The position numbers were made by a program, and so were the translations under genes. 64,000 nt of DNA from Anaerolineae bacterium (lineage in GTDB: Bacteria > Chloroflexota > Anaerolineae > UBA4142 > SHND01). The stretch is taken from assembly GCA_020851635.1 (NCBI GenBank), contig JADZCJ010000089.1:1-64000 (forward strand), given 5' to 3'. Every line of letters begins with the position of its first letter. The first letter of the stretch is position 1. This document shows, piece after piece, positions 1-64,000 of the stretch. The notes under the pieces are model-generated. The model saw nothing but the letters and a program-made list of their open reading frames with translations, searched no databases and was not told the DNA's origin.

Positions 1-394
1 GAGATAAGGAACGCTCGTTCTGGTGACAACTTATCGAGACGCAGCAATTCAGGTTATTTGGCGCAAATTGCTGTGATTTCAAGCGAAATTTGACAAAAGC
101 ATGCCTTCCTTAACTTGTGACCAATGGCTTTAGCACAATTGGCACACGCGACATCCCATCCTCTGCATCTTGATTGTCGAGGATAGAATATTGGAATCGC
201 ACTCTCCTACCCCTCTTCCCCGGAAAGGGTTTTTTTCGACTCTTTCATGATTCGCGCGACACCATAGGTCTGCTTTGTTGGGTGAATCCGAGACTTGTGC
301 CGGCGATCAAATTCCGGGCTCTGCCTCATTATACTTGGTTCGCGGCGCAATCGGTCCGAATCCAAAAATCAATCATAACGGCAGATCTATTCTC
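1..394. other. Region downstream of glpK, no gene supported
   Basis: I see no convincing gene here. A 90-codon frame at 174-446 on the plus strand runs into the 3' end of glpK on the other strand and has no recognisable domain or ribosome binding site, so it is treated as chance. No tRNA, repeat family member or strong terminator was recognised. Confidence 0.5.
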
Positions 395-1891
395 TCAATC
401 CACCCAATCAAACGTTCGCGTGACCGCTTTTTTCCAGCCCGCATAGAGTTCTTGCCGTCTCGCCGGGTCCATCTTGGGCTGCCATTCTCTGTCAATGCCC
501 CAGTTCGCGCGCAAACTCTCGACGCTGTCCCAGAAACCGACAGCGAGACCCGCCGCATACGCCGCGCCCAGCGACGTGGTTTCCGCAACGGTCGGGCGCA
601 CCACGGGCACACCGAGAATGTCCGCCTGAAACTGCATCAACAGATCGTTATAGACCATCCCGCCGTCTGCTTTGAGTGACTTGAGGACAACGCCCGAATC
701 CTGCTCCATCGCATCCAACACCTCGCGCGTTTGATAAGCAGTTGCTTCCAGCGCCGCGCGCGCAATATGCGAGCGATTGATATAGCGGGTTAGCCCCACA
801 AACACGCCGCGCGCATCACTCTTCCAGTACGGCGCATACAGACCCGAAAACGCGGGGACGATATACATGCCGCCAGCGTCGGGCGTCTCGGATGCGTAAT
901 CCTCCACATGCTTGGCATAGTCAAACATCCGGAGATTGTCGCGCAGCCACTGCACCAGCGCGCCCGCGATCGCGATAGACCCTTCCAGCGCATAAACGGC
1001 AGGTTGATTGCCGATCCTGTAGGCGAGCGTGGTCAAAAGCCCGTGCTTGCTCGGGACCGCTTTTTCGCCCGTGTTGAGCAGCATAAAACAGCCCGTGCCG
1101 TAGGTGTTTTTCGCTTCGCCGGGCGAGAAACAGGTCTGCCCAAACAATGCCGCCTGCTGGTCGCCCAGATCGCCCGCAATCGGAATCCCCGCCAGATTAC
1201 CCGTGGCGTTTCCGTATATTTCAGACGAGGAGCGAATCGCGGGAAGCATCGAGCGCGGAATGTCCATCAGCTCCAGAATTTCGTCGTCCCAGTCGAGCGT
1301 GTCGAGATTCATCAACATCGTGCGCGAGGCATTGGTCACATCGGTGACATGCACACCGCCGTTGACGCCGCCCGTCATGTTCCAGATGAGCCACGCGTCA
1401 ATATTGCCGAAAAGCAGGTCACCCGCTTTGGCAGCTGTGCGGGCGCCCTCCACGTTGTCGAGAATCCACTTGACTTTTGGTCCTGAAAAATAGGTCGCGA
1501 GCGGCAAACCCACCTTGGCGCGCAGTCGGTCCTGCCCGCCCTCTTTGGCAAATTCGTTGACGAGCTGGTCGGTGCGCGTGTCCTGCCAGACAATCGCATT
1601 GTAAATAGGTCTGCCGGTTTGCCTGTTCCAGACTACCGTCGTTTCGCGCTGGTTGGTGACGCCGACGGCGGCAATTTCTCGCGGGTCAATCGAGCCCCTG
1701 GCGAGCGCGCCCGCAATCACGGACTGAACGGCGCCCCAAATTGCCATCGGGTCATGCTCCACCCAGCCCGGTCTTGGATAGAGCTGTTCGTGTTCTTTTT
1801 GATCGCACCCCACAATCTTGCCGCTGCGATCAAAAATCATGAAACGCGAACTCGTGGTCCCCTGGTCCACAGCCGCAACAAATTTCGACAT
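395..1891 (-). CDS. glpK: Glycerol kinase
   Basis: Cytoplasmic FGGY-family kinase that phosphorylates glycerol with ATP to sn-glycerol 3-phosphate. The protein is 498 residues, the usual length. It opens with the phosphate-binding motif DQGTTSSR and carries the C-terminal FGGY signature region ([20 protein letters not shown]). The frame is open a further 38 codons upstream, but the ATG at 1891 is chosen because family members begin [16 protein letters not shown]. It is the last gene of a minus-strand cluster after dhaK and dhaL, 62 bp behind dhaL. Together they suggest use of both glycerol and dihydroxyacetone. No glycerol facilitator or glpD is in the window. Confidence 0.96.
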
Positions 1892-1953
1892 CTGCTGCCC
1901 CGCTATCCAGCCAAAAGTGTGATGAGATTCCTTTGGTTTTTCGCTTTTCGCTT

Positions 1954-2595
1954 TTATTGAGCTTGGCTTGCCAAAGTTTCTGCGGCGGTCTTTATCAAAT
2001 ACCACGACGAGGTTGCGCCGGGGTCTTGGTATCCCGCACTGCGCTCGCCGAGATAACTGGCGCGCCCTTTGCGCGCCACAAGGGGAATAGTCGCTTCCAT
2101 GCCCCTTTTGGTTGCATCGGCGGCCGCGTTCAACGCTTCGGGGACGGATGCCCCGCGGTCGCGCTCGGACTTGAGCGCGTCCAGACCGGGTTTGAGGGCG
2201 TCCACCATCGTCTTGTCACCGGGCGCTGCCTTGCCCCGCATTACCACCCCGTCATACCCCGCCTCCATCGCCGCGACCCAATCGGCGAGCGTGAGCTCCA
2301 TCTTGCCTGCCGTGACGTTGCCCATTTGTATAAACAGCGTGCCGTATAACGGACCGCTCGCGCCGCCCACGGTCGAAACGAGTTTCATGCCCGTCGTTTT
2401 GAAAACTGCGCCGATATCCTTGTCGGCAACTCCCGGCAGCGCCGTCAGCACCGCCTGCATCCCGCGATTCATGTTCGCGCCGTGATCACCGTCGCCGATA
2501 TCGGAATCGAGCTGTGTCAAATACGCGAAATTTTCGTTGATGACGGCAGCGTATGTTTCGAGCCATTTCAGAACCGCGTCGCGTGAAATTGTCAT
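1954..2595 (-). CDS. dhaL: Dihydroxyacetone kinase subunit L
   Basis: Nucleotide-binding subunit of dihydroxyacetone kinase, 213 residues. The metal/ADP-binding segment [10 protein letters not shown] lies at about residues 30-39, with the aspartates that hold two Mg ions in the family. It acts in the cytoplasm with DhaK to phosphorylate dihydroxyacetone. It is encoded separately from DhaK, the arrangement typical of the PTS-dependent enzyme, yet no DhaM phosphodonor gene is next to it. In single-chain ATP-dependent kinases the two domains are fused. The phosphoryl donor therefore cannot be read from this locus. Confidence 0.95.
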
Positions 2596-2663
2596 GATTC
2601 AATTGGCGAACAACAAAGACAAATGACCAACGAAACGCTTTCGTCATTCGTCGTTCGTCACCT

Positions 2664-3665
2664 CTATGCTCCCCAGCGCAGCCCCGGGGTCCTGACCGGC
2701 GCATCCCAGAGCGCTTGGAGCGGGTCATCCAACTTGAGCAATGTGATCGAGCAGCCCGCCATTTCGAGCGACGTAATATACGAGCCGACAAGATTGCGCG
2801 CAATTTTGATGCCGCGCCCTTGCAGGAATTTGGCGAGCTCGTTATAGACGATATAAAGCTCGATGAGCGGCGTGCCACCCATGCCGTTTACAAACGCCAG
2901 CGTCTCGTCACCCGTCTTGAAGGGCAGATCGTCCACGATAGCCAAAGCCATCATCTCGACAATTTCGCGCGCGGGCGCGGGTTTCATGCGCTTGCGTCCC
3001 GATTCACCGTGAATCCCGATGCCGATTTCCATCTCATCCTCGGGCAGGTCAAACGTTGGCTTGCCCGCATGTGGCACCGTGCAGCTGGTGAGCGCCATGC
3101 CCATCGAACGCCCATTTTCATTGACCTTGTTGGCGACTGCCAAGACCTGGTCGAGCGAATAACCGCGTTCCGCTGCCGCGCCCGCGATCTTTTCCACAAG
3201 CACCGTCACACCAACACCGCGCCGCCCCGCCGTATATAGTGAATCCTTGACCGCCACATCGTCGTTCGTGATGATGGATTGGACCGCGATTCCTTCGCCG
3301 CCTGCGAGTTCGGCTGCCATCTCAAAGTTCATGACATCGCCCGTATAGTTCTTGACAATGTGCAAAACACCTGCGCCGCCGTCCACCGCTCTGGTTGCCT
3401 CGAATATCTGGTCCGGGGTGGGCGAAGTAAAGACCGCGCCGGGCGCAGCGGCATCCAACATGCCCATGCCCACAAAGCCGCCGTGCATGGGCTCGTGTCC
3501 CGAGCCGCCGCCCGAAACCAGTGCGACTTTGTTCTTGACCGGAGCATCCGCGCGCACAATATAGTTCGGGTCGTAATGGACCTTGATCAGGTCAGGATGC
3601 GCCGCCGCCATCCCTTGCAGCGCCTCGACCACAACATCTTCCGGCTTGTTGATCAATTTTTTCAT
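2664..3665 (-). CDS. dhaK: Dihydroxyacetone kinase subunit K
   Basis: Substrate-binding subunit of dihydroxyacetone kinase, 333 residues from the chosen start. The glycine-rich GGGSGHEP is at 52-59 and the histidine that forms the hemiaminal with dihydroxyacetone is His219 in GIGIHGESG, the position expected for the family. Two ATGs are possible, at 3671 and 3665. The second gives the typical N-terminus [12 protein letters not shown] and a better distance from GAGGA. dhaL follows after 68 bp. The preceding lipoprotein reading frame ends only a few bases upstream of dhaK, so the genes may be cotranscribed. Confidence 0.95.
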
Positions 3666-3677
3666 GGTCATCTATCC

Positions 3678-4792
3678 TCAAGGAATCAGTTTTCCCATAA
3701 CCGCATGGATGAATTCTTCGGCAGCGGCGCGAGTGACGGTTTTGGGGGCGAGCACCTCCAACATCACAAAGGCGTCACCGTCGCGCACCAACAATGCCGC
3801 ATAGTTGTTGACGACTGAAGAGTCATCTCTGCTTGCGGATAGTCCACCGTCTGAAACCATTTCACCGTGATGGGCTCGTCGAGCGTCCCGGTCAGCGCGT
3901 TCGAGAGGGGGGTGGTAGTCGCTTGCGGGACGGGTGTCGCTTGGGGAACGGGGGTTGACTGCACCGGTGTCACCCGAAACGTGCCGACATATTCCGTTTG
4001 CGCGATAGTTGCGCCGGGCGGACCACTCGGCGGTTGGATTTCCACAAATTCGACGAGATAGCTCTCGATGACGCGCTTGTTTAGCGGGTCGGTCGGATTC
4101 GAGGTCATTTCCAAAATCGGCGGGTGCATCAGACCATTCGTTTCAAACGTAATGCCGATTCGCACTTGACCCGCCCAGACACACGTGACGCCCTGCGGGC
4201 ATCTCGAGTCCTCGTTGACCTGGTAAAACGTAATGCCGAACTGATCGGGTGAATCAATGAATTTGGCAGTTTGTCCCATACGAAGCTCAACATTCTCGCC
4301 AAGCTGCGCGGTGACCTCGGCGCCGGGTGTGCTCATGGGACGTCGAGTCGCGGCTGCTTGTGCGGGCGTCAGCGTTGCGCCGCTCGCCAGCGCAGTGCGT
4401 TTGTAACGGTTCCCATTGAGCGACATCTCATCGCCCCGAATGACCAGCGTCAGCGTAAACACCTCTCCCGGCTTGTCGTTCGGGTTTGTGCTGGAAATTC
4501 GAACAAGGCGCAGGTGGTCGGGGTCAGGCGTGACCGCGTACGTGTACTTGAGCTGGTGCTCCCACAAGTCCACGGTCACGGTGCCGTCGTCTGCAAAGGT
4601 CATGGCACGCCGTTGGTGCGATTCAGGCGCGCTCCCATCGGTCAGCTGCACCAGCTCCCATTTGCCAAGCAACTGCATCGCGCGTTCCTTGTTCTCGGAG
4701 AGGGATTGGGCGGGATCGCTTACGCCCGGCGCACACGCCATCAAGCCGAGCGCAACACTCGACAGCAAAACGCACGTCAGTAGATTCTTTAT
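3678..4792 (-). pseudogene. Lipoprotein, apparently frameshifted near the C-terminus
   Basis: Secreted lipoprotein of unknown function. The N-terminus reads KNLLTCVLLSSVALGLMAC, a signal peptide with lipobox LMAC. The first usual start codon in frame is TTG at 4768, which would remove the basic part of the signal. GGGAG sits just upstream of ATC/ATA codons at 4795-4790, so the true start may be a non-standard codon. The mature part has a lipocalin-like stretch (LLGKWELVQLTDG), a second domain and a Pro/Thr linker. Near 3811-3835 the coding signal passes from one frame to another: the first frame ends in a Cys/Trp-rich tail at 3764, while the other continues as VVNNYAALLVRDGDAF to 3678. One missing base would explain it, either real or a sequencing error. 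Confidence 0.6.
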
Positions 4793-5119
4793 GATGCAGG
4801 TCTCCCGTACGACGAACGACTGATCAGAGTTGCTCAGAATTTAAGGCGATGACTTTTGGCATAAACAAGAAATACTCTACACAACTTGGTAGTCAAGTTT
4901 ATTCGTCCAACACGATAGAGACGTTGATTACAAACAAATCGTTCGGACCGGTTTGCCCGTTCACGGTTTCCCCTTGGCTGCAGGTGCGATAGACGCGCGT
5001 TTATAGTTACAAATTTGGAATTGAACAAAAATTGAGCAGTCTTTGGTCTGTCGCGCCGCAGGGATTTTTAGGATAATACCATCGTAAGGTCGGAATCCAA
5101 CCTTTCAGGAGAAATCCAA
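4793..5119. other. Intergenic region between divergent genes
   Basis: No gene is supported in these 327 bases between the minus-strand lipoprotein and murJ. The only clear signal is AGGAG a few bases before the murJ ATG. A GATAAT at 5072-5077 could be a -10 box for murJ but has no convincing -35 partner. A minus-strand TTGACT near 4890 is a weak -35 candidate for the lipoprotein gene. Confidence 0.4.
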
Positions 5120-6679
5120 ATGGCAGCGATGACTCCCGCACATCAAGAATCAATCCGCGCCCGCGACCTGCCCCGCGTGATGCTCGGCGGTTTCGCCGCG
5201 CTGGCAGCGAGCGCGTGGATGGGCAGTGTGCAGGCATCGGACGTGCTCGAACCCTTGCGCGTCGTCGGCAGCTATGTTCAACGTCTGCGCCCGACCATAC
5301 CGAGTCTCGAGGGTCTGAGCATTGGTTCCATCCTCACCCGCGAGTACACCATCGCCCAAGCCAGTTTTATCTTGATGGCGTCATTTTTCGCTTCGGCGGC
5401 GTTGGGCGCGGTCCGGCAAATCATGTTCAACGCCCAATTCGGCGTGGGGTCCGAGGTTAACGCCTATTACGCGGCGTTTCGCCTCCCCGACACCTTGTTT
5501 TCGCTCGTCGCGGGCGGCGCGCTTTCGTCAGCAATGATACCCGTTTTGCTCACCACCTCGCGCGAAGAAGGAGTTGCGGCGGGCACCCGGTTGGTCAATA
5601 TCATTCTGACGACCCTCGTCGCCTTTTTTGTCCTGGTGGTCGCCGCGCTGGAATTGTTCACGCCGAACCTCGTGCGAAATGTGCTTGCGCCGGGTTTTGA
5701 CGCCGAAACCAGCGCGCTCACAATCACGCTGACGCGCATCATGCTCATTCAACCGATGATTCTCGCAGTCGCCAGTGTGGCGACGGCGGTCTTGAACGAG
5801 CGCAATCAATTCATGCTCCCCGCGCTCGCGCTCATCAGTCACAACGTCGCGTTGATTCTGGGCATTCTCGCCGCGCGGTTTATTCCCTCGCTCGGCATCC
5901 TGGGTCCCACATTCGGCGTCATTGGCGGCGCGGTCCTTCAGGCAGCTATTCTCGTTCCCGCCATGTGGGCGGCGACACGGGGCATCGGTTTGATTTTTGA
6001 TTTTGCCAACGCGCGTTTGCGTGAGGTCATCAAACTCTTGGTCCCCAACGGTTTTTCCGTAGCGGTGAATTATTCGGGTTTTATTCTGGATACCGCGTTT
6101 GCGTCTCAAGCCCGCGAGCTGGCAGGGCTGCCTGCATTGTACAACGCGTGGCTGCTGGTGGGACTTCCGATCGCGCTGTTGGGGCAGGCGGTAGGACAGG
6201 CAGCTTTTCCGCGCTTGGCGGCGTCCGCTGATGCGAGCGATTTTCGCGGTATGCGGCGCACAATCCTGCTTGCGCTGGGCGCGGCAGTCGGACTGGCTAT
6301 TCCCGCGCTGTTGGGACTGGTATTCCTGGGGAGACCTCTCATCGAGTTTTTGTTCGAACGCGGCAAGTTCGATGCGAGCGCGGGCGACTTGACCTACAAT
6401 GTGCTATTGGCATACACCGTCGCCCTGCCCGCCTATGTCGCGACCGAAGTGATTACGCGCGGGTTGATTGCGCTGCGCGACACGCGCACGCCGTTAGCCA
6501 CAAACCTCATGCAGCTGCTCGGGCGTTTTTTGATTCTCTCCTTTTTTGTCGCGGAATGGGGCATCGTGGCGATACCGATTGCTTTGGCGGTCACGGCGAG
6601 TTTGGAGACGGTGACGCTGGGCTTGGCGTTGTGGCTCAAGCTGGGGCGCCGGATGCGGCTGGCGCTCGCCGTCGGGTAG
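5120..6679 (+). CDS. murJ: MurJ/MviN-family lipid II flippase
   Basis: Polytopic inner-membrane protein of the MOP superfamily that flips lipid II for peptidoglycan synthesis. It has 519 residues and the family core begins near residue 77 (IAQASFILMASFFASAALG), followed by the typical AYYAAFRLPDTLFSLVAGGA and the conserved FERGKFD near the end of the core. The N-terminus carries an extra segment of about 70 residues with one hydrophobic stretch (VMLGGFAALAASAWMG) that most MurJ proteins lack. AGGAG lies 8 bases before the ATG. Neighbours give no operon: the next gene is convergent. Confidence 0.9.
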   Translation: MAAMTPAHQESIRARDLPRVMLGGFAALAASAWMGSVQASDVLEPLRVVGSYVQRLRPTIPSLEGLSIGSILTREYTIAQASFILMASFFASAALGAVRQIMFNAQFGVGSEVNAYYAAFRLPDTLFSLVAGGALSSAMIPVLLTTSREEGVAAGTRLVNIILTTLVAFFVLVVAALELFTPNLVRNVLAPGFDAETSALTITLTRIMLIQPMILAVASVATAVLNERNQFMLPALALISHNVALILGILAARFIPSLGILGPTFGVIGGAVLQAAILVPAMWAATRGIGLIFDFANARLREVIKLLVPNGFSVAVNYSGFILDTAFASQARELAGLPALYNAWLLVGLPIALLGQAVGQAAFPRLAASADASDFRGMRRTILLALGAAVGLAIPALLGLVFLGRPLIEFLFERGKFDASAGDLTYNVLLAYTVALPAYVATEVITRGLIALRDTRTPLATNLMQLLGRFLILSFFVAEWGIVAIPIALAVTASLETVTLGLALWLKLGRRMRLALAVG

Positions 6680-6983
6680 CGCAATCACATACGGTTGCGG
6701 CGAAAGTCCATCGCTCTGATTTCACTCCGACAACCTGTCAGAGCGGATTCCGTGCGACTTGGGGTTCGTAAAGGTATAACTTGCTTGCCGAAACGGAAAC
6801 CGGGGTTAGTCCCTGGAACGCGAATCGGCGCGAATCGTTCGCCAAACTGCGGCTTCACGAATCTCCACAAAATGCTTGGGACAAAATAGAATTCGCGTAA
6901 ATTCGTGATGATTCGCGAGGATTCGCGTTTTCCAGTATCTGGCTCATTCAAGCGAATTCGGGAAATTGCAAATTTACGGACCC
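6680..6983. repeat. Intergenic region with two dispersed short repeats
   Basis: No gene. Between the convergent 3' ends, 6718-6737 (GATTTCACTCCGACAACCTG) recurs exactly at 43324-43343 beside gyrB. At about 6888-6937 a run of AATTCGCG-like words (AATTCGCGTAAATTCGTGATGATTCGCG...) resembles 37636-37668. Both look like dispersed non-coding repeats; no intrinsic terminator with a T-run was recognised. Confidence 0.5.
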
Positions 6984-8465
6984 TTAGCGCCACGTTCTCC
7001 CCATACCTATCGTCGTAACGGGTCCGCTGATTGTAAAACTTGCATATTCCGTTCCGGGTGTGTAGGTTTCATCCTGCCACAAGCCATCATTGACCGTGCC
7101 GGTTGCCTCGCCGCCGAGATAGATCGTATATGTCTCTCCCGTCAGCAGCTCCGGCGACGAGAATGCAAGCGACTGGTAGTCTTTGGTGGGATCAAACGTG
7201 AGCACCGCGTTCCCCTTGCTGTCGCTGATATGCACCCGTGTCCCCGCTTGCTGCAAGGCGTCGAAATTGATCAGGATCGCGTTCTGGGTAGTCGTCGGGC
7301 TCGCGGTCATGGGCATCCCCGCACTGCCTGCGGCGACGATCAGCCCGCCGGAAATATTGAACGTGCCGTCATAGTCAATCGCGCCTTCTCTATTCACCGT
7401 GGGTCCATTCACGATCACCGTCCCGCCCGACATGACAATCGCGCCGTTGGAATCAATCCCGTCTCCCGAGCTGTCCACGACAAGATAGACATCATTGATA
7501 TAGAGCCAATACACTCCGTTGTACTCGGTGACAACTCGCCCCGGTCTGCCCGTTCCCTCCTCCACATCGCCCGCAATATTGACCCCGTCATCGCTGGATA
7601 CGATGCGAATCTCGCCGCCGTTGAGCGTCATCACCATCGCTTCGAGTCCTTCGACGGAACGGTTGATGCGGATGTCGCCGCCGTTGATGGTCATATTTGC
7701 CTCGGTGTGGATGCCATCATCGCCGACCGCCATGACAATGACACCATCATTGATGAGAATGTCCCCGTCTGCGTTGATGCCATCGCCCGCCGCATCAATA
7801 GCATACGTGCCGCTGTTGATCGCAAGCCCCTTTTTGCTGCTGATACCGTCCTTGTAATTGCCCTCGACGCTGAGCGAGCCATTCCCCGCAAAAACCACAT
7901 CCACATTAGCAAAGACCGCCGCATCCGGTTCATCCGTTTCAGCGTCCGCATACACATAACTCGCCGCGTCCGCAATCGAGTTTGTGCTGCCGTCGGCGAG
8001 CGTAATGACAACCTGTGCCGCGTTGACGAGGTAGAGCGGCGCGTTTGTCGAGTTGCGGATATTGACCCCGTCCAAGACCAGCGTCACGACGGCATCCTCA
8101 CCCGCGTCCACGACAATCTGTCCGTCCGCCAGCGTGCCGCTGAGCGCATACGCGCCCCCCTCGGTGATGGTCGCTGTGCTGCCCTCAACCGTGACGCCCG
8201 GTCCTTGCGTCGCAATAGAGTCCCCATTCAAAACAATCGAAATCCCGCCCGACGTGTCTTGCACAATCACCGGTTTCGCTTGCGCGTCGTCGTTCCCCGC
8301 CCCCACTTGCGGCGATGGCGCCGCGCCGGGGACCGCTTGAGTTGCCTGCACAGTCGGGACCGGTGTGCCGATGGGCGAGACCGCAGTCGGGCTGCCCTGA
8401 CACGCAATCATTGCCACCAGTGCGACTGCCATGACCGACGACACTACAAGTTTTTTTATAATCAT
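6984..8465 (-). CDS. Carbohydrate-binding beta-helix lipoprotein (DUF4353 / Cthe_2159 type)
   Basis: Exported lipoprotein of 493 residues with lipobox MIACQG after a short basic signal peptide, then a Pro/Thr/Gln linker to about residue 65. The rest is made of short repeats such as SGGTVIVNGPT, INSGTYAIDAAGDGINADGDILI and NDGVIVMAVGDDGIHTEANMTI, with the GDGI/DDGI turns typical of the right-handed beta-helix DUF4353 family. Members related to Cthe_2159 bind cellulose or acidic sugars in a Ca-dependent way. A short C-terminal domain after about residue 405 (VHISDSKGNAVLTFDP) follows. Role here, by inference: surface polysaccharide binding. The start ATG at 8465 is preceded by AGGAG. Confidence 0.85.
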   Translation of the reverse strand: MIIKKLVVSSVMAVALVAMIACQGSPTAVSPIGTPVPTVQATQAVPGAAPSPQVGAGNDDAQAKPVIVQDTSGGISIVLNGDSIATQGPGVTVEGSTATITEGGAYALSGTLADGQIVVDAGEDAVVTLVLDGVNIRNSTNAPLYLVNAAQVVITLADGSTNSIADAASYVYADAETDEPDAAVFANVDVVFAGNGSLSVEGNYKDGISSKKGLAINSGTYAIDAAGDGINADGDILINDGVIVMAVGDDGIHTEANMTINGGDIRINRSVEGLEAMVMTLNGGEIRIVSSDDGVNIAGDVEEGTGRPGRVVTEYNGVYWLYINDVYLVVDSSGDGIDSNGAIVMSGGTVIVNGPTVNREGAIDYDGTFNISGGLIVAAGSAGMPMTASPTTTQNAILINFDALQQAGTRVHISDSKGNAVLTFDPTKDYQSLAFSSPELLTGETYTIYLGGEATGTVNDGLWQDETYTPGTEYASFTISGPVTTIGMGRTWR

Positions 8466-8511
8466 TCTCCTGCTCCTGTCATTTTTTTGATTGATTCACT
8501 CTTGTTACGAA

Positions 8512-8586
8512 TGTCATTTCGAACGCAGTGAGAAATCTCGGTTCGCGTGTCAAGGGGATTTCTCACAAAAACGGCTTGAAATGACA
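8512..8586. repeat. Inverted-repeat element with TGTCATTTC ends
   Basis: The two arms, TGTCATTTCGAACGC...GAGAAATC and its imperfect complement ending TTGAAATGACA, pair over about 28 bases with a short spacer. The arms resemble a type of short non-autonomous intergenic repeat seen in many bacterial genomes. A single copy was noticed in the window. Confidence 0.55.
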
Positions 8587-8729
8587 AGTATTACGTATCG
8601 TGATTGAATCATTGTAAACGGAACACATGGTGAGGAATCGCCGTTCGGCAAGCCCGCGCCGTTATGCCCCGACATATTAAGCCAGGATGCCGGGAATTGC
8701 CAAAGAAACAAGACGCAAATACTTGCGCG

Positions 8730-8806
8730 CGGGTGTGCGCCACAATATTGGACGGTAAGGAACGAACGCCGTTTCGTTCCCGTCCGGCACGCTGCGGCGA
8801 GCGCTT
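8730..8806. repeat. 47-bp hairpin repeat family, single copy (locus A)
   Basis: Core hairpin GGAACGAA...TTCGTTCC at 8759-8780 within the longer conserved context CACAATATTGGACGGTAA on the left and GGCACGC on the right. The same context occurs at 20782-20935 and, reversed, at 33165-33290, and in decayed form at about 62372-62445. Confidence 0.75.
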
Positions 8807-8842
8807 GAAAAATTCGACAAATGGGCGTATCTTGTCCTCGTC

Positions 8843-9271
8843 ATGAAACATCCTCTTGAAAAAATCCCGGGCGCGCTGCAAGGTGCGGCGGCGGATGCCA
8901 AAACTCTATTTGACGCGGGCAAGTTCCGCGAGACGGTCACACTGTGCCAACAGCGTCTTGGCGCGCTCGAGAAAAAGGTTCCGCCGCGATACACCAAAAT
9001 TCCGCGCGAGGCGGAACCCGATTCGCCCGTGTTTCAATATTATGCGCTGACCGTGGTCCTGGTGGACGCGCTCGCCGAGCTGCAAGATTGGAAAGCGGCA
9101 AAAGAGGCGCTGGGCAAATACCGCGTCCGGTTTGCGCGCGACCCGTGGGGTTTTCGCGCCGGAGCCGAGGTGACGCGGCGTGACCCACACGTCAAGGACA
9201 AGCCGTCGGTCACGCGCGCGGTCGAACTGCTTGAAGGCGAAGCCGCGCGGCTGGAAGGATTAAAGCGCTAG
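8843..9271 (+). CDS. Small helical hypothetical protein
   Basis: A 142-residue soluble, probably helical protein with TPR-like character: LFDAGKFRETVTLCQQRL near the N-terminus, and LVDALAELQDWKAAKEAL in the middle suggest two helical hairpins. There is no signal peptide or membrane segment. No function can be assigned. It is followed after 85 bp by the winged-helix gene on the same strand, so the two may be expressed together. The GC-rich codon use matches its neighbours, and the frame is preferred over three overlapping frames because it alone has a protein-like composition. Confidence 0.6.
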   Translation: MKHPLEKIPGALQGAAADAKTLFDAGKFRETVTLCQQRLGALEKKVPPRYTKIPREAEPDSPVFQYYALTVVLVDALAELQDWKAAKEALGKYRVRFARDPWGFRAGAEVTRRDPHVKDKPSVTRAVELLEGEAARLEGLKR

Positions 9272-9356
9272 CGAATTGGCGACGGTGTTTCAGGTTGCGC
9301 GGCGGGTTTCTGTGAATCGGGGGCGCTCCCATGAGCGCCCTTGATATTTTTGGATT

Positions 9357-10184
9357 ATGAATCAGACCCTTCTCGAAGGTGAGCGAGTGGTCCACTATCA
9401 AATCGCTCCATCCAAACGCGTAACCACGATGGCGGGCGCAGCCCGCTATGTCAATCGCTTTGGCTTTTGCTGGCTTTTTGCGCCGCGCGACCGCAAACTG
9501 GAGCTGCCCGCGTTGTTTGAAGCGGTCAAGGGCAGGCGCGACGCGCATATTGAAGAATGGGACAGCGACTCGGACACGTTGTGGGCGTGGAAGAATGATT
9601 TGCCTGCGGCGCACCGCGTCTATTACGGCAAAGCGCTCGCGGGCAAACCTGTCTTTATTTCGTTGGAACATTTGCCCCATGTGCTCGCGGCATTGGGGTT
9701 GGACGATGTGTCCGAGGCGTACGCGCACGGCGCGGTGAGTTATGATGCCAGACGGATTTACGAGGCGCTGGAAGAATTGGGGGCGCAGCCAACGCAGAAC
9801 CTGAAACGCTCCGCGGGGTTTGTGGGCAAGCAAGGCGGCGCGCGCTACCACCGCGCGCTCGCCGAATTGCAGACCAAACTGGTTGTCGCTTCGATTGGGA
9901 CGACGAACGAGGGCGCGGCGTGGCCCTCGCAGATTTTTGATCTGGTCGCGCGCTGGTTCGAGCCGCAGGCAGACGCAGCGAAAAAGATTGATTTGAGGAC
10001 AGCGCGGTTGACGCTGATCGAGCGTTATCTCAAAACCGTGCTGGCTGCGCCGCCCGATGCTCTCGCCCGCTTGTTTGCAATTCCGCGTCCCGAATTAAGA
10101 CCGTTGTTGGACGAGTTGGAGAGCGCCGGGCGCGTGCGCGCGGCACAGGGCTGGGTGTTATCCAAGAGTTTCAAAAACGCCTGA
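9357..10184 (+). CDS. Winged-helix DNA-binding protein, AlkZ/YcaQ-related
   Basis: A 275-residue cytoplasmic protein. The first part (AGAARYVNRFGFCWLFAPRDR) and the middle (KRSAGFVGKQGGARYHRALAELQTKL) followed by a C-terminal helical domain resemble the winged-helix HTH_42 proteins of the AlkZ/YcaQ type. True AlkZ enzymes are about 400 residues and excise bulky or cross-linked bases through a QxQ catalytic motif; I do not see that motif here, so glycosylase activity is not claimed. More likely it belongs to the shorter AlkZ-related group of unknown function. The next gene starts 47 bp downstream. Confidence 0.55.
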   Translation: MNQTLLEGERVVHYQIAPSKRVTTMAGAARYVNRFGFCWLFAPRDRKLELPALFEAVKGRRDAHIEEWDSDSDTLWAWKNDLPAAHRVYYGKALAGKPVFISLEHLPHVLAALGLDDVSEAYAHGAVSYDARRIYEALEELGAQPTQNLKRSAGFVGKQGGARYHRALAELQTKLVVASIGTTNEGAAWPSQIFDLVARWFEPQADAAKKIDLRTARLTLIERYLKTVLAAPPDALARLFAIPRPELRPLLDELESAGRVRAAQGWVLSKSFKNA

Positions 10185-10231
10185 TTGGTCCCAATTTTAC
10201 CCTTGACGCATTTGGCTTTACACTTGGTCCG

Positions 10232-11875
10232 ATGCCTCTCGCCTTGCCCGAATCAATTCGCCTCCTGCTCCCCAACGCGCAGGTCAAGGTCATTCTCCTC
10301 GAAGACTATTTGCGCGGCGTCGTCGCCACCGCGCTGCCTGCGGATACGCCGCTCGAAGCGCAAAAGGCGCTCGCGGTCGCCGCGCGCACCTTTGCGGCAA
10401 ATACGCACCGTCACGCTGACCGAGATGCCGACGTTTGCACCCTGCGGCATTGCCAGGCATGGAACGAACGCGCCAACCCGCGCGCGGCCCGCGCCGTCCT
10501 CGAAACGCGCGGCATCGTCGCCACCTTTGACGACAAATTGATCGAAGCGTTCTATTTCGAGCATTGCGACGGCAAAACGCGCGACGCCAGGGGCGTGCTG
10601 ATAAATGCGCCCGGATATCTCAAGAGCGTGACCTGTGCCTGTGGCTTTGCTTCGCTCAAAGGGCACGGGATTGGCATGTGCCAGCGCGGGATGCTCGCAA
10701 TGGCGCGGCTTGGCGAAACCTATGCCAATATTCTCACGCACTATTACAGCGGGATTGCGCTTCAGGAAATTGGAGTGGACCAAACCACAACAACTGCTTT
10801 ATCCCGTCCCGCCCCGCGTCGCGGCGTGGCATCCATCGCGGGAACCGCACCTTCCGGACCGCGGACGCGCCCCGTCCCCTCCGGCGACACTGAACCAGCC
10901 CGGTCGAAATCAGAGCCAAGCGCGCCGGATCAAACAGCGCCCGGAAAAACAGATGCCGGGCGCGCGACGCCGCGCCGTTCGTCGCGCGCAAAACCGGAAC
11001 AGCCACAGCCATTACAGGCGTCAGAGCCGTCACAACCACTCTCTCGAGAGGTGACACCTCCACCCGCCGCGCCGGCTGCGCCACCCCCCGGAGCGGATGC
11101 GGCGCTCCAGGATGCGCACTCGCCGGAAGAGGACGGCTTGTATTTGTTTCTCGCAGTTGAGGACGTCAAGCCCGCCGCCGCGCCGCCGCCCGCCGCCGCA
11201 GAACCGCTTTCCGATTTACGACCCCCGCCCGCGTTCGACGCGCCCCCCTCTTTGTCTGTGCCCCAAGAGGCGTTTGAAGCGTCCGAACCACAGATGTTTG
11301 CGCCTCTGCCGAGCTCACCGCCTCCGCCCACGATGCCGGAAGAGGACTTGCCGAGCGAGAGTGAATTGGATTTTCTCGCGCCCCCGGTCGGCGTAATGCC
11401 CGAAGAACCGACGCAGGCAGATTTTGTTGCGCCGCCCGCTTTTGCGATCGAACCCGACCTGCACGAGTTTATGCCGCCCGTCGAACGGTTCTATTCGCCG
11501 CTCGATGCGCCGCCGACCATGCCCGAAGCGATGCCCTCGTTCGCCATTTCGGGCGCCGACGAGACACCGATTGCGTGGGCACCGCCGCCGCCGATGCAAG
11601 AGAGCGCATGGGCGATGAACCAGCCGCGCGTGCTGATGGATGTGCTGCCCGGACCGCGCATTATTGCGGGCAACCTTGCCAGACCCGGGACGCTCATTAC
11701 GATCCGCGACGCGCGCGGCAACAGCATCGTGACGGTCAGCGGCGTCGCAAAACAATACGGGCACGGCGGCTTTGAAGCGCCGCTCACCGATGATGGAGCG
11801 TATCAGGTGAAATTCGACGGCGCCGAACTCGATGTGAGTCTGGAGAGCGAAACCGTGTTTATCTATTATCAATAA
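10232..11875 (+). CDS. SpoIID/LytB-domain protein with long Pro-rich tail
   Basis: 547 residues in two parts. Residues about 15-180 are a SpoIID domain: VILLEDYLRGVVATALP, then LEAQKALAVAARTFAANTH, and the closing GHGIGMCQRGMLAMARLGETYANILTHYYSG. SpoIID enzymes are lytic transglycosylases acting on denuded peptidoglycan glycans; the catalytic Glu of the family would lie in the EDYL segment or near PADTPLEAQKA. Residues about 185-470 are low-complexity Pro/Ala/Glu. A compact 75-residue C-terminal domain (PRIIAGNLARPGTLITIRDARG) ends the protein. No signal peptide is visible, which is odd for a cell-wall enzyme. Ends at a bidirectional terminator. Confidence 0.8.
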   Translation: MPLALPESIRLLLPNAQVKVILLEDYLRGVVATALPADTPLEAQKALAVAARTFAANTHRHADRDADVCTLRHCQAWNERANPRAARAVLETRGIVATFDDKLIEAFYFEHCDGKTRDARGVLINAPGYLKSVTCACGFASLKGHGIGMCQRGMLAMARLGETYANILTHYYSGIALQEIGVDQTTTTALSRPAPRRGVASIAGTAPSGPRTRPVPSGDTEPARSKSEPSAPDQTAPGKTDAGRATPRRSSRAKPEQPQPLQASEPSQPLSREVTPPPAAPAAPPPGADAALQDAHSPEEDGLYLFLAVEDVKPAAAPPPAAAEPLSDLRPPPAFDAPPSLSVPQEAFEASEPQMFAPLPSSPPPPTMPEEDLPSESELDFLAPPVGVMPEEPTQADFVAPPAFAIEPDLHEFMPPVERFYSPLDAPPTMPEAMPSFAISGADETPIAWAPPPPMQESAWAMNQPRVLMDVLPGPRIIAGNLARPGTLITIRDARGNSIVTVSGVAKQYGHGGFEAPLTDDGAYQVKFDGAELDVSLESETVFIYYQ

Positions 11876-11914
11876 AAAATGCCGCCGTTCCGCTCGCGGA
11901 CGGCGGCATTTTTT
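11874..11914. terminator. Bidirectional intrinsic terminator
   Basis: AAAAAATGCCGCCG pairs with CGGCGGCATTTTTT around a short loop, with A- and T-runs on both sides. It serves the two convergent genes that meet here. Confidence 0.9.
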
Positions 11915-12827
11915 ATTGATGCTCACGTTTGAGCAGTCGGATGATCGTGGGAGTGATATCGGCGAGCGAACGAATCGTGCGGGCGGCATCGGCGCGATGT
12001 GCGCCGATCAAAATGGTGGGGACGGCGTTGAGGGTGTGTCCCTTGATTGTCCAATCTTCGATATTGCCGTGATCGCTGGTGATGATAACCAGATCGGTTT
12101 CGGGATTCATTTGCGCGATGATGCCGCCCCAGAACTCGTCCAACTCGTTCAAAACCGCAAACATATCGTCGCGGTTGTCCTTGTGTCCGACGATATCCGT
12201 GGGGGCATACTCGAACGCGGTGAAATCGTATTTTTGCGCGAGCCGCATCAAATTATTGCCCGCAATCCGCGCCGTGATGCGGGACACGGGCGCGCCCAGC
12301 TCCGCCCAATAGCTATTGTCCATGGCAAGCCCGCTGACCGCGTCCCCCACTGCAAGATCATTGACGTCGCGCAGACGCACCCCCCCCGCAAGCGCGGCCT
12401 GGAGCGTCGCGGTGCGGCGCGCTTTGCCGCGCGCGAGCCGCTCCAAATAGAACGGCGGGTAGGCGTTGCCGAACGCGGTCGAAAACCCGAGCGCATCGAG
12501 CTGTTTGAAAATGCTGTGTTCCTGCAAAATCTCGCGCAGCGCCTGGTTCGGATAGGGTCCCAGATGTTCGCCGATGGCGGCGGCGGCGTTGGTCCCCGTA
12601 AAAATCGTCGTCTGCCCCGTTCCGCTTTGCGGCGTCCCTGGCACGTCGAGGCGCGCGTCGGTCGGAACAAGGAGCGCGCTCGCGCCCTGCAGGATGCCGT
12701 CCTCGCGGGTCGGGATTTTGCCGAAAAGGGCGCGAAGGTTTGTCATGGGCGCGACCAGAAAAGGGTTGACTGCCGGGTCATTCGCGCCCAAACCCACGCC
12801 GTCACAGAAAACGAGGAGAATACGCAT
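11913..12827 (-). CDS. Alkaline-phosphatase-superfamily metalloenzyme (phosphoglycerate mutase-like)
   Basis: 304-residue soluble protein of the metalloenzyme family that includes cofactor-independent phosphoglycerate mutase and phosphopentomutase. The N-terminal MRILLVFCDGVGLG holds the first metal aspartate, PGTPQSGTGQTTIFTG the catalytic Ser/Thr region, and VIITSDHGNIED with IKGHTLNAVPTILIG the second metal site. The frame extends 30 codons further upstream, but ATG at 12827 starts directly at the first strand of the fold. The exact substrate is unknown. It ends inside the shared terminator. Confidence 0.8.
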   Translation of the reverse strand: MRILLVFCDGVGLGANDPAVNPFLVAPMTNLRALFGKIPTREDGILQGASALLVPTDARLDVPGTPQSGTGQTTIFTGTNAAAAIGEHLGPYPNQALREILQEHSIFKQLDALGFSTAFGNAYPPFYLERLARGKARRTATLQAALAGGVRLRDVNDLAVGDAVSGLAMDNSYWAELGAPVSRITARIAGNNLMRLAQKYDFTAFEYAPTDIVGHKDNRDDMFAVLNELDEFWGGIIAQMNPETDLVIITSDHGNIEDWTIKGHTLNAVPTILIGAHRADAARTIRSLADITPTIIRLLKREHQ

Positions 12828-12938
12828 CGGCAAGAGACAAGAAAACAGGTAGACAGGACATTCCTGCATACCTGTTTCGTTCCTGTAGTGTGTACCATGA
12901 TAACGACACAGCGTCAAACTCTGGTGATTACTTGATTC

Positions 12939-12995
12939 TCAAAACCCTCGAGGTCGGGCAAACTCGATTCGCCGCGAGACCCTCGAAGGTTTTGA
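12939..12995. repeat. Inverted pair of AAAACC-TTCGAGG repeats
   Basis: TCAAAACCCTCGAGGT at 12939-12954 and ACCCTCGAAGGTTTTGA at 12979-12995 are inverted copies. A third copy, the near-perfect palindrome AAAACCTTCGAGGTTTT, lies at 14352-14368 just after the next gene, so the copies bracket it. Confidence 0.6.
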
Positions 12996-13050
12996 ACGCA
13001 AACTTGTGTCGCGCGATGTGGGCAATCATCGGCTCGAGTCCGGTTGACAA

Positions 13051-14346
13051 ATGAATCCACCTGAAATTAACAAACGTTCGTTCGGGCGCGTCTCTCTAGT
13101 TTTGTTGGGTCTCTTGGCATTGCTGGCGGGCTGCGGCGGCGCGACGACGCCCACCCCGGTTGTTCCTCCGCCGCAAACTTCAAGCCCCACATTTGTTTCC
13201 CCCCCCTCTACAGTTCAACCTTCGCCCACCCCGGGCGGTTTTTTTGTTTCCATCTTGAATCGGCGCCTCGATCGTCAGGAAATCGCGGACGCGATCCAGA
13301 GCGAAGACAGCGTCACGGTTGGCGGTTGGAACTATGCCGCGAGCGATGCGTTGACAATACAGTTTGAAGCATGGGTGAAATCCGAGTACGGCGTTGATGT
13401 GCGGTTAGAGTATATCCGCGAGCCGTCCCCCGCCGCGTATCTCGAACAGGTCTATGCGGCACAGCAAGACAACGCGACCGTGCCGTATGACGTGGTGGCG
13501 GTCGAGGAGAATTATTTGATTGACGCGCTGGCGCACGATGCGGTAGAGAAAATGCTGCCGTCGGACCTGGTGAGCAATGCGGCGCGCATCGCAATTTTGC
13601 CCGACCACACACCGTATGCAGTGCCATTTCAAGCGTCGGCGACGGTTGCGCCGATTTTTCACGCGGACAGGGTGGGCGAATGGTTTCACGACTGGCGGGA
13701 CCTGGCGGACGCGCGGTTGAGGCGGCGAATCGCGCTGCCGCGCGCCGAGGGCAAGGTCGCCGGGCTGTTTCTGGTCGGGCTGGCGGGTTCGCTGGGCAAA
13801 GATTACAAAAACCCCGCACAGATGCGCGAGACGATCGAATTTGTCTGCGCCGATTTGCAGCCCAACGTGCTGCAGTACACGAACAATTTCTCCGAGATCC
13901 AGGAACTGCTGCGTGAGAACCGCATTGATGCGGCGGTGACATGGAACCTGTTGGCGCGTCTCGAGCGGTATTCCGGCGCGGACGGCACGGGCGACATTGT
14001 GTTTGTGCCGATGACGTCGGGTCAGCCCGCCATCAACGGCTACGCCTGGATTCCCAAAGGCGCGTCACATCCCGTGCTGGCGCAGTTGTTTGTGCAGTGG
14101 CGGCTGAGCGATGCGGCGCAGTTTCCGGACGAGGCGTGGGACCTTTCGAATGTCGAGTGGGGCGAATACCACGAGGGACCCTTGAGCAGCGCGGGTGTAG
14201 AGGTCCCACAACCGGTCCGAGGAGCATATGAATCTGTGTATCCGTCGCCCGAAGAGATAAAACAGTACTATTACGCGGTGGATTGGGCGTATTACGCAGA
14301 GCACGAAGCGGAATGGCTGGAACAGTATGGCAAATGCGCAAGTTGA
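13051..14346 (+). CDS. Orphan ABC-type solute-binding lipoprotein
   Basis: 431-residue exported lipoprotein: signal peptide, lipobox LLAGCGG at about residues 25-31, a Pro/Thr/Ser linker to about 62, then a periplasmic-binding fold of the family 1 / spermidine-putrescine type (EAWVKSEYGVDVRLEYI, YDVVAVEENYLIDAL, VPFQASATVAPIFHADRV, AAVTWNLLARLERY). There is no permease or ATPase gene next to it, so partner and ligand are unknown. It could equally be a sensor. TTGACA immediately before the start is not placed to act as its promoter. Confidence 0.75.
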   Translation: MNPPEINKRSFGRVSLVLLGLLALLAGCGGATTPTPVVPPPQTSSPTFVSPPSTVQPSPTPGGFFVSILNRRLDRQEIADAIQSEDSVTVGGWNYAASDALTIQFEAWVKSEYGVDVRLEYIREPSPAAYLEQVYAAQQDNATVPYDVVAVEENYLIDALAHDAVEKMLPSDLVSNAARIAILPDHTPYAVPFQASATVAPIFHADRVGEWFHDWRDLADARLRRRIALPRAEGKVAGLFLVGLAGSLGKDYKNPAQMRETIEFVCADLQPNVLQYTNNFSEIQELLRENRIDAAVTWNLLARLERYSGADGTGDIVFVPMTSGQPAINGYAWIPKGASHPVLAQLFVQWRLSDAAQFPDEAWDLSNVEWGEYHEGPLSSAGVEVPQPVRGAYESVYPSPEEIKQYYYAVDWAYYAEHEAEWLEQYGKCAS

Positions 14347-14351
14347 ACGGG

Positions 14352-14368
14352 AAAACCTTCGAGGTTTT
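14352..14368. repeat. Palindromic AAAACCTTCGAGGTTTT repeat
   Basis: A 17-bp near-perfect palindrome matching the inverted pair at 12939-12995. It could form a small hairpin downstream of the solute-binding gene but lacks a T-run. Confidence 0.55.
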
Positions 14369-14444
14369 GGCGACGCGGTTGAAACGCGCGGGAAATGCGG
14401 ATAGAATCAGAGTCATGCGATTGATATGTTGATTGGATGGAAAA

Positions 14445-16172
14445 ATGGGGGACACAAACAAAATTGATTTGGGGCGAGGGGCGTCGGCGAAACAGGTGGT
14501 CGCGGGGCGTGACAACACCGTGACGCTCATCGAGCAGCAGATCATTCAATTCGGCGCGCGTCAAATTCTTGACGCGCGCTTTTCATTGCCCGCCAAACCC
14601 GAGCCGTTCGAGGGGCGTGAGGATGAGGTGAGGGAGGTCGTCAGGCGGCTGCGAGAAGGCAGGGGCAGTCTGGTGAGCGGGCTGGCGGGGTTGGGGGGCG
14701 TGGGGAAAACGGCGGTGGCGATTGTGGCGGCGCACACGGTCGCGGAAAAATTTCCTGACGGGCAGATCTGGGTGGAGTTGCGCGGGACGAGTGATGCGCC
14801 GATGCCGGTGAGCGAGGTCATGGCGACTGTGATACGCGCGCTGGAACCGAACCCGGATTTGCGAAATCCGAGCGAGGCGGAACTGGCGGGGATGTATCGC
14901 ACGGCGCTGCACGGGAAACGAGTGTTGTTGGGGTTGGACAATGCGCGGGATGCGGGGCAGGTGCAGCCGCTGTTGGTCGCGCCGCCCGCTGCGGTGCTGG
15001 TGACGGCGCGGACGGGGTTCACGCTGGCGGGGCTTGTGCCACTGCGACTGGACACGCTGAAAAAAGAGGACGCAGAGAAATTGCTGGTCGAATTGTGTCC
15101 GCGGAGCGGAGGAAATGCGGGAGAACTTGCCGAGTTGTGCGGGTGTTTGCCGCTGGCGCTGCGAATTGCGGGACGGTATCTGGCGGAACACGAGGCGGTT
15201 GTGGTGGCGCGCTATGTGGGGCAGGTGCGCGAACGGCGTTTGCATTCGTTAAAAGCGGAGGGAGAACGCGACCTCGAGGCGGTGTTTGCCGAGACGTACG
15301 ATTATTTGTCGGACGACATGCAGACGCGGTGGAGAGCGCTGGGCGTGTTTGTGGCGTCGTTCACGGCGAGCGCGGCGGGGTATGTGTGGGGATTGGACGA
15401 GCCGGACGGGGCGCAGGAGATTTTGAGCGAGCTGGCGCGGTTGAGCATCGTGGAATATGACGCCGAGAGCGAGAGATTTGATTTGCATGATTTGCTGCGC
15501 GAGTTTGCGGGCGGACGATTACCCGGCGGCGAACGACGAACGGCGGAAAAGCGATACGCCGTGTTTTTCAAAAATGTATCGAGCGCGGCGAATGATTTGT
15601 ATTTGGAGGGTGGGGAGAATGTGGTCGCGGGGCTGAAATTGTTCGAGCAAGAATTGACGCACATCCGGGCGGGACAAAAATGGGCGGCGGAGAATTGGGA
15701 GACGAATGAGGAGGTGGCGCGGTTGTGCATCGAATATCCTTTGGACGCAGCTCATACCGTCAATTTGCGCTTGAGCGCGCGTGAACAAATTCGATGGTTG
15801 GAAGAGGCGGTCAAGGCGGCGCGCAAATTGGGTGACAAGAGGTTGGAGGGGACTGCGCTCGGCAACCTGGGGAGTGCGTATGCGGATTTGGGCGAGGTGC
15901 GGCAGGCGATTGGGTATTATGAGCAAGCGCTGGTGATTGCTCGGGAGATCGGGGACCGGCGGGGGGAGGGGAATGCGCTGGGCAACCTGGGGTTGGCGTA
16001 TGCGGCTTTGGGCGAGGTGCGCCGGGCGATTGAGTTTTATGAGCAGCAGTTGGCGATTGTGCGCGAGATCGGGGATCGGCGGGGGGAGGGGAATGCACTT
16101 GGCAACCTGGGGTTGGCGTATTACAGTTTGGGCGAGGTGCGGCAGGCGATTGGGTATTATGAGCAGCGCTAG
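14445..16172 (+). CDS. NB-ARC/TPR STAND ATPase (NLR-like), truncated by in-frame TAG
   Basis: Signal-transduction ATPase of the NB-ARC/STAND class. Numbered from the ATG at 14445: glycine/asparagine-rich motif at 2-24 (GDTNKIDLGRGASAKQVV), Walker A GLGGVGKT at 82-89, Walker B LLGLDN at 161-166, the GxP motif GCLPLALRIAG at 233-243, and the MHD-equivalent FDLHDLLREFA at about 345-355. A TPR array starts near residue 469. Codon 576 is TAG (16170-16172), but the TPR frame continues without a break to 16955. In other repeats the matching codon is TTG (Leu), so one T-to-A change explains the stop. A TTG start at 14433 is possible but weaker. NLR-like proteins of this layout often sense phage or invasive signals and trigger a partner effector; that role is inferred. 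Confidence 0.85.
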   Translation: MGDTNKIDLGRGASAKQVVAGRDNTVTLIEQQIIQFGARQILDARFSLPAKPEPFEGREDEVREVVRRLREGRGSLVSGLAGLGGVGKTAVAIVAAHTVAEKFPDGQIWVELRGTSDAPMPVSEVMATVIRALEPNPDLRNPSEAELAGMYRTALHGKRVLLGLDNARDAGQVQPLLVAPPAAVLVTARTGFTLAGLVPLRLDTLKKEDAEKLLVELCPRSGGNAGELAELCGCLPLALRIAGRYLAEHEAVVVARYVGQVRERRLHSLKAEGERDLEAVFAETYDYLSDDMQTRWRALGVFVASFTASAAGYVWGLDEPDGAQEILSELARLSIVEYDAESERFDLHDLLREFAGGRLPGGERRTAEKRYAVFFKNVSSAANDLYLEGGENVVAGLKLFEQELTHIRAGQKWAAENWETNEEVARLCIEYPLDAAHTVNLRLSAREQIRWLEEAVKAARKLGDKRLEGTALGNLGSAYADLGEVRQAIGYYEQALVIAREIGDRRGEGNALGNLGLAYAALGEVRRAIEFYEQQLAIVREIGDRRGEGNALGNLGLAYYSLGEVRQAIGYYEQR

Positions 16173-16850
16173 GAGATCGCACGCGAGATCGGGGACCGGC
16201 GGGGCGAAGCGACAGCGCTCGGCAGCCTGGGGAATGCGTATGCAGCTTTGGGCGAGGTGCGCCGGGCGATTGGGTATTATGAGCAGCACTTGGAGAAAGC
16301 ACGCGAGATCGGCGACCGGCGGGGGGAAGCGGCTGCGCTGGGCAACCTGGGGGTCGCGTACAAGGACTTGGGCGAGGTGCGCCGGGCGATTGAGTTTTAT
16401 GAGCAAGCGTTGGTGATTGACCGCGAGATCGGCGACCGGCGGGGGGAAGCGGCTGCGCTGGGCAACCTGGGGAATGCGTATTACAGTTTGGGCGAAGTGC
16501 GCCGGGCGATCGAGTTCTGTGAGCAGCAGTTGGCGATTGTGCGCGAGATCGGGGACCGGCGGGGGGAAGGGGCGGCCCTCGGCAACCTGGGGTTGGCGTA
16601 TGCGGCTTTGGGCGAGGTGCGGCAAGCGATTGAGTATTATGAGCAGGCGCTGGTGATTGATCGGGAGATCGGGGACCGGCGGGGCGAAGGAGCTGATCTG
16701 GGCAACCTGGGGAATGCGTATGCGGATTTGGGCGAGGTGCGCCGGGCGAGTGGGTATTATGAGCAGCGCTTGGAGATCGCGCGCGAGATCGGCAACCGGC
16801 GGGGGGAGGGGAATGCGCTGGCGAATATGGGGCTGGCATACAAGAAATTG
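15847..16850 (+). repeat. 120-bp tandem repeat array encoding TPR units
   Basis: About eight and a half units of exactly 120 bp (40 codons each) with very high nucleotide identity: ...CTGGGCAACCTGGGG...TTGGGCGAGGTGCGC...GAGATCGGGGACCGG.... Differences cluster at a few codons (tyrosine/serine versus alanine/aspartate after GCGTAT). Such uniformity implies recent amplification or gene conversion and would allow unit gain or loss. Confidence 0.9.
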
Positions 16851-16955
16851 GGTGATATAAAGCGCGCAAAAGAGATGTGGGAAGGGGCGTTGGAGATATA
16901 TGTGGCGATTGAGGACCCGAATGCGGAGAGGGTGAGGGGGTGGTTGAAGGGGTAA
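16173..16955 (+). pseudogene. C-terminal TPR part of the NB-ARC protein after the TAG
   Basis: Same reading frame as the upstream gene, 260 codons to the TAA at 16955. It contains about six further TPR units of consensus GNALGNLGLAYADLGEVRRA, then a final cap (KKLGDIKRAKEMWEGALEIY). The first possible start, TTG at 16248, has no clear ribosome binding site, so this is probably a lost C-terminus, or is made by read-through of the TAG. The intact protein would have 836 residues. Confidence 0.75.
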
Positions 16956-16972
16956 GGTGTGTGGGGGGCGAA

Positions 16973-17220
16973 AGGGGTTGGAACGCGAAAGGCGCGAAAG
17001 GGATTGGAACGCGAAAGGACACGAAAGGGATTGGAACACGAAAGGGCGCGAAAGGGATTGGAACACGAAAGGCGCGAAAGGGGTTGGAACACGAAAGGGC
17101 GCGAAAGGGGTTGGAACACGAAAGGGCGCGAAAGGGGTTGGAACACGAAAGGCGCGAAAGGGATTGGAACGCGAAAGGCGCGAAAGGGGTTGGAACACGA
17201 AAGGACACGAAAGGGGCAAA
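16973..17220. repeat. 26/27-bp minisatellite, nine copies
   Basis: Tandem units beginning TTGGAAC at 16978, 17004, 17031, 17058, 17084, 17111, 17138, 17164 and 17190. The unit is TTGGAACACGAAAGG followed by GCGCGAAAGGGG; length differs by one G in the G-runs. Two sub-types occur (GCGCGAAAG and ACACGAAAG; GAACACG and GAACGCG). Confidence 0.9.
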
Positions 17221-17262
17221 CCCCTGATACGCGCGGGGCGTGAGAGGGGGGGGTGGTGATTT

Positions 17263-17350
17263 GTAGAGACGCAAGATATTGCGTCTCTACGGGGCAATCG
17301 CAAGATATTGCGTCTCTACGGGACAATCGCAAGAGCTGGCGTCTCTGCGG
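17263..17350. repeat. GTAGAGACGC palindromic repeats, three degenerate copies
   Basis: A 28-bp palindrome GTAGAGACGCAAG...TTGCGTCTCTAC at 17263-17290, a half copy at 17301-17319 and a more diverged copy to 17350, linked by GGGGCAATCG spacers. An exact sister palindrome lies at 25548-25575. Confidence 0.85.
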
Positions 17351-17393
17351 TTTCGAGACAGGGCGCGACGCCAGCCGGATAATGAATATCGGT

Positions 17394-18776
17394 TCAGAAC
17401 CGAATCGTCACGTTGCGCCAGAGCGTCAGCGGCGCTCTGCCGTCACGGAAATAAATGACCGCACGGAGTGTATAGGTCCCGTTGTTTTTAATGGCTGAAC
17501 CGTCCGACCAACGATAGCCCTCCCCCGCAAAGTTCAAGGGATTGCAGGTCTCGTTTCCCCCAAAGGCGCAAAAGCGCGGCGAAACTTCGCTTCTGAAATG
17601 GACGCGGGCGCCGAATTGGTCAAAGACGGACATTTCCACGTGGTCAATGTTGTTGCCATCCACGCCGCCGCCACCCGCCAGCGTGCGAAACACCAGCGCG
17701 CCCGTCACCTGACTCACATCCTGTGAGCCGTTCGCCAGAATCGCAAAGTTGCCCGATGGAGGATTCGGCTGCGGCGGGTTGGGCTGGGGCGGGTTGGGCA
17801 ACAGTCCGATGGGACGCACGGCGGCGGCGCGCGAAGCGGCGCCCACCAGCCGGTCACCGCTGTATGCCAGAGCGCGGAAAATATACATGGTCCGCTGTAT
17901 CGGTTCTCCGCCGGGCCAGCGGTCGTTGTTTGTCCTGAAATCCCATAATTTGCACTGGGTATTTGCGCCGTCATCGCCAAACGCGCAATAGGGCGCATTC
18001 GACTCGTCTTTTTGATAGACGATCCTGCCGTCGGGGGCGAGGATAAACATCGAGACGCGGGTGATTCGCTGGTCATTATCGAAAAAGATCTCGTTCTCGA
18101 ACTCGAGGGCATCCACATACTCGCGGCGGTCGCCGTTGCTCTCGGGACCAACATCAATGTCCATAGAGACATGCTGCTGCTCGCCCGACAGGTCGAGCCA
18201 GAACGCTTCTTCGGCGATACAGACTTTGTCTTGCGTCGCGTTCCATCCCACCGCGCGCGCAAAATAGACGTCCTCGGCGGCCGGGCTGCCCTGGGGCCAG
18301 CGATAGCCCCGCTGCGCAAAATCCCACGTCCGACAGCTGCCCTCCGCATCCTCTTGAAAATAGCAATACGGATAGTTGTTTTCGCGGTGCGAATCAACCA
18401 ATCGCCCGAACCGATCAAACACATACATGTCCACGTGATGGATCCCCTCGCCGTTTCCCGAGTTATCCCCTTCGAGGTTGTCCATCCGCGCGCTGAGGAA
18501 CAGTTCCGTGCCTTCCAGAAAAGTATTCACGCTAGAGTTGCCGGGAAAGCTCGGAAGATAGACGAGCCGGGGAGTCGGCGACGGCGTTGGGGTGAGAGTG
18601 GGTGTGCGACTGGGGGTGGCGGTCGAGAATTGCATTGCCGGCAACTCGCCGGGAGCGTTATTTGACCAGGACGCCGCTTCTGCGGACGAAATAAAGTTAT
18701 AGGGACCGCTCAACCCCGCGAGCGCGATGAGGACAGCGACAAAGAGACCGCATGAAATCGCCAAAGTGGTTCGCAT
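17394..18776 (-). CDS. Secreted protein with three copies of one domain
   Basis: 460 residues with an N-terminal signal peptide or anchor (LAISCGLFVAVLIALAGL), a Ser/Thr/Pro linker (TPTLTPTPSPTP, residues about 55-70), and three related domains of about 110 residues. Each contains a line of the form HVDMYVFDRFGRLV, then YPYCYF with a following Cys (CRTWDFAQRGYRWPQG), then a strand like VYFARAVGWN. Matching lines are VSMFILAPDGRIV/APYCAF/CKLWDFRTNNDRWPGG and VEMSVFDQFGARV/PRFCAF/CNPLNFAGEGYRWSDG. The paired cysteines could form a disulphide in each copy. A Pro/Asn linker separates copies two and three. Fold and function are unknown; an Ig-like or beta-sandwich surface protein is plausible. Confidence 0.75.
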   Translation of the reverse strand: MRTTLAISCGLFVAVLIALAGLSGPYNFISSAEAASWSNNAPGELPAMQFSTATPSRTPTLTPTPSPTPRLVYLPSFPGNSSVNTFLEGTELFLSARMDNLEGDNSGNGEGIHHVDMYVFDRFGRLVDSHRENNYPYCYFQEDAEGSCRTWDFAQRGYRWPQGSPAAEDVYFARAVGWNATQDKVCIAEEAFWLDLSGEQQHVSMDIDVGPESNGDRREYVDALEFENEIFFDNDQRITRVSMFILAPDGRIVYQKDESNAPYCAFGDDGANTQCKLWDFRTNNDRWPGGEPIQRTMYIFRALAYSGDRLVGAASRAAAVRPIGLLPNPPQPNPPQPNPPSGNFAILANGSQDVSQVTGALVFRTLAGGGGVDGNNIDHVEMSVFDQFGARVHFRSEVSPRFCAFGGNETCNPLNFAGEGYRWSDGSAIKNNGTYTLRAVIYFRDGRAPLTLWRNVTIRF

Positions 18777-18922
18777 GATAGCAAGAGGATGTCATAGCGC
18801 GGCAGCAAATCCGCCTTTATTCCGTTCCTGCAACGCTCTGACTGGAACGCACAATACATGCGTCGGGTGGTCACGACCGATAAAAGATAGCAAGTTCAAT
18901 CCGCCCCGGCGGCGGACCCAAA

Positions 18923-20653
18923 TCAAGGACCCCGCGCCTTGACTGCGTCTTGGCGCAAACACGTGCAGTTTCCCGCGAGACGTTCCTGGAGATAGGTGTC
19001 GCTCGCGTTCGCTTGAATGATATTCAAGCAGGAATCGAGCGCGTCTATCGCCCGGGTGAGCGCGTCCTTGAATCCGACCTGATCGTTCTGCATCAAGCGG
19101 GCATAAGAGCGGATAAAGTGCCCGCCGCCGATGGCGAGAGATAACGTCGCCGCGCTGCGCGGGTCCGTTTTTACATCTGTCGAATGGCGAATCGCCTCTA
19201 GCGCGGTCACGCCGGACTGTGCCCGCGTTTCAGCTTGCGCGAACTGACCGCCAAGCAGCTCTTGCTGCGCCAAAGCCAGCTCGGTCGCCTCGCGCGCAGC
19301 TTGGACCCGGCTCTTGAGCAGGGCATCGGCAGCTGCTTGCATCATGTCGCGCGCCTCCGTTTGCAGAGCGATGGCTTGCTCGAGCTGTATGCGCGCTTGC
19401 TCCAGGCGCGCCGGGTCATTCGTGGGCGGCGGCGGCACAGGACACTGAATGGGAAGATTTGGGTCAGGCGGCGACACATTCGCCACACGGCACTGTCCGA
19501 ATGTAGTCGCGTCCGCCGCCGCCATCAGCCGCTGTCCTCGCTGCGAGGCAACTTGACCGAGTCCAAAGATGGCGCGGGCATAGCCGGGCTGAATCCGTTT
19601 CGCCTCGTTGTATGCCGCCTCTGCCGCATCGAGAGCTGCCTGCATTGCCGTGCCGCCGGGGGGCGCGGAAAACACCCGGGCGGCATCCTGTTCGCACTGC
19701 GCCAAAAAGAGCGCCTCTGTCCCCAAGAAATAGAAAAATACTTCTTTGCCCTGCTCGTCGTTCATGGCGTCGAGGTCCGCTTGACCCTGTTTCAATTCCC
19801 GATAGCCCCGGTCAAATTGTCCGACCAGGTCAAAAGAGACGCCGCGTGCCAACCAATAGATGACCTGTCCCAGCGGCTGGAGGAACGTCTCTTTTGCCCC
19901 GATGGTCACCGGATTGGGCAAAGTAATTTTGCGCCCCATTTGCTGACTGCCCGTCAGTTCGGGCACTTCTTGCTGTCCCATCTTTTCATTGATATGGAAC
20001 TGCGGCACAAACGTCAGGGTATCCTGTCCCGGCGACACATTCCCGTAAATGACGACATCCGCCTTGAATTGGTCAACCACCGCTTGCGCGTCGTCGGCAG
20101 TTCGGACCGGGGCGGCAAAGATCCGCTTTTGGAACAGGTGGACCGGCTCAAACCCCGTCGCGATATGCCAAACGACGGGCGGATTATCCGACGCCGCCGC
20201 GCCGAGTTCCATCCCGAGTCTGGATGCGAGCCACTCGCTCAGGTCTCTGCCGTGACTCCCGTTGATGCTGTTGCCCGCCGCATCCTGCTCGGCAAAGTCA
20301 ACGACGGCAATATTCAGTGGGCTTCCGTCCGGCATCTCGCCCGAGACCACCACCCACCAAACGACCACCGCGCCCACCGCCGCGACGACGAGCAGAGCCA
20401 ACAGAAACCGCACCGGAATCACGAGCGAGCCGATATTGAGTTTGGCTTGCAGGATGTTGCGCCCGACGGCGATCTGGTCCACCTGCGCGCCTTCGCCGAT
20501 ATTGACCGTGTTTCTGTCGCCGCCGCGCGGGGTTTTTCCGGCGGCGTCATCCGGTTTGGGCATATCTCGACCCGCATCATTCCCGCGAGTCGTTGGGTTT
20601 TCGGACGACTCGGGAGGCGGCGAGCGTTTGGGGTCATTCGGAGCACCAAACAT
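18923..20653 (-). CDS. Single-pass membrane protein with NLR-like motif and TPR-like ectodomain
   Basis: 576 residues from ATG 20653. Residues 1-44 are a charged Pro-rich tail; 45-67 (GDRNTVNIGEGAQVDQIAVG then RNI) match the N-terminal motif of the NB-ARC protein at 14.4 kb. One transmembrane helix follows at about 79-103 (RFLLALLVVAAVGAVVVWWV). The large domain beyond begins with a TolB/FlgO-like strand pattern (LNIAVVDF, residues about 113-120; VVIYGNV) and continues with helical TPR-like repeats (AAEAAYNEAKRIQPGYARAIFGL). Orientation by the positive-inside rule puts the motif in the cytoplasm and the repeats outside. A role as membrane partner of the NB-ARC protein is inferred only from the motif and proximity. 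Confidence 0.7.
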   Translation of the reverse strand: MFGAPNDPKRSPPPESSENPTTRGNDAGRDMPKPDDAAGKTPRGGDRNTVNIGEGAQVDQIAVGRNILQAKLNIGSLVIPVRFLLALLVVAAVGAVVVWWVVVSGEMPDGSPLNIAVVDFAEQDAAGNSINGSHGRDLSEWLASRLGMELGAAASDNPPVVWHIATGFEPVHLFQKRIFAAPVRTADDAQAVVDQFKADVVIYGNVSPGQDTLTFVPQFHINEKMGQQEVPELTGSQQMGRKITLPNPVTIGAKETFLQPLGQVIYWLARGVSFDLVGQFDRGYRELKQGQADLDAMNDEQGKEVFFYFLGTEALFLAQCEQDAARVFSAPPGGTAMQAALDAAEAAYNEAKRIQPGYARAIFGLGQVASQRGQRLMAAADATTFGQCRVANVSPPDPNLPIQCPVPPPPTNDPARLEQARIQLEQAIALQTEARDMMQAAADALLKSRVQAAREATELALAQQELLGGQFAQAETRAQSGVTALEAIRHSTDVKTDPRSAATLSLAIGGGHFIRSYARLMQNDQVGFKDALTRAIDALDSCLNIIQANASDTYLQERLAGNCTCLRQDAVKARGP

Positions 20654-20781
20654 GGGAGAGCGACCTATCAATCGGACAATTGCCCTTAATGTAGCATACG
20701 CGAGCAACACGTGTCAATGCAAAAATGATACTTGTATCACATCCTCGTGGGGGGCAGGTGGGCGCGCCGACGACATAACCC

Positions 20782-20935
20782 GGGATATGCGCCACAATCT
20801 TGGACGGTAAGGAACGAACGCCGTTTCGTTCCCCGCACAGCACGCGACGGCGAGTAGGGAACGAACACCGTTTCGTTCCCCGCACAGCACGCGACGGCGA
20901 GTAGGGAACGAACGCCGTTTCGTTCCCCCCCGCAA
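20782..20935. repeat. 47-bp hairpin repeat family, three tandem copies (locus B)
   Basis: Hairpins GGAACGAA...TTCGTTCC start at 20811, 20858 and 20905, a period of 47 bp, separated by CGCACAGCACGCGACGGCGA. The left border CACAATCTTGGACGGTAA matches locus A at 8.7 kb. Confidence 0.85.
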
Positions 20936-20972
20936 CCCAAAATAAATCGCACGCCCCATGACCTGACAGCTA

Positions 20973-21000
20973 TTGTCAAGCGACAAAGGAATCGTATAAT
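20973..21000 (+). promoter_or_regulatory. Sigma-70-like promoter
   Basis: TTGTCA at 20973-20978 and TATAAT at 20995-21000 with a 16-bp spacer, 73 bases before the ATG of the membrane protein gene. Confidence 0.6.
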
Positions 21001-21073
21001 CTTGACCAGCCGGTTCATTCATCCCTGCATCGCCCCAAATAGCTCTCTCACATCTTACCCTTGAGGAGTTTGT

Positions 21074-22807
21074 ATGGCTCTGTCATCACCCGCGGTCCAA
21101 AAAGCATTTGCGCGCGCGGCGCGTCCGATTGCGATCATCGGCGCGGTCGGCGGATTTATCGGCGACATTATCCAACCGCTCGGCGACTTTGCCCTCTGGA
21201 TTGCCATTTTGTCCTTTGTCGGTGCCCTGATTGCATTGATTTGGATGATCGTGCTCCGCAAACGCGCCGGGCAGGAGGTCTGGGATACGGTCGCCGCCGG
21301 ACTCTTTGTGTTGTGTATCGGTTCGTTTGTCGTCTTTGCCGTGTGGACGTTTGTGTTTTCGGTGGGACCTCCGCGCGGGTATCTGGCTACAAACGTCGAG
21401 CCGATCGGTGACCTGCAGGCGCAGCTGCTGGGCTTGCAGACCGACGTGACCGAAATCAAAGAGACGACGACACAAACGGCAACGCGCGTGGCAGAGCAAG
21501 GAGACACGCAAAGCGCGCAGGCAACCGCGCAGGCACAGTCGAGCCAGGTGCAAGCCGCGCAAGCGACCGCGCAGGCGCAGTCGAGCCAGGTGCAGGTCGC
21601 GCAGGCGACCACACAGGCGCAGGGCGTTGATATTCAAGCGGCTGCGGCAACCGCGCAAGCCAAAGGGTTTGCCGATTTGCAGTCGCAGTTTGCGGCGCTG
21701 CAGCAGGGGAATATCGTCCCCAAGCCGACGACGCCGCAAGAGTGGTATAGCAATGCGCGGTTGTACCAGCTCAAGGGCGACATGGCAAACGCGATCCAAG
21801 CGTACGAGGGATATTTCCGGTTCGGGCTGAACTTTGTGGACCCGTATATCGAGTACAGCGCGCTGGTTTCTGCATCGGATGGGATTGCGCGGGCGCGCGA
21901 GCGGGTGAATGATTATTACAACGCCGACAAAACAAATCCCACTCTCGATCTGGTTTCGGCGCGCTTGCTGGACTCGCCCGAGGAACGGCTGGCGCGGTAT
22001 ACGGCGATTGCGACACGCGCGCCGCAGTTTGGGCCCGTGTTTTATGAACTGGGGCTGGAATATGACCGCGCGCTCGGCGCGGCTTCGACAGCTGACCTGA
22101 TCCAAAAGCAGGGGGATGCGTACTCGACGCTGCTGGCGCTGGAACAAGAGATCCAGGGGTATACACGCTATTACATTGACAAGAGCCTGGCGGACAAGAA
22201 CCTGGCGAGCGCGCAGCAGCGATTCGACGCGCTGGCACAGGCGCGCAACGTGACCGGGAACGTGGACGCGATCGTATACCAATACAACGACGGGATGCAG
22301 TTTATTGTGCTTTTGTCAGAATCGGGCGTGAAAAAGCTGTTGTTTGATATTGACAATCCCACGCCCACGCGCGACACGGGCATGACATCGCTCGGCGCCA
22401 ACAGCGTGCCGAACGTCAACATTGGCAAGATTCAACTGCCGGTTGGCGAACATACCCTGTATTTACAGTATATTGACGCAAACGACGTGCCGAGCAAGGT
22501 GTTTGAAAAGAAATTTGTGGTGCGTCCCGTGTTTGCGACATTCCAGCAGCAGCCGCTGGATTTTTCCGACAATACGTTTCCCGGAACTTTTTTGGTTGGG
22601 GTTACGGGCGCGCCGCTGGAGACGTTTTATACGTATAAATGGAGCATTGATTCGGACGCGCTGGACAATGAACAGTTGGGGGCTGCCATGACCGGGATTC
22701 AGGTCAAGGGGCTGGAAGCGGGCGAGCACATTCTCTATTTACAGGCAATCACGCAGGATGGAAGCAAGACGTTTGATGTGGAGGAGATACCGTTTACGGT
22801 AAAATAA
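21074..22807 (+). CDS. Membrane-anchored coiled-coil/TPR protein of unknown function
   Basis: 577 residues. Three hydrophobic segments lie within residues 18-95 (RPIAIIGAVGGFIGDII; FALWIAILSFVGALIALIWM; VAAGLFVLCIGSFVVFAVWT). Residues about 113-210 are an Ala/Gln-rich heptad region with tandem copies of QATAQAQSSQVQ. Residues about 215-300 hold TPR-like helices (EWYSNARLYQLKGDMANAIQAYEGYF). The C-terminal 200 residues are beta-rich with two similar lines, LPVGEHTLYLQYIDANDVP and LEAGEHILYLQAITQDGSK, suggesting repeated Ig-like domains. GGAG lies a few bases before the ATG. The last third is partly duplicated at 23533-23565. Function unknown; perhaps a surface or stress sensor. Confidence 0.75.
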   Translation: MALSSPAVQKAFARAARPIAIIGAVGGFIGDIIQPLGDFALWIAILSFVGALIALIWMIVLRKRAGQEVWDTVAAGLFVLCIGSFVVFAVWTFVFSVGPPRGYLATNVEPIGDLQAQLLGLQTDVTEIKETTTQTATRVAEQGDTQSAQATAQAQSSQVQAAQATAQAQSSQVQVAQATTQAQGVDIQAAAATAQAKGFADLQSQFAALQQGNIVPKPTTPQEWYSNARLYQLKGDMANAIQAYEGYFRFGLNFVDPYIEYSALVSASDGIARARERVNDYYNADKTNPTLDLVSARLLDSPEERLARYTAIATRAPQFGPVFYELGLEYDRALGAASTADLIQKQGDAYSTLLALEQEIQGYTRYYIDKSLADKNLASAQQRFDALAQARNVTGNVDAIVYQYNDGMQFIVLLSESGVKKLLFDIDNPTPTRDTGMTSLGANSVPNVNIGKIQLPVGEHTLYLQYIDANDVPSKVFEKKFVVRPVFATFQQQPLDFSDNTFPGTFLVGVTGAPLETFYTYKWSIDSDALDNEQLGAAMTGIQVKGLEAGEHILYLQAITQDGSKTFDVEEIPFTVK

Positions 22808-22840
22808 GAGGCAGGTCACAGCGTTGAGAGCGAGGAAATA

Positions 22841-23176
22841 ATGTTGGTTTTTGAAAGGGAACAAGTGCCGCTGCATGTGGACAAGCACGGAACAGTCCGT
22901 GTCATTGGCTCGCGCGTCACACTGGATACAATCGTAGCATTTTTCGAGCAAGGCGAGTCCCCCGAAGACATCGTGGACGGTTTTCCGACGCTCAAGCTCG
23001 CCGATGTGTATGCGATTGTGAGCTATTATCTCAAGAACAAGAACGCAGTACGTGTTTATCTGCGCGCGCGCGAGAAAAAAGCCAGGGCGATGCGCAAAAA
23101 AGTACAGGCAAATTCCAATTCGCGCGACATGAAAAAGCAGCTGCTCGCTCGCCGCAAAACGATGGTTTCCGGCTGA
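22841..23176 (+). CDS. DUF433 antitoxin
   Basis: 111 residues with a DUF433 helix-turn-helix core: VIGSRVTLDTIVAFFEQGES and PEDIVDGFPTLKLADVYAIV, then a basic tail. DUF433 proteins are antitoxins or autorepressors paired with DUF5615 PIN-like toxins, and the next gene is exactly that, overlapping by one base (TGATG). The antitoxin probably represses its own promoter, but no operator could be named. Confidence 0.88.
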   Translation: MLVFEREQVPLHVDKHGTVRVIGSRVTLDTIVAFFEQGESPEDIVDGFPTLKLADVYAIVSYYLKNKNAVRVYLRAREKKARAMRKKVQANSNSRDMKKQLLARRKTMVSG

Positions 23177-23526
23177 TGATGCGCTTTCTTGCCGATGAGA
23201 ATTTCAATGGCAGAATCATCCGTGGGTTACTCGCAAGAAATCGGTTCCTGGATATTCTCCGCTGGCAAGATATTGGCAGAGAAGGCGAGGTGGACGCGAT
23301 TGTTTTAGAGTGGGCAGCGCAACAAGGGCGAGTCCTTCTCACACATGATCTGGACACAATGGTGGGGTTTGCATATGAGCGCATTCGGGGCGGACTGCCC
23401 ATGCCAGGACTGCTTGCCGTAGATTCCGGCTCCGCATTGCGAACTGTAATAGATGATCTGTTACTTGTGGCCGAGACAGCATATGAGGGCGAATACGAGA
23501 ACCGTGTCATTTTTGTGCCGCTGTAA
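23176..23526 (+). CDS. DUF5615 PIN-like toxin
   Basis: 116 residues. The opening MMRFLADENFNGRIIRGL carries the DEN acidic motif, and VLLTHDLDTMVGFAYERI the second acidic pair of the PIN-like fold, typical of Mut7-C/DUF5615 nuclease toxins. Two consecutive ATGs allow the start at 23176 or 23179. It overlaps the antitoxin stop codon, so the two are translationally coupled. Target is unknown; RNA cleavage is expected from the family. Confidence 0.88.
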   Translation: MMRFLADENFNGRIIRGLLARNRFLDILRWQDIGREGEVDAIVLEWAAQQGRVLLTHDLDTMVGFAYERIRGGLPMPGLLAVDSGSALRTVIDDLLLVAETAYEGEYENRVIFVPL

Positions 23527-23532
23527 GACAGT

Positions 23533-23565
23533 GGCTGCCATGATCGGGATTCAGGTCAAAGGGCT
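23533..23565 (+). repeat. Duplicated fragment of the upstream membrane-protein gene
   Basis: 33 bases (GGCTGCCATG...TCAAAGGGCT) match 22681-22713, inside the 3' end of the 21074 gene, at 31 of 33 positions and in the same orientation. The two copies enclose the toxin-antitoxin pair. Confidence 0.8.
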
Positions 23566-23625
23566 AAAAATTGTCAGCGCTGAGTCGTCAAGAAGAGGAA
23601 CATCTCGAGCAGGAGCTTGTCAACT

Positions 23626-23772
23626 ATGATAAGGAATTCCCTCGAGAGTAACTATACGGCGGATACGGTTGCGTTGGTCCTGCGAATGGAACAGCGCAAA
23701 ATGGGAGAGAATGCAAAGCGTGCCTTTGAGCTTGCGGCAAGCAACAGCTTGCAGGAGATAAAAAAGAGATGA
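23626..23772 (+). CDS. Small hypothetical protein, 48 aa
   Basis: Short frame from ATG 23626 to TGA 23772: starts MIRNSLESNYTADTVALVLR and ends SNSLQEIKKR. Its stop overlaps the next start (ATGA), which supports real coupling. The preceding 70 bases also read as a small fragment in another frame (LSRQEEEHLEQELVNYDKEF), so this could be the broken end of a longer gene, perhaps of antitoxin type (TADTVALVLRMEQRK). No function assigned. Confidence 0.45.
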   Translation: MIRNSLESNYTADTVALVLRMEQRKMGENAKRAFELAASNSLQEIKKR

Positions 23773-23990
23773 GTCTCATCGTAGAAATCAAAACTGCCGA
23801 AGGGCAGACGATTGCATTGTTGACGGTGGATGCCAAGAATTTCAAGACCGGTTCGCGGGGGTATCATGGTCAGGGGAAAATAGACTATGACGGCAAGCGC
23901 TATCAAACACAGGTGCAAATGGTCGAAATCGGAAGCAAGGGGACGCCCTCACCGGCAAAAGAAAAGGACGAACAAGAGAGCGAGGAATGA
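23769..23990 (+). CDS. Small hypothetical protein, 73 aa
   Basis: 73 residues: a beta-rich N-terminal part (SLIVEIKTAEGQTIALLTVD; GYHGQGKIDYDGKRYQTQVQ) and an acidic/basic tail. It overlaps the start of the following lipoprotein gene by four bases (ATGA) and the end of the previous small frame by four bases, so three genes appear translationally coupled. No family recognised; there is no signal peptide. Confidence 0.6.
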   Translation: MSLIVEIKTAEGQTIALLTVDAKNFKTGSRGYHGQGKIDYDGKRYQTQVQMVEIGSKGTPSPAKEKDEQESEE

Positions 23991-24685
23991 AACGTAACCC
24001 AGCCATTTGTACGCGCGGCGCATTGTTGCTCCTTGCATCGTTTTCGCTGCTCGCCGCGTGCTCGTCGCCCAACACGCCGACGTCGACTGTAGTTTCCTCC
24101 GCACCCACCATCATCGTGCCCTTTACGCCAAACCCACAAGACATTCCACTGCCGACGCTGTTACCCACTGTCGAGATCATTGCTTCACCGATTCCGATTA
24201 CGGTTACGCCGGCTGCGAGCGAAATTCCATCCGTCACGTCGGTCGCCGCCACAGCCACGCTTGCGCCGCCGACGCGCGCCCCCGCCACCGCCACGCCCGC
24301 GATCACTGCCACTCCGCTACCCGAGGGCATGCCCAAGGTGCTGGTCTCGGCGATTCGCGTCGAGCCGCCGACGCCGAACCCAAACACGCCCGGGGTCTTT
24401 ATCGTCACGTTCCAAAATGTAAGCGGCGAAAAGTTGGGGTATCGCTGGGCGGTCGAAATTTGGCGCGAGGATGAACGTAAACCGTTCGGATTGACCGCGC
24501 CCGAAAATTCGTCCATGCCTCCCGGCGAGACGATCTTGACCGCGACAGGTTGGGCGCCGCGCGGACAGGGGGAATGTGTGTTTTTCCGCGCCAAACCGGT
24601 CGCGCTGGATGAAGACGATAATCGCACAGATTTTGTCCAGGCGAATGGGATGCCGTTGTGGCTGGAATTTAGCGTCTGTCCGTAG
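23987..24685 (+). CDS. Lipoprotein A of a tandem paralogous pair
   Basis: 232 residues. Signal peptide with lipobox SLLAACSS at about residues 21-28, a Thr/Pro/Ala linker to about 115, then a compact domain of about 115 residues (VFIVTFQNVSGEKLGYRWAV; GECVFFRAKPVALDED; GMPLWLEFSVCP at the end). The layout suggests a beta-sandwich with a C-terminal disulphide. The next gene encodes the same layout and domain. Function unknown. Confidence 0.8.
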   Translation: MKRNPAICTRGALLLLASFSLLAACSSPNTPTSTVVSSAPTIIVPFTPNPQDIPLPTLLPTVEIIASPIPITVTPAASEIPSVTSVAATATLAPPTRAPATATPAITATPLPEGMPKVLVSAIRVEPPTPNPNTPGVFIVTFQNVSGEKLGYRWAVEIWREDERKPFGLTAPENSSMPPGETILTATGWAPRGQGECVFFRAKPVALDEDDNRTDFVQANGMPLWLEFSVCP

Positions 24686-24800
24686 AAAACGCCAAGTTGG
24701 AAATGTGCTGCGCGTATCCGACCCCGATTCCGGGTCGGCAGAAAGAATTTACGAATTTGCCTCGCTTTCCCGGCGCTATATTGACCTCAGAGGAGGAGCC

Positions 24801-25541
24801 ATGCAGAAAATGTTTGTGTCACGCACCTTGATCGCCCTCGGATTGTTTGGAATCATTTTGTTGGGCGTCGCTTGCGGCGGCGACACACCCACTTCGACAC
24901 CCGTCCCGCCAACGACAAATCCGCCGACGGCGCTGCCGCCCGCGCCCACCGCGCCGCCGCTGACGGCTGCGCCTACCGACGTGCCTACCGCGGTCCTGCC
25001 AACCGCCACACCACCTCCCCCTGCGGCAACCGACGTTGTGCCGCAAACAATAGCGCCCACCACCGCCGCATCATCCGCGCCCACAAACACGACCGCAGCA
25101 TCCGCCGGCGCGGCGGCGACAAAACCGGCGGGACGCGCCACAGCAGCTCCGGTCTTGTCGAACGTGGATCGCGGCGCGCTGAATGGGTTGTATGTGAGCA
25201 AATTGCGGTTCGAGCCGGGTTACCCGCGAAATAACGACCCCGTGATGTTTTATGCGACGATCATCAATCAGACGGGCAAAGACCAGCATTACCCCGTGTG
25301 CGTCGAGATTTATCGCCCCGACGCGGCGAAACCTTTTGGCACGAGCAGCTGCGACACGCCAACGATCGTGCCCAACACCAGCGAGGTGTTTGCAGGGTAT
25401 TGGACGGGCACGGGCATCAAAGAATGTATTCCCGTGCGGGCGCGCCCCGTTTTGCGCGAAGAGGGCGAAGGCGAAACGCGCCTGCCATTCACGCGCTTGA
25501 ATGGCGCAGAGCTGTGGATTGATTTCAACGTTTGCCCATAA
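24801..25541 (+). CDS. Lipoprotein B of a tandem paralogous pair
   Basis: 246 residues from ATG 24801, chosen because AGGAGG lies 5 bases before it and the signal peptide (FVSRTLIALGLFGIILLGVACGG) starts there; the frame is open 75 codons further upstream. After a Thr/Pro/Ala linker (to about residue 125) comes a domain homologous to lipoprotein A: VMFYATIINQTGKDQHYPVC, IKECIPVRARPVLREEGE and AELWIDFNVCP. Cysteines match those of A plus one extra pair. Function unknown; probably a surface-exposed duplicate. Confidence 0.82.
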   Translation: MQKMFVSRTLIALGLFGIILLGVACGGDTPTSTPVPPTTNPPTALPPAPTAPPLTAAPTDVPTAVLPTATPPPPAATDVVPQTIAPTTAASSAPTNTTAASAGAAATKPAGRATAAPVLSNVDRGALNGLYVSKLRFEPGYPRNNDPVMFYATIINQTGKDQHYPVCVEIYRPDAAKPFGTSSCDTPTIVPNTSEVFAGYWTGTGIKECIPVRARPVLREEGEGETRLPFTRLNGAELWIDFNVCP

Positions 25542-25547
25542 CATCGT

Positions 25548-25575
25548 GTAGAGACGCAAAATTTTGCGTCTCTAC
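25548..25575. repeat. Perfect 28-bp GTAGAGACGC palindrome
   Basis: GTAGAGACGCAAAA followed directly by its exact complement TTTTGCGTCTCTAC. Sister copies are at 17263-17350. It sits six bases after the lipoprotein B stop and ten bases before the DinB start, so it could form a transcript-end hairpin. Confidence 0.9.
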
Positions 25576-25585
25576 GGTATTCATC

Positions 25586-26080
25586 ATGAACAAACAACAC
25601 ACCCTTCTTCTGGAACGGCTCGAAGACAGCGCGGCGCAGATTGCCGAGGCGGTCAAAAAATTGTCGCCGGAAGAATTGACGCGCATCCCTGCGCCGGGAG
25701 AATGGTCGCTCCATCGGGCGCTCGCTCACCTGCGGGATACCGAGGTCGAGGTCTTTGCGTATCGCACCGCTCGTATTCTCAAGGACCAAGAGGCACCAAC
25801 TGTTGCGAGTTTCAATCAAGACGAGTGGAGCGCCGCGCACTATTCCCCCGACGAACCCATCGAGAACATTGTCAAAGAATTTCGCGCGGGTCGGCGCAAG
25901 CTGTTGAACCTGCTGCGCCTGACCAGGGACAAGGATTGGGCGCGACATGCGATTCATCCCGAATACGGCAACATTCCCATCGAATATATCGCGCTGCACG
26001 CCTACAATCACACGCTGGAGCATCTGCAGCAGCTATTGGATGCCATCGAGGTCAAAACCCTCAAGGCGGCGAATGGGTGA
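25586..26080 (+). CDS. DinB-family protein
   Basis: 164-residue four-helix DinB/DUF664-type protein. The first metal histidine is in HRALAHLRDTE (His48), the other two in the C-terminal helix HAYNHTLEHLQQ. Family members bind divalent metal and include thiol transferases of the bacillithiol/mycothiol type, but substrate cannot be told here. ATG 25586 is chosen because the protein then begins with the first helix; an in-frame start 54 bases upstream falls inside the palindromic repeat. Confidence 0.85.
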   Translation: MNKQHTLLLERLEDSAAQIAEAVKKLSPEELTRIPAPGEWSLHRALAHLRDTEVEVFAYRTARILKDQEAPTVASFNQDEWSAAHYSPDEPIENIVKEFRAGRRKLLNLLRLTRDKDWARHAIHPEYGNIPIEYIALHAYNHTLEHLQQLLDAIEVKTLKAANG

Positions 26081-26141
26081 GCGCGCATCGCGGATCGCAA
26101 ATCACAGCTAGCAAATCGCACGCCGTTCCCCAATCTCGTTC

Positions 26142-26900
26142 ATGACACACGCCGAAATCTATCGTCAAGAATTGAGCGCGCTGAACGATTGGGACGCGTA
26201 TTTGCTGGAACATTCCGGGCTGCCCGGACCGCGCGCGAATCTCGGATTGGCATATGTTGCCGCCGGAATGGGTAGTACGGCACAGTTCAAACGCTGGCTG
26301 ACATTCGACGCCAAACGCGCACCGACAAACTCTCGCGAGGAATATCTCGCCGTGTGCGGGACGATGGGGCTGGGCGCGCTGCTCGCGCGCGGTGGCGCCG
26401 TCGCCCAAAAACAAAAATGGATGAAAACGCTGCGCGGGTGCGCATCCGACCCGCGCTGGCGCGTGCGCGAAGGCGTTGCGATGGCGCTTCAAATTTGGGG
26501 CGACCGTGATTTTGACGCGGTGCTCGACGAGATGGAGCGTTGGCGCGACGGCACTTTGTACGAGCAGCGCGCCATTGCCGCCGGAATTTGCGAACCGCGC
26601 TTGCTCAAAGACCGCGCCCGGGTAAAACGCGTATTGAAATTGCTCGACGGAATTACGCGCGCTTTTGCGGCAAGTCACCAGCGCAACAGCGACGAGTTCA
26701 CGACGCTCAAAAAAGGACTGTCATACTCCTGGAGCGTCGCCGTTGCCGCCTCGCCCGCGAATGGGAAACGCGCGATGGAACGCTGGATTGGCTCCGGGGA
26801 CCCCGATGTGCGCGCCGTGATGCGTGAGAATTTGCGCAAGAACCGCCTGCTCCGAATGGATAAAAATTGGGTGAAAGAGCAGTTGGACAAAACTGCATGA
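26142..26900 (+). CDS. HEAT-like repeat protein
   Basis: 252-residue soluble helical protein. Lines such as RWRVREGVAMALQIWGDRDF and PDVRAVMRENLRKNRLLRMD are HEAT-type repeats, and the general build resembles DNA-alkylation-repair-like HEAT proteins, but catalytic residues of AlkC/AlkD could not be identified. The ATPase start codon overlaps its stop (ATGA), implying coupled expression. Function unknown. Confidence 0.65.
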   Translation: MTHAEIYRQELSALNDWDAYLLEHSGLPGPRANLGLAYVAAGMGSTAQFKRWLTFDAKRAPTNSREEYLAVCGTMGLGALLARGGAVAQKQKWMKTLRGCASDPRWRVREGVAMALQIWGDRDFDAVLDEMERWRDGTLYEQRAIAAGICEPRLLKDRARVKRVLKLLDGITRAFAASHQRNSDEFTTLKKGLSYSWSVAVAASPANGKRAMERWIGSGDPDVRAVMRENLRKNRLLRMDKNWVKEQLDKTA

Positions 26901-29455
26901 CCAACGCCCCCGTCATTGAAATTCCGCCGACCGTGCGCGGGCTTGAGCCGGGTGAGGTGCAAGCAAGACGCGCAAAGGGGTTGGGCAATCCCCCGCCGCC
27001 TCCGACCAGCCGCACCTACGGACAAATCATCCGCGAGAATGTTTTTACCTTTATCAACGGCGTCATCTTTTTTCTCGGACTGGCGCTTGTGCTCGTAGGG
27101 CGCCCGGGGGATGCGCTCGTTTCAGTCGGCATTATTTCCCTCAATATCCTCGTCTCGGTCGTTCAAGAAATCCGCGCAAAAAACACTCTCGACCGGATCG
27201 CCCTCCTCACCCGTCCCAAAGCGACCGTCATTCGCGATGGGTCTGCCGTCTTGGCGGCGCTCGAGGACCTGGTGGTCGGCGATACGCTGTATGTCGCGCC
27301 CGGCGATCAAATCGTGCTGGACGGCAGAGTGGTCGAGGGCAAAATGGCGGTTGATGAATCGCAGCTGACGGGCGAATCCAATCTGATTGCGAAACAGGTC
27401 GGGGACGAGGTATTCAGCGGCAGTTTCTGTGTGAACGGCAGCGCGTTTTACACGGCGGAGCAAGTCGGCAGCGCCAGTCTGGCAAACCGAATCACGGCGG
27501 GCGCAAAACAGTTCCGCCGCATTTACACACCGCTCCAAAATGAAGTTATCCTGGTCGTCCGCATCGTGCTGTTTGTCGTCGTCTTTATGGAGTTTTTGCT
27601 GGTCCTCAACGCGGTTTTGAACGCCATCAACCTCGGCGATACAATCCAACATTCGACGCTGATTGCGGGGCTTGTGCCCAACGGACTGTTTCTTTCCATC
27701 TCGATTGCGTATGCGCTCGGCGCCGTGCGCATCATCCGTTATGGCGTGCTCGTGCAGCAGTCGAATGCAATCGAATCGTTGAGCAACGTCAATGTCTTGT
27801 GTCTCGACAAGACAGGCACGCTCACCACCAATCGTCTGCAAGTAGCCGCCCTGCACCCGCTCGCGGTCTCTGAAACGGAACTGGCACAAATTCTGGGCGA
27901 CATGATGGCAAATGCGACGACGCAAAACAAAACGAGCCGGGCGCTTGGGGAAAAATTTGCCGGAGAGAAACGGGCGGTCGCGGGAGAAATTCCGTTTTCG
28001 TCGGCGCGCAAATGGAGCGCGATTGCATTCCGGGACGAGGGACAAGGGTCCGACGACAAAAACAAACGAGACCCGAAACAAGCTCGATTCAAGCCGGGAA
28101 TCTATGCGCTGGGCGCGCCCGAAATGCTGCAGCCATATTTGAGCGATGCCGACGCTTTGGATTCGCCGACGTGGCGCAAGATTGCGCTAGAAACGCACCA
28201 ACTTGCGGACCGGGGGCTGCGTGTGCTGCTCGTGGCGCGGCATCCGGCGACGACACTGCAAGACGAGGGCGATGATTCGCGTCTGCCGCGGGGAATGACG
28301 GCGCTCGGGCTGGTGAGCATAAGCGACGAGCTGCGCGGTGAGGCGCGCGAGGCGTTGAGCCGATTTGTCCAGGCCGGAGTCAGCCCCAAAATCATTTCGG
28401 GCGACAATCCCGAGACGGTCAGGGCGCTGGCAAAGCAGGCGGGGCTTGGGAACGCGCCGCTCGTGTCGGGACCCGAACTGGACGGAATGGATCAAGACCA
28501 GTTTCGCCGGGCTGCCGCCGACACAACTATTTTTGGACGGATTTCTCCGCAGCAAAAACAGCGACTCGTGCAAGCGCTGCGCGCGGACGGGCGATATGTG
28601 GCAATGATCGGAGATGGAGTCAACGATGTCTTGTCGTTGAAACAGGCGAACCTGGGTATTGCAATGCAGAGCGGCACTCAGGCGACGCGCGCCGTCGCAG
28701 ACCTGGTACTGATGGATGACTCGTTTGCCGCGCTCGCGCCCGCGGTGATTGAAGGGCAGCGCATCGTCAACGGGATGCAGGATATTCTAAAATTGTTTCT
28801 CACGCGCATCACGACGATGGCGCTCGTGATTTTGTCTGCGCTCGTGGTGGGCGAGTTTCCCCTCGAACTGAGACAAGGGTCATTGGTGACGTTGTTTTCG
28901 GTGGGCATTCCAACGGTGATGCTCGCCATCTGGGCGCGCCCCGGCGTGACCGGACGAGGCACGCTGCCACAACGGTTGTTTCACTTTATCCTCGCCCCCG
29001 TCATTGTGACGACCGTGTTCGCGCTGCTGGTATTCTATGGCACGCTGGTCGGTCAGTTCTTTTTGCGCGGTGGAAGCGTCAATCTCACGGCAGAAATGAT
29101 TACACCGCTCTATCCTGCTGCGTTGTTTACGGCGCAATCCACACTGGTTGCGTTTTTGGTGCTCGTTGGGCTTGTCACCGTCATTTTTGTAGAGCCGCCG
29201 ACGGAATGGTGGACCGGCGGGGACCCGTTGAGCGGCGATTGGAGACCCACCTTGCTCGCCGTGGGGTTGATGCTGGCGTTTTTTGTGATTGTGCTCTTGA
29301 AACCATTGCGCGACATCTTTGCAATGGACGAACTCGGCTTGCTGGAACTGGGGACGGCGGCGACAGCTGCAATTGTATGGCTGTTTCTCGTGCGGTGGTT
29401 GTGGCGCAAGCGCGCGTTTGGGCGCTATTTGGACACAAAGGATTTGCCGGATTGA
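26897..29455 (+). CDS. P-type cation ATPase, CtpE-like
   Basis: 852 residues from the ATG at 26897, which overlaps the upstream stop codon. Actuator motif TGES at 158-161, phosphorylation motif DKTGTLT at 304-310, hinge MIGDGVNDVLSLKQA near 580. The N-terminal lines YGQIIRENVFTFINGVIFF and VVQEIRAKNTLDRIALL are very close to mycobacterial CtpE, which is implicated in Ca uptake. Transmembrane helix 4 reads VPNGLFL where many Ca/Mg pumps have PEGL, so the ligand-binding Glu is replaced by Asn. The ion is therefore uncertain; Ca is the first guess. Confidence 0.9.
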   Translation: MTNAPVIEIPPTVRGLEPGEVQARRAKGLGNPPPPPTSRTYGQIIRENVFTFINGVIFFLGLALVLVGRPGDALVSVGIISLNILVSVVQEIRAKNTLDRIALLTRPKATVIRDGSAVLAALEDLVVGDTLYVAPGDQIVLDGRVVEGKMAVDESQLTGESNLIAKQVGDEVFSGSFCVNGSAFYTAEQVGSASLANRITAGAKQFRRIYTPLQNEVILVVRIVLFVVVFMEFLLVLNAVLNAINLGDTIQHSTLIAGLVPNGLFLSISIAYALGAVRIIRYGVLVQQSNAIESLSNVNVLCLDKTGTLTTNRLQVAALHPLAVSETELAQILGDMMANATTQNKTSRALGEKFAGEKRAVAGEIPFSSARKWSAIAFRDEGQGSDDKNKRDPKQARFKPGIYALGAPEMLQPYLSDADALDSPTWRKIALETHQLADRGLRVLLVARHPATTLQDEGDDSRLPRGMTALGLVSISDELRGEAREALSRFVQAGVSPKIISGDNPETVRALAKQAGLGNAPLVSGPELDGMDQDQFRRAAADTTIFGRISPQQKQRLVQALRADGRYVAMIGDGVNDVLSLKQANLGIAMQSGTQATRAVADLVLMDDSFAALAPAVIEGQRIVNGMQDILKLFLTRITTMALVILSALVVGEFPLELRQGSLVTLFSVGIPTVMLAIWARPGVTGRGTLPQRLFHFILAPVIVTTVFALLVFYGTLVGQFFLRGGSVNLTAEMITPLYPAALFTAQSTLVAFLVLVGLVTVIFVEPPTEWWTGGDPLSGDWRPTLLAVGLMLAFFVIVLLKPLRDIFAMDELGLLELGTAATAAIVWLFLVRWLWRKRAFGRYLDTKDLPD

Positions 29456-29631
29456 TCATTGATACGCATCTCGATCCGGTGTGGAATGGACTGCAATACA
29501 ACCGAGACCTGCTGCTGCACGCGCGCATCCTGCGCGTGCAGGAAAAAAACACGCGCGGCGGCGGGCGCGGACAAAACACGGTTAGTGCGCCGGAAATGCG
29601 CCGAGGGCGCGTAGCTTTGACCAATCTTTGA
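29452..29631 (+). pseudogene. N-terminal remnant of an M19-type membrane dipeptidase
   Basis: 59 codons starting at the TTG that overlaps the ATPase stop: LIIDTHLDPVWNGLQYNRDL, later GRGQNTVSAPEMRRGRVAL. This matches the usual beginning of M19 renal-dipeptidase-like proteins (IDAHLDLxxNxLxxxRDL ... GTVSLPELRRGRVAL). A TGA follows and no further dipeptidase sequence is seen, so about 300 residues are missing. A full-length, non-identical M19 gene is at 55.5 kb. Confidence 0.7.
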
Positions 29632-29696
29632 CCTGCTTTTCACCCCACCAGACATTCGGCTTGCTAAAATAGATATCGAATTCGGGGAGGTGGTCT

Positions 29697-31004
29697 ATGT
29701 CAGAGGTCAAAAACACAACCCTTCCGGTCTCGCCAGGTGGGTTGAATCCCACCGCAGCGCAGGAACGCATCGAGGTCGTGGACATACTTCGCGGCTTTGC
29801 GCTCCTCGGCATCCTGCTCGTAAACATGGCGCTCTTTGCCGCACCTCCATATCAGGTCGCCATGGACATTGCAGAGCCGCCCGCGGCGTTGGATGCTGCG
29901 GCAGCGTGGGTGATTCGATTCCTCGCCGAGAGCAAATTCTATTCTCTCTTTTCCATATTGTTTGGTTTCGGGCTTTGGATGCAAATGACGCGCGCCCGGG
30001 CACGCGGCGTCAATTTCTTGCCGTTATATGTGCGGCGTTTGTTGGTCCTTTTGTTCATCGGACTCGCGCACGCCGTCTTTTTCTGGGTCGGAGATATCCT
30101 CGTCTCGTATGCCTTGCTCGGTTTCCCGCTGCTGCTCTTTCGTAATGCCAGACCGCGCACCTTGTTGATTTGGGTCATCGTCTTTCTGAGTCTTGTCATC
30201 CTGCTCAATGTCGCAACGACGGGTTTGGTGGCATTGGGCTCGAGCATACCCGAAGGCAAGGAAGCGATGGAACAGGCATTCGCCCAGGCGAGAGAATCAT
30301 ACCGCCAGGCAAACCAAGCGGCGATCCGCGCGTACGGCAGCGGGTCATTTGGCGAGATCATGACCCAGCGTCTGAGTGACCTGACATTCATGTACTCGGT
30401 CACGATCTTTATTCTGCCCAATATCTTTGCCATGTTTTTGCTCGGTCTGTATATCGGCAAGCGCGGCATCCTCGAAAACGTCGCGGCATATCTGCCGCTC
30501 ATCCGGAAAGCGCTGATCATCGGTCTCGTCGTCGGCGTTATCGGGAACTTGATCTATGCCGTCGGCTCGATGTATTCCGAGCGCGCCGAACCGACCTGGC
30601 TCACGGCAGCTGCTGCCACCGGGCAAACGATCGGAGCGCCCGCGCTCGCGCTCGCCTACGGGTCAGCAATCATCCTGCTCTTTCAGGTCCCGGTCTGGGC
30701 GAAACGTCTCGCTCCGCTTGCGCCTGTCGGACGGATGGCGCTCACCAATTATCTCTTGCAGACCATCATCTGCACGACGATTTTCTACAGTTATGGTCTC
30801 GGTCTGTATGGCGAGGTGGGCGCGGCTGCCGGAGTGGCGCTAGCGTTTGCGATCTATCTCGCGCAGATTCCGTTCAGCATCTGGTGGCTCGAACACTTTC
30901 GGTTCGGACCAGTGGAATGGGTGTGGCGTTCGCTCACTTATGGTAAGCGCCAGCCGTTCCGCCGCTCTCCGCGCAGTGGGAGTCTCGCTCCGCAAAGCAG
31001 GTAG
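29697..31004 (+). CDS. DUF418-domain membrane protein
   Basis: 435 residues, polytopic (about ten hydrophobic segments). The N-terminal RIEVVDILRGFALLGILLVN and FYSLFSILFGFGLWMQM are the hallmark lines of the YeiB/DUF418 family, and GRMALTNYLLQTIICTTIFY with FGPVEWVWRSLTYGK near the end is the DUF418 signature. Suggested roles for the family in envelope transport are unproven. GGGAGG lies 7 bases before the ATG. Confidence 0.9.
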   Translation: MSEVKNTTLPVSPGGLNPTAAQERIEVVDILRGFALLGILLVNMALFAAPPYQVAMDIAEPPAALDAAAAWVIRFLAESKFYSLFSILFGFGLWMQMTRARARGVNFLPLYVRRLLVLLFIGLAHAVFFWVGDILVSYALLGFPLLLFRNARPRTLLIWVIVFLSLVILLNVATTGLVALGSSIPEGKEAMEQAFAQARESYRQANQAAIRAYGSGSFGEIMTQRLSDLTFMYSVTIFILPNIFAMFLLGLYIGKRGILENVAAYLPLIRKALIIGLVVGVIGNLIYAVGSMYSERAEPTWLTAAAATGQTIGAPALALAYGSAIILLFQVPVWAKRLAPLAPVGRMALTNYLLQTIICTTIFYSYGLGLYGEVGAAAGVALAFAIYLAQIPFSIWWLEHFRFGPVEWVWRSLTYGKRQPFRRSPRSGSLAPQSR

Positions 31005-31035
31005 CGCACACGGCTGTAAATCGCTTATAATCTGG

Positions 31036-31147
31036 TAGTGCAACAATATGAGATTGCTGCGCTGGAATACAGCGCGTGGTGGAGTTTTGGGGTTCATAAT
31101 TCGCGTGCGGTCACCTGACTCGGCAATTTCATCATGTTGTTGCACTA
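31036..31147. repeat. 112-bp element bounded by 11-bp inverted repeats
   Basis: TAGTGCAACAA at 31036-31046 and its exact complement TTGTTGCACTA at 31137-31147 bound a segment without coding potential downstream of the DUF418 gene. It may be a small mobile remnant (MITE-like) or just a long-range stem. No target-site duplication was confirmed. Confidence 0.45.
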
Positions 31148-31251
31148 TGTGCAGCCACAAAAATAATGCAGGATGATTCTTGATTTTGCAGCATTTCTAA
31201 AGAGAATTCGGTGGGTCGAATTCGTCAAAGCTTTTGTGGATGCACTTGGCC

Positions 31252-31956
31252 ATGAGCGAATCGAACACTCGTAGTGCGCGTCTCTGGGACGCGCGCCATT
31301 TTGTATATGCGTTCTGGGTCGAGCATACCCATCCCCCCACGGTGCAGGACACGGCGCGGGGGCTGGGCGTGGAGGCAGACGAGGCGCGAGCACTGTATGC
31401 GGAATTGAACGCGCGCCATGCCATGCTGCTGATGCCCGGCACGCACGTAATTCGGATGGCGAACCCGTTTTCGGGCGTGCCGACCGGGTTTCGCGTGACC
31501 ATTACGGGGACCAGCGCGCACGCGGGCAAGAAATATTACGCCAACTGCGCGTGGGACTCGTTCGGGATTCCAGCTGCGCTCGCCGCCGACGCGACGATCG
31601 ATGCATTTTGTTCCAACACGCAAGAGCTGCTGCGCCTGCGCGTGGGGGATGGCAAGATCACGGGCGATGCGGCGGTGGTGTATTTTCGTGTGCCGTTTGC
31701 CCACTGGTATGACGATTTGGTCTTTACGTGAGGGAATATGTTGTTCTTCCGGTCGGAAGAGGACGTGAACGCGTGGAAACGCGCGCGCAATGTTGCGACG
31801 GGAGAGGTCCTGGAACCGGCGCAGATTTGGGCGCTCTCGCAAAAATGGTACGGCAACCGGCTCGCGCACGATTTTCACGGGCGCACGTTGGAAGAGGCAC
31901 AAGAGATTTTTCGGGGGATCGGGTTGACGTCGGCGTTTTGGTATATTGAGAAGTGA
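31252..31956 (+). CDS. MerB-like organometal lyase, candidate selenoprotein (in-frame TGA)
   Basis: 234 residues if TGA at 31729-31731 is read through. The N-terminal winged-helix part (ARHFVYAFWVEHTHPPTVQD) and the core NPFSGVPTGFRV...YYANCAWDSFGIPAAL match alkylmercury lyases. Cys99 and Asp102 in CAWD correspond to catalytic Cys96 and Asp99 of MerB. The frame stops at codon 160, TGA, and continues GNMLFFRSEEDVNAW to 31956. Codon 160 aligns with Cys159 of MerB, the other catalytic cysteine. A 7-bp stem with a GGUC loop (31744-31761) begins shortly after the TGA. Insertion of selenocysteine is the favoured reading. Alternatives: a nonsense mutation, a sequencing error, or a split protein with the second part starting at ATG 31738 behind GAGGG. 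Confidence 0.75.
31744..31761 (+). promoter_or_regulatory. Candidate bacterial SECIS hairpin
   Basis: TTCTTCC (31744-31750) pairs with GGAAGAG (31755-31761, one G-U) around a GGTC tetraloop, 19 nt after the TGA. Bacterial SECIS elements place an apical loop beginning with G about 16-37 nt after UGA, and E. coli fdhF also uses GGUC. The stem is also dictated by the FFRSEE codons, so chance is possible. Confidence 0.55.
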
Positions 31957-31976
31957 TCGAGGAAAGAGGATTTGAA

Positions 31977-32012
31977 TAAAAAAGGGGCGTTTAGTTAAAC
32001 GCCCCTCCTTTT
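31977..32012. terminator. Bidirectional intrinsic terminator
   Basis: GGGGCGTTTA and TAAACGCCCC (31984-32005) form a perfect 10-bp stem, with an A-run before and CCTTTT after, between the convergent MerB-like and aldolase genes. Confidence 0.88.
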
Positions 32013-33075
32013 ATGCAACTGTGACGGCGGAATCGAGATAAACGTCCTGGATGGTGTTGAGGAGTTTGATGCCGTCCGTCATCGGGCGTTGGAACGCTTT
32101 GCGCCCAGAGATCAGCCCCGTGCCGCCCGCGCGCTTGTTGATGACCGCCGTAGCTGCCGCTTCGGCAAAGTCATTTTCACCGGAAGCGCCGCCGCTATTG
32201 ATGAGACCGATGCGCCCCATGTAGCAGTTGGCAACCTGGTAGCGACACAAGTCAATCGGATGGTCGCTCGTGAGCTCGCTATAGATGCGCTTGTCATATT
32301 TGCCGAATGTGACGCCGTCGGTATTGAGCGCAATATAACCGCCGTTGTTTTCGGCGAGTTTCTGTTTGATAATGTCCGCTTCCATCGTCACGCCGAGATG
32401 GTTCGCCTGTCCGGTCAGGTCCGCCGACACAGCATAGTCCTTGTCTTTTTTGAACGCCTTGTTGCGCAAATAGCACCACAACACGGTCGCCATCCCCAAT
32501 TCGTGCGCCAGCGCAAACGCCTGGGAGATTTCAATGATCTCGCGATGCGAGCCCTCGGAACCGAAATAGACCGTCGCGCCGACCGCCGCCGCGCCCATGT
32601 CGTATGCTTGTTTGACCGTGCCAAACAAAATCTGTTCGAAACTGTTGGGATAGGTGAGGAGTTCGTTGTGATTGATTTTCACAATGAACGGTATTTTGTG
32701 CGCATATTTGCGCGACACACTGCCCAGGACGCCAAACGTGGACGCCACGGCATTGCAGCCGCCGTCCATGGCGAGTTTGACGATATTTTCGGGGTCGAAA
32801 TAATCGGGGTTTTTGGCAAAACTTGCGCCGCTCGAATGTTCGATCCCCTGGTCTACCGGCAAAATCGAGACATAACCCGTCCCTCCCAGACGCCCATGAC
32901 TATAGATCCAGGTGAGGTTGCCCAACACGCGATTGTTGCGGTCAGTTTGAATAAAAAGCCGATCAACAAAATCCGGACCCGGCAGGTGCAAGCGCGATTT
33001 TGGAATTTTTGGCGAATTAAAACCGAGCAGCGATTCGGCTTTGTCGCCAAGCAGTGCTTGAAGGTCAGTTGCCAT
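32011..33075 (-). CDS. fbaB: Class I fructose-bisphosphate aldolase (DhnA/FbaB type)
   Basis: 354 residues. Cleaves or forms fructose 1,6-bisphosphate through a Schiff base, in the cytoplasm. Typical lines are [35 protein letters not shown] and [15 protein letters not shown], and [16 protein letters not shown] near the phosphate site. ATG 33075 is chosen because GGAG lies 8 bases before it; the frame is open 7 codons more. Alone on its strand, with the terminator immediately downstream. Confidence 0.93.
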
Positions 33076-33431
33076 ACAAATCTCCTTTGAATGCAATCAG
33101 GTGCGCGTCTCACAGACCGCGCATGAGAATTATAAGCGGGTTAGGTTAAAAGTTCTAGCGCGCAAGCGTGCCGCGCGGGAACGAAACAGCGTTCGTTCCT
33201 TACTGTCTACAAGCGTGCCGCGCGGGAACGAAACGGCGTTCGTTCCTTACTGTCCAATATTGTGATACACACCCGCACGCGGGGGCGTAAATTCAATTGT
33301 GTTTGTATATAGTATAATACCACGCATCTCAAAAATGGATGTTGAATAAGAATATTCTGGAATTAGCCGGACATCACTTGACACGTGCCGCTTTCGGCAT
33401 TTCTGAAATGCGTTCTGGTTGAAAATCATTT
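33076..33431. other. Intergenic region with hairpin repeats
   Basis: 356 bases between divergent genes. Contains the 47-bp repeat (two copies) and an AT-rich patch with TATAAT at 33313-33318 that has no well-spaced -35. No gene supported. Confidence 0.5.
33165..33290. repeat. 47-bp hairpin repeat family, two copies reversed (locus C)
   Basis: GGAACGAAAC...GTTCGTTCC hairpins begin at 33178 and 33225, again 47 bp apart, with TTACTGTCCAATATTGTG beyond the second. Read on the minus strand this matches locus A from CACAATATTGGAC through GGCACGC. Confidence 0.85.
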
Positions 33432-34160
33432 ATGCAATGCCATGCGCTCACCCCCGAAAAAAGACGCTGCCCTCAAGACGCACGCGCAGGCGCGCAATAT
33501 TGCGCCGCGCACGACCGGGAGCTTGGGCAACCCGCGCAAGGCAAGCCCCGTCTGGGGGGGATCGCGGCGCGCTTGCGCGGCGCTTTTGGACCGCGCATCT
33601 ATGACGGCGGCAAGTACGACCCGCCCGGGTGGTTGAACGATGCGCCGACGCAAAAGGTCATCGAGCATTTGCAGAACCATCCTGATTCGATGGTGCGCTG
33701 GACCGCCGCATATATTTTGCGGAAACGCCGCGCCGTCGAGGCGATTGACCCGCTCTGGAACGTATTACAACATGACGAGACGCGCTTTGTGCGCCAACAG
33801 TCCGCGGTGGCGCTGGGCAAAATCGGCACGCCGCTCGCCGTCGCGCCGCTGGTCCAGGCGCTGAACCATGACCGCGACCAGGGCGTGCGGCAGGCGTGCG
33901 CGATCGCGCTGGGCAATCTGGGTCTGCCGCATACGGACCAGGAGATTGCGCGCGTGCTGGAACGCGAAGAAAACGTCTATGTGAAATGGGACTGTATCGT
34001 GGCGCTGGGGCAATTGGGCGACCGGCGGGTGGAAAAATTGCTGGTGCGCCTGCAGGCGGAAGAAATCGCCCAAGTTATTCGAGATGCGTGCCGCGATGCA
34101 TTGCTGGAAATTCAACAGCGCGAACGTTTGACAACGTCACCTCACCCCCCCTCGCCCTGA
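33432..34160 (+). CDS. HEAT-repeat protein with N-terminal zinc-ribbon-like motif
   Basis: 242 residues. The N-terminus MQCHALTPEKRRCPQDARAG then QYCAAHD contains a Cys/His set that resembles the small motif in bacterial proteins starting CxxxxxxGxxCxxxxxxGxxYCxxH. Residues about 80-230 hold at least four HEAT/PBS-lyase repeats (DSMVRWTAAYILRKRRAVEA, TRFVRQQSAVALGKIGTPLA, DQGVRQACAIALGNLGL, NVYVKWDCIVALGQLGD). Likely a scaffold or lyase-like adaptor; no substrate known. The aldo/keto reductase gene follows after 39 bp. Confidence 0.75.
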   Translation: MQCHALTPEKRRCPQDARAGAQYCAAHDRELGQPAQGKPRLGGIAARLRGAFGPRIYDGGKYDPPGWLNDAPTQKVIEHLQNHPDSMVRWTAAYILRKRRAVEAIDPLWNVLQHDETRFVRQQSAVALGKIGTPLAVAPLVQALNHDRDQGVRQACAIALGNLGLPHTDQEIARVLEREENVYVKWDCIVALGQLGDRRVEKLLVRLQAEEIAQVIRDACRDALLEIQQRERLTTSPHPPSP

Positions 34161-34199
34161 CAAGACAAGGGGGTTATTGAATATCGGAGACATCACATA

Positions 34200-35174
34200 A
34201 TGAACTATCGGCGACTGGGCAAGGCAGGCATCCGAGTAAGTGAATTGTCGCTCGGCGCGTGGGTCACATTCGGCAATCAGTTTGGAGAGGACCTGGCAGA
34301 ACAACTAATGCGGCTCGCCTACGAGGCGGGCATCAATTTCTTCGACAATGCCGAATCGTATGCGGCCGGCAAAGGCGAAACCGTGATGGGCAATGTGCTC
34401 AAGCGGACAGGATGGCGACGCGAATCGTATTTGGTTTCAACAAAACTCTTTTGGGGCTTGAATCAGGGCGTCAATCAAAAAAATACCTTGAACCGCAAAT
34501 ATCTCTTGTCGGCGATAGACCCGTCCCTCAAGCGTCTGCAGATGGACTATGTGGACATTGTCTTTTGCCACCGCCCCGACCCGGAGACGCCTATCGAAGA
34601 GACGGTGTGGGCGATGCACAACCTCATCGAGAGGGGCAAGGCGTTTTATTGGGGCACATCGGAATGGAGCGCATACGAGATTGTTTCGGCAATCCATCTC
34701 GCCGAGAAACATAATCTGCACAAGCCGATCAGCGAACAATCGCACTATAACATGTTTACGCGGCAGGTCATGGAAAAGGAATATCTGCGGCTCTTTAAGG
34801 AACACCACTATGGGGATGTGGTCTGGAGCCCGCTGGCTTCGGGCGTGTTGACCGGCAAATACAATCAAGGCGTGCCCGCCGATTCGCGCGTGGCGTTTCC
34901 CGGCATGGAATGGCTGCAAGAATCCGTGATCAAGCCCGACCGCATCGAAAAGGTCAGACAAATGACGCCGCTCGCCAACGAATTGGGCTGTTCGATGCCG
35001 CAGCTGGCAATTGCATGGTGCCTCAAGAACCCATATCTCAGCAGCGTGATTCTGGGCACCTCGCGTGTAGAACAACTCCAGGAAAATCTTGGGGCGCTGA
35101 ACGTAGTGGACAAATTGACCCCCGCGGTGATGACGCAGCTCGACCAGCTTTTGGCGAATAATCCGACCAAGTGA
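34200..35174 (+). CDS. Aldo/keto reductase (potassium-channel beta-subunit-like)
   Basis: 324-residue NADPH-dependent oxidoreductase with a TIM-barrel fold. The catalytic tetrad is visible: Asp in [10 protein letters not shown], its Tyr, Lys in [10 protein letters not shown], and His in [33 protein letters not shown] and [17 protein letters not shown] are typical of the Kv-beta/YghZ subgroup. Substrate unknown, probably small aldehydes. Convergent with the usp gene. Confidence 0.93.
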
Positions 35175-35205
35175 ACCTCGCGCATAGAGACCGTTTAACA
35201 GGTGT

Positions 35206-36123
35206 CTAGCCCGCGGCCGGCGCGTCGTCCTTGACACGCAAAAGCATCACCGGGACTGTCGCGCGATTCACCACACGGGGCGCGATGCTGCCCGACCAGA
35301 ACGCATCCAGACCCGCCCGTCCGTGCGTCGCCATAATAATCATGTCCGCGCGGACGGCGGTGCTTGCTTCCAGAATCGTGGTGACGACATCGCCGCGGGC
35401 GACCTGTCCTCGAGCATCAATGTCGTGCACACGCAGTGCCTTTACTGCGGCATCGAGATACTGCTGCGCGCCACTCGCAGCCAAATCGAGGACCGCGCGC
35501 GTGGACGAGGGCAAGATGGTGCCCGTCGCGCTGTTCCGGGGCGAAAGTGTATCCAGCGTCGGCACAACGAGAATCAGCTCCAACCTTGCCCCGCTCATGC
35601 CGGCGAGTTCTTGAGCCGCATGCAGAGCCGTTTCGTAGCGCGTGCTGGAATCGAGCGGCACCAAAATCGTCCGACATTCAAACGCGTGCTGTGCCAGCCC
35701 GGCAGTGCGCACGAGGAGCACGGGAATTTCTCCGCGCTGCAAAACCTGCTGCGGAATGCTGCCCAGCAGACGGCCTTTGAGACCGCTTGCGCCGTGGTCC
35801 GCCAACAGAATCAAATCTGCCTCTAGTTCAAGCCCATGAGCAAAAATGGCTTGGACCACATCCCCCCCTTTTGCGCGATCAACATGCCAATCGGCTGAAA
35901 TGCCATGTTGTGACAATTCGGTCGCGCGCGCCTGCAAATACTCTTCCGCCTGGACCGCGTCCATCAAGTGTGCCTGTCCATGAATCGTTGCGGGCGCGGC
36001 GGGTTCCACGACATGCAGGAGCGTGACGCGTGCGGCACACACCTGCGCCAGAACGCGCGCCACCGGCAAGATCGTTTCTGCCAATTGTGAGCCGTCCAGC
36101 GGCGCCAGGAAATGCTGAAACAT
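35206..36123 (-). CDS. Tandem universal stress protein (two UspA domains)
   Basis: 305 residues with two UspA domains: MFQHFLAPLDGSQLAETILP through DHGASGLKGRLLGSIPQQVL, then RTILVPLDSSTRYETALHAA through THGRAGLDAFWSGSIAPRVV. Both contain the G-2x-G-9x-G(S/T) ATP-binding pattern in usable form. It begins five bases after the Nramp gene stops, so the two form an operon; stress-related regulation together with Mn/Fe uptake is inferred. Confidence 0.92.
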   Translation of the reverse strand: MFQHFLAPLDGSQLAETILPVARVLAQVCAARVTLLHVVEPAAPATIHGQAHLMDAVQAEEYLQARATELSQHGISADWHVDRAKGGDVVQAIFAHGLELEADLILLADHGASGLKGRLLGSIPQQVLQRGEIPVLLVRTAGLAQHAFECRTILVPLDSSTRYETALHAAQELAGMSGARLELILVVPTLDTLSPRNSATGTILPSSTRAVLDLAASGAQQYLDAAVKALRVHDIDARGQVARGDVVTTILEASTAVRADMIIMATHGRAGLDAFWSGSIAPRVVNRATVPVMLLRVKDDAPAAG

Positions 36124-36128
36124 CGCGC

Positions 36129-37436
36129 CTACCCTCCCACCAGAGTTTCGTACAACAAAAACATATTGAGCGCAATGATCAAGGCGGCAATAACGATGCT
36201 GACCATCGTCGTCACGCGGTGATTCGTCAAGACGCCCATTAAATCGCGCCGCCGCGTAAACAAGATCAACGGAATGATCGCAAACGGCAGGGCAAAACTC
36301 AAAATGACCTGGCTCAAGACCAGGGTGCGGGTCGGGTCCAGGTTCAGGGATATGATCACAAGCGTTGGAATAATTGTAACGAGGCGGCGCAGCCAGACCG
36401 AGATCTTGCGGTGCAGGAACCCCTGCATGATAACCTGCCCCGCCATGGTGCCCACAGTGGACGAAGACAAGCCGGACGCAAATAATGAAATTGCAAACAC
36501 GACGCTGGCAGCCGCGCCGAGAAGCGGTTCCAATGTTTTATAAGCAGCCTCGAGCGTGCCCACATCGGACAAGCCGGCGCGGTAAAAGGTGGCGGCGGCC
36601 ATGATCAACATTGCCGCATTGACAAGCCCGGCCGTGCCCATTGCGACACCCACATCCACCATCTCGAAACGAAACAGGCGCTTGAGCTGTCCGGGATCGC
36701 GCGTGACAACGCGCCCTTGCGTCAGCGCCGAGTGCAAAAAGATGACGTGCGGCATCACGGTCGCGCCCAAAATGCCCGTTGCCAACAAAACGCTTTCCGG
36801 TCCGTCGAATAGGGGAACGATGGAATGATACACAACCTGCCCCCAATCCGGTTGCACCAGGATTGTCTCGATGACATAGCAAAGCGCAATCACACCGACA
36901 AACCCCGTGATCACAGCTTCAAGATGGCGAAAGCCGCGCTGTTCCAAACTCAAAATGAAAAATGTGGCAACGGCAGTAATGAGCGCTGCCGGAAAGAGTG
37001 GGATGTGAAACAAGAGATTCAATCCGATTGCCGCACCCAGAAATTCTGCGACGTCGGTTGCAACCACCATGATTTCCATCAAGATCCACATGCCCCATAC
37101 GACGGGCCGCGGAAATTCCTCGCGGCACATCTCGGCGAGATTCTGTCCCGTCGCAATGCCCAATTTCGCAGAGAGCGATTGAATCAGCATTGCCATCAAA
37201 TTACTTGCAAAAATCACCCACAACAGCAGATACCCGAATTGCGCGCCCGCAGAAATATTGGTCGCGTAATTGCCGGGGTCCATATAGGCAATCGAAGCAA
37301 TGAACGCAGGACCGATAAAGGGCAGCACCCGCGCAAACAAATTCTTTTTATTGTCTCCCTGCAACACCTGGACCGCTGCCGTCACTGTCGCGGACTCATT
37401 CTCCGGCTGCGAGACCTTTTCTACAACTTTGGTCAT
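36129..37436 (-). CDS. mntH: Nramp-family divalent metal transporter
   Basis: 435-residue membrane protein with eleven or so helices, importing Mn(II) or Fe(II) with protons. The metal-binding DPGN of helix 1 is at residues 53-56 (IAYMDPGNYATN), and the unwound helix 6 motif is ILGATVMPHVIFLHSA. The cytoplasmic signature GQNLAEMCREEF is also present. First gene of an operon with the universal stress protein. Two palindromes of DtxR/MntR type lie 64-112 bases upstream. The symbol mntH is by family; metal preference is not proven. Confidence 0.93.
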   Translation of the reverse strand: MTKVVEKVSQPENESATVTAAVQVLQGDNKKNLFARVLPFIGPAFIASIAYMDPGNYATNISAGAQFGYLLLWVIFASNLMAMLIQSLSAKLGIATGQNLAEMCREEFPRPVVWGMWILMEIMVVATDVAEFLGAAIGLNLLFHIPLFPAALITAVATFFILSLEQRGFRHLEAVITGFVGVIALCYVIETILVQPDWGQVVYHSIVPLFDGPESVLLATGILGATVMPHVIFLHSALTQGRVVTRDPGQLKRLFRFEMVDVGVAMGTAGLVNAAMLIMAAATFYRAGLSDVGTLEAAYKTLEPLLGAAASVVFAISLFASGLSSSTVGTMAGQVIMQGFLHRKISVWLRRLVTIIPTLVIISLNLDPTRTLVLSQVILSFALPFAIIPLILFTRRRDLMGVLTNHRVTTMVSIVIAALIIALNMFLLYETLVGG

Positions 37437-37820
37437 CCAACTACCTCAATCCAAATCGCGCGACTGATTTGAGCCGATGCGATTCTTTCGAACTCGAAAT
37501 TTAGCCTTAGCTAAACCGTCCGACCAAAAATTTTTAGCCGTGGCTAAATCCCTGCACGCAAAATTTTAACGCCGTCGCGCCAAAAGTCAAGCTCGACCGC
37601 GCCCCCCGAATCGCTCTTGCGGGCGCGTCAAAACAGAATTAGCCCAAATTCGCGCAGATTCGCGTTTTCCTCCGAGCGGTCGAGACAGAATTTGTCAGCT
37701 CATTAAAGTTAGATGGAATAGCGCATCGCTAAACAAGCTCTTGTGAATAAATTTGCATTGGACACGCCCAGGATCGAATGTCTGTCAACGAGGACGCACA
37801 ACAAGTTGATTAATGATGCA
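37437..37820. other. Intergenic region upstream of mntH
   Basis: 384 bases. Holds the two metal-box palindromes and, at about 37636-37668, AATTAGCCCAAATTCGCG-type repeats like those near 6.9 kb. Short frames at 37709-37921 and 37743-38258 lie partly antisense to the next gene and are not supported. Confidence 0.5.
37500..37548. promoter_or_regulatory. Two palindromic metal-regulator boxes (MntR/DtxR-like)
   Basis: TTTAGCCTTAGCTAAA at 37500-37515 and TTTAGCCGTGGCTAAA at 37533-37548, centres 33 bp apart, about three helical turns. Spacing and sequence resemble operators of DtxR/MntR/IdeR-type metalloregulators (TTAGGN...CCTAA class). They lie upstream of mntH and nowhere else noticed. The regulator itself is not in the window. 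Confidence 0.65.
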
Positions 37821-38777
37821 CTAGCCGGCCCGGCGTTTTTGTTGATCGCGCTGCAGATGGCGAAAGAGCTCTTCCATACGCTCTGCCAGGAGCGCGTCGC
37901 CGTCTCTATGCGTCCAATCATACACTCCCCGACCGCTTGGCAAGCCGCGATGTCCCTGTGCGGTCAGGGTATGAATCGCTTGCGGCGGGTCAGAGTTTGT
38001 GTCCAGCGCGGGGAACAAAAAAGAGGCAAACGCATCGAACGTGTCCAAGCCCCCAACATCCGCAGATTCGATTGGACCCGTGATGGCAAGTCGCCGACCA
38101 AAACTGTAGCGGACGACCGCATCAATCGCTTCGGCGGATGCTGCGCCCGATGCCCACAGCGCCCACGCCTCGCGCAGCAGCGCAAATTGCAAACGATTGC
38201 CGATAAACCCCGCGATCTCGCGATTGATCACGACCGGCGCTTTGCCCACCGTCTTTAACACCTCGCAGACCCACGGCACGACGTCGGGCGCGGTCTCGGG
38301 ACCGGCGCAGACCTCGACCAGCGGAATCAATTGGGGCGGATACCAAAAGTGAGTAGCAACCACACGTTCGCGGTGCTGCACATTCAAGACCAGTTTGCTC
38401 GCAGGTTGCCCGCTTGAAGAAGCCAATATCGCCGGAGGTTCGCAGATGCGGTCCAGCTGACCAAAGAGCTCGAGTTTGAGTTCAAGGTCTTCGGTCACCG
38501 CCTCGATAACCAACTCGGCGTCCGCCGCCGATTCGAGTTCTGTCGAGGTTGCGATGCGCGCGAGCGCCGCGTCCGCAGCCCGGGCAGTCACCATCTCGTG
38601 CGCTTGAAAGCGCGCGAGACTCGCGCGGATGCGTTCCAGCGCAGCGTCAAGACTCGCGGGGTTTCGCCCAATCATTCGTACCGGATATCCGGCGACGGCA
38701 AAAATCTGTGCCACGCCGTGACCAATAATTCCATTGCCCAGAACGGCAACTGTCTTTAACGCGGATGGGGTTGACAT
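37821..38777 (-). CDS. 3-hydroxyacyl-CoA dehydrogenase family protein
   Basis: 318 residues. NAD-binding motif GNGIIGHGVAQIFAVAG at residues about 14-30, the catalytic His region VVATHFWYPPQLIPLVEV, and the C-terminal helical domain with NREIAGFIGNRLQFALLREA. Length and order match single-domain 3-hydroxybutyryl-CoA or L-carnitine/lambda-crystallin-type dehydrogenases. ATG 38777 has GGAG 5 bases upstream; the 25 upstream codons in frame lack support. Substrate uncertain. Confidence 0.87.
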   Translation of the reverse strand: MSTPSALKTVAVLGNGIIGHGVAQIFAVAGYPVRMIGRNPASLDAALERIRASLARFQAHEMVTARAADAALARIATSTELESAADAELVIEAVTEDLELKLELFGQLDRICEPPAILASSSGQPASKLVLNVQHRERVVATHFWYPPQLIPLVEVCAGPETAPDVVPWVCEVLKTVGKAPVVINREIAGFIGNRLQFALLREAWALWASGAASAEAIDAVVRYSFGRRLAITGPIESADVGGLDTFDAFASFLFPALDTNSDPPQAIHTLTAQGHRGLPSGRGVYDWTHRDGDALLAERMEELFRHLQRDQQKRRAG

Positions 38778-38923
38778 CGGATCTCCTTTTTGTGCGCGCT
38801 CGCCAAGAGTAATACAGGTCCGGACGGCAGTCACGCTTTGCGATTGGCGCAATTATACATAGAGATCGGATTTTTGAATCGGGCGACCCCGTCCCGGCAG
38901 GGGTCAATCAATTTGAAAACTAA

Positions 38924-38960
38924 AAAACCGCCGCTCATAATGAGCGGCGGTTCCTTTTTT
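38924..38960 (-). terminator. Intrinsic terminator of groESL
   Basis: CCGCCGCTCA and TGAGCGGCGG form a perfect stem around TAA, followed on the minus strand by TTTTTTAG. It lies just downstream of groEL. Confidence 0.9.
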
Positions 38961-38982
38961 TTCGCCAACAAAAGGGTAAAAC

Positions 38983-40635
38983 TCAATAGCCGCCGGGCAT
39001 TGGCGGCGGCGCGGGAGGAGCTGCCTTTTCCGGCGCATCGGTGACGAGCGCTTCGGTGGTCAGAATCATCGCGGCAATGGACGCGGCGTTCTGCAATGCG
39101 GAGCGGGTCACTTTGGCGGGATCGGCAATGCCCGCTGCGAGAAGGTCCTCATATTCTTCCGTCATGACGTTGAAACCGATATTCGGGTTCTTGTTCTCTT
39201 GCTGGATGCGGCGCACCTGTCCGACAACGACGGCGCCATCTTCGCCCGCGTTTTCCGCGAGTTGGCGCAGTGGTTCTTCGAGCGCGCGACGAAGGATCAT
39301 CACACCCGTGCGCAGATCGCCCGCGAGGGCTTGATCGCCTTTGATGAGCGAATCAAGCGAGGGCGCAATGTTGACCAGCGCGACGCCGCCGCCGGGCACG
39401 ATGCCTTCTTCGATGGCTGCGCGTGTGGCGGACAATGCATCCTCGACGCGGTGTTTCTTTTCCTTGAGCTCGGTCTCGGTTGCTGCGCCGACGCGAATCA
39501 CCGCGACGCCGCCCGACAACTTGGCGAGACGCTCCTGCAATTTCTCGCGGTCATAGTCGCTGGTGGTTTTTTCGGCTTGGGCTTTGATTTCGTTGATGCG
39601 TCCCTTGATGTCGTTGTCAGCGCCCGAACCCTCGATAATGGTCGTGTCGTCTTTGGTCGAAACGACGCGGCGCGCTTGCCCGAGATCGGCGATCGTGGCG
39701 GTGTCGAGTTTGCGCCCCATCTCTTCGGTAATGACCGTGCCCCCCGTCAGGATGGCAATGTCACGCAGCATTTCTTTGCGGCGATCACCGAAACCGGGCG
39801 CTTTGACGGCGAGCACATTCAAAAGCCCGCGCAGTTTGTTGAGCACCAACGTCGCAAGGGCTTCGCCTTCAACATCTTCGGCAATGATCACCAGTTCGCG
39901 CTTGCCCATCTGGACCAATTTTTCCAGCACCGGCACAATGTCCGTATGGATGGAAATTTTCTTGTCCGTGATGAGAATATACGGGTCCGCGAGCTCGGCT
40001 TCCATCTTTTCCGAGTTGGTCACGAAATAGGGCGAGATATACCCGCGGTCAAACTGCATACCCTCGACATAGTCCACCTCGAAATCCAGACCGGTCTTGC
40101 TCTCTTCGACGGTGATCACGCCGTCCTTGCCGACCTTGTCCATCACTTCGGCGAGCATGTTGCCGATTTCCGGATCGCCGCCCGAGATGGTGGCGACGTG
40201 GGTGACATCCTCTTTGCCGTTGACCGGTTTCGCCATCTTTTTGATTTCGGCGACGACCACATCCGTCCCCTTTTCAATGCCGCGTTTGAGCAGCATGGGG
40301 TTAGAGCCGGCGGCGACAACGCGAAGACCTTCGTTCACAATCGCTTGCGCGAGCACAACCGAAGTGGTGGTGCCGTCGCCCGCGACGTCATTGGTTTTGG
40401 TGGACGCTTCTTTCAACAGCTGCGCGCCCATATTCTGATACGGATTTTCAAGTTCGATTTCTTTGGCAACCGTGACGCCGTCATGGGTAATCGTCGGCGC
40501 GCCAAATTTCTTGTCCAGGGCAATGTTGCGTCCCTTGGGTCCGAGAGTGGTTTTTACTGCCTCTGCGAGTGTGTCAACGCCGATCTTGAGATGATGGCGC
40601 GCTTCGCTCGAAAAGGATATTTGTTTAGCAGGCAT
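38983..40635 (-). CDS. groEL: 60-kDa chaperonin GroEL
   Basis: 550 residues, full length. ATP-dependent folding chaperone working with GroES. Typical segments include [39 protein letters not shown] and the C-terminal PMPGGY, a variant of the usual GGM tail. ATG 40635 begins [15 protein letters not shown], as expected; 23 upstream codons in frame are discarded. It follows groES by 149 bp and is controlled with it from the CIRCE promoter. Confidence 0.98.
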
Positions 40636-40784
40636 GGTTTCCTCGAAAATAGCAGAGGGCAGATGACGAATAGCGGATAGCGATTGGCAGAGGGCAGAGG
40701 GCAAAGCTTGTCATGTCGTACCTGTAAGAGATTTGCCACCGCCGACGTGCGCTCTACTATTGGCTATTAGCGATCTGCAATCAG

Positions 40785-41087
40785 CTATTGTTGAACTACT
40801 GCGAGAATGTCTTTTTCAGAGAGAATCAAGAGTTTTGATTCGCCGAGCTTGATTTCGGTGCCGCTGTATTTGGCAAAGATGACCGTGTCACCGACTGCCA
40901 CTTCCAACGGGAGACGTTTCTTGCCGGCTTCATCCCAACGCCCGGGACCGGTGGCGAGAACTTTGCCTTCCTGTGGTTTTTCTTTTGCCGTTTCGGGCAA
41001 CAACAGTCCGCTTGCGGTGGTATCGTCTTTGTCGAGCGCTTGAACGATCACGCGGTCGGCAAGGGGACGCAGATTTTGGTCTGCCAT
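40785..41087 (-). CDS. groES: 10-kDa co-chaperonin GroES
   Basis: 100 residues, full length. [20 protein letters not shown] and [20 protein letters not shown] contain the mobile loop that caps GroEL, and [16 protein letters not shown] ends in the dome-proximal strand. AGGAG lies 6 bases before the ATG. First gene of the groESL operon. Confidence 0.98.
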
Positions 41088-41185
41088 TTTAAGCTCCTTA
41101 TGGTTTGATACAGAATGTCAAGACAGTTCACATCGGGCAGGTCCGGCGTGAGCGTGGAACTGCCACAAGATTGCACAGAAACAGG

Positions 41186-41212
41186 TTAGCACTCGCCAAA
41201 CCAGAGTGCTAA
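41186..41212. promoter_or_regulatory. CIRCE operator (HrcA binding site)
   Basis: TTAGCACTC - nine bases - GAGTGCTAA, an exact match to the CIRCE consensus, 99 bases before groES. HrcA represses groESL through this element and is released on heat shock; the hrcA gene is elsewhere. Confidence 0.97.
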
Positions 41213-41220
41213 CCTGCTCT

Positions 41221-41247
41221 ACTATACCACAAATATCGAAATTTCAA
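41221..41247 (-). promoter_or_regulatory. groESL promoter
   Basis: On the minus strand TTGAAA (41247-41242) and TATAGT (41226-41221), spacer 15 bp (or AGTTTG with 17-18). The transcription start would fall inside the CIRCE element, which explains repression. Confidence 0.65.
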
Positions 41248-41327
41248 ACTTTTTCGTATTAAAGTTCCGTTGGAAAATTCGCCCGGACACATACGCCAAG
41301 AAGCAGGATCATGGGTCTTGCGCGCAG

Positions 41328-41366
41328 AAAAAATCCCTCGCACAAATTTCGTGCGGGGGATTTTTC
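41328..41366 (-). terminator. Intrinsic terminator of gyrB
   Basis: AAAAATCCCTCGCAC and GTGCGGGGGATTTTT form a long stem with a short loop and T-run just after the gyrB stop; reads well on both strands. Confidence 0.88.
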
Positions 41367-41371
41367 TTGTT

Positions 41372-43327
<1,956 letters not shown>

Positions 43328-43565
43328 TCACTCCGACAACCTGCCAACGCACAGATTAGCACACCTGTTCCACGAACGCAAGTGAAATTTGAAAATGTTC
43401 TTGATTGGAATGGAGGGGACGGCATCGAGGGCGCGCATCGTATTTGAGCGTGTCGCCGACGGATGGGCGTCCGCTCGCGCGCTCCCTTTGAATCACGGCT
43501 TGGCAGCGCGCGGGGCGAGGCAAAACACGGGGATGACGCAGCCATTTTGCAGGGTCGAGGCAGCT

Positions 43566-44567
43566 CTATTTTTTGACGATTTTGACGCTCTGGCGCAGTC
43601 GTTCGAGCAAATTCATGCGGTCCTGATAATAAATCATCGAGGCGGCGATCAGCGCCGTGCCGATGAATGCGTTGGCGACGATCCCGATCGCGACGCCAAT
43701 AGAGTTGACCGTAAAGCCGTCCCAGACGATCGCCAGACCGCGATCCAAAAAAACGGACAGCGCGACCAGGGCGAGCGTGGACCAAAAGAAGACGCGAAAC
43801 AGGATAGAACTGCGTCTGACCGCACTGCGGATGCCGATTTCGCTGACGGCGGCGGCAGAGGGCACAAAGAAAAAATAGATAAAGACCCAGAACAGTCCGA
43901 CGGTTATGAGCAGGGTGGCAAACGCCGCCAGTTCGGGGCTGCTGAATACAAGCTGCACACCGACCAGGACCATGATTGCCGCCAGCAGCAAGACAAGAAA
44001 CAAGAGCGCCAAGCCAATCAAGCGCAGCCACAATTTGCCGATACGCATCAAAGTGACGTCGCGCGTGCTCGTCTCTAGCGGGCGTGCGCCTTGCGCGACA
44101 AGTTCAAGATAGAGCGCGACCAGCAACAGTCCCAGCACAAACATGGGGACAAACAAGAGCAGAATCAGCGCGGGGGACTGGATCGAGTACGAGACCGTGG
44201 CGAACGGGCTTGCAACATTCGGCGCATCAATGGCAAGCAACGTGGGAATTCGCGTGACCCCGTTCAGCGCGGCTGCCACAAAACCCAGGATATTGAGCGA
44301 CTCGAGCGCGGATTGAAAAGCAGCCTGCGTCTCTTGGACAGCTTGTGGATCGGTAGACAGCGGGATAGCCCGCATGATGTCATCATGAAAAGGGCGCAAA
44401 TACTCGGTCAACGAAAGACGCGGGAACAGCCAAATCATGGCATCCAAAAGAATGGGCACAACAAGCGTCCAGGGACGCCGCCAAACGAGACCGATACCTG
44501 CGCTCACACTGTCAATCACGCCGAGGGGTTTTGGCTCGGCAACCGTACGGGTTTTAGTTTCTCTCAT
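43566..44567 (-). CDS. Polytopic membrane protein of unknown function
   Basis: 333 residues with about six hydrophobic segments (LVVPILLDAMIWLF, LILLLFVPMFVLGLLLVALY, LALLFLVLLLAAIMVLVG, LLITVGLFWVFIYFF, STLALVALSVF, GVAIGIVANAFIGTALIAA). The layout resembles YIPF/DUF4013-like or glycerophosphoryl diester-associated membrane domains, but nothing was recognised with certainty. It lies between gyrB and an MFS gene on the same strand with no tight coupling. Function unknown. Confidence 0.7.
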   Translation of the reverse strand: MRETKTRTVAEPKPLGVIDSVSAGIGLVWRRPWTLVVPILLDAMIWLFPRLSLTEYLRPFHDDIMRAIPLSTDPQAVQETQAAFQSALESLNILGFVAAALNGVTRIPTLLAIDAPNVASPFATVSYSIQSPALILLLFVPMFVLGLLLVALYLELVAQGARPLETSTRDVTLMRIGKLWLRLIGLALLFLVLLLAAIMVLVGVQLVFSSPELAAFATLLITVGLFWVFIYFFFVPSAAAVSEIGIRSAVRRSSILFRVFFWSTLALVALSVFLDRGLAIVWDGFTVNSIGVAIGIVANAFIGTALIAASMIYYQDRMNLLERLRQSVKIVKK

Positions 44568-44679
44568 GAAAAATCTTTCTAACTTGTTGCAACCTAACGA
44601 TTATAGCCGCACGGCGCGAGAGTGTCAAAAGAAAAGACTAAAAACCGCGTGGAAATGAACGCGTCAACCCACCGCACAC

Positions 44680-45960
44680 TCAGGGGGTCGGCGTGCCAAT
44701 CGCCTGATGTTCGGCATGACGCAGCCCCAGGGCGAGCCAAAAACCAATGGCGGACATGAGAAAGGTGATGACAAACAAAAGCGTAAAGCCAAAGAGGTCG
44801 AGCACGATTCCGCCAATGATGGGGATGAACGTTGCAATGCCGAGCAGGGTGTTGGTGAACCCGATATACAGCGGGCGCGTTTCCGGCGGCGCGAGATTGA
44901 GCAGATAGGTGGGAAAGGCAATGTTGGCGGCAGTGCGCCCCACACCATAGACGATAAAGACCAGTCCAAACGCGACGGCGACCGAATCGCCCGCGCCGGA
45001 TAGGGTAAACACCAGCGCGACCAGCGGGATGATGGGCGTGGCGGCGGCGGCGGTGACGAGTACCCAATTGAGCTTGCGGCGATCGCTGAGATGCGAAAGC
45101 AGGGGCGTGGACACGAGCGCGGCAAGCGTCGTCAAGCCGATATAGAGACCGACAATAGATGCGGGCGCGCCGAGCCGGTTGATCGCATAGATGGCATAAA
45201 AGGGCGTTGCCAGATCTCCCGCCGCCAGAATAAAACGCGTGGCAAGATAACGTCGAAACGTGTGATTTTCACGCACGATGACGCGGGCGGCGCGAAATTG
45301 TTCGAGCAAGCTCACGCTCTCGCGCGTGATTTCTTCGCGCGGTTCGCGCACCTGACAAAAGAGCAGCAACCCCGCGCCAATCGCGCCCAGAGCGGCGACA
45401 AACAAAAGCCCGAAATTGGTTGGAAAGACCAATCCGCGTTCCGGGCTGAGCGCGACGGCGATCAGATAGCCCGCAAACAGCCCCATGCCCGTGCCCGTAA
45501 ATTCACGCCAGGCGAAAAAAGAGCCGCGCGTTTGAACCGGAATGATTTTGGCAACCACCGTCATGAACGCATTGCCTGCAAAACCTGCGGTAAAGGAATA
45601 GATGACGAACAAGCCAAAAAAGAGCAAGAGGAGCAGAGTCGGGTTGTTTTCGCCCAGCGCAAAAGTGGCGACACAGATCAAGAACCAACACACAATGCGG
45701 ACATATGCGGCACGCCGATAAAGAGGCACTTTGAGGTCAAGTTGCTGGATGCGGTGCGAGACGAGGAACTGGGGCAAGAACCACCCGCCGTTATAGATGG
45801 CGGCGAGCAAGCCGACCAGGAAACTGGACCCGCCCAACTCGGTTACAAACAGGGCGAGAGTGAGTGACGGTGCGATGAGCGCGTCCACAAAGCCAAAAAT
45901 CGCGCCATTGACCAAACCGACCGTATAGTTGAATCCAAGATTTTTTTCGATAAAGGACAT
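44680..45960 (-). CDS. Major facilitator superfamily transporter
   Basis: 426 residues with twelve predicted helices. FVTELGGSSFLVGLLAAIYNGGWFLPQF and the loop between helices 2 and 3 (SHRIQQLDLKVPLYRRAAYV) follow the MFS_1 pattern with a basic signature, and LLSHLSDRRKLNWVLVTA marks the equivalent loop of the second half. Substrate unknown; drug or sugar export is equally possible. Confidence 0.85.
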   Translation of the reverse strand: MSFIEKNLGFNYTVGLVNGAIFGFVDALIAPSLTLALFVTELGGSSFLVGLLAAIYNGGWFLPQFLVSHRIQQLDLKVPLYRRAAYVRIVCWFLICVATFALGENNPTLLLLLFFGLFVIYSFTAGFAGNAFMTVVAKIIPVQTRGSFFAWREFTGTGMGLFAGYLIAVALSPERGLVFPTNFGLLFVAALGAIGAGLLLFCQVREPREEITRESVSLLEQFRAARVIVRENHTFRRYLATRFILAAGDLATPFYAIYAINRLGAPASIVGLYIGLTTLAALVSTPLLSHLSDRRKLNWVLVTAAAATPIIPLVALVFTLSGAGDSVAVAFGLVFIVYGVGRTAANIAFPTYLLNLAPPETRPLYIGFTNTLLGIATFIPIIGGIVLDLFGFTLLFVITFLMSAIGFWLALGLRHAEHQAIGTPTP

Positions 45961-46039
45961 GGCAAGATAGACCGGACTTGTGTTGGCAGGTTCATGTGAA
46001 CCCCACCCCGGGACGTTTCGATCCAGCGCAATGCGGCGG

Positions 46040-47128
46040 CTATGCAGGCGGATACCGTTCCATCCACTCGTTGTCCGCGCTATATAACTCGCCCTTGAAT
46101 TGAGAATACAGGTCTATCGCGACTTGTTCCACAACGTCTGCCATGTCCAGGTTTTCGATCCACGTCTGCGGAATCGCCTCCTTGCCCAGCGTCAGCCCGA
46201 GTATATTCCCGGTGACCGCGCCCGTGCTGTCACAATCGCCGCTGTGATTGACCGCCGCAAGCACGCCGGCGCGAAAATCGCGCGGATACGAAAGCGCACA
46301 ATACAACGCAATCGCCAATGTTTCTTCCCCTACCCATGCCTCGCCCAACGATTCGACGCGTTCCGGCGTGGGTGCGCCCTCTTTTACCTTTGCGACAGCT
46401 CGCTGAATCGCGCCAAGACACTCTTGATGACCTTGCCAGCGTTCGAGCATCACCACCGTCTCGTCAATCGCCTGTGGCAGTGATTCGCCTTGCGCGAGCA
46501 GCGCCAGGATGGCAGCCAGACACCCGGCGGACAGATAACCGCTGGGATGCCCATGCGTGAGCGCAGCCGCTTGACACCCAACCTCGAACGCCAGCGCGGC
46601 ATCGTCTGCATAAACCAGACCAACGGGCGCGACGCGCATGACGCCCCCGCATCTCTTGCGGTCGTTCAGTGGTCGGTCAACCGTGCCATATTTTCCACTC
46701 TCGAGCGAGTTGATGCACGCCTTTCCCGGCGCGCGGCGGACAAAAAGTCCTTTTTGCCTCATGAGCCAGCCGTGCTCTACATCATAAATCCCAAAATTTG
46801 TGGGGAACTCGCGCGGTGTCAAGCCCTGAGTTTTGAGCCAGCGCAAATACGATTGATACAGGAGCGGGAGCCGCGCGCCGCCAATCCCTTTGAGCATCTC
46901 TCGCTGTCGCGCGCGCAACAGCCCCTCCGCCGTAAAGAGGGTCATTTGTGTATCATCGGTAAAGTGTCCTTTGCCGTCCGCGCTTTTGACATAGGTTTGA
47001 ACGCCATCCGGTCCATAACGCATCCGGATCGCGCCGATAGAATCAAATTCGATGGGCGCGCCCAGCGCGTCACCGACTGCGCCGCCCAAGAGACAACCGA
47101 CATAATGATCGAGTTCGAGCTCAAGCAT
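46040..47128 (-). CDS. ADP-ribosylglycohydrolase family protein
   Basis: 362 residues. GCLLGGAVGDALGAPIEF at about 11-28, first metal motif TDDT at 57-60, and second motif GDCDSTGAVTGNILG near 300 form the di-Mg site. Enzymes of this family remove ADP-ribose from arginine or from other adducts, or act on related N-glycosides. Here the partner target is unknown; the gene stands alone, divergent from the FAD oxidoreductase. Confidence 0.9.
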   Translation of the reverse strand: MLELELDHYVGCLLGGAVGDALGAPIEFDSIGAIRMRYGPDGVQTYVKSADGKGHFTDDTQMTLFTAEGLLRARQREMLKGIGGARLPLLYQSYLRWLKTQGLTPREFPTNFGIYDVEHGWLMRQKGLFVRRAPGKACINSLESGKYGTVDRPLNDRKRCGGVMRVAPVGLVYADDAALAFEVGCQAAALTHGHPSGYLSAGCLAAILALLAQGESLPQAIDETVVMLERWQGHQECLGAIQRAVAKVKEGAPTPERVESLGEAWVGEETLAIALYCALSYPRDFRAGVLAAVNHSGDCDSTGAVTGNILGLTLGKEAIPQTWIENLDMADVVEQVAIDLYSQFKGELYSADNEWMERYPPA

Positions 47129-47202
47129 AGCACTCCTTACTTGTCAAAACCAACCGACCAAGTATATCCCGCTTGCGCCGGAAAACAATTCGACAATTTA
47201 CA

Positions 47203-47231
47203 TTGCAGTTGTGCTTGAAACTGTGTACAAT
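47203..47231 (+). promoter_or_regulatory. Sigma-70-like promoter for FAD oxidoreductase
   Basis: TTGCAG at 47203-47208 and TACAAT at 47226-47231 with a 17-bp spacer, 40 bases before the start codon. Confidence 0.55.
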
Positions 47232-47270
47232 TGCACCGCTTGAATTTTCGAGGGAGACGGCAGAGACAAC

Positions 47271-48425
47271 ATGTTATCAACGGCAGACATCGTAATCATC
47301 GGCGGCGGATGCATGGGTTCCAGTCTGGCATACCACCTCGCCACGCGAAACGCGGGCAGCATCCTGCTGCTCGAACGCGAAAAGTTTCTGGCAATGGGCT
47401 CGACGGGACGCAATGCCGGGGGCGTGCGTTATCAGTTCTCGACCCCTGTCAATATTCAGCTTTCTATCTATTCGCTCGACATTATTTCGCGGTTTGAAGA
47501 GCTTTTTGGCATCTCGGCGGAATATCGTCCGCTCGGCTATTTGTTTCTCTTGACGACGCCCGGACAGATGGCGTTGTTCAAAAAAAATATTGCGCTGCAG
47601 CAATCGCTCGGCGTGCATGACGTGCGCGGCTTGACGGTGGACGAGATTCACGCGCTCGCGCCCCTGGTGAATCTGGAAGGGGTGCTTGGCGGGAGCATCT
47701 GCCCGCGCGACGGCACGGCGGACCCTTATACCGTGACGCAGACGTTTGCGAGTCAAGCCCGGCAATTGGGCGCACAGATCGAGACCGACACGAATGTTCT
47801 TGCGATCGAAAAGCAAAATGGAGGCGGGTTCAAGGTGATTACCGGCAAGGGCGACATCGCGACGCCGCGCGTGGTCAACTGCGCGGGTCCGTGGGCAAGC
47901 AAGATCGGCAAAATGGTGGGACTGGATATTCCCATCGTGCCGCTGCGCCGTCAATTTTTCAACACTGACGAAATCCCCCAAATTCCGCGCAATCACCCGT
48001 TTGTGATTGAATTTGAGACGTCACTCTATTTTCATCCCGACCATCCCGGGCTTTTGGTGGGCATGTCGAATCGCAACGAGACGCCGGGCGAGACGTATGC
48101 GATTGACGAGGAATTTCATCTGGAAACGCTGGAACGCGCCATCTATCGGCTGCCGTTATTGGAAAATGCGCGCGTGGTCAAACAGCTGGCGGGCTTGTAT
48201 GAAGCGACGCCGGACGCGCATCCGATCTTGGGACAAGCGCGCGACCTGCCGGGCTTTTATATCTGCGCCGGCTTTTCGGGTCACGGTTTTCAACATTCGC
48301 CGGGAGCAGGCAAAGTGATGAGCGAGATCTTGCTGGACGGGACGTCAAAAACTGTGGACGTTTCGATGCTGGATTTGGAACGGTTCCGCGAGGGTCGCGC
48401 CATCGTGGAACAGAACGTGGTTTGA
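47271..48425 (+). CDS. FAD-dependent amino-acid/sarcosine oxidase-like protein
   Basis: 384 residues of the DAO family. N-terminal dinucleotide motif VIIGGGCMGSSLAYHLA, the GRNAGGVRYQFSTPVN segment shared with sarcosine/glycine oxidase and dimethylglycine dehydrogenase, and the C-terminal PDAHPILGQARDLPGFYIC with GFSGHGFQHSPGAGK. It oxidises a secondary or tertiary amine, most likely. cinA follows after 19 bp, so they may share a transcript. Confidence 0.88.
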   Translation: MLSTADIVIIGGGCMGSSLAYHLATRNAGSILLLEREKFLAMGSTGRNAGGVRYQFSTPVNIQLSIYSLDIISRFEELFGISAEYRPLGYLFLLTTPGQMALFKKNIALQQSLGVHDVRGLTVDEIHALAPLVNLEGVLGGSICPRDGTADPYTVTQTFASQARQLGAQIETDTNVLAIEKQNGGGFKVITGKGDIATPRVVNCAGPWASKIGKMVGLDIPIVPLRRQFFNTDEIPQIPRNHPFVIEFETSLYFHPDHPGLLVGMSNRNETPGETYAIDEEFHLETLERAIYRLPLLENARVVKQLAGLYEATPDAHPILGQARDLPGFYICAGFSGHGFQHSPGAGKVMSEILLDGTSKTVDVSMLDLERFREGRAIVEQNVV

Positions 48426-48444
48426 AAAATACTCTGGGGTTTGT

Positions 48445-49623
48445 ATGCGCGCAGAAATCATTTCGATTGGCACGGAACTGCTGCTTGGCGAAATCATTGA
48501 CACGAACGCGGCGTGGCTGGCGCAGCAGCTGGCGGCGAGCGGGGTGGATGTCTATTTTCGGACGACGGTGGGCGACAATGTGGCGCGCATTGCAACTGCG
48601 ATCCAAATCGGGCTGGGGCGCGCCGATGTGATTATCACAACGGGCGGGCTGGGACCGACGGTGGACGACATGACGCGCGAAGCGGTTGCCCGCGCAGTCG
48701 GTGTGCCGTTGACGCTCAGCGACGAACTGGTCGAGCAGGTTCGCGCGCACTTTGCCAAATGGGGTCGCACCATGAGCGGCAACAACGTCAAGCAGGCGTA
48801 TATTCCGCTGGGCGCAACGCCCATAGAGAATCCGGTCGGGACCGCGCCCTGTTTTATCGTCAATCATGACGGACATTTTGTTTTTGTCCTGCCCGGCGTG
48901 CCGCGCGAAATGAAATTTCTGACCGAATCGCGTGTGCTCCCCTGGCTGCGCGAGAGGATGGGTGAGAACGGCTCGATCATTCTCTCCAAGATTCTGCGGA
49001 CCTGCGCGATCGGGGAAAGCCAGGTTGACGAAAAAATCGCCGATCTGGAAACGGAAAGCAATCCGACCGTGGGTCTCGCCGCACATGCGGGACAGACCGA
49101 TGTCCGCATCACCGCCAAGGCAGCCACGCGTGCAGAGGCGGAAAAACTGATTGCCGAGATGGAAGCGCGCGTGCGCGAACGGCTGGGCGATTGGATTTAC
49201 GGGGTGGGCGACGAATCTGTCGAGCAGGTGATTGCGCGGCTGTTGACGGCGCGGCAAAAATCCCTTGCGATTGCCGAATCCAACACCGGGGGCAGACTTG
49301 CCGAGCGGTTGGGCGCGACCCCCGAAGCGTTGAAAATCACGAGCAAACTGCTGCAGGTGACGGATGACCAGGTGACCAAAGCGTACGCCGATCAGGTGGC
49401 GAATGCGCTGCGCGCGTCCGGGGGGGCGGATATTGCTTTGGCGATCGTGAGCACGATGGGCAACCAGGACATGTATCTGACAGATACGGGCAAAACCTGG
49501 ATTGCGATTGCGACCTCCGATAACCTCAAGAGTTACAGCTATCCCGTGGGCGGGATGGGCGAATCGGCACAAACGTGGACGGCGGTGCGCGCGTTGGATA
49601 TTCTGCGGCGCGCCTTGTTGTAA
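48445..49623 (+). CDS. cinA: CinA-family protein with divergent C-terminal domain
   Basis: 392 residues. The N-terminal MoCF/COG1058 domain is well kept: AEIISIGTELLLGEIIDTNA, ITTGGLGPTVDDMTREAVA, LPGVPREMKFLTE; this domain has ADP-ribose pyrophosphatase activity in characterised CinA. The C-terminal part corresponds to the nicotinamide-mononucleotide deamidase (PncC) domain but reads AESNTGGRLAERL where AESCTGG is usual, and the conserved tail GxxYSNxxK and the Gly-Pro loop are not evident. Deamidase activity is therefore doubtful. Confidence 0.88.
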   Translation: MRAEIISIGTELLLGEIIDTNAAWLAQQLAASGVDVYFRTTVGDNVARIATAIQIGLGRADVIITTGGLGPTVDDMTREAVARAVGVPLTLSDELVEQVRAHFAKWGRTMSGNNVKQAYIPLGATPIENPVGTAPCFIVNHDGHFVFVLPGVPREMKFLTESRVLPWLRERMGENGSIILSKILRTCAIGESQVDEKIADLETESNPTVGLAAHAGQTDVRITAKAATRAEAEKLIAEMEARVRERLGDWIYGVGDESVEQVIARLLTARQKSLAIAESNTGGRLAERLGATPEALKITSKLLQVTDDQVTKAYADQVANALRASGGADIALAIVSTMGNQDMYLTDTGKTWIAIATSDNLKSYSYPVGGMGESAQTWTAVRALDILRRALL

Positions 49624-49673
49624 ACCCAGCAACCGCATAGACGCGAGAGGGTCGTTTCGCCGGGGAATTTGTG

Positions 49674-49781
49674 ATGGACACGGCGAGTTTTATTCTGGGA
49701 ATCATGGTCGGCGTCGCCATCGCAGGGATGGCGTTTGCGCTGACGATCCTGTTGTTCCCGCGCTTGTTTCGCAGCCGGTGA
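49674..49781 (+). CDS. Small single-span membrane protein, 35 aa
   Basis: ATG 49674 (GTG 49671 possible) to TGA 49781: MDTASFILGIMVGVAIAGMA then FALTILLFPRLFRSR. One transmembrane helix with a short basic C-terminus, in cytoplasm by the positive-inside rule. It lies in the gap between cinA and the aminotransferase, same strand. Too short to identify; could be chance, but the hydrophobic-then-basic composition is gene-like. Confidence 0.45.
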   Translation: MDTASFILGIMVGVAIAGMAFALTILLFPRLFRSR

Positions 49782-49813
49782 GCCGTATCAAACTATAAAC
49801 GCAAGGAGTCTAC

Positions 49814-50749
49814 ATGGCAGAATCTACGATTTTTCCAACGGTCTGGTTCGACGGAAAATTGGCGCCGCTCGAAAGCGCAACGATCAATATCACTCAAATG
49901 GGTCCGGCGAGCGTCTCTTCGGTGTTTGAAGGAATTCGCGCATACCAGAACCCGACGACCAAGGCGCTGAATATCTTTCAACTCGACGCGCACCTGAAAC
50001 GCTTTTTGCAATCCATCCGCCTGGTGCGTCTGGAATGTGACTATACCTTTGATCAACTGCGCGAGGCGGTGGTGAGTCTGGTGCGCGAAAATGACCCCGC
50101 CGCCGATGTGTATATTCGCCCGTTTGCGTATGCGGAATCCACCACTTTTGGCGCGGCGACGAGCAAGATCGCGCATGTGGTTATTCACGTGACCGACTGG
50201 GACTCGAAACTCAAGACGGACGTCGTGAGCCATTCGGCGGTGAGCTCGTGGGCGCGTTTGACCGACAACCAGATGGCGCCGCGCGTCAAGGCGAGCGCCA
50301 ATTATCTCAATTCGCGCTATGCGAGCGAAGAGGCAAAACGCAACGGATACGACCACGCGATTCTGTTGACGCCGCAGGGCAAGGTCGCCGAAGGTCCGGG
50401 CATGTGTCTGATGCTGGCGCGCGACGGCAAGCTCATTACGCCCGCGGTGACGAGCGGCATATTGGAAAGCATCACGCGCGAGACAGTGCTCCAACTGGCG
50501 CGCCAAGCGTTGGACCTCTCCGTGACCGAACGCGAGGTGGACCGCACGGAATTATACACGGCGGACGAGGCGTTCTTTTGCGGCACAGGCATCGAAGTCG
50601 TGCCGATCGTGACGGTTGACCGGCTGCCGTTGGGCGACGGCAAACCGGGTCCGATTTCGACCAGGATGCGAGACTGTTATCACGATGTGGTGCGCGGCAT
50701 TGAAACGGGCTACGAGAGCTGGAGGACGGTTGTAAATCACGAGGACTGA
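49814..50749 (+). CDS. ilvE: Branched-chain amino acid aminotransferase
   Basis: 311 residues, fold type IV PLP enzyme. The Schiff-base lysine lies in RVKASANYLNSRYAS. SVFEGIRAYQ, GYDHAILLTPQGKVAEGPG, and TRETVLQLARQALDLSVTER are diagnostic of the IlvE group. It moves amino groups between 2-oxoglutarate and Val, Leu or Ile. Where most have EGPGMNxF, this has MCLM, a small difference. GGAG lies 8 bases before the start. A strong hairpin follows the stop. Confidence 0.93.
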   Translation: MAESTIFPTVWFDGKLAPLESATINITQMGPASVSSVFEGIRAYQNPTTKALNIFQLDAHLKRFLQSIRLVRLECDYTFDQLREAVVSLVRENDPAADVYIRPFAYAESTTFGAATSKIAHVVIHVTDWDSKLKTDVVSHSAVSSWARLTDNQMAPRVKASANYLNSRYASEEAKRNGYDHAILLTPQGKVAEGPGMCLMLARDGKLITPAVTSGILESITRETVLQLARQALDLSVTEREVDRTELYTADEAFFCGTGIEVVPIVTVDRLPLGDGKPGPISTRMRDCYHDVVRGIETGYESWRTVVNHED

Positions 50750-50753
50750 GCGG

Positions 50754-50797
50754 CCAAGACAGAGGACAGAGAATCAAAACTCTGTCCTCTGTCTTGG
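50754..50797. terminator. Perfect 18-bp stem after ilvE
   Basis: CCAAGACAGAGGACAGAG and CTCTGTCCTCTGTCTTGG pair without mismatch around AATCAAAA. No T-run follows, so it may act as an mRNA-stabilising hairpin or attenuator instead of a classical terminator. Confidence 0.6.
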
Positions 50798-50813
50798 TAT
50801 CTCGACACTGGCT

Positions 50814-51776
50814 ATGTCACTGGGAATGTTGTTTTCATTTGGCGCGGCGTTGATCTGGGCGACGACCAGTTTGATGGTCAAGGCGAACGCCGGGCGCGTT
50901 GATACGCTTTCGTTTAATGCGTTCCGCGTGGTTGTGGCGGGCATATTCTTTTTGGCGCTGGCGCCGTTCTTTGGCGGCGTCGGACTGATCGTCGGAATGG
51001 GTCTGCCCACGTTTCTTGCAATCAGCGCATCGGTGGTTTTGGGGTTTTGTGTCGGCGACACGGTCTATTTTTGGAGCATGACCAAGATCGGCGCATCGCG
51101 CACGATGCCGATTTCGGGTGTCTTTCCCGTTTTCACCTGGCTGCTGGCTGTGCCGATATTGGGAGAAGCGATCACGATTCCTGCCGTCATTGGCACGGCG
51201 CTGGTCATCGTCGCGTTATTCCTGCTGGCACACGAACGTCCCGCAGAAATCGCCGAATCGAATGACATGTTGATCACTCCACCGGAGGACGGCACGCCTC
51301 CCGGAGGCATCACGCTGCGCACGCGATACCTTGCCATTGGAGCCGCGCTCCTGGCAGCGTTCATGTGGGCGCTCGCAACCACGCTGCTGCGTCTCGCGAT
51401 TCAATTTCAAGAAGCAACCACACTCTACGAGACCCTGCAACAGTCTGTCATGTTGGGCGCGCTGCGCATGGGCGTTGCGACAGTCGTTCTGGTGCCCATG
51501 GCGACCCTCGCCAGGAGCCGCAAGGTGTGGAATGTGTATCGGGGTCCCAAACTGCCCGGTCTGGTCGCGCTGAGCATCTACAGCACGGGGATCGGGAGTC
51601 TGGTTTTTGTCATGGGGGTCGCGCTGGCGGGCGCGGCGCGCGCCGCGCTGGTGAATGCGGCTTCGCCGTTGATAGGCGTGGCCTTTTCGTGGCTGTTTTT
51701 GCGCGAACCGATGACGCGCCGCATCTGGGTTGGCACGGGGCTGGCGCTGGCGGGGGTGTGGTTGGTGTTGAGTTAG
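50814..51776 (+). CDS. EamA-family (drug/metabolite) transporter
   Basis: 320 residues, ten predicted helices in two EamA halves: LFSFGAALIWATTSLMVKAN and ASRTMPISGVFPVFTWLLAVP in the first, MWALATTLLRLAIQFQEA and ARAALVNAASPLIGVAFSWLFL in the second. An exporter or importer of small metabolites; substrate unknown. Its stop overlaps the stop of the convergent gene by three bases. Confidence 0.9.
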   Translation: MSLGMLFSFGAALIWATTSLMVKANAGRVDTLSFNAFRVVVAGIFFLALAPFFGGVGLIVGMGLPTFLAISASVVLGFCVGDTVYFWSMTKIGASRTMPISGVFPVFTWLLAVPILGEAITIPAVIGTALVIVALFLLAHERPAEIAESNDMLITPPEDGTPPGGITLRTRYLAIGAALLAAFMWALATTLLRLAIQFQEATTLYETLQQSVMLGALRMGVATVVLVPMATLARSRKVWNVYRGPKLPGLVALSIYSTGIGSLVFVMGVALAGAARAALVNAASPLIGVAFSWLFLREPMTRRIWVGTGLALAGVWLVLS

Positions 51777-52819
51777 CGCATTTCGGATATCACGATAGGG
51801 ACCGCGCATTTTGCTGATTCACTCGCGGCGAGCGTCGCCGCCAACGTCCTTGCCCCCTCTTGCGCGCTGACAATGGGCTTCTCTCCGCGAATCACGCGAC
51901 AAAAATGTTCCAGCTGCGAGACGAGCGCGTCGTTGCGTCGGACCTCGATGCGTTGTTGGAGCAATGGCTGATGCCAACCCGGAGTTACCGATGCGGGATA
52001 CTGCCACAAGGTCATGGATGGAAAGGCGAACGAGCCGCGCGTGCCCATGAAATGATAACAGTCTTGCGGGTAATTGGGATAGACGGAGTTTTCGCCGGTC
52101 GTCATTTCATACGACCACGGCGCGGGCACGGTGTCAGAAACGAGGACCGTGCCGACCGCGCCATTTTCGAATTGCAGCGTGAGCGCGGCAGTGTCCTCAA
52201 CCTGAAATTCGCGCACGCGAGAACTCGCCGCCGCATAAACGCTCTCTATTTCGCCGCAGATAAAACGCAAATTGTCCAGATCGTGAATCAAGTTGATGAG
52301 AATGGGACCGCCGCCGGGTTCGCGACGCCAGCGCACATAAAAATAATCGTCGGGTTTGTACAAGGTGAACATTGCCGAGACCGCGACGAGTTTGCCAAGC
52401 TCGCCGCTTGAAACGATGGCTTGCGCTTTTTGGACCATCGCGTTGTGACGGCGGTGATGTCCCACCAGCACGCGGATGCCGTATCGTTCGGCAGATTGGA
52501 TGATCTGTTCCGCCTCTGCAAGCGTGGAAGCGATGGGTTTTTCAATCAGGAGATGAACGCCGCGTTCCGCACAGGTGATTGCAAGCGATGCGTGCAGAGT
52601 GGTGGGCGCGGCGATGATTGCGCCGTCGAGATTTTGCTCCGCCAGCAGGTGTTCAATGTTGGGATAGAACCGGGTATTGTATTGGCGGGCGATTTCGCGC
52701 ACCGTCGAATTTTCGTCGCAAATGGCGGCGAGCTCGCAATCGGAATTGCAAGCAACCAGCTCGATGTGTTTTTTACCGATCAACCCCGCGCCGATGACGG
52801 CAATCTTGAGACGTGACAT
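51773..52819 (-). CDS. Gfo/Idh/MocA-family oxidoreductase
   Basis: 348 residues. N-terminal Rossmann motif KIAVIGAGLIGKKHIELVA, the EKP catalytic lysine in LLIEKPIASTLAEAEQII, and the C-terminal domain with RREPGGGPILINLIHDLDNLRFI. The His in the HD(L)D segment is the expected general acid. NAD(P)-dependent oxidation or reduction of a sugar, inositol or related hydroxyl. Likely part of the adjacent sugar pathway with the isomerase-like gene upstream (79 bp). Confidence 0.9.
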   Translation of the reverse strand: MSRLKIAVIGAGLIGKKHIELVACNSDCELAAICDENSTVREIARQYNTRFYPNIEHLLAEQNLDGAIIAAPTTLHASLAITCAERGVHLLIEKPIASTLAEAEQIIQSAERYGIRVLVGHHRRHNAMVQKAQAIVSSGELGKLVAVSAMFTLYKPDDYFYVRWRREPGGGPILINLIHDLDNLRFICGEIESVYAAASSRVREFQVEDTAALTLQFENGAVGTVLVSDTVPAPWSYEMTTGENSVYPNYPQDCYHFMGTRGSFAFPSMTLWQYPASVTPGWHQPLLQQRIEVRRNDALVSQLEHFCRVIRGEKPIVSAQEGARTLAATLAASESAKCAVPIVISEMR

Positions 52820-52835
52820 GATGAGATTGGTTGTA

Positions 52836-52880
52836 CAACAAAAGGGCAAAAGCGGGAACTCCACTTTTGCCCTTTTGTTG
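52836..52880 (-). terminator. 17-bp stem downstream of the isomerase-like gene
   Basis: CAACAAAAGGGCAAAAG and CTTTTGCCCTTTTGTTG pair perfectly around an 11-nt loop in the gap between two minus-strand genes. It probably terminates or attenuates the upstream transcript. Confidence 0.7.
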
Positions 52881-52898
52881 TTTAGCTTGCCCCTGTCG

Positions 52899-54494
52899 CT
52901 AGACGTCTCCGCAGATCGAGACTTGCAAGCCCAATTCTTTCATCGCTGCCGCTTTGGCATACAACCCAAAACGCGCGGATTCGAGGTCGGGGGCATAAAC
53001 GACCTGGATATGATTCGATTTGTGCCGCGCCATCATCTGGTCGCGCGTGATGCCCTTTAGGACCGCGTGCATGATGGGCCACTGGGGCGTGGTAGACTGC
53101 CAGCGCGCCTGGGTCTCTGTCTCGGGCAGCGCCACCGCCTCCGCCAGCCCCGTATCGAAATTGAGCCGGTCATTGGCAACAAACACACGACTCCAAACGA
53201 CCCATCCCGGCTTGCTGACGCCTTTGAGGGTGCTTCCGCCGAGCGGAAAATACATAGGCGGCTGACGTTCGCCGCTCGCCCCGCGCCAGCCGTCAACAAA
53301 ATGGGCGGGAGGCGCGGCGCCCGAAATTTCCAAGAGCCAGACGAAATCGTCAATACCCTCTCCCGAATACTGCCCGCCCCAGCGAATGTCGTGCAGGGTC
53401 GTTTCCGGCGGATAGCCCATTTCGCGCCACAATTTGTGCGTGACGAGCGCATCCAGCCCCGCGCACTCGTCCACTTCGTTGAAATGTGGCAGCGCCCCGC
53501 CCGCATACAGTTCTTTGCCATCCTTGCCGCGCACGGCGGGTCGTTCCACGTTGTTCAACATGCCTTCGACGAGGTCCGAGGCGCACGTCATGTCCTTTAA
53601 CCCCTGCTGGTATTGGATGCCGATGGTGGCACAACCGAACGCGTCCGCGATCCGCATCGCCGCAATATACATTTTGCACTGGTTCAAGACCTGCGCCGGG
53701 GTCAGGTCAACCGCTTCATCCGGACCAAATTGAAACTTGATACCGCGTTCGACGAGCCAATCGAATACGGCGCGCGCTTCCGAGTCCGTCACGGTCCGCA
53801 TCTCTGCGACCAGCGCCGATTGAGAGAGGCGTTCTTTGAATACGCCGGTCGCATGAAGCAATTCATCGGGAATGATCGCGTTATACATGCCCATGCAACC
53901 TTCATCAAATACGCCCATGATCGCTTGCTCGGCGCGCAGCTGTCTGGCAAAGGTCTTGCCGAGTTTCAATGCGTCTGCGGGCGCCTCGTCCGTCTTGAAT
54001 TTGCGAACATGGGATTCATCGTGTTTCAGCGTTCCTTTTTTCAACCATCGTTTCAGACCATCGAGAAAAAAATCATCGTCGAAATTCTCGCTCCACAAGG
54101 TCGAGTATTTGACGCCGGCTTTGGTCAACGAGGCGTTGAGGTTTAGCAGCCCGACAAGCCCGGGCCATTGTCCGTTCCAATTTGCCACCGTAAGAATCGG
54201 TCCGCGATGTGCCATCAAACCGGCGAGCACATGATGCGAATATTGCCAAACAGCTTCGGCGACGATTACGGGCGCGTCGTGCGGGACCGAGCGGAATACC
54301 TTCATCCCATATCGTTGGCTGTCAATAAAGCCGTGACCCTTGTCCGCATCAAAGGGATGCGCGCGTTCGAGCTGCGCGCCCGATGCTGTGACAGCTTGAC
54401 GGACCCGGTCTTCCATTTCCTTTTGCGTTTGCCAACAGACCTGATTGGCAGAGAGCCGCAGATCACCGTTGGCGACAAGATAGACAGTTTGCAT
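52899..54494 (-). CDS. L-fucose/L-arabinose isomerase-like protein
   Basis: 531 residues, close to the length of fucose isomerase. [20 protein letters not shown] opens the N-terminal domain; [19 protein letters not shown] supplies the first metal acid, [17 protein letters not shown] the second and NHIQVVYA the C-terminal histidine, in the same order as the Mn-binding residues Glu/Asp/His of FucI. It likely interconverts an aldose and ketose. Exact sugar unknown. It is divergent from the short-chain dehydrogenase. Confidence 0.8.
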
Positions 54495-54560
54495 ACGATA
54501 CTCCGTTTCTTGCCGAAAAATTTATCGGGTCGCAGAAAAACCGGCTGCGAATGGAACCCA

Positions 54561-54588
54561 TTTACGATAACGCTGAATATACTATAAT
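54561..54588 (+). promoter_or_regulatory. Sigma-70-like promoter for the SDR gene
   Basis: TTTACG at 54561-54566 and TATAAT at 54583-54588 with a 16-bp spacer, 50 bases before the ATG. Confidence 0.6.
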
Positions 54589-54637
54589 CCGACGGCACAT
54601 TTGGAATCATTCACATTTTCATGACAGGAGTTTCGAG

Positions 54638-55432
54638 ATGACGGCATTGCTACGCAAGCAGGTGGCGCTGGTTACGGGTTCGACCTCGGGCATTGGTCGC
54701 GCGATTGCCATTCGTCTGGCGCAAGAGGGCGCGCGTGTGATGGTCACGGGACGACGCGCCGAATGGGGCGAGCGTGTGGTGGACGAAATTCGCGCGTCAG
54801 GCGGGACGGCGCAGTTCCTGGCGGCGGATATTTCTCGCGGCGAGGACGTGCGCCGACTGGTCGAGCAGACTGTCGCCACCCTGGGCGGTCTCGATCTGGT
54901 CGTCAACAACGCGGGGCTGATTCCCCGCCGCGCCGACGGCAGCTCGCCTGATGGACCGCTCCATCTGACCGAAGAAGCGTATTGGGACGAGCTTTACCAA
55001 ATCAGTCTCAAGTCCGTCTATTGGACAGCCAAGTACGCGATTCCCCATCTCCTTTCAAGCCAACACGCCTCGATCATTCATATTTCGTCGAATGTTGCGC
55101 TTCAGGGTTTTGGCGTGGACGTTTACAGCGCCATCAAGGGCGCGCTCGTGAGTCTCACGCGTTCGATGGCTGCCAGTTACGCACATCGTATTCGCGTCAA
55201 CTGTATCTGTCCCGGCGTAATCCTTGTCGAACGCAACAGTCCGATGTGGGATACGCACCCCGAAATGTACGAACAGTACGCGCGCGGCAGTTTTACACGC
55301 GTGGGCAAACCGGACGATATTGCGGACTGCGTCGCCTATCTGGCTGAGGCAGAGTTTGTGAGCGGCGCGGTCATGGTCGTGGACGGCGGCGCAAGCGTCA
55401 AGGCGCCCCCCTTGCCCTCCCCCGCCCGCTGA
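54638..55432 (+). CDS. Short-chain dehydrogenase/reductase
   Basis: 264 residues. TGSTSGIGRAIAIRLAQEGA is the NAD(P) motif, NNAG is in LDLVVNNAGLIP, and the catalytic Ser-Tyr-Lys appear as ISSNVAL and VYSAIKGAL. Classical SDR of the glucose/3-oxoacyl type, probably oxidising a sugar alcohol or lactone precursor in the same pathway as the neighbouring isomerase. ATG 54638 preceded by AGGAG; the 29 upstream codons in frame are dropped. Confidence 0.92.
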   Translation: MTALLRKQVALVTGSTSGIGRAIAIRLAQEGARVMVTGRRAEWGERVVDEIRASGGTAQFLAADISRGEDVRRLVEQTVATLGGLDLVVNNAGLIPRRADGSSPDGPLHLTEEAYWDELYQISLKSVYWTAKYAIPHLLSSQHASIIHISSNVALQGFGVDVYSAIKGALVSLTRSMAASYAHRIRVNCICPGVILVERNSPMWDTHPEMYEQYARGSFTRVGKPDDIADCVAYLAEAEFVSGAVMVVDGGASVKAPPLPSPAR

Positions 55433-55466
55433 GGGCAACACACCCGGGCGTGTCGCCCTCGAGGAC

Positions 55467-55493
55467 GGCGTAACGCGCGCGGCGCGTTACGCC
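55467..55493. terminator. GC-rich hairpin after the SDR gene
   Basis: GGCGTAACGCGC and GCGCGTTACGCC (12-bp perfect stem) around a 3-nt loop, between convergent genes. No T-run, so a weak terminator or processing hairpin. Confidence 0.5.
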
Positions 55494-55522
55494 GGGAGGA
55501 GCAGGAAAAATGGCGCGTCAAA

Positions 55523-56581
55523 TTACAGCAGCGCGTTCGCCGCGCCCGAATCAAAGACCTGCTTGAACAGGCGCATGAAATTGCCGCCCATGATTTTGCG
55601 AATGTCCTCTTCAGAATAACCGCGCGCGGCAAGACCCTCGGTCACTTGCGGAAACATGATCGACGTTTCCATGCCCTCGACCATGCGATGGTCAAAATCA
55701 TACCATTCGCCCAGCGCCGACGTGACTTCGGGATAAAGTCCGCCGCCGCGCGTAAACATGGCTTCGTAATATGCCCGCGACTCGCCTTCGCCAAGGTCCG
55801 AACCGATGCCGACATGGTCTATCCCCGCTTGCCGGACAAGGTGGTCTATATGGTCAAAAAAGTCATTCATGACGGGCCGCCGGTTCGGGTCGCGGTATGT
55901 CATGGGCGCCCAAAACGCCGCGCCAATGACCCCGCCGCGTTCCGCCAGCAGTTTGAGCACATGATCGTTCTTGTTGCGCACGCTGGGGGTCAGGGCTTTG
56001 GCCATCGAGTGTGTGATCGCCACAGGCGCTTGGGATGCGTTAATCGCATCAATCGTCGTCTGCTCGCAGCAGTGTGAGAGGTCCACCAACATGCCATAGC
56101 GGTTCATCTCACCGACCACCTGATACCCCAGACGACTCAATCCGCCGTTCGCCTTTTCGCAGCAGCCGTCGCCCAACAGATTGCGCTCGTTATATGTCAG
56201 CTGCGCGATACGCACACCGAGCGCATGGAGCAAGCCCACATATTCGGCATTGTCCATGACCGGCTTGGCGTTTTGCAGACCAATGATCAGCCCGATCTTG
56301 TCCTCTGCCATCGCGCGCTCTATATCCCGACTGGTCCGCACGAGCAAGACCTTGTCGCTGTTTTGTTTGATGGTCTTGAGAAAATTAGAAATGTCGAGGA
56401 CCGCGCGGCTAAAATCTGAGGTAATGTTTGCAGTAGTGTAATTCACCGCCCGAACCCCGCCCTTTTTGAGCCGCGCAAAATGTTCGGGGGTCATGGGCGC
56501 GGCTTCGAGCGCGTCGATCACCAGCGTACTGTAATGCAGTTTGTTTGCTTGTTCCTTGCTCAGTTTCTTGGTATCAGCCAT
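55523..56581 (-). CDS. Peptidase M19 (membrane dipeptidase family)
   Basis: 352 residues. Metallo-dipeptidase or related amidohydrolase. VKKGG-type N-terminus then GLIIGLQNAKPV, MLVDLSHCCEQTTIDAI, PVAITHSMAKALTP and VGIGSDLGEGESRAYY follow the family order, with His in SHCC/THS and Asp in GSD as zinc ligands. The first metal motif is less standard (STLVIDALEAAP instead of DxHxD), so catalysis may differ. Last gene of the lacI-led operon, 8 bp after the Gfo gene. Confidence 0.87.
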   Translation of the reverse strand: MADTKKLSKEQANKLHYSTLVIDALEAAPMTPEHFARLKKGGVRAVNYTTANITSDFSRAVLDISNFLKTIKQNSDKVLLVRTSRDIERAMAEDKIGLIIGLQNAKPVMDNAEYVGLLHALGVRIAQLTYNERNLLGDGCCEKANGGLSRLGYQVVGEMNRYGMLVDLSHCCEQTTIDAINASQAPVAITHSMAKALTPSVRNKNDHVLKLLAERGGVIGAAFWAPMTYRDPNRRPVMNDFFDHIDHLVRQAGIDHVGIGSDLGEGESRAYYEAMFTRGGGLYPEVTSALGEWYDFDHRMVEGMETSIMFPQVTEGLAARGYSEEDIRKIMGGNFMRLFKQVFDSGAANALL

Positions 56582-56589
56582 ATTGTTCC

Positions 56590-57597
56590 TCACATCGAGA
56601 TCAGTTTTTTTTCATGCGCGCTGCGGCGCAGTGCCTCCAGCACGGCAACATTTGCGCGCGTTTCCTGCAAGGTGATTTGCGGTTCTGCATGTCCAAACAC
56701 ACAGTCTGCGAAATGCTCGACCAGCAATTGATATTGGTCCGTGCCCGGCGCCAGGATTCGTTCTTCAGTTTCCTTGCCGCGCTGCCAGCCGCGTCGAATA
56801 ATCAGCTCGCGTTCCTGCGCGCCAGGCGCAAAAGGCACGGGGACAGTCAGAGTCGCTTCGGTCCCGGTAATGCGATACCACTGGTCACGCGGACCGTGCA
56901 AAGCACACGCAAAGGTGGCATGCGCGCCTCCCGGAAAGCTCAACAGCCCTGCAAACACCTCGTCCACATCGCTCGCCGGACCGATACGGGCGCTCCCAAC
57001 CACGGCGAGCGGCTCGGTCTGCGCTGCCAGTCGGGAAACGCTGACGCAGTACGTCCCCACATCGAGCAAAACACCCCCCCCTAACGCGCCAGAGAGACGA
57101 ATGTCGTTCGGGTTGGGCACGTGATAGGTAAAGGCGGAGGTGACCAGCTGGACCGGACCCAGCGCGCCGGACGCAACGAGCTCCTGTACGCGCACAGTCT
57201 GCGGATGAAGGCGATACATCAATGCTTCCATCACAACCACGCCGGCTGTCTGCGCGGCGCGTTCGACCACATCCATTTGTGCGACGGTCATCACGAGCGG
57301 TTTCTCGCACAAGACGTGCTTGCCGTGTTCCGCCGCGCGGACAATCCATTCGGCGTGGAGCGCGTTCGGAAGAGGGATATAGACTGCCTGCACCGTCTCA
57401 TCCTGCAATAGCGCGTCATACGAGCCATAGGCGCGCGGGATTTCGTGAGCGGCGGCGACTTGATGCGCGCGTTCGGTCTCACGGCTGGCAATTGCCACTA
57501 TCTGCGCGTTGCGCGAATTTCGAATCGCCGGCAGCAGGGCGCGCAACGCAATGTCGGCAGCGCCCAGAATGCCGATACCAAGACGGTTTGAGTTCAT
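56590..57597 (-). CDS. Gfo/Idh/MocA-family oxidoreductase
   Basis: 335 residues. GIGILGAADIALRALLPAIR is the Rossmann motif and VLCEKPLVMTVAQMD holds the catalytic lysine; YRLHPQTVRVQELVASGALG and GALGGGVLLDVGTYCVS are typical of the dimeric dihydrodiol/glucose-fructose oxidoreductase subgroup. Located in an operon with ABC transporter genes, so it probably works on the transported sugar or its derivative. ATG 57597 chosen over a TTG 12 bases upstream. Confidence 0.9.
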   Translation of the reverse strand: MNSNRLGIGILGAADIALRALLPAIRNSRNAQIVAIASRETERAHQVAAAHEIPRAYGSYDALLQDETVQAVYIPLPNALHAEWIVRAAEHGKHVLCEKPLVMTVAQMDVVERAAQTAGVVVMEALMYRLHPQTVRVQELVASGALGPVQLVTSAFTYHVPNPNDIRLSGALGGGVLLDVGTYCVSVSRLAAQTEPLAVVGSARIGPASDVDEVFAGLLSFPGGAHATFACALHGPRDQWYRITGTEATLTVPVPFAPGAQERELIIRRGWQRGKETEERILAPGTDQYQLLVEHFADCVFGHAEPQITLQETRANVAVLEALRRSAHEKKLISM

Positions 57598-57657
57598 ATG
57601 GGTCAGCAAGAGACCGCAGTTTGAGACAGCTCGCCCTGCGGTCTCTGAATCAACGTT

Positions 57658-59295
57658 CTATTTCGGGGTAACTCCCATATCCGTCAAGCGAATCGTCTGA
57701 TCGGGACGCGGGGCAAAGCCCTCGACCCAATCCTGGACGCCGTACAAGTCGTCAATGCTGTAGAGATACACGGCGAACGGCTCGGCGTTGGTTGCCGCTT
57801 CTGCTTCCTGAATCAACTTGATGCGCTCAGCTTCATTCGCAACCTGCCCTGCTTTCTCCATCGCCTCATCAAAGCCGGCGGGCATCACACTCGTGCGGAA
57901 ACGTTTTCCGGGCACATAGCTCAGATTGGCGAGATACCCGTCCTGGGCGAACAGGAACCCGACCGTGTATAACGCGGTAGTCTGGCGCGGCTTGGCGTCA
58001 AACTGGCGCGCCCATTCCGGAAAGTCCACCGCGCTCTCGTTCACCGTCAGCCCAATGGCGCGCAAATATGCCGCCATCGCTTCACCGGCTTGTTTGTCCA
58101 GCGGATAGCGACCGACAGTATAGGTATAGTCCACCTCAAAGCCATCGGGATAGCCCGCTTCCGCCAACAGCTCTTTGGCGCGTTCGGGATCATAGGGGTA
58201 GATTTCGAGATCGGGATTGAACCCGCTGTGGAACTTGGACAGGAACTGTCCCTGCATCGGCGTGCAGCGTCCGGAAAAGAGCTGCTTGCACATGGTCTCG
58301 CGGTCAATGGCGAGATTCAGCGCAAGTCGAACCCGGGCATCCTTGAGCGGTTCGGCTTTGGGATTGTCAACGTCAAAATGCGTGCCGAATTGGCGCAAAC
58401 TCGGAATCGAAACCAATTCCAGCGCGCTGTTGCTCGCAATGCGGTCGGCTGCCGAGTGCGGAATATTGGGGGCAATGTCAATTTCGCCCGCTTCCAATGC
58501 CGCAACGCGGGCGGCATCGTCGGGGATGATGCGATATGTGATGGTCTTGAATTTTGGCGTGCCGCCCCAATAGTTGGGGTTCGCCGCCAGCGTAATGTGA
58601 CTGTCCTTGACGTGCTCCTGCAGGGTCCACGGACCGGTGCAAACGGGCGACTGGTTGAACGCGTCCACTCCACGCGCGGCAAAGTCTTTGGGCTCGACCT
58701 GAAAGCTGCCCATTGCCATCACCGACGTCAAGTAGCCCGCCGGTTTGTTCAACACCACGCGAACGGTGTTGTCGTCCACAACCTGGACCTCTTTGAGCAG
58801 GTCAGCGAGCCACTGGCTGTAGTTGAACGCGGCAAACAGCTGCTCGAGACTGAACTTGGCGGACTCGGCGTTGAACGGTTCACCGTTGCTGAATTGAACG
58901 CCCTCGCGCAATTTGAATTCGAGCGTCGTGTCGTCAACCCAGTTCCATTCGGTCGCCAGACGGGGCTTGATGACGGCGTTGCCGTCCGCATCACTGTCCC
59001 AATACATGAGCGGTTCGCAGATTTGGGCAAACACACTCATATACGGCGCGGTCGTATTGAACGGGTCCAGATTTGGCGGGTCCACCGTCTGTGCGATCAC
59101 CAGCGCATCTTTGGCAGCCGCCGGGGGCGCCGTCGTCGGCTGCGGCGCCTCAGTCGCCTGTGCGGGGGCTTGAGTTGCTTGCGCGGGGGCGGCAGTGGGT
59201 TGTGCGGCGCTTGGGGGCGGCGCCGCTACGGGCGCACAGCCGAGAGCTAGAATCATTATTGCGGTCAGGGCGAGTAGAAACAGTGTTTTTTTCAC
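57658..59295 (-). CDS. Family 5 extracellular solute-binding lipoprotein (ABC importer)
   Basis: 545 residues from GTG 59295, which has GGAGGAG at 3-4 bases spacing and starts a proper signal peptide with lipobox ILALGCAP. An Ala/Gln/Pro linker (TEAPQPTTAP) leads to the SBP_bac_5 domain: WNWVDDTTLEFKLREGVQFS, RLALNLAIDRETMCKQLFSG, KELLAEAGYPDGFEVDYTY. Family members bind peptides, nickel, opines or oligosaccharides. Next to permease genes of matching type (DppC/DppB) and sugar enzymes. Confidence 0.92.
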   Translation of the reverse strand: MKKTLFLLALTAIMILALGCAPVAAPPPSAAQPTAAPAQATQAPAQATEAPQPTTAPPAAAKDALVIAQTVDPPNLDPFNTTAPYMSVFAQICEPLMYWDSDADGNAVIKPRLATEWNWVDDTTLEFKLREGVQFSNGEPFNAESAKFSLEQLFAAFNYSQWLADLLKEVQVVDDNTVRVVLNKPAGYLTSVMAMGSFQVEPKDFAARGVDAFNQSPVCTGPWTLQEHVKDSHITLAANPNYWGGTPKFKTITYRIIPDDAARVAALEAGEIDIAPNIPHSAADRIASNSALELVSIPSLRQFGTHFDVDNPKAEPLKDARVRLALNLAIDRETMCKQLFSGRCTPMQGQFLSKFHSGFNPDLEIYPYDPERAKELLAEAGYPDGFEVDYTYTVGRYPLDKQAGEAMAAYLRAIGLTVNESAVDFPEWARQFDAKPRQTTALYTVGFLFAQDGYLANLSYVPGKRFRTSVMPAGFDEAMEKAGQVANEAERIKLIQEAEAATNAEPFAVYLYSIDDLYGVQDWVEGFAPRPDQTIRLTDMGVTPK

Positions 59296-59426
59296 AATCT
59301 CCTCCTTTTCGGTATCAGAGCGTGTTGTGCGAGTCCACAACACGCGCGTCGGCACAAACGACAAGAGACACAAACACGAGAGCGGTTTTGTCTTTCGGAA
59401 ACTCTTTCCTCTCCTGTGGAGCGCCG

Positions 59427-60323
59427 CTACGCCTTTTTGGTCCATGCAGTCGGGTCGAATGCATCGCGTAACCCGTCGCCCACAAAGTTGAATGCAAACA
59501 CCAGAATAGCAATCATGATGCCCGGCACCGCCGCCGTCCACCATGCGTCATAGATATAGTTCCGTCCGTCTCCGATCATCCCACCCCAGGTTACTTGCGG
59601 CGGCGCAACACCCAGACCCAAAAAACTCAACGCCGATTCTGTCAGCACGAGCAGCGAAATCTGATAGGTGATGACCGCAAGCAGCGGTGAAAGCACGTTG
59701 GGCAAGAGATGTCGGATCAGGATTCGGCGCGTTGGGACGCCAATGGACTCGGCTGCATCCACATAGAGTTCATTCTTGGCGCCCAACGTCTGGGCGCGCG
59801 CCACGCGCGCCATGCTCGCCCAACTCGTGACTGCCAGAACCAGAATCAACCCATAAATATTGCCGCCAACCATCGCAATAATCGCCAGCGCCAGCGCAAT
59901 CACCGGAAATGCCAACTGCACATCCACCATCCAGCTGATCACTTCATCGGCAAAACCGCCAAAGAAACCCGCCGCCATCCCCAACGCAAGACCGAGAAAA
60001 GCCGCAATCGTGACCGCCGTGATGCTGATGATGAGCGTGAGCCGGGTGGCATGAATCGTGCGCGACAACAGGTCACGCCCCAAAAAATCAGTCCCCAACA
60101 CATGCTCGGTATTCCCCGCCCAAAAGCCCGGCTGTTTGGCAGCCGCGAGGTTGATTCCCGTCGGGTCAAAGGGCAGCAACTCTTGTGGAAACAGCGCCAG
60201 CGCGACCACCAGGAGCGCAACGACGAAACCGAGCCGATTCGCCCAGCTGCTCCAAAACGCGCCGAGTCTGCGCCGCCACAACGACTTGTACTGAAAGGTC
60301 GAGCCCCGCGATGCCTGTGTCAT
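59427..60323 (-). CDS. ABC transporter permease, DppC type
   Basis: 298 residues from ATG 60323 (one base after the upstream stop; an ATG 36 bases earlier is possible). N-terminal RLGFVVALLVVALALFPQELL, the ABC permease motif region EVISWMVDVQLAFPVIALALAI and the EAA loop DAAESIGVPTRRILIRHLLP. Pairs with DppB for import of peptides or similar substrates. No ATPase genes are in this operon. Confidence 0.93.
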   Translation of the reverse strand: MTQASRGSTFQYKSLWRRRLGAFWSSWANRLGFVVALLVVALALFPQELLPFDPTGINLAAAKQPGFWAGNTEHVLGTDFLGRDLLSRTIHATRLTLIISITAVTIAAFLGLALGMAAGFFGGFADEVISWMVDVQLAFPVIALALAIIAMVGGNIYGLILVLAVTSWASMARVARAQTLGAKNELYVDAAESIGVPTRRILIRHLLPNVLSPLLAVITYQISLLVLTESALSFLGLGVAPPQVTWGGMIGDGRNYIYDAWWTAAVPGIMIAILVFAFNFVGDGLRDAFDPTAWTKKA

Positions 60324-60324
60324 G

Positions 60325-61242
60325 TCAACCGGCTGTGATACGCGGGTCGAGAACGCCATACAAGATATCCACTATAAAGTTCACGACGACAACCGCAGAC
60401 GCGATAATCAATACGGACGCCTGCACCAGCGGAAAATCGCGCGCAATAATTGCGCTGACGATCAAGCGCCCCACCCCGGGCCACGAGAACACGGTCTCGG
60501 TCACAATCGAGCCGCCCAGCAAACTCGCCGCCTGCACGCCGAGAATGGTCAAAATCGGCAGGGAAGCATTGCGCACCATGTGATTCAACAAAATCGAGTT
60601 TTCACGCATCCCTTTGGCGCGCGCCATCCGCACATAGTTTTGATTCATCACATCCAGAATCGCCGCGCGGGTTACGCGCACCGTGAGCGGCAAGAGAATA
60701 AAACTCAAAACGAGCGCAGGAAGAATCAAATGCTGCAGCGTGCCCCTGCCCCCGGTCGGCAGCCAGCGCAGCGTCACGCCAAACAAAAGAATCAAGAGAA
60801 TCGCGAGAAAGAAATTGGGGATTCCCTGTGCGAGCAGCACCAGCCCGCGCGCAAAAAAATCAATCGCCTTGTCTTTTTTCAGAGCAGCAATGATGCCGAG
60901 CGGCACCCCGACAGCAAAAGAGATAAAGAGACTCGCGGCTGCCAATTCCAGCGTCGCGGGCAGCCGTTCGAGAATGATGGGCAGAATCGGCTGTTGATAG
61001 CGGAGCGAGCGCCCAAAATCTCCCACGATCGCGCCGGAAACAAACTTGAGATATTGCTCCGGCAAGGGACGGTCCAGACCCTCCTGACGCCGGTACTGCT
61101 CCACCGCTTCCTGGGTCGCCAGCTCACCCAGCACGTTGCGCGCGGGGTCACCTGTGAGGCGCAGCAAGAAAAAAGTGATCAAGCTGATGCCCAGCCACAC
61201 CAGCGCGATGCGAACGAGCCGGCGAAGAAAATATTCACCCAT
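60325..61242 (-). CDS. ABC transporter permease, DppB type
   Basis: 305 residues. YFLRRLVRIALVWLGISLIT and FFLLRLTGDPARNVLGELAT are the DppB-type N-terminus; the EAA loop is RMARAKGMRENSILLNHMVRN. Six transmembrane helices. Second gene of the lacI-led operon, 14 bp after the regulator. Confidence 0.94.
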   Translation of the reverse strand: MGEYFLRRLVRIALVWLGISLITFFLLRLTGDPARNVLGELATQEAVEQYRRQEGLDRPLPEQYLKFVSGAIVGDFGRSLRYQQPILPIILERLPATLELAAASLFISFAVGVPLGIIAALKKDKAIDFFARGLVLLAQGIPNFFLAILLILLFGVTLRWLPTGGRGTLQHLILPALVLSFILLPLTVRVTRAAILDVMNQNYVRMARAKGMRENSILLNHMVRNASLPILTILGVQAASLLGGSIVTETVFSWPGVGRLIVSAIIARDFPLVQASVLIIASAVVVVNFIVDILYGVLDPRITAG

Positions 61243-61256
61243 GGGAAATCAGACCG

Positions 61257-62273
61257 TCAAGGCGAGCCATTCAGCGCCGCAACTGATTTTCGCAAAATCA
61301 GCCGCGGCGTCAATTGGATGTGCTTGATCGGCGCAGTCGGCGTCTTGATGCGCGCCAGCAAGAGTTCTGCCGCGCCTTTTCCCAGCTCGTATGTCGGTTG
61401 AGCAATACAGGTCAGGGGCGAGTTCAACAGAGGAAACCAGGGCATGTCGTCAAAACCAATCAAAGAGACATCTTGAGGGACCCGTAGACCCAGGTCCTTG
61501 ATCGCGCGCAGCGCGCCCAGCGTCATCAAGTTGTTTGCCACAAAAAGCGCGGTCGGCGCGTTGTCCTGCAGCAGCAGATCGCGCGTGCAGGCATAACCGC
61601 CCGCCTCTTTGGCGTCGCCAACCGCAACCAGGTCCGGCACGACGGCGATTCCGTCTGCCTCCAACGCCGCCTGATACCCCTGACGGCGTTCGACGCCGGG
61701 CACGCCGCTCGCGGGCAAGCACACCATACCGATACGGCGATGGCCATGCCGCACGAGGTATGACACAGCTTGGAACGATGGCTCAAAATTGGCGCTGACG
61801 ACAGAGTCCACTTCGAAATCTCGGAGCAACCGGTCCACCGTGACTACCGGGATGCCGTGGTCGAGCAGGTTCTGTATATTCGGCTTGGATTGAAAGGAAG
61901 GCGTGAGGATGACACCGGCGACGCCTTCGGCGCGCATGACATTGATATAGACCAGTTCCTTTTCGGCATCCTCGTCCGAGTTGCAGAGCACCAAAGAGTA
62001 ACCGTGCTTTTGCAAATAATCTTCGATCCCTCGCACAACCGATGTGAAAAAAGGGTTTTGGATATCCGAAATGATCAAGCCAATGACCTGACTGCGGTGG
62101 GCACGCAGACGCTGCGCGGCACGGCTGGGCTGGTAATTGAGTTCTCTTGCCGCGCGCAGGACCTGGTCCCGGACTTGGGGGCTGACGTTGGGAAGATTGT
62201 TTAGGACACGCGAGACAGTGGCGACCGAAACGGCGGCGCGGCGGGCAACCTCACGGCTGGTGACTCGGTCCAT
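61257..62273 (-). CDS. LacI-family transcriptional regulator
   Basis: 338 residues from ATG 62273. N-terminal helix-turn-helix and hinge (SREVARRAAVSVATVSRVLNN; YQPSRAAQRLRAHRSQVIGL), then a periplasmic-binding-type effector domain (SDIQNPFFTSVVRGIEDYL, LFVANNLMTLGALRAIKDLG, LIGFDDMPWFPLL). It is the first gene of the ABC transporter operon. Two identical 35-bp palindromes in the divergent promoter region are likely its operators, giving autoregulation and control of the divergent binding-protein gene. Confidence 0.95.
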   Translation of the reverse strand: MDRVTSREVARRAAVSVATVSRVLNNLPNVSPQVRDQVLRAARELNYQPSRAAQRLRAHRSQVIGLIISDIQNPFFTSVVRGIEDYLQKHGYSLVLCNSDEDAEKELVYINVMRAEGVAGVILTPSFQSKPNIQNLLDHGIPVVTVDRLLRDFEVDSVVSANFEPSFQAVSYLVRHGHRRIGMVCLPASGVPGVERRQGYQAALEADGIAVVPDLVAVGDAKEAGGYACTRDLLLQDNAPTALFVANNLMTLGALRAIKDLGLRVPQDVSLIGFDDMPWFPLLNSPLTCIAQPTYELGKGAAELLLARIKTPTAPIKHIQLTPRLILRKSVAALNGSP

Positions 62274-62307
62274 GGCAATTTGGGGCAAAAAAAGAAAAAA
62301 CAGCTAA

Positions 62308-62342
62308 TGAATACGTTTACATAACTATTGTAAACGTATTCA
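62308..62342. promoter_or_regulatory. 35-bp operator palindrome 1 (LacI-type)
   Basis: TGAATACGTTTACA - TAACTAT - TGTAAACGTATTCA. Each arm contains a CG-centred LacI-like site (GTAAAC/GTATTC), 21 bp apart. It overlaps the -10 box of the minus-strand promoter. Confidence 0.88.
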
Positions 62343-62355
62343 AGACAGCTGTCAA
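62327..62355 (-). promoter_or_regulatory. Promoter of the lacI-ABC operon
   Basis: Minus strand TTGACA (62355-62350) and TACAAT (62332-62327), spacer 17 bp, overlapping operator 1. Confidence 0.85.
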
Positions 62356-62371
62356 GATTGAATAAAGATTT

Positions 62372-62445
62372 GGTGTGTGTCAGAATGTTGGACGACAAGG
62401 AATGAATGTCGCTCGATTCTCCGCCCGCCACGCCGCGGCGAGGAT
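62372..62445. repeat. Degenerate copy of the 47-bp hairpin repeat (locus D)
   Basis: GTTGGACGACAAGGAATGAATG...CGCCACGCCGCGGCG keeps the order of the family (GGAC-GACAAGGAA, CACGC, GGCGAG) but the hairpin is decayed. Confidence 0.5.
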
Positions 62446-62491
62446 GCCTTGCTCGCAAAAAAATATAATGCACACCCTTGAAATTTTGCTA

Positions 62492-62520
62492 TTGACACTC
62501 ATCGTGAATACGTTTACAAT
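62492..62520 (+). promoter_or_regulatory. Promoter of the divergent binding-protein gene
   Basis: TTGACA at 62492-62497 and TACAAT at 62515-62520, spacer 17 bp, overlapping operator 2; same layout as the minus-strand promoter. Confidence 0.85.
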
Positions 62521-62539
62521 AGTTATGTAAACGTATTCA
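62505..62539. promoter_or_regulatory. 35-bp operator palindrome 2 (LacI-type)
   Basis: TGAATACGTTTACA - ATAGTTA - TGTAAACGTATTCA, the exact reverse complement of palindrome 1 including the spacer. Overlaps the -10 box and start site of the plus-strand promoter. Confidence 0.88.
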
Positions 62540-62773
62540 TTTTCTCTCGTCTCTGCCTTTGCTCTGTGATCCGCCGCGTTCAAGCTTTTCAATCTGCCAA
62601 CGAGGCGACCGCTTCCACAGAGCGTCAAGCTGCGTGCGTGTTTGCAAGTCGTCCGATTTATGCCCTCTCGATAGGGCATGTATCGGCGCAATCAAGGAGG
62701 TGAGGCGCAATCTACAGTCACGTAATTGCCTGATCGATCCCCGTTCGTCAGATTCGCACAAGGAGTCAGAAAA

Positions 62774-64000
62774 ATGAAAAGATCTTCCATAATCTTTGTT
62801 GTCCTTGTTATGGTGCTGGGTATTGCCGTGATCGCTTGCGCTCCGGTCGCGCCCGCCGCCCCTGCGGCGCCCAGCGCACCCGCTCAAGCTACAAGCGCAC
62901 CCGCGCAAGCCACAAGCGCGCCGAGCAGCACGGAACCGGTCACGGTAGAGTTTTGGTATATCCCTTTTACGAACTGGGATACCGCCCTCAACAAAATCAT
63001 TGCCGACTTTGAAGCGGCGAACCCCGGCATCAAGATCAATGCAACTCAAGTCCCCTATGAAGATTTCACCACCAAGGTAGCCACCACCGTTCCCACCGGA
63101 CAGGGTCCCGATGTGTTGACGCCCTATCACGGATGGATCGCGCAATATCAAAAGAGCGGCTTTCTTGCTCCGATTGCCGAAGATGTCGCATCAACAAGCC
63201 AGCTCAAGGAACAACTGGTTGACGCGGCGGATGTGCTGGTCTTTGATGACAAGTATTATGCCGTGCCGTTCTATATCATGGACTATGCCTTGTACTATAA
63301 CAAAGACTTTTTTGCCGCGGCAGGCATAGACAAGGTCCCGACCACATGGCTCGAGCTGCGGGATGCGGCGATCAAATGCACGCAGCGCGATGCGGACGGC
63401 AAGATGGTAGTGAACGGTTACTATCAACTCTTTTCGCAGCAGGACCACATCATCTGGAAGAACTTGCTGCTCCAGTATGGCGCGCCGCTTTTTTCGGATG
63501 ATCAGAAAAAGGTAGTGTGGAACACCACCCAAGAGGGCAAAGATGCGTGGACATGGTTCACCGACTTGACCACCAAGGACAAGGTCAGCCAACCCAATTT
63601 CAATGACAGCGCGTATGCCGCTTTCTACACCAAGCAAGCTTGCATGATCATCGCCGGTCCGCAGGTCATTGGGCAGATCAAATCACAAGCGCCGGACCTC
63701 AACTATGGGACCGCGCCCATGGTGAGTGGACCCGCACAGGATGAGGCAGCGGCAAGACACAATATCGCTCAATACTGGTCCTTTGCAGTCACCAGCAAAG
63801 CAGCTCAAGACCCCGCCCGGTATGCGGCGGCGAGCAAGTTCGTAAACTTTTTGATCAGCGAGCAAGCCGTCAAAACCTACAGCCCGATCATCGGCGCGCT
63901 GCCCCCGATCAAGAGTTTGATGAGCGACCCCCTCTACACCGACGACCCCTACCTGAAGGCATTTATTGATGGCTTGCCCTTTGCCAGCGCCCTCTTTTGG
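62774..64000 (+). CDS. Family 1 extracellular solute-binding lipoprotein (partial)
   Basis: 409 codons visible, open at the window end. Signal peptide with lipobox GIAVIACAP, an Ala/Pro/Gln linker of about 30 residues, then a sugar-type binding fold (VEFWYIPFTNWDTALNKIIA; FEAANPGIKINATQVPYEDF; GQGPDVLTPYHGWIAQYQ; YAVPFYIMDYALYYNKDFFA). Typical of maltose/oligosaccharide ABC importers. Its promoter and operator mirror those of the lacI operon, so it probably starts a second transporter operon beyond the window. Confidence 0.92.
   Translation, partial: MKRSSIIFVVLVMVLGIAVIACAPVAPAAPAAPSAPAQATSAPAQATSAPSSTEPVTVEFWYIPFTNWDTALNKIIADFEAANPGIKINATQVPYEDFTTKVATTVPTGQGPDVLTPYHGWIAQYQKSGFLAPIAEDVASTSQLKEQLVDAADVLVFDDKYYAVPFYIMDYALYYNKDFFAAAGIDKVPTTWLELRDAAIKCTQRDADGKMVVNGYYQLFSQQDHIIWKNLLLQYGAPLFSDDQKKVVWNTTQEGKDAWTWFTDLTTKDKVSQPNFNDSAYAAFYTKQACMIIAGPQVIGQIKSQAPDLNYGTAPMVSGPAQDEAAARHNIAQYWSFAVTSKAAQDPARYAAASKFVNFLISEQAVKTYSPIIGALPPIKSLMSDPLYTDDPYLKAFIDGLPFASALFW

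Follow-up and report, generated by a model that had tools for sequence, protein, structure and literature searches.

A MerB-like gene of an Anaerolineae bacterium with a predicted selenocysteine at a catalytic position

The window, a 64,000-nucleotide stretch of an Anaerolineae genome, contains a MerB-like reading frame interrupted by a TGA codon, which raises the question of whether this codon ends a truncated protein or is read as selenocysteine (Sec) in an active site. Confirming the single in-frame TGA reported in the initial annotation, we found exactly two stops in the frame, TGA at codon 160 and a terminal TGA at codon 235. The features of the locus are as follows.

31252-31956, plus strand: MerB-like gene with a predicted Sec at codon 160, 234 amino acids plus stop; PF03243 match across the TGA, with TGA also at this codon in homologues
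31546-31548, plus strand: codon for Cys99, equivalent to MerB Cys96 (PDB profile alignment, alignment column)
31555-31557, plus strand: codon for Asp102, equivalent to MerB Asp99 (PDB profile alignment, alignment column)
31609-31611, plus strand: codon for Cys120, aligned with MerB Cys117 (alignment to R831b MerB); invariant in A1
31729-31731, plus strand: TGA codon 160, predicted to be read as Sec, equivalent to MerB Cys159 (profile alignment, Sec machinery)
31744-31761, plus strand: candidate SECIS hairpin, 7-bp stem UUCUUCC/GGAAGAG with a GGUC loop at 31751-31754; GGUC in each of 72 Sec homologues, with compensatory changes in the stem; missing from Cys homologues
31954-31956, plus strand: true stop codon, also TGA
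31983-32006, plus strand: terminator-like hairpin, 27 nt beyond codon 235, in keeping with a transcript that runs past TGA codon 160

The PF03243 (MerB) match covered residues 73-201 (E 1.5e-27; 96.5 bits against a curated cut-off of 27 bits) and spanned the TGA codon. We assigned catalytic positions by profile alignment to R831b MerB and the MerB2 PDB chains, which bore out the proposals that Cys99 and Asp102 correspond to MerB Cys96 and Asp99 and that codon 160 falls at the position of Cys159. In MerB, Cys96 and Cys159 hold mercury and Asp99 carries protons (PMC4525700). An AlphaFold2 model of the window protein (mean pLDDT 86.5) matched Hg-bound MerB2 (Z 19.5) and MerB (Z approximately 16) over nearly its whole length, placing the protein within the MerB fold. 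Identity to characterised MerB is low (16 to 20%), and the window protein did not reach the organomercurial lyase MerB equivalogs NF033555 (33.3 of 200 bits) and PRK13239 (35.8 of 193 bits). Nor did it contain the strict Cys96-Asp99-Cys159 triad, having Cys, Asp and a predicted Sec, so that the third residue differs. Past the end of classical MerB the protein has a C-terminal extension, which closes with a conserved FW motif. We regard it as strongly supported that the gene encodes a MerB relative in which Sec, specified by an in-frame UGA, is one of three predicted catalytic residues.

A six-frame search of 60 relatives yielded five further genomes with the window type of protein (37 to 53% identity), each copy with one TGA, and a Calditrichota contig encoded the same protein, again with one TGA. 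When PF03243 was searched in six frames against 400 genomes of the phylum, taken to be Chloroflexota, and 396 of the class, 131 MerB-like proteins could be aligned. Of the 131, 75 had TGA at the column of MerB Cys159, and 22 of those 75 also had it at the Cys96 column; in the homologues, the column of codon 160 holds either Cys or TGA. Other in-frame TGAs lay at domain ends, except for one extra TGA in L117, at domain residue 160, the codon following the conserved Trp; Cys is the usual residue there in clade A (RWC), and this TGA may be another Sec, decay or an error. The proteins were grouped as follows, with Sec denoting the predicted reading of TGA.

Clade A (the window type), n = 49: Cys96, Asp99, Sec159; triad kept in 49 of 49
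Clade B, n = 15: Sec96, Asp99, Sec159
Clade C, n = 8: mostly Sec96; Glu or Asp at position 99; Sec159
Odd Sec cases with other hairpins, three: L069, L086 and L087
Cys-only MerB-like proteins, n = 56

The clade B members (L078, L082, L083 and L142-L153) are predicted double-Sec proteins, with Sec at both MerB Cys96 and Cys159 (AAUAIDA...FURKSVFFWSEEHA), and clade C members L076, L079-L081, L140, L141 and L154 form a second double-Sec kind (AQUGFE...RUSGMNLFRSEEHV). Within clade C, Glu often replaces Asp99, and genome G191 carries three paralogues. Among the Cys relatives, Asp99 is replaced by Cys in L102, L097 and L098 (CxWC, together with Cys159), which would possibly create a three-thiol metal site.

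The stem UUCUUCC-GGUC-GGAAGAG starts 12 nt past TGA codon 160 and its loop lies 19 nt past it, in agreement with the initial annotation, which had also cautioned that the codons for FFRSEE might produce such a hairpin by chance. Because the folding energy of the hairpin is unremarkable in the window sequence alone (z -0.43 for 30 nt and -2.15 for 60 nt), this caution was fair for a single sequence, but the homologues removed chance as an explanation. A GGUC loop occurred at the same spacing after the Sec159 codon in all 72 sequences of clades A, B and C versus none of 55 Cys sequences. In 56 sequences the innermost stem pair was C-G, in 15 U-A and in one A-U, and two further stem pairs also changed on both sides; 94% of the stem cells were paired, whereas sliding the partners left no more than 62% paired. 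A hairpin arising by chance from FFRSEE codons is ruled out by the compensatory stem changes, which are seen in L107, L117/L135 and clade B, and by codon fixation, with the loop-forming Arg and Ser codons of clade A being CGG/TCG in 98% of cases versus at most 53% for other six-fold codons of the gene. Downstream of its Sec96 codon, clade B has another invariant hairpin, CCCUU-CGUGC-AAGGG.

The genome encodes the components for reading UGA as Sec, including tRNA-Sec (selC; UCA anticodon, 69.5 bits), SelB (348.7 bits, cut-off 242) and, both over their cut-offs, SelA (593.9 bits) and SelD (365.5 bits). Its selD gene likewise contains an in-frame TGA, within the motif ASCAGU (L093, G000:C107:51778-52704, minus strand). 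With an in-frame UGA where homologues have Cys, a hairpin right after the UGA that is conserved as RNA, and selA, selB, selC and selD all present in the genome, the window gene has the marks of a selenoprotein gene, and Sec decoding of UGA160 is close to certain. The proposal that the TGA specifies an active-site Sec is thereby upheld by the Cys/TGA column of the homologues, the GGUC hairpin and the sel genes.

Two other readings of the codon would leave the protein without Sec. If the TGA were a real stop, through mutation or sequencing error, the locus would be a truncated, dead MerB gene, and a lone in-frame TGA would indeed look like a pseudogene were other data absent. Such decay does occur in the family, as a Rubrobacter radiotolerans plasmid (NZ_CP007515.1) carries a decayed Sec-MerB (L096, 2441-2916) annotated as an 89-aa organomercurial lyase ending at the TGA. 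However, homologues in 65 genomes of the phylum, as well as in one from Calditrichota, have the same TGA, and an invariant hairpin follows it. Median omega (dN/dS) for close pairs was 0.24 before the TGA and 0.22 after it, so that selection past the codon is by this estimate purifying, which rules out a pseudogene and leaves a dead gene a negligible prospect. Alternatively, TGA might have taken on a new meaning such as Trp, or an ordinary tRNA might read through it; reassignment of TGA does occur in some bacteria. In the window, TGA is the commonest stop and ends 19 of 38 large open reading frames, as well as the gene itself, indicating that it is a normal stop codon; moreover, tRNA-Sec, SelA, SelB and SelD are present and the homologue column is Cys rather than Trp. 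With reassignment ruled out by the stop usage of the window, a non-Sec decoding of UGA160 is exceedingly improbable.

Reading UGA160 as Sec, we examined how this trait is distributed on a tree computed after removal of the two Sec columns. At least seven changes between Cys and Sec at position 159 were required on this tree. Because clade B stands apart from clades A and C, the tree suggests separate origins of Sec in these groups, with long branches making the exact place of clade B unsure. L069, L086 and L087 have TGA at the Cys159 column in an otherwise classical MerB (with an AGUU loop in L086 and L087), which suggests further independent Cys-to-Sec changes. We detected tRNA-Sec in 58 of 65 Sec-MerB genomes; several of the seven genomes showing none are incomplete assemblies. 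Cys forms nested in the Sec clade came from genomes G079, G140, G097 and G638, none of which has tRNA-Sec, and from a fifth, G410, in which selC is present; these nested forms resemble reversions from Sec to Cys that followed loss of the Sec trait. Since the phylum uses Sec widely, tRNA-Sec alone does not separate Sec-MerB from Cys-MerB genomes, and it also occurred in 33 of 39 genomes of a second set, including five lacking any MerB. The viral contigs, phages and plasmids searched contained no intact Sec-MerB copy. One MerB copy with an in-frame TAG (L050, G299:C30:238-606) lies beside an intact MerB and is probably decaying.

The genes neighboring the window gene encode DUF418, DeoC/LacD aldolase, HEAT, aldo-keto reductase, Usp and Nramp proteins. 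We found no mer or other metal-resistance gene adjoining it, and for clade A no conserved operon partners beyond genus-level housekeeping synteny. Elsewhere in the genome, a second MerB gene, of the Cys type and on another contig, overlaps the start of a MerA gene (L091, 4555-6586, minus strand). Standing alone, outside a mer or SAO operon, the window gene probably encodes a general organometal detoxifier. Because metal-resistance neighbors and a conserved clade A neighborhood are both lacking, its substrates, which may be mercury, tin, lead or arsenic organyls, are a guess from homology.

Our favored model is that SelB and tRNA-Sec, directed by the downstream GGUC-loop hairpin, decode UGA160 as Sec to give a 234-residue MerB-fold enzyme that cleaves organometals, and we hold this model as a whole to be very probable. 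By the known MerB mechanism, the metal of the substrate, R-Hg or a similar soft-metal organyl, would be bound by Cys99 and Sec160, Asp102 would pass a proton to the leaving carbon with release of R-H, and cellular thiols would then take the metal off. With selenium, the metal would be bound more strongly and the ligand would stay a selenolate at neutral pH. Organometal protonolysis with thiol-assisted metal release is thus what we infer by analogy with MerB.

Two rival views accept Sec and differ on what the protein is. It might be a MerB-fold Sec protein that is not a carbon-metal lyase, acting instead as a selenol metal chaperone, sensor or scavenger or as an enzyme on another soft substrate. 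The absence of metal-resistance neighbors, the low identity to MerB and the extension with its FW motif would fit such a role, as would the frequent Glu for Asp99 in clade C and the Cys at that position in some Cys relatives. Against it, the Cys-Asp-Sec triad is kept throughout clade A and the whole fold matches MerB, and we judge a non-lyase function unlikely. The protein could also simply be SaoL (NF040728), which is described as the organometallic lyase of the SAO system (Haft and Gwadz 2023, as cited in PMC13188914) and is MerB-like with one Sec in a CU motif (PMC13188914). Since the last position of the SaoL model falls on the Sec column of L074, SaoL may have its Sec at the same Cys159 site or beside it. 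However, the window protein scored 35.4 bits with NF040728 against a cut-off of 140, has TU rather than CU, and has no SAO operon neighbors among the genes of the window; no protein in 400 genomes of the phylum exceeded the NF040728 cut-off, and no conserved neighborhood was apparent. On the score we reject membership in SaoL, which is very improbable.

Our comparisons indicate Sec decoding, placement of the Sec on MerB Cys159 and a conserved Cys99-Asp102-Sec160 triad, and they place the window gene in a previously unlisted, widespread family of predicted Sec-MerB proteins, some with Sec at both catalytic Cys positions. These genes are hidden: annotation can stop at the TGA, and a large MerB survey, which used Cys96, Asp99, Cys159 and Cys117 as its screen, counted only seven in Chloroflexi (PMC8261052). 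A 2026 inventory of 119 selenoprotein families contains no MerB-like member other than SaoL (PMC13188914). In the double-Sec clades B and C, both metal-binding catalytic cysteines would be replaced; these clades matched no described selenoprotein family, have no counterpart in that inventory and, giving no match to NF045648, are not the double-selenoprotein MbdU. We consider it likely that several Cys-to-Sec conversions in one phylum produced organometal lyases with one Sec (Sec159) or two (Sec96 plus Sec159); these would form a large, as yet unannotated class of selenoenzymes that cleave carbon-metal bonds at a mixed sulfur/selenium or all-selenium site. Activity of such enzymes would mean that estimates of methylmercury turnover in sediments and soils may be too low. 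Because selenium binds mercury far more tightly than sulfur, an organomercurial-type lyase with a selenol ligand would offer a direct test of whether nature exploits Se-Hg chemistry for detoxification.

Relative to known systems, the candidate SECIS resembles that of E. coli fdhF, a bacterial SECIS with a GGUC apical loop a short way after the UGA; the loop is shared, whereas the protein and the stem sequence differ. With MerB of plasmid R831b (PF03243), the window protein shares the fold, Cys96, Asp99 and the position of the third catalytic residue, but it has a predicted Sec for Cys159, 16 to 18% identity in fold alignments, an extra C-terminal segment and a gene outside a mer operon. The closest solved structure is MerB2 of 5c17 (Z 19.5, 2.8 A over 190 residues), which has Cys159 and Ser at position 99 where the window protein has Sec and Asp. 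SaoL, compared by profile and description, is likewise MerB-like with one Sec, but is encoded in a multi-selenoprotein operon, whereas the window gene stands alone.
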